DNA from: Planctomycetota bacterium
GTDB lineage: Bacteria; Planctomycetota; MHYJ01; JACQXL01; JACQZI01
Assembly (NCBI GenBank): GCA_016207825.1
Contig: JACQZI010000013.1
Span: 1-10,383, forward strand
Direction: 5' to 3'
Length of the DNA stretch: 10,383 nucleotides
A model generated the notes under the pieces. The model was given only the letters and a program-made list of their open reading frames with translations. It made no database searches and was not told the DNA's origin. This document shows positions 1 to 10,383 of this stretch, piece by piece (the stretch's first letter is position 1; each line of letters starts with the position of its first letter). A program made the translations under genes and the position numbers.

Positions 1-2
1 CC

Positions 3-263
3 ATTCTGCCGAAGGTCCCTATTATCGGGTGTCCCCGAATCCCGCCTCAGCGGGAGGAGCGGGGCGGGAATGACATTTCATGTCACTTTGTCTTGAAGCC
101 GGAGACCGCGGAAGATTATAGTTCGCTCAAGAATTTAACGACAAGGAGCGGGATTTGGATGCGCTGGACGGGCAAACCGCTTGATTTTTCGATGTTCATC
201 AAATCGCCCAACGCCCAGCCGATTAGCCGCCAGATGGAGATGTATTTAGAGGTAATTATTTAA
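3..263 (+). CDS. 3' end of an unidentified protein (partial, runs off the left edge)
   Basis: A frame is open from the left edge to TAA 261-263. Its last ~57 codons (from 93) read like ordinary protein, with a segment TTRSGIWMRWTGKPLDF and an end RQMEMYLEVII. The first ~30 codons are translated from a GC-rich palindromic repeat and look unlike protein (many Pro, Gly, Arg and Cys). Two readings are possible. One is a genuine C-terminus whose gene carries an in-frame repeat insertion. The other is a remnant or short gene beginning downstream: ATG 159 has AAGGAG at 143-148 and would give a 34-residue peptide. I do not recognise the family. Only 48 bases separate its stop from ATG 312 of the next gene, but that gene has its own promoter, so an operon is not implied. 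Confidence 0.4.
   Translation: MLPKVPIIGCPRIPPQREERGGNDISCHFVLKPETAEDYSSLKNLTTRSGIWMRWTGKPLDFSMFIKSPNAQPISRQMEMYLEVII
34..85. repeat. GC-rich palindromic (REP-like) intergenic repeat
   Basis: Two adjacent inverted repeats are visible. TCCCGCC (40-46) pairs with GGCGGGA (63-69), and a smaller nested option is CCCG (41-44) with CGGG (51-54). Immediately after comes TGACAT-TTC-ATGTCA (71-85), a perfect 6-bp stem with a 3-base loop. This layout, a GC-rich hairpin followed by a short second palindrome, resembles REP-like extragenic palindromes seen in many copies in bacterial genomes. Copy number cannot be judged from one window. It overlaps the open frame that ends at 263. Confidence 0.5.
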
Positions 264-276
264 TCCAATATGAAAG

Positions 277-305
277 TTGACAAAACCGCTTTTTACGGTT
301 ATTAT
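277..305 (+). promoter_or_regulatory. Sigma-70-type promoter of the TPR gene (predicted leaderless)
   Basis: TTGACA at 277-282 is followed after 17 bases by TATTAT at 300-305 (5 of 6 matches to TATAAT). Transcription would begin about seven bases downstream, at or next to A312 of the ATG, so the mRNA would be leaderless. The promoter lies inside the 14 extra codons that would be added if ATG 270 were taken as the start, which argues against that start. Confidence 0.6.
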
Positions 306-311
306 ATTACC

Positions 312-1205
312 ATGCGCGATAAAACCATATCCACGCTGATTATTATCTGCCTAAGTCTGGCTATTATTTTATGCCTCCCTATCGGAAACAATACCTGTGC
401 GGATGAACCCAAGATAAAAAATACGCAAGTTGATTCTGCCGCCGATGATTACACCCCGGTTACGCCCACTAAGAAATCCAAGGACTCCATTGAAATCCAG
501 CCGATGCTTTCGGACAGCTACGATTCCGGCACAACGGGCCTCTATTCCGAACCCACTATCAAAGGAATGGATGATTTGCCGTTTTCCATTGTTTACATGA
601 AGCGCAAAAAACCCTCCCAGATAAACCTGAAACGCTACGAAGCGGAATTAAACAAGACCTTCAACCGCGCCAAACCATCGCGTATCAATGAAAAGCCGAA
701 TCTCAACTCATTCGATACGAATCAACTGATTAAATCATCCCTTGCTCTCTTTAAAGACGACAAGTTCAGGGAATCGGCGGAAACCATCAAGAAAATACTG
801 CTTGAAAACCCTGAGAACGGGGTCGCACTTATCCTTTACGGGAACGCCCTCTTCGCGATGGGCGATTACACATTTAGCGCCCGCGCCATACGCAAGGGAA
901 TGGCAATCGTTAACGACCTCGAAGATACGCCCATGGACTTAAAAGAATTCTATGACGACCCAAAAACATTCGACAAGCAAACCGAAGAGCTGGCGATACT
1001 GGCAAAATACTCCCCGGAAAGTTTCGAAGCCAAATTTCTCCTGGGCTATGTTTACTATTTCAGCGGTAAAACAAATGAAAGCCTTGCCATATTAAAACCG
1101 CTTGCCGAATTCAAGGAGCCGGACAAAGAAGCCTTGCGGTTCGTGCTCCGCGCCAAAGAAATCATGCGCAAGCAAAACACGCCCCCATCAAAAACAAAAG
1201 ATTGA
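312..1205 (+). CDS. Exported TPR-repeat protein
   Basis: This is a 297-residue protein. The frame also contains ATG 270, but I choose ATG 312 for two reasons. A good promoter lies between the two ATGs, and the protein from 312 begins with a classic signal peptide: MRDK, then a hydrophobic stretch of about 18 residues (LIIICLSLAIILCLP), then cleavage likely after NTCA (residue 30). There is no Shine-Dalgarno site before either ATG. After a low-complexity polar linker (about 30-130), the C-terminal half has TPR-like helical pairs near residues 137-167, 171-200 (ALILYGNALFAMGDY) and 238-267 (AKFLLGYVYYFSGKTNESL). The protein is probably periplasmic or secreted and a scaffold for protein contacts; the partner is unknown. 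It reads the same way as the MoxR operon downstream but is separated from it by a 185-base gap with a separate promoter. No enzyme motif is seen. Confidence 0.8.
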   Translation: MRDKTISTLIIICLSLAIILCLPIGNNTCADEPKIKNTQVDSAADDYTPVTPTKKSKDSIEIQPMLSDSYDSGTTGLYSEPTIKGMDDLPFSIVYMKRKKPSQINLKRYEAELNKTFNRAKPSRINEKPNLNSFDTNQLIKSSLALFKDDKFRESAETIKKILLENPENGVALILYGNALFAMGDYTFSARAIRKGMAIVNDLEDTPMDLKEFYDDPKTFDKQTEELAILAKYSPESFEAKFLLGYVYYFSGKTNESLAILKPLAEFKEPDKEALRFVLRAKEIMRKQNTPPSKTKD

Positions 1206-1216
1206 TATTTTCTTTG

Positions 1217-1325
1217 ACCCCGTTAGAGATTTATGTTAATTTGTTTTTTAATGGTTTCATATGTGTGAACCGGTAAAAGAGCTAATGCATTATTACCATG
1301 GACTATTACGAATCTCTAACGGGGT
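1217..1325. repeat. 109-bp element with 15-bp perfect terminal inverted repeats (MITE-like)
   Basis: The left end ACCCCGTTAGAGATT (1217-1231) and the right end AATCTCTAACGGGGT (1311-1325) are exact reverse complements with 79 AT-rich bases between them. Both sides are flanked by TG (1215-1216 and 1326-1327), a possible but very weak 2-bp target duplication. The interior has smaller palindromes: TAATGCATTA (1283-1292) and CCATGG (1297-1302). No transposase is encoded, so a non-autonomous miniature transposable element is the natural reading. A large RNA hairpin with a regulatory role in front of moxR is the alternative. Confidence 0.55.
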
Positions 1326-1353
1326 TGACCGCCTCTGCGTATAAAGCTATACT
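1325..1353 (+). promoter_or_regulatory. Sigma-70-type promoter of the moxR operon
   Basis: TTGACC (1325-1330) is followed after 17 bases by TATACT (1348-1353); each hexamer has one mismatch to consensus. The predicted start is near 1360, giving a leader of about 30 bases that contains a strong ribosome binding site. The first T of the -35 box is the last base of the 109-bp inverted-repeat element, so the element end and the promoter are fused. Confidence 0.55.
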
Positions 1354-1379
1354 TGTGCTTTCAAAACACACTAACTTAT

Positions 1380-1386
1380 AAGGAGG
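1380..1386 (+). promoter_or_regulatory. Strong Shine-Dalgarno site of moxR
   Basis: AAGGAGG sits four bases before ATG 1391 and fixes the start. It contrasts with the promoters at 277, 6681 and 10105, whose genes have no such site. Confidence 0.8.
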
Positions 1387-1390
1387 TTTT

Positions 1391-2464
1391 ATGGAAGAGG
1401 TAAATAGACCACTTGGGGAAGGAGACCTGGCGGCAGTGCAGAAGCTTAAAAGCGCTTACGATAAAATGCGCTCTGAATTATCCCGCGCCATTGTCGGGCA
1501 GGAAAAAGTCCTGGAACAACTGCTTATTTCCATCTTTTCCAAAGGGCATTGCATCTTAATCGGCGTGCCGGGCCTGGCAAAAACATTGATGGTCCGCTCG
1601 CTCGCCCAGACCTTGTCGCTTTCATTCAACCGCATCCAGTTCACGCCGGACCTCATGCCGTCTGATATCACCGGAACGGACGTCATCCAGGAAGACCAGG
1701 CAACCGGACAGCGCTGCATGCAGTATATCAAGGGGCCGATTTTCGCCAACGTGCTTCTGGCGGATGAAATCAACCGCACCCCGCCCAAGACACAGGCCGC
1801 GCTCCTGGAAGCCATGCAGGAACTGCAGGTCACGGCCGGCGGCAAGAAATATACTTTGGAACAGCCTTTCTTCGTCCTGGCAACCCAAAACCCGATTGAA
1901 CAGGAAGGCACTTATCCCCTGCCGGAAGCGCAACTCGACCGATTCATGTTCAACATCATGGTCGAATACCCCAGCGAACAGGAAGAACTGGATATCATGA
2001 AACTTACCACCTCGCCGTTTGATATGACCTTAAACAAAGTATTAAACCGCGAAGAAATAATGCACCTGCAGGATATCGTCCGCCGGGTGCCCATTGCGGA
2101 TGTGGTCATGAAATACGCCATCAACCTAACCAGGCAAACCCGCGTCCATACGGAAATGGCGCCGGAATTTATCAAGGAATGGGTATCCTGGGGAGCCGGC
2201 CCGCGCGCCTCGCAATACCTCATTATCGGCGCCAAGGCACGGGCGGTCCTTCAGGGAAGGTATTACGTTTCCATCGAAGATATCCAGGCGGTTGCCCATC
2301 CGGTCTTAAGGCATAGGATTATCACCAATTTCTCCGCCGAAGCGGAAGGCGTCACCCCGAATAAGATTGTCGATAAGCTCCTGCAGATTACGCCGACTAC
2401 GGAAAGCGAGCTGACCAAGGATGAAAAACTTCCTGATGTGATTCAACCGAGCATAAAGGAGTAA
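1391..2464 (+). CDS. moxR: MoxR-family AAA+ ATPase
   Basis: This is a 357-residue cytoplasmic ATPase of the MoxR branch of AAA+ proteins. Walker A is GVPGLAKT (residues 58-65), Walker B is VLLADE (121-126), sensor 1 is in ATQNP (164-168), and the MoxR signature [13 protein letters not shown] follows at 173-185 with the arginine-finger candidate R184. The C-terminal part (about 240-335) matches the lid domain ([15 protein letters not shown] ... [10 protein letters not shown]). Length is slightly above the usual 320-340 because of short N- and C-terminal tails. MoxR ATPases are known to work as chaperone-like remodelers, often with VWA proteins, in metal-cofactor insertion or envelope stress. 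The next two genes encode exactly such VWA partners, 13 and 6 bases apart, so this is the energy-using member of the complex. Its specific client is not given by the sequence. Confidence 0.95.
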
Positions 2465-2477
2465 GGCGGGATAACCC

Positions 2478-3383
2478 ATGGAGAATTTTCAGAATTATTT
2501 AGACCCGCGTGTATTGAATAAAGTTGCCCGGCTGGAATTACGGGCACGCCTCATTGTGGAAGGCTTTATCGCCGGCTTGCATAAAAGCCCTTACCGCGGG
2601 GTAAGCGTGGAATTCGCCGCGCACCGTGAATACACTCCGGGTGATGACTTGAGACACCTCGACTGGAAAATCTTCGGGCGTTCGGACCGCCTTTATATAA
2701 AAGAATACGAGCAGGAAACCAATCTCTATTGCCATATCATGTTGGATACATCCGAATCAATGGATTATGCCTCGGGTGAAATTTCCAAGTTCGAATACGG
2801 GCGTTCGCTGGCTGCGGCGCTTGCCTACCTGGTCGTCCAGCAACAGGATGCAGTCGCACTGGAATTATTTGACCGTGAGATATATAAGGCCATACCGCCC
2901 AGCAGCAACCCGGCTCATCTTAACGCCATATTCAAGGAATTGAGCGAAGTAAAACCCACCAGGAAAACCGACGTCAAGGCAATTTCCATGGACATGACCG
3001 AACGGGTGAGGAAACGCGGTCTCGTCATCATCATCTCCGACCTTTTTGATGACCCCAACGCCATCTTAAAGGGATTGCAAAGACTCCGTTTTAAGGGACA
3101 GGAAATAATCATATTCCACCTGCTTGATGAAGCGGAAATGTCTTTCCCGTTTGACTGGATGACACGTTTTATCGGGCTGGAAGAATATCCAGATGTAGTC
3201 ACCGACCCCAGGCACCTGCGCCGTGAATATATCAATATCGTGCAGAATTTTATTACCACTTTGCGCCGCGGCTGCCTGAAAGAGCGCATTGATTACGTCC
3301 AGATTAGCACCGACCAGATGCTCGATGTGGCGCTAAGCGCATATTTAGCCACACGGCTGGCAACGCATAAAGCTAAGAAATAG
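2478..3383 (+). CDS. DUF58 / VWA-like protein (MoxR partner)
   Basis: This is a 301-residue protein with no signal peptide or membrane segment. The DUF58 hallmark EYTPGDDLRHLDWK lies at residues 51-64, followed by LYIKEYEQE (72-80). The downstream VWA-like fold carries a complete metal-site motif DTSES (90-94, DxSxS) and a second acidic loop SDLFDD (187-192). This is the common soluble DUF58 architecture found next to MoxR genes. It follows moxR by 13 bases and precedes the BatA-type gene by 6, so the three are co-transcribed. AAGGAG overlaps the end of moxR (2456-2461) but lies about 16 bases from the ATG, so translational coupling is likely. It presumably binds a divalent metal through the DxSxS site and acts as substrate adaptor for MoxR; that role is inferred from the family. 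Confidence 0.92.
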   Translation: MENFQNYLDPRVLNKVARLELRARLIVEGFIAGLHKSPYRGVSVEFAAHREYTPGDDLRHLDWKIFGRSDRLYIKEYEQETNLYCHIMLDTSESMDYASGEISKFEYGRSLAAALAYLVVQQQDAVALELFDREIYKAIPPSSNPAHLNAIFKELSEVKPTRKTDVKAISMDMTERVRKRGLVIIISDLFDDPNAILKGLQRLRFKGQEIIIFHLLDEAEMSFPFDWMTRFIGLEEYPDVVTDPRHLRREYINIVQNFITTLRRGCLKERIDYVQISTDQMLDVALSAYLATRLATHKAKK

Positions 3384-3389
3384 AATAAT

Positions 3390-5645
3390 ATGGGAAGTTT
3401 TATTAATCCGGGATTGGCATGGCTGACACTGGCCGGCGCGATTCCGATTATCATACACCTCTTGAACCGGCAGCGTTACCGTAAAATACGCTGGGCAGCC
3501 ATGGAATTCCTGCTTCAGGCGCTCAAGAAAACCAAGCGCCGCTTGCAGATGGAAAACCTGATTTTACTTATCATCCGTGTGATGATTGTCGTCCTCCTGG
3601 CATTTGCCCTGGCGCGCTGTTATTTCCAGGAAACACCCCTTGCCGCGCTCGGCACGACCGATACCCACGCCTTTATCATCATTGATAATTCCTACAGCAT
3701 GGGTTATAAAATAGGGAAAAACTCCGTTTTTGATACGGCTAAAAATATCGCCAACGGGCTGGTTGACAAACTAAAACCATCCCATAAAGATAAGGCATCA
3801 TTAATCGCCCTTTCCTCCAAACCTTCCATTGTGGTGAGCGAAGCCAGCGCCAACATGGAACTGGTCAAGAAATCGCTTGCCAATATGGAACTCTCCCATT
3901 ACGCAACGAGCTGTTACGAAACTTTCCTGGCAATCCAGGATTTGGTCAAGCGTTCCAATTCATCACGCAAGATTATTTATCTCATCACGGATTGCCAGCG
4001 TTCCGGCTGGATAGTCCGCGACGAAAACCGCGCGAAATTCACCGATATCCTGGCTGAACTCAGTGGCAAGGCGGAAGTAAAAATCATAGATATCGGCATG
4101 AAAGACGCCGTTAATACCAATGTCAACGGCATCCGTTCCTTAAACCGCATCATCCGCACCCAGAAAACCGCCAATTTCGAGGTGGAGGTGAATAACTTCA
4201 GCCCATCGAGCCTTGCCACCCTGGAAGTAAGTTTCTATGTGGACGACCTTAAGCATAATAGCGCTTCCATCCCGGTCGGCCAATATGGACTTGGCGTGGT
4301 CAGTTTCCCGTATGAATTCGCCGAACCCGGTTCGCATCAAGTAAAAGCGATCCTGGAAGCCGATAACCTGGAACAGGATAACACCCGCTACCTTACCGTG
4401 GACGTGCGCGAATCCGTCCGGGTACTCGTGGTGGATGGCGAACCTTCGGCAGATCCTTACGAAGACGAAACAATGTATCTGAAATACGCGCTCCAGCCTT
4501 CGCGCATCGACGTGGAAAGGTTCAGCATCTACGCAATTGATACGGTTTCCGATATCGTCTTTGAAGAAACCGATATCTCCAAATACGACCTGGTCATCAT
4601 GGCGAACCTCGAATACGTCTCGCAGGACAAGCTGAAAAAGCTGGAAGAATTCGTCCGTTCCGGCGGCGGCCTTTTAATATTCCTGGGCGACAAGGTTGAC
4701 CGCATTTTCTATAACCAGTCGCTCTACAGGAACGGCGAGGGACTCCTTCCGGGCGAGCTGATTGAAATACTCGGCGATAAGGAACACCAAACTTACACGC
4801 GCCTGGAAAAAGCGGATTTCAACCACGAAGCGCTCAGTTATTTCCTGCCTATCAAGGACTACCTTACCCGCGTATTCATCTATGAATATTACCGGATGAA
4901 AGTACCCGAGCCTTCGGCGGAGGAAAAAGACAAACCGGAAAACAAGGACCTGCCCGAGATGACGACCGGTCAGGCGGGAAATAAAAATATCCGCGTGCTG
5001 GCGCGCTATAACGATACGGACGAAAACCCGGCAATCGCGGAAAAACTCTTTGGCAAGGGAAAAGTGATTGCCGTAACCACTGCCGCGGACATAGAATGGA
5101 ATAACCTGCCGGCAACGCCGGGCGGAGTGATACTCTACGACCAGTTGGCGAAATTCCTTTCCACCCCTGACGTCGGCTTTAAAAATATCTCGGTCGGCGA
5201 GCCTTTGAAACTGATTATAAAACCATCCGAATTCAGCCCAACCTTTTCCCTGATAATGCCGGAACGCGGGATAAAATCGCTCTCGCCCGAACCGCTTCCC
5301 GGGGAACAGGGTTTTGCCCTTACCTGCCCGGAAAACGATACGGGACGTGCCGGTTTTTATACGCTGGATAAACTCGATGCCGATGAACAATCCAAACTCT
5401 TTACATATTTTGCGGTAAACCTTAACCCAACCGAAGGCGACCTTAAGAAAATATCAGAAGAAGAATTAAAGCAATTATACCCTTCGTTCAAGTTTGAACT
5501 CTTCAGCCAGTTTAACGAGCAATCCGCCCAATCAATAGCCAAGCCGCCGGCAAGTAATATCTGGAAATACCTTATCTGGACGGTTCTGGTGCTGCTGGCC
5601 ATGGAAACCGTCTTAGCCCAGCGTTTCGGCTCGGCGAAGAAATAA
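3390..5645 (+). CDS. BatA-type membrane VWA protein with glutamine-amidotransferase-like domain
   Basis: This 751-residue protein starts with the BatA/aerotolerance N-terminal domain: a first membrane segment near residues 8-25, the typical HLLNRQRYRKIRWAAMEFL stretch (23-41), then a second membrane segment (about 57-76). A VWA domain follows (93 to about 240) with MIDAS motif DNSYS (99-103), a threonine candidate near T173 and LITDCQ (198-203). A beta-rich region (250-340) leads to a class I glutamine-amidotransferase-like fold (344-435: VRVLVVDGEPS, YDLVIMANLEYV, FVRSGGGLLIFLGD). No Cys-His-Glu triad is obvious, so this fold is probably structural. A charged Glu/Lys/Pro-rich insert lies at 506-530, then GKGKVIAVTTAADIEWNNLP (555-574), typical of long planctomycete homologues. 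A C-terminal membrane segment (about 726-742) ends in a short basic tail. It is probably the membrane anchor of the MoxR/DUF58 system. No clear Shine-Dalgarno site is present; the 6-base gap suggests coupling. Confidence 0.88.
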   Translation: MGSFINPGLAWLTLAGAIPIIIHLLNRQRYRKIRWAAMEFLLQALKKTKRRLQMENLILLIIRVMIVVLLAFALARCYFQETPLAALGTTDTHAFIIIDNSYSMGYKIGKNSVFDTAKNIANGLVDKLKPSHKDKASLIALSSKPSIVVSEASANMELVKKSLANMELSHYATSCYETFLAIQDLVKRSNSSRKIIYLITDCQRSGWIVRDENRAKFTDILAELSGKAEVKIIDIGMKDAVNTNVNGIRSLNRIIRTQKTANFEVEVNNFSPSSLATLEVSFYVDDLKHNSASIPVGQYGLGVVSFPYEFAEPGSHQVKAILEADNLEQDNTRYLTVDVRESVRVLVVDGEPSADPYEDETMYLKYALQPSRIDVERFSIYAIDTVSDIVFEETDISKYDLVIMANLEYVSQDKLKKLEEFVRSGGGLLIFLGDKVDRIFYNQSLYRNGEGLLPGELIEILGDKEHQTYTRLEKADFNHEALSYFLPIKDYLTRVFIYEYYRMKVPEPSAEEKDKPENKDLPEMTTGQAGNKNIRVLARYNDTDENPAIAEKLFGKGKVIAVTTAADIEWNNLPATPGGVILYDQLAKFLSTPDVGFKNISVGEPLKLIIKPSEFSPTFSLIMPERGIKSLSPEPLPGEQGFALTCPENDTGRAGFYTLDKLDADEQSKLFTYFAVNLNPTEGDLKKISEEELKQLYPSFKFELFSQFNEQSAQSIAKPPASNIWKYLIWTVLVLLAMETVLAQRFGSAKK

Positions 5646-5647
5646 AG

Positions 5648-5664
5648 ATAAACACCCTGTTTAT
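5648..5664 (+). other. Small hairpin between batA-type gene and ybjQ-like gene
   Basis: ATAAAC (5648-5653) and GTTTAT (5659-5664) form a 6-bp AT-rich stem around ACCCT. No U-run follows, so it is not an intrinsic terminator. It could be a processing or stability element inside the operon, or chance. Confidence 0.2.
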
Positions 5665-5676
5665 GATGAGGCGATT

Positions 5677-5880
5677 ATGATAACCAGCACAACTTATCAA
5701 CTGGAAGGATACCGCATTATCGAATACAAAGGGTTGGTCACGGCACAGCCGGCGTTTAAGACGGCCGGTTCTTACAAGCGCTTGCTGGAAGATGCCGAAA
5801 AGTTAGGCGCGAACGCCGTTATCGGAATCCGCTTTAATGACATGTGGTATGGCACCGCGGTAGTCGTAAAACCTGTATAA
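5677..5880 (+). CDS. Miniature YbjQ/UPF0145-like protein (putative heavy-metal-binding)
   Basis: This is a 67-residue cytoplasmic protein. The N-terminus STTYQLEGYRIIEYKGLVT (residues 4-22) and the C-terminal half DAEKLGANAVIGIRF (39-53) plus YGTAVVV (58-64) match the start and end of the YbjQ/UPF0145 (DUF74) family. Family members are usually about 105 residues; here the central part that normally joins the two halves is shortened by roughly 40 residues. The reading frame is intact and has a plausible ribosome site (GAGG at 5668-5671), so this looks like a compact variant and not a decayed gene. It begins 31 bases after the BatA-type gene with no terminator between them, so it probably belongs to the MoxR operon. 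Full-length relatives form oligomers and are called heavy-metal-binding by annotation only. A function with the VWA metal-site proteins is a guess. Confidence 0.75.
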   Translation: MITSTTYQLEGYRIIEYKGLVTAQPAFKTAGSYKRLLEDAEKLGANAVIGIRFNDMWYGTAVVVKPV

Positions 5881-5882
5881 TC

Positions 5883-5910
5883 AAAGCCGTTTGCATGCTT
5901 TTATGAAAGC
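5883..5910. terminator. Weak bidirectional hairpin region between converging genes
   Basis: AAAGC (5883-5887), GCTTT (5897-5901) and AAAGC (5906-5910) allow two mutually exclusive 5-bp stems in the 20-base gap between the converging stops and the end of the HEAT gene. The stems are short and lack a strong T-run on either strand, so terminator function is uncertain. Confidence 0.25.
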
Positions 5911-6665
5911 TGTTTCAGCGCAGCTTGGGCGCGTTGGCTTTCGTGCCTGCGCCAGGTGATATCAGCCACGGCCTTGATATCGGCCTGCAATTCTTTGGTG
6001 ACTCTTTCCTTTAAGCCCATTTCGACCAGTGCAATCGCCGCCGCGCCGCGCACATACCGATTATTATCCGCGGTCAGCTTGATGATATCCGGAATGAGCT
6101 CGCTGGCGCACAGATTGCTTAAGGCGTAGAGAGTGTTGGCGCGGACCCAGTTATTTTCATCCTTCATCAGCTTGACGATATGCGGTATGCACGTTTTGGC
6201 GCCGAGCTTGCCCAAAGCCAAAACCGCCGCGCCGCGCACCCATTCATCTTCATCAGCCAATAATTTTATGATATCGGGAATCGCCTTGGTATGATTAAGT
6301 TCACCCAGCACGAATATAGCCGAACTCCTTATTTTCACGTTTTTACTCTTAAGGAGTTTAAGTATTTGCGGGACAGATTCCTGCGCCCCTAATTTACCCA
6401 AAGCAAGTATCGCCGCCACGCGGACATCGTCATCCGAATCATTTACCAGTTTGGCAATTGCCGGGATTGATTTCCGGCTTTCGAGCTTCACCAGTATGCG
6501 AATGGCTGATTCACGCACGTGGCCTTCGTCATCGCGGAGCAATTTAGTCACTTCGGGAATAGACTCTTGCAGTCCCAGCTTGACAATCTCATCCGCCGCG
6601 GATTGGCTCACCTCCGCATCCTCGCTCCTTACCATGCTGATTAATTCGTTTAAATGCTGGTTCAT
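5901..6665 (-). CDS. HEAT-repeat protein (seven 31-residue repeats)
   Basis: This 254-residue protein has no signal peptide. It consists of seven tandem helical repeats with an exact 31-residue period: LNELISMV at 5, then IPEVTKLL 36, IPAIAKLV 67, VPQILKLL 98, IPDIIKLL 129, IPHIVKLM 160 and IPDIIKLT 191. Each is followed by a DxxxxVRxxAxxAL helix. This is the bacterial HEAT_2 / PBS-lyase-type repeat. Such proteins are scaffolds that bind other proteins; the partner cannot be read from sequence. The charged tail (about 219-254: ITWRRHESQRAQAALKQLS) departs from the repeat and may cap the solenoid. The gene converges with the ybjQ-like gene (20-base gap) and follows the GH20-like gene on the same strand, but it has its own strong promoter. 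No Shine-Dalgarno site precedes the ATG. Confidence 0.9.
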   Translation of the reverse strand: MNQHLNELISMVRSEDAEVSQSAADEIVKLGLQESIPEVTKLLRDDEGHVRESAIRILVKLESRKSIPAIAKLVNDSDDDVRVAAILALGKLGAQESVPQILKLLKSKNVKIRSSAIFVLGELNHTKAIPDIIKLLADEDEWVRGAAVLALGKLGAKTCIPHIVKLMKDENNWVRANTLYALSNLCASELIPDIIKLTADNNRYVRGAAAIALVEMGLKERVTKELQADIKAVADITWRRHESQRAQAALKQLS

Positions 6666-6680
6666 AAATATTTAACACGG

Positions 6681-6708
6681 ATTATATAATGTAAACGAGT
6701 TGTGTCAA
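6681..6708 (-). promoter_or_regulatory. Consensus sigma-70-type promoter of the HEAT gene
   Basis: On the minus strand, TTGACA (6708-6703) and TATAAT (6686-6681) are both perfect consensus, separated by 16 bases. Fifteen bases separate the -10 box from ATG 6665, so the predicted leader is only about 8-9 bases and holds no Shine-Dalgarno site. Confidence 0.7.
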
Positions 6709-6718
6709 GACTAATTAC

Positions 6719-6801
6719 ACACCCCTAACCCCTCTCAAGAGGGGAATTTTAAGTCCCCTCTAACAAGAGGGGATGCCCCCGTCTAAACGGGGCAGGGGTG
6801 T
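6719..6801. repeat. 83-bp cloverleaf-like palindromic element
   Basis: An outer stem ACACCCCT (6719-6726) / AGGGGTGT (6794-6801) encloses three hairpins: CCCCTCT/AGAGGGG at 6729-6744, the same stem sequence with loop AACA at 6755-6772, and CCCCGT/ACGGGG with loop CTAA at 6777-6792. Beyond the outer stem the flanks still resemble each other (CTAAT on the left, ATTAG on the right). It lies in the gap between the GH20-like stop (6833) and the HEAT promoter, so it may also stop or stabilise the GH20-like transcript. A dispersed repeat family is likely, because a 12-base copy of its right end recurs at 10243-10254. Confidence 0.65.
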
Positions 6802-6832
6802 ATTAGTAAATTTGTCATAGATTATAAGAAAG

Positions 6833-9800
6833 TTATTTATTGGATTCGAGGTTGCCCCGGAAGATGCGCGGCAGGCCGATAAGGTTATATGTCGCGGAAA
6901 GCCGGTGCAACAGGTTAAACTCATCGCCCCTGGTCTTGTCCGCAAAGATAATAAAATGCGAAAGGGATGTTTTATCTTCATCAACACCCAATCTATCGGA
7001 AGAAACATAAAGCGCTGTGTTATTATCCGGGCTCATGAAGCCAAACGTTAATCCTTCAGGCAAAAGCTTAGCCGCCCATCCGACCGCTGTTTCCGAAAGC
7101 ATTTTTTCGCCTTGTTTGGGCGATTTCCCGTTAAAGTAGTTGGAAAAGAGGAATCTACCGTGTTTATTTATTGAAGACAGGTTATCATAATTATCCAGTT
7201 TCCCGATACAGCGGGAAAACATGATATCTGCCATGGGAAGATTATGGAAGAAATTGAAAGTCCGCCTCGCTCCCGCACCGTCTTTTGATTCAGCGCGGTA
7301 ACGGACCATAATCGGACCGTTTGCCTCAAGGGTAAACAAAAACTCTTTGTCTCCGGGGGCGGTAAAGAAACCCTCGTTTTCGGCAACAATCTGCTCGCCG
7401 GACTTTTTCACCAGCCACTGGCTTATCCGCGCACCCTTCGGATTTATTTCCACCTTCATCCGCTCATTTTCCACCCATTTACTACCTTTTTTATCATAGG
7501 TTTTTAACCCCTTTATGTTATAATCAGCCTGTTTTTTGGGACCGTTCTTTAAGGCGTCAAAATATATGTAAAAACGGCGCGCAGTACCCGGCTTCCAATC
7601 GCCCCCGGCTATCCAGACAAGATTACCGATTGCATTATGCCTGGTATTAAAATTATTGCCCGGGTCGAATTGGCATGGGATATCCACCTGCCCTTTGGTT
7701 GTTTCCTCAATCATCCTGACAGAGTTTTTATCGAATTCTTTTCCGACACTTTCAGCCGGGACGCCGCTCCGCTCCGTTTCTTTAAGGAGTTCTGAAAAGT
7801 TGATGGTTATTTCAAGCGGATAATCCATACGCCCAACAGCGCTGGCATTCCTTGTATCTAAAGGCAATTCGGCATTAAGCATCAGGCGGTATTGCCAGTC
7901 ATTATTCCACCAAACTGGGATTTTAGCGATTTCGGTTGCCGGGAGAATTGGCAATAACCGGATGATGCGGTTTGATAATTCCTTTTCCTGGAAATCAAGC
8001 TCTGCCGGTTCCGGAATTTTACCGGATAAAGGAAAATCTTCTGCTGTATGCGCCAGCATCTTTTGTTTTTCACGGTATATTTTTGCCATTCCTTCGAAGC
8101 GTTTCATTACTTCATCTTTTATGCCCGGCAAATAAATACGGCTATATAAGGCGGTATAGTCTGCTTCAAAGCGTTTGAGCTGGTTTTCCAACGTATTAAG
8201 CACGGTCTTGACTTCACCCAGTTTCATCAAAACCATGTGGCGGACATCCCGCCATTCGCTATAGAATTCCCGGTATTTGGACATGAGATTATGAGCAGTG
8301 CGGTATTTATCCACCAAAAACTGCCAGCGTTTAGTGGCAAAGGCGAGGTAATCCAGGTTATCCTTTCGGCGGCATGCCTTGTTTTTTATAAGTTCAATCA
8401 GTTTAAGCGCGTTATTGGCGCATTCCTTGGTATCCTTAAGGCGTTCGTAGAAATCCGGTACGGTCAAGTGGAATCGCGAATTAAACGGGTCGTCCCAAAA
8501 GATGCCAGTAGCATCATCCGGAAAGTTCAAAAGCTCCGCAGGCTTATAAAGATATTCGGCTATCTTAGCGAATTCCTCATCGCCCGCCCCGTAAAAGCTC
8601 CTGGTAAACTTCTTCTTGAAGTATTTTTCATCCGCCCCATCGGGAATCCAGGCACACTCTGATGCCCAGGCAACCGGAAACCACTCCGTTTCCATCCAGT
8701 CCTCTCCCGCGCCATGCCATGCACCGCAAACCATCATGCCTTCAATATTCGCCTCGGCGCCCTTGGTAATAAATCCGCGGATGTTCCGGAAGGCGTCCGG
8801 CATCATGGGAAACGCGCGATTAGTTGAACAAACTGAAGGGCAGATAAACTGACTTATCTTCTGGTTTTTAAACGGGTCAATCAGTTTTCCATAATCATTC
8901 TTCGGGGAATCCGAATAATTCATAACGATAATATTATTCGGCAATAAAGGTATCAGGCGCTCCGCTTTCAAAGGCATATCCGACCAGACCATCATCTGCT
9001 TGCTGAAACCCAATAATATCTTATTCAGGCGGTTGATGTGGTTAATCCATTTGTCAGGCGCGCTTACCTGGGTGGAGGAATCTATTCCGGCTTGCGCCTC
9101 CGCGTAGCCTTCACAATTGACATTAAAGAACTCGGACTTGTATGCCGGCACGATTTCCGAATATAAATCGGACAGTAATTCGTATGTTTTCTCCTTCATG
9201 GGGGAAAGCGCGGTTGGATTTTCCCCATCTTCGGCAATCGTTGTGTCGGTTGAGGAAAGCACCTTATCCCAATGGGTGAGCGATTGTAAATTACCGACAA
9301 GCTCGATATTATTCAAGGCGCAGTATTTGGAAAGCCTGGACAGGTCTTCCGGAGTAAGCGCTTCAGCCCTAGACAATTTAGGATATTTGGAAAACCTGAA
9401 TGCTTGCGGCTCGGTATAAAGAGAGAGCATATTGAATTTATAGAAGCCGAGTGTGGAGACGATTATTTCCAGGTATTCCTTTTTAGGGAAGGGGTTATCG
9501 CTGATATCGAGCTGAAAACCTCTTCTTTTATAGACGGGCGTGTCGCGGATAAGGAGCGGAGGGACAATCACCTCTCCGGCTTCGGCATATAAACTCTGGC
9601 GCAGGGTCTGGACGCCGTAATAGACGCCGGCCGAATCGTTGGCGAGGACAAAAATATAATCCGGTGAAATATCCATGACATACCCTTCATTACCCAGCCA
9701 TTGCTGGACAAAGACGCCTTTGGTTGTGGTGCGGTGCATGATGGATTTATCCCGCGCGGGAACGCCGAGGATGATTACATTATTATCATTTTTTACCAAG

Positions 9801-10093
9801 GTATCATCAACCGCAATGCGGACATCGACATTATAAATATCTTTGAGGTCGTCTTTAAGGAGTTGTGCGCTGTAGCGGTCTTTTTCGCTTGATGTGCTTT
9901 CCAGGACTATTTTCCATTCTTTATGGAGATGGGCATGGGACAAATCTTTCTTCTCTATTATCCGGGGCTGGGGGATGATAGCCAAGGGGAATTTAGGCCG
10001 TGCGATATCATTTTTCCATCCGCTTGCACAGGAAAGATGTGCTATGGCAAACAGGCATAATACCGCAATAGCAAAAGCAGTAATACTTTTCAT
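6833..10093 (-). CDS. Exported GH20-like protein (divergent active site, DUF2341-like C-terminal part)
   Basis: This is a 1086-residue exported protein. A signal peptide covers residues 1-23 (hydrophobic AFAIAVLCLFAIAHL). C22 has His at -3, so a lipobox is poor and ordinary signal peptidase cleavage is more likely. Residues about 36-180 match the GH20 N-terminal zincin-like domain (AIIPQPRIIEKK, NDSAGVYYGVQTLRQSL). A GH20-type barrel follows (about 188-500): YKRRGFQLDIS, YKFNMLSLY, MMVWSDMPL and GMMVCGAWHGAGEDW. The usual Asp-Glu catalytic pair is missing: the matching strand reads FNVNCEGY (323-330), so hexosaminidase activity is doubtful. A charged helical region (about 550-700, coiled-coil-like) precedes a beta-rich C-terminal part that begins WWNNDWQYRLML (728-739) and includes RRFYIYFDA, a pattern like DUF2341. 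A role in glycan binding or breakdown at the cell surface is inferred. The gene is monocistronic, with its own promoter and no Shine-Dalgarno site. Confidence 0.85.
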   Translation of the reverse strand: MKSITAFAIAVLCLFAIAHLSCASGWKNDIARPKFPLAIIPQPRIIEKKDLSHAHLHKEWKIVLESTSSEKDRYSAQLLKDDLKDIYNVDVRIAVDDTLVKNDNNVIILGVPARDKSIMHRTTTKGVFVQQWLGNEGYVMDISPDYIFVLANDSAGVYYGVQTLRQSLYAEAGEVIVPPLLIRDTPVYKRRGFQLDISDNPFPKKEYLEIIVSTLGFYKFNMLSLYTEPQAFRFSKYPKLSRAEALTPEDLSRLSKYCALNNIELVGNLQSLTHWDKVLSSTDTTIAEDGENPTALSPMKEKTYELLSDLYSEIVPAYKSEFFNVNCEGYAEAQAGIDSSTQVSAPDKWINHINRLNKILLGFSKQMMVWSDMPLKAERLIPLLPNNIIVMNYSDSPKNDYGKLIDPFKNQKISQFICPSVCSTNRAFPMMPDAFRNIRGFITKGAEANIEGMMVCGAWHGAGEDWMETEWFPVAWASECAWIPDGADEKYFKKKFTRSFYGAGDEEFAKIAEYLYKPAELLNFPDDATGIFWDDPFNSRFHLTVPDFYERLKDTKECANNALKLIELIKNKACRRKDNLDYLAFATKRWQFLVDKYRTAHNLMSKYREFYSEWRDVRHMVLMKLGEVKTVLNTLENQLKRFEADYTALYSRIYLPGIKDEVMKRFEGMAKIYREKQKMLAHTAEDFPLSGKIPEPAELDFQEKELSNRIIRLLPILPATEIAKIPVWWNNDWQYRLMLNAELPLDTRNASAVGRMDYPLEITINFSELLKETERSGVPAESVGKEFDKNSVRMIEETTKGQVDIPCQFDPGNNFNTRHNAIGNLVWIAGGDWKPGTARRFYIYFDALKNGPKKQADYNIKGLKTYDKKGSKWVENERMKVEINPKGARISQWLVKKSGEQIVAENEGFFTAPGDKEFLFTLEANGPIMVRYRAESKDGAGARRTFNFFHNLPMADIMFSRCIGKLDNYDNLSSINKHGRFLFSNYFNGKSPKQGEKMLSETAVGWAAKLLPEGLTFGFMSPDNNTALYVSSDRLGVDEDKTSLSHFIIFADKTRGDEFNLLHRLSATYNLIGLPRIFRGNLESNK

Positions 10094-10104
10094 TATCGTA
10101 GTGG

Positions 10105-10133
10105 AATATATCTTATTTATCGGCAGTTGTCAA
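10105..10133 (-). promoter_or_regulatory. Sigma-70-type promoter of the GH20-like gene
   Basis: On the minus strand, TTGACA (10133-10128) is followed after 17 bases by TATATT (10110-10105), one mismatch from consensus. The -10 box ends 11 bases before ATG 10093, so the predicted leader is about 5 bases and lacks a ribosome binding site. Confidence 0.65.
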
Positions 10134-10253
10134 TTTCTCGCGTCCACCATTTACATATAATCATGCGTCCCCCGTAATCCCGCAAGGCTGGATGAAGAGG
10201 GGATATTTCCCTTAAGTCATCTGTATTCATTTATTTTTTAGGGGGGTGTATTA
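10134..10253. other. Non-coding spacer upstream of the GH20-like gene
   Basis: I see no gene in this stretch. It contains a short GTAATCCCGCAAGG segment (10173-10186) reminiscent of GC-rich intergenic palindromes but without a full second arm, and an AT-rich run (TTTATTTTTTA, 10230-10240). At 10243-10254 it has GGGGTGTATTAG, identical to the right end of the 83-bp element at 6795-6806. Confidence 0.5.
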
Positions 10254-10383
10254 GGTAAGGCCGAAGGTATCATACGGTAAGGCCGAAGGTATTATATGGT
10301 AAAGCCGGAGATGTTATAGGGTAAGGCTTAAGGTGTGATACGGTAAGGCCGGAGATATGATACGGTAAGGCTATAGATGGGGA
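10254..10383. repeat. Degenerate 22-bp tandem direct repeat, at least six units, runs off the window
   Basis: Units of exactly 22 bases start at 10254, 10276, 10298, 10320, 10342 and 10364 (the last is cut by the window end). Each begins GGTAA(G/A)G and units 1 and 2 share GGTAAGGCCGAAGGTAT; later units diverge in the middle (CCGAAGG, CCGGAGA, CTTAAGG, CTATAGA) while the GGTAAGGC start and the ATAC-type end are kept in most. Each unit contains TAA on the plus strand and most contain TGA or TAA on the minus strand; with a period not divisible by three this closes all frames, so the array is non-coding. There are no unique spacers, so it is not a CRISPR. Confidence 0.85.

Follow-up and report, generated by a model that had tools for sequence, protein, structure and literature searches.

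A GH20-like protein lacking the Asp-Glu catalytic pair in an order of Planctomycetota

The streptococcal GH20C/GcnA enzymes, known from S. pneumoniae (5a69/5a6k) and S. gordonii (2epk), are the closest solved structures to the predicted model of the protein described here (5a6k: VIA Z 35.3, rmsd 3.0, 563 residues), and in both an N domain, a barrel and a helical domain follow each other in the same order. GH20C/GcnA possess an Asp-Glu pair, which aligns to the catalytic columns in the A5 profile, together with the sugar pocket. In the GH20 enzyme of Vibrio harveyi, each of the substitutions D437A and E438A left less than 0.5% of the activity (0.05 and 0.07 vs 19.4) (PMC4752478). The planctomycete protein differs from GH20C/GcnA in having Glu-Gly in place of Asp-Glu and in carrying a long extra C-terminal beta-rich domain. 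Its gene lies in the window, that is, the whole 10,383-base contig that was analysed, which comes from a draft genome of 2.89 Mb (97.6% complete).

Domain layout and gene surroundings

The gene and its parts are as follows.

6833..10093, minus strand: ORF of 1086 aa for a four-part protein with predicted export (ORF translation, Pfam, AlphaFold), in the order signal sequence, GH20b-like domain, GH20-like barrel, helical domain and C-terminal beta-rich domain
10028..10093, minus strand: N-terminal hydrophobic helix, about residues 1-22, likely export signal (helix 2-22 in AlphaFold; sequence comparison)
9542..9982, minus strand: GH20b-like N domain, residues 38-184 (PF02838, 4.6e-17)
8594..9541, minus strand: GH20-like (beta/alpha)8 barrel, residues 185-500 (PF00728; AlphaFold pLDDT mostly above 90; VIA match to 5a6k as above)
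9104..9127, minus strand: FNVNCEGY, residues 323-330, at the end of barrel strand 4, the lost Asp-Glu site, now E328-G329 (translation, alignment)
7994..8593, minus strand: helical domain, residues 501-700, whose counterpart in the Verrucomicrobiota proteins L034/L035 was found to be Glyco_H_20C_C (PF18088) (Pfam, AlphaFold)
6836..7948, minus strand: C-terminal beta-rich domain, residues 716-1086 (WWNNDWQYR ... WVENERMKVEI ...)

The GH20b domain scores 63.4 bits over residues 38-184 against a Pfam cut-off of 26.1, keeps its conserved residues and is 36-41% identical between the window and the other families of the order. The GH20 catalytic domain profile (PF00728) matches residues 188-395 (1.1e-10, 41.9 bits against a cut-off of 22.3). 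The AlphaFold model (pLDDT 87, pTM 0.81) contains a complete barrel of eight strands (residues 190-196, 222-226, 264-268, 322-324, 366-370, 389-394, 414-420 and 452-457), the fourth of which ends just ahead of E328. With both profiles above the Pfam cut-offs and a predicted barrel that superposes on solved GH20 structures, the protein belongs to GH20 by fold and descent. Moreover, the hydrophobic N-terminal helix, which in the relatives G004, G001 and G006 is closed by a lipobox-like LAGC or FSGC, suggests that the product is an exported protein or a lipoprotein. The C-terminal domain matched no enzyme family in Pfam or PDB by sequence; the PDB sequence search gave only short WD40 matches with no passing stretch, and these were taken as chance.

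The gene directly downstream on the same strand (5901-6665, minus) encodes a HEAT-repeat protein of 254 aa, which does not accompany the orthologue in any of the other genomes. The intergenic stretch between the two genes, at 6718-6806, consists of short near-palindromic repeats (CCCCTCTCAAGAGGGG, CCCCTCTAACAAGAGGGG, CCCCGTCTAAACGGGG). Upstream of the GH20-like gene, at the contig end (10254-10379), a 22-base unit, GGTAAGGCCGAAGGTATGATAC, is repeated in tandem in about 5.4 copies. The plus strand carries genes for a MoxR AAA ATPase, a DUF58 protein and a BatA/vWA protein in a row (1391-5645), and residues 384-466 of the BatA-like ORF additionally match Glyco_hydro_42M. Next comes a small ORF of about 67 aa (MITSTTYQLEGYRIIEYKGLVTAQPAF..., 5677-5881, plus), which we take to resemble a YbjQ/UPF0145-type protein. 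In G003 and G005 the orthologue adjoins a GspF/PilC-like gene, as read from sequence. Overall, the neighbours vary between the genomes of the order, and no functional partner is indicated by gene neighbourhood.

The Asp-Glu site and the sugar pocket

The window protein was aligned with its 7 orthologues from the order and 95 other relatives, found within the phylum or by scanning 84,980 species (103 proteins in all). The Asp column holds D in all 95 relatives outside the order and E328 in the window; the Glu column holds E in 93 of them and G329 in the window. The original prediction, that residues 323-330 read FNVNCEGY and that the pair is not intact, is thus borne out. It had offered two registers for the change; the ungapped one, D-E to E-G, is right because the aligned Asp and Glu columns fall on E328 and G329, and the one-residue shift to C327-E328 finds no support in these columns. 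The two exceptions in the Glu column, L023 (G096; HIGGDGARFLG) and L028 (G077; HVGGDHTRFLG), are both from Planctomycetota and stand elsewhere in the tree. Both belong to family f54; they keep the Asp but have Gly or His for the Glu, possibly as a second, separate loss of GH20 catalysis.

Of the columns that reach at least 80% conservation in the 95 outside relatives, the window protein keeps D184, R191, D196, K219, N221, E228, H274, W370, D372, P385, N437, G452, W459 and W482, which include the structural columns (D184, R191, K219, N221, G452 and W482) and the pocket residues R191, D196, H274, W370, D372 and W459. The -1 sugar pocket is not intact, however, and besides the pair and some of its neighbours the losses are R199D, W393Y, Y395D and D461G. 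When the pocket is placed by analogy with established GH20 structures, the losses appear to cluster at the sugar position. Furthermore, five of the seven other orthologues have a different residue in place of H274, and the clade as a whole shows no conserved pocket. Since both residues of the pair and further pocket residues are changed, it is very unlikely, judging from the sequence, that the protein acts as a hexosaminidase through the known substrate-assisted mechanism.

Orthologues, phylogeny and predicted folds

Eight of the nine genomes in the order carry one orthologue each, and the pair is intact in none of the eight, which come from draft or metagenome assemblies (G001, G004 and G005 are partial). 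Family f1 (the window and G001) has E-G at the catalytic columns, with E328 and E332 in both sequences, and family f4 (G004 and G006) has A-E, so that the Glu is kept. In family f3 (G003, G005, G007 and G008) the catalytic columns have no alignable residues, because the column or the whole unit is missing: the segment from strand 3 to strand 5 is short in G003, G005 and G008, where the strand 4/helix 4 unit is lost, and G007 has a strand 4 remnant, IAVTLQGD. The form in G005 is shortened, with a frame of 733 residues. The sequence L033 is that of G006 (Candidatus Brocadiaceae, Hainich isolate) and L038 that of G008 (Candidatus Brocadiia, DeMMO4), and these labels place the organism of the window in the Planctomycetota. 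No second GH20 was detected by PF00728 in the nine genomes of the order. GH3 (PF00933) was not detected in the window's own genome, with working controls, and profile searches for GH84 (PF07555) and for the anammox marker HZS_alpha matched no control.

The model of L038 (pLDDT 82) has strands at residues 192-198, 223-227, 248-252, 276-280, 299-304, 348-353 and 389-397, and a low-confidence junction at 255-267 in place of strand 4 and helix 4, so that a barrel of seven strands is predicted. VIA gives GH20C as its best match (Z 20.7, rmsd 3.5, 460 residues); GH115, ranked first by Foldseek with an rmsd of 14, was set aside as a fold relative because VIA puts GH20C first. The barrel had been described from the window sequence as well kept, which holds for the eight-stranded window model but does not extend to the three relatives of the order that lack one strand-helix unit.

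In a tree computed with the motif columns left out, the eight orthologues form one clade (bootstrap/SH-aLRT 100/100), which is sister to L034/L035 of Verrucomicrobiota (100/97), and a larger quick tree agrees. It had been proposed that uniform loss of the pair among close homologues would define a non-canonical clade, and this is the pattern found, with all eight orthologues lacking the pair and monophyletic. The sister proteins L034/L035 have an intact CDETFELG and the full C-terminal extension and match the window protein over nearly its entire length; GH20s with an intact site from other Planctomycetota and from Armatimonadota carry the extension too. On this sequence comparison, the four-part architecture is older than the loss of the Asp-Glu pair, since it is shared with relatives in which the site is intact.

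Retention of the gene and its possible roles

The weighing of explanations begins with the state of the sequence itself. The window genome is a draft, and the changed pair could in principle come from a sequencing or assembly error; however, CEGY is also read in G001, which is 74% identical and was assembled separately from another genome of the genus, and this makes a base-calling error unlikely, and the other six orthologues of the order lack the pair too, so we regard this origin as extremely improbable. That the gene is merely decaying after loss of function could be read from the barrel deletions of family f3 and the shortened form in G005. Against this, dN/dS between the window and G001 is 0.14 for the whole protein and 0.11-0.15 by domain, with 0.11 for the barrel and 0.12 for the GH20b domain, values that are rough because synonymous sites are near saturation in parts; all eight genomes have open frames without inner stops, and the gene is retained in eight of the nine. 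The value of 0.11 in the barrel speaks for purifying selection and hence for a gene that is not decaying, and decay is very improbable. A clade (100/100) in which none of eight members has the pair intact and in which the barrel is under purifying selection presents the two marks of a pseudoglycosidase, clade-wide loss of catalytic residues and selective maintenance.

The remaining alternatives keep an enzymatic function. The protein might still be a glycosidase with a rearranged site acting on another sugar, for example one in which E328 or E332 serves as the acid without the help of an Asp. The presence of both glutamates in the two f1 sequences, the Glu itself in G004 and G006, and R191, H274, W370, D372 and W459 in the window would fit such an enzyme, but no acidic residue at the site is common to the order (E-G, A-E or a gap), the strand 4/helix 4 unit is absent in three orthologues, and R199, W393, Y395 and D461 are lost as well. 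This is improbable. The original prediction stands in part: the non-canonical clade is found and a pseudo-enzyme is the best reading, whereas the different mechanism it had also allowed is disfavoured, because the replaced site varies between the families (E-G, A-E, deleted) and offers no substitute acid common to the eight. Catalysis might instead reside in the C-terminal beta-rich domain, for example as a lyase- or epimerase-like activity, with the barrel serving only as a holder. Invariant positions in the clade make up 16% of the GH20b domain, 13% of the C-terminal domain (47 positions, 12.8%), 9% of the barrel and 6% of the helical domain, so conservation of the C-terminal domain comes close to that of GH20b and exceeds that of the other two, and the domain is found in intact GH20s of other phyla. 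Yet in these intact relatives it stands beside a GH20 site that is itself intact, in the manner of an accessory domain, and its sequence matches no enzyme family in Pfam or PDB; we give this possibility the same small chance as a rearranged site.

Considering this, we think it probable that the window gene codes for an exported GH20-derived pseudo-enzyme, kept as an envelope-attached scaffold or a glycan-binding protein, although the Glu kept in G004 and G006 and the part of the sugar pocket that persists in the window protein speak against a pseudo-enzyme. Absence of hexosaminidase activity is strongly indicated, whereas export and the binding or scaffold role are what we infer with less firmness; purifying selection suggests that the protein most likely works without hydrolysis. 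On this reading it descends from a GH20 hexosaminidase of four parts whose Cys-Asp-Glu site was intact, as it is in the sister proteins of Verrucomicrobiota. The substrate-assisted mechanism was then lost in the ancestor of the planctomycete order: replacement or deletion removed the N-acetyl-polarising Asp and the proton-donating Glu, and the -1 pocket lost tryptophan, tyrosine and acidic residues too. Purifying selection retained the protein, most likely for a non-hydrolytic role at the envelope, either as an attached scaffold or in glycan binding; the parts under selection would be the GH20b domain, what remains of the barrel and the C-terminal beta-rich domain. If glycans are bound, the C-terminal domain is as likely a site as the old pocket. 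For the wider course of events, we see about an even chance that throughout the order the single GH20 detected has become an envelope protein without enzymatic function, in a graded series that runs from point changes at the Asp-Glu pair to removal of the strand-helix unit that carried it, leaving a seven-stranded barrel that still folds.

By descent and fold the window protein belongs to the GH20C-like branch of GH20; by the catalytic residues that define the GH20 hexosaminidases, it falls outside them. Pfam GH20 matches in such genomes should not be taken as chitin or glycan degradation. In this clade the active site is lost in graded steps while selection continues, and a sister group with the site intact allows comparison; the clade could reveal what the GH20 fold is kept for without hydrolysis and whether a (beta/alpha)8 barrel survives the loss of one unit. 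That sister group, L034/L035 from groundwater MAGs, shares the four-part architecture with the window protein (31% identity over about 1000 residues) but has CDETFELG intact, together with the pocket columns lost from the window protein. No GH20 pseudo-enzyme or pseudo-GH20 clade was found in the literature searched, which is no proof that none has been described, and the pseudo-enzymes of glycoside hydrolase families described in one review come mostly from animals and parasites (PMC7828330). The window protein may be likened to a pseudoglycosidase of the kind known from GH18 (YKL-39) and from the GH33-related CyRPA; like these and the pseudo-CE4 domain of PgaB, it has kept a carbohydrate-active fold while catalysis appears to be lost, whereas they belong to other enzyme families and have known roles in binding or invasion (PMC7828330).
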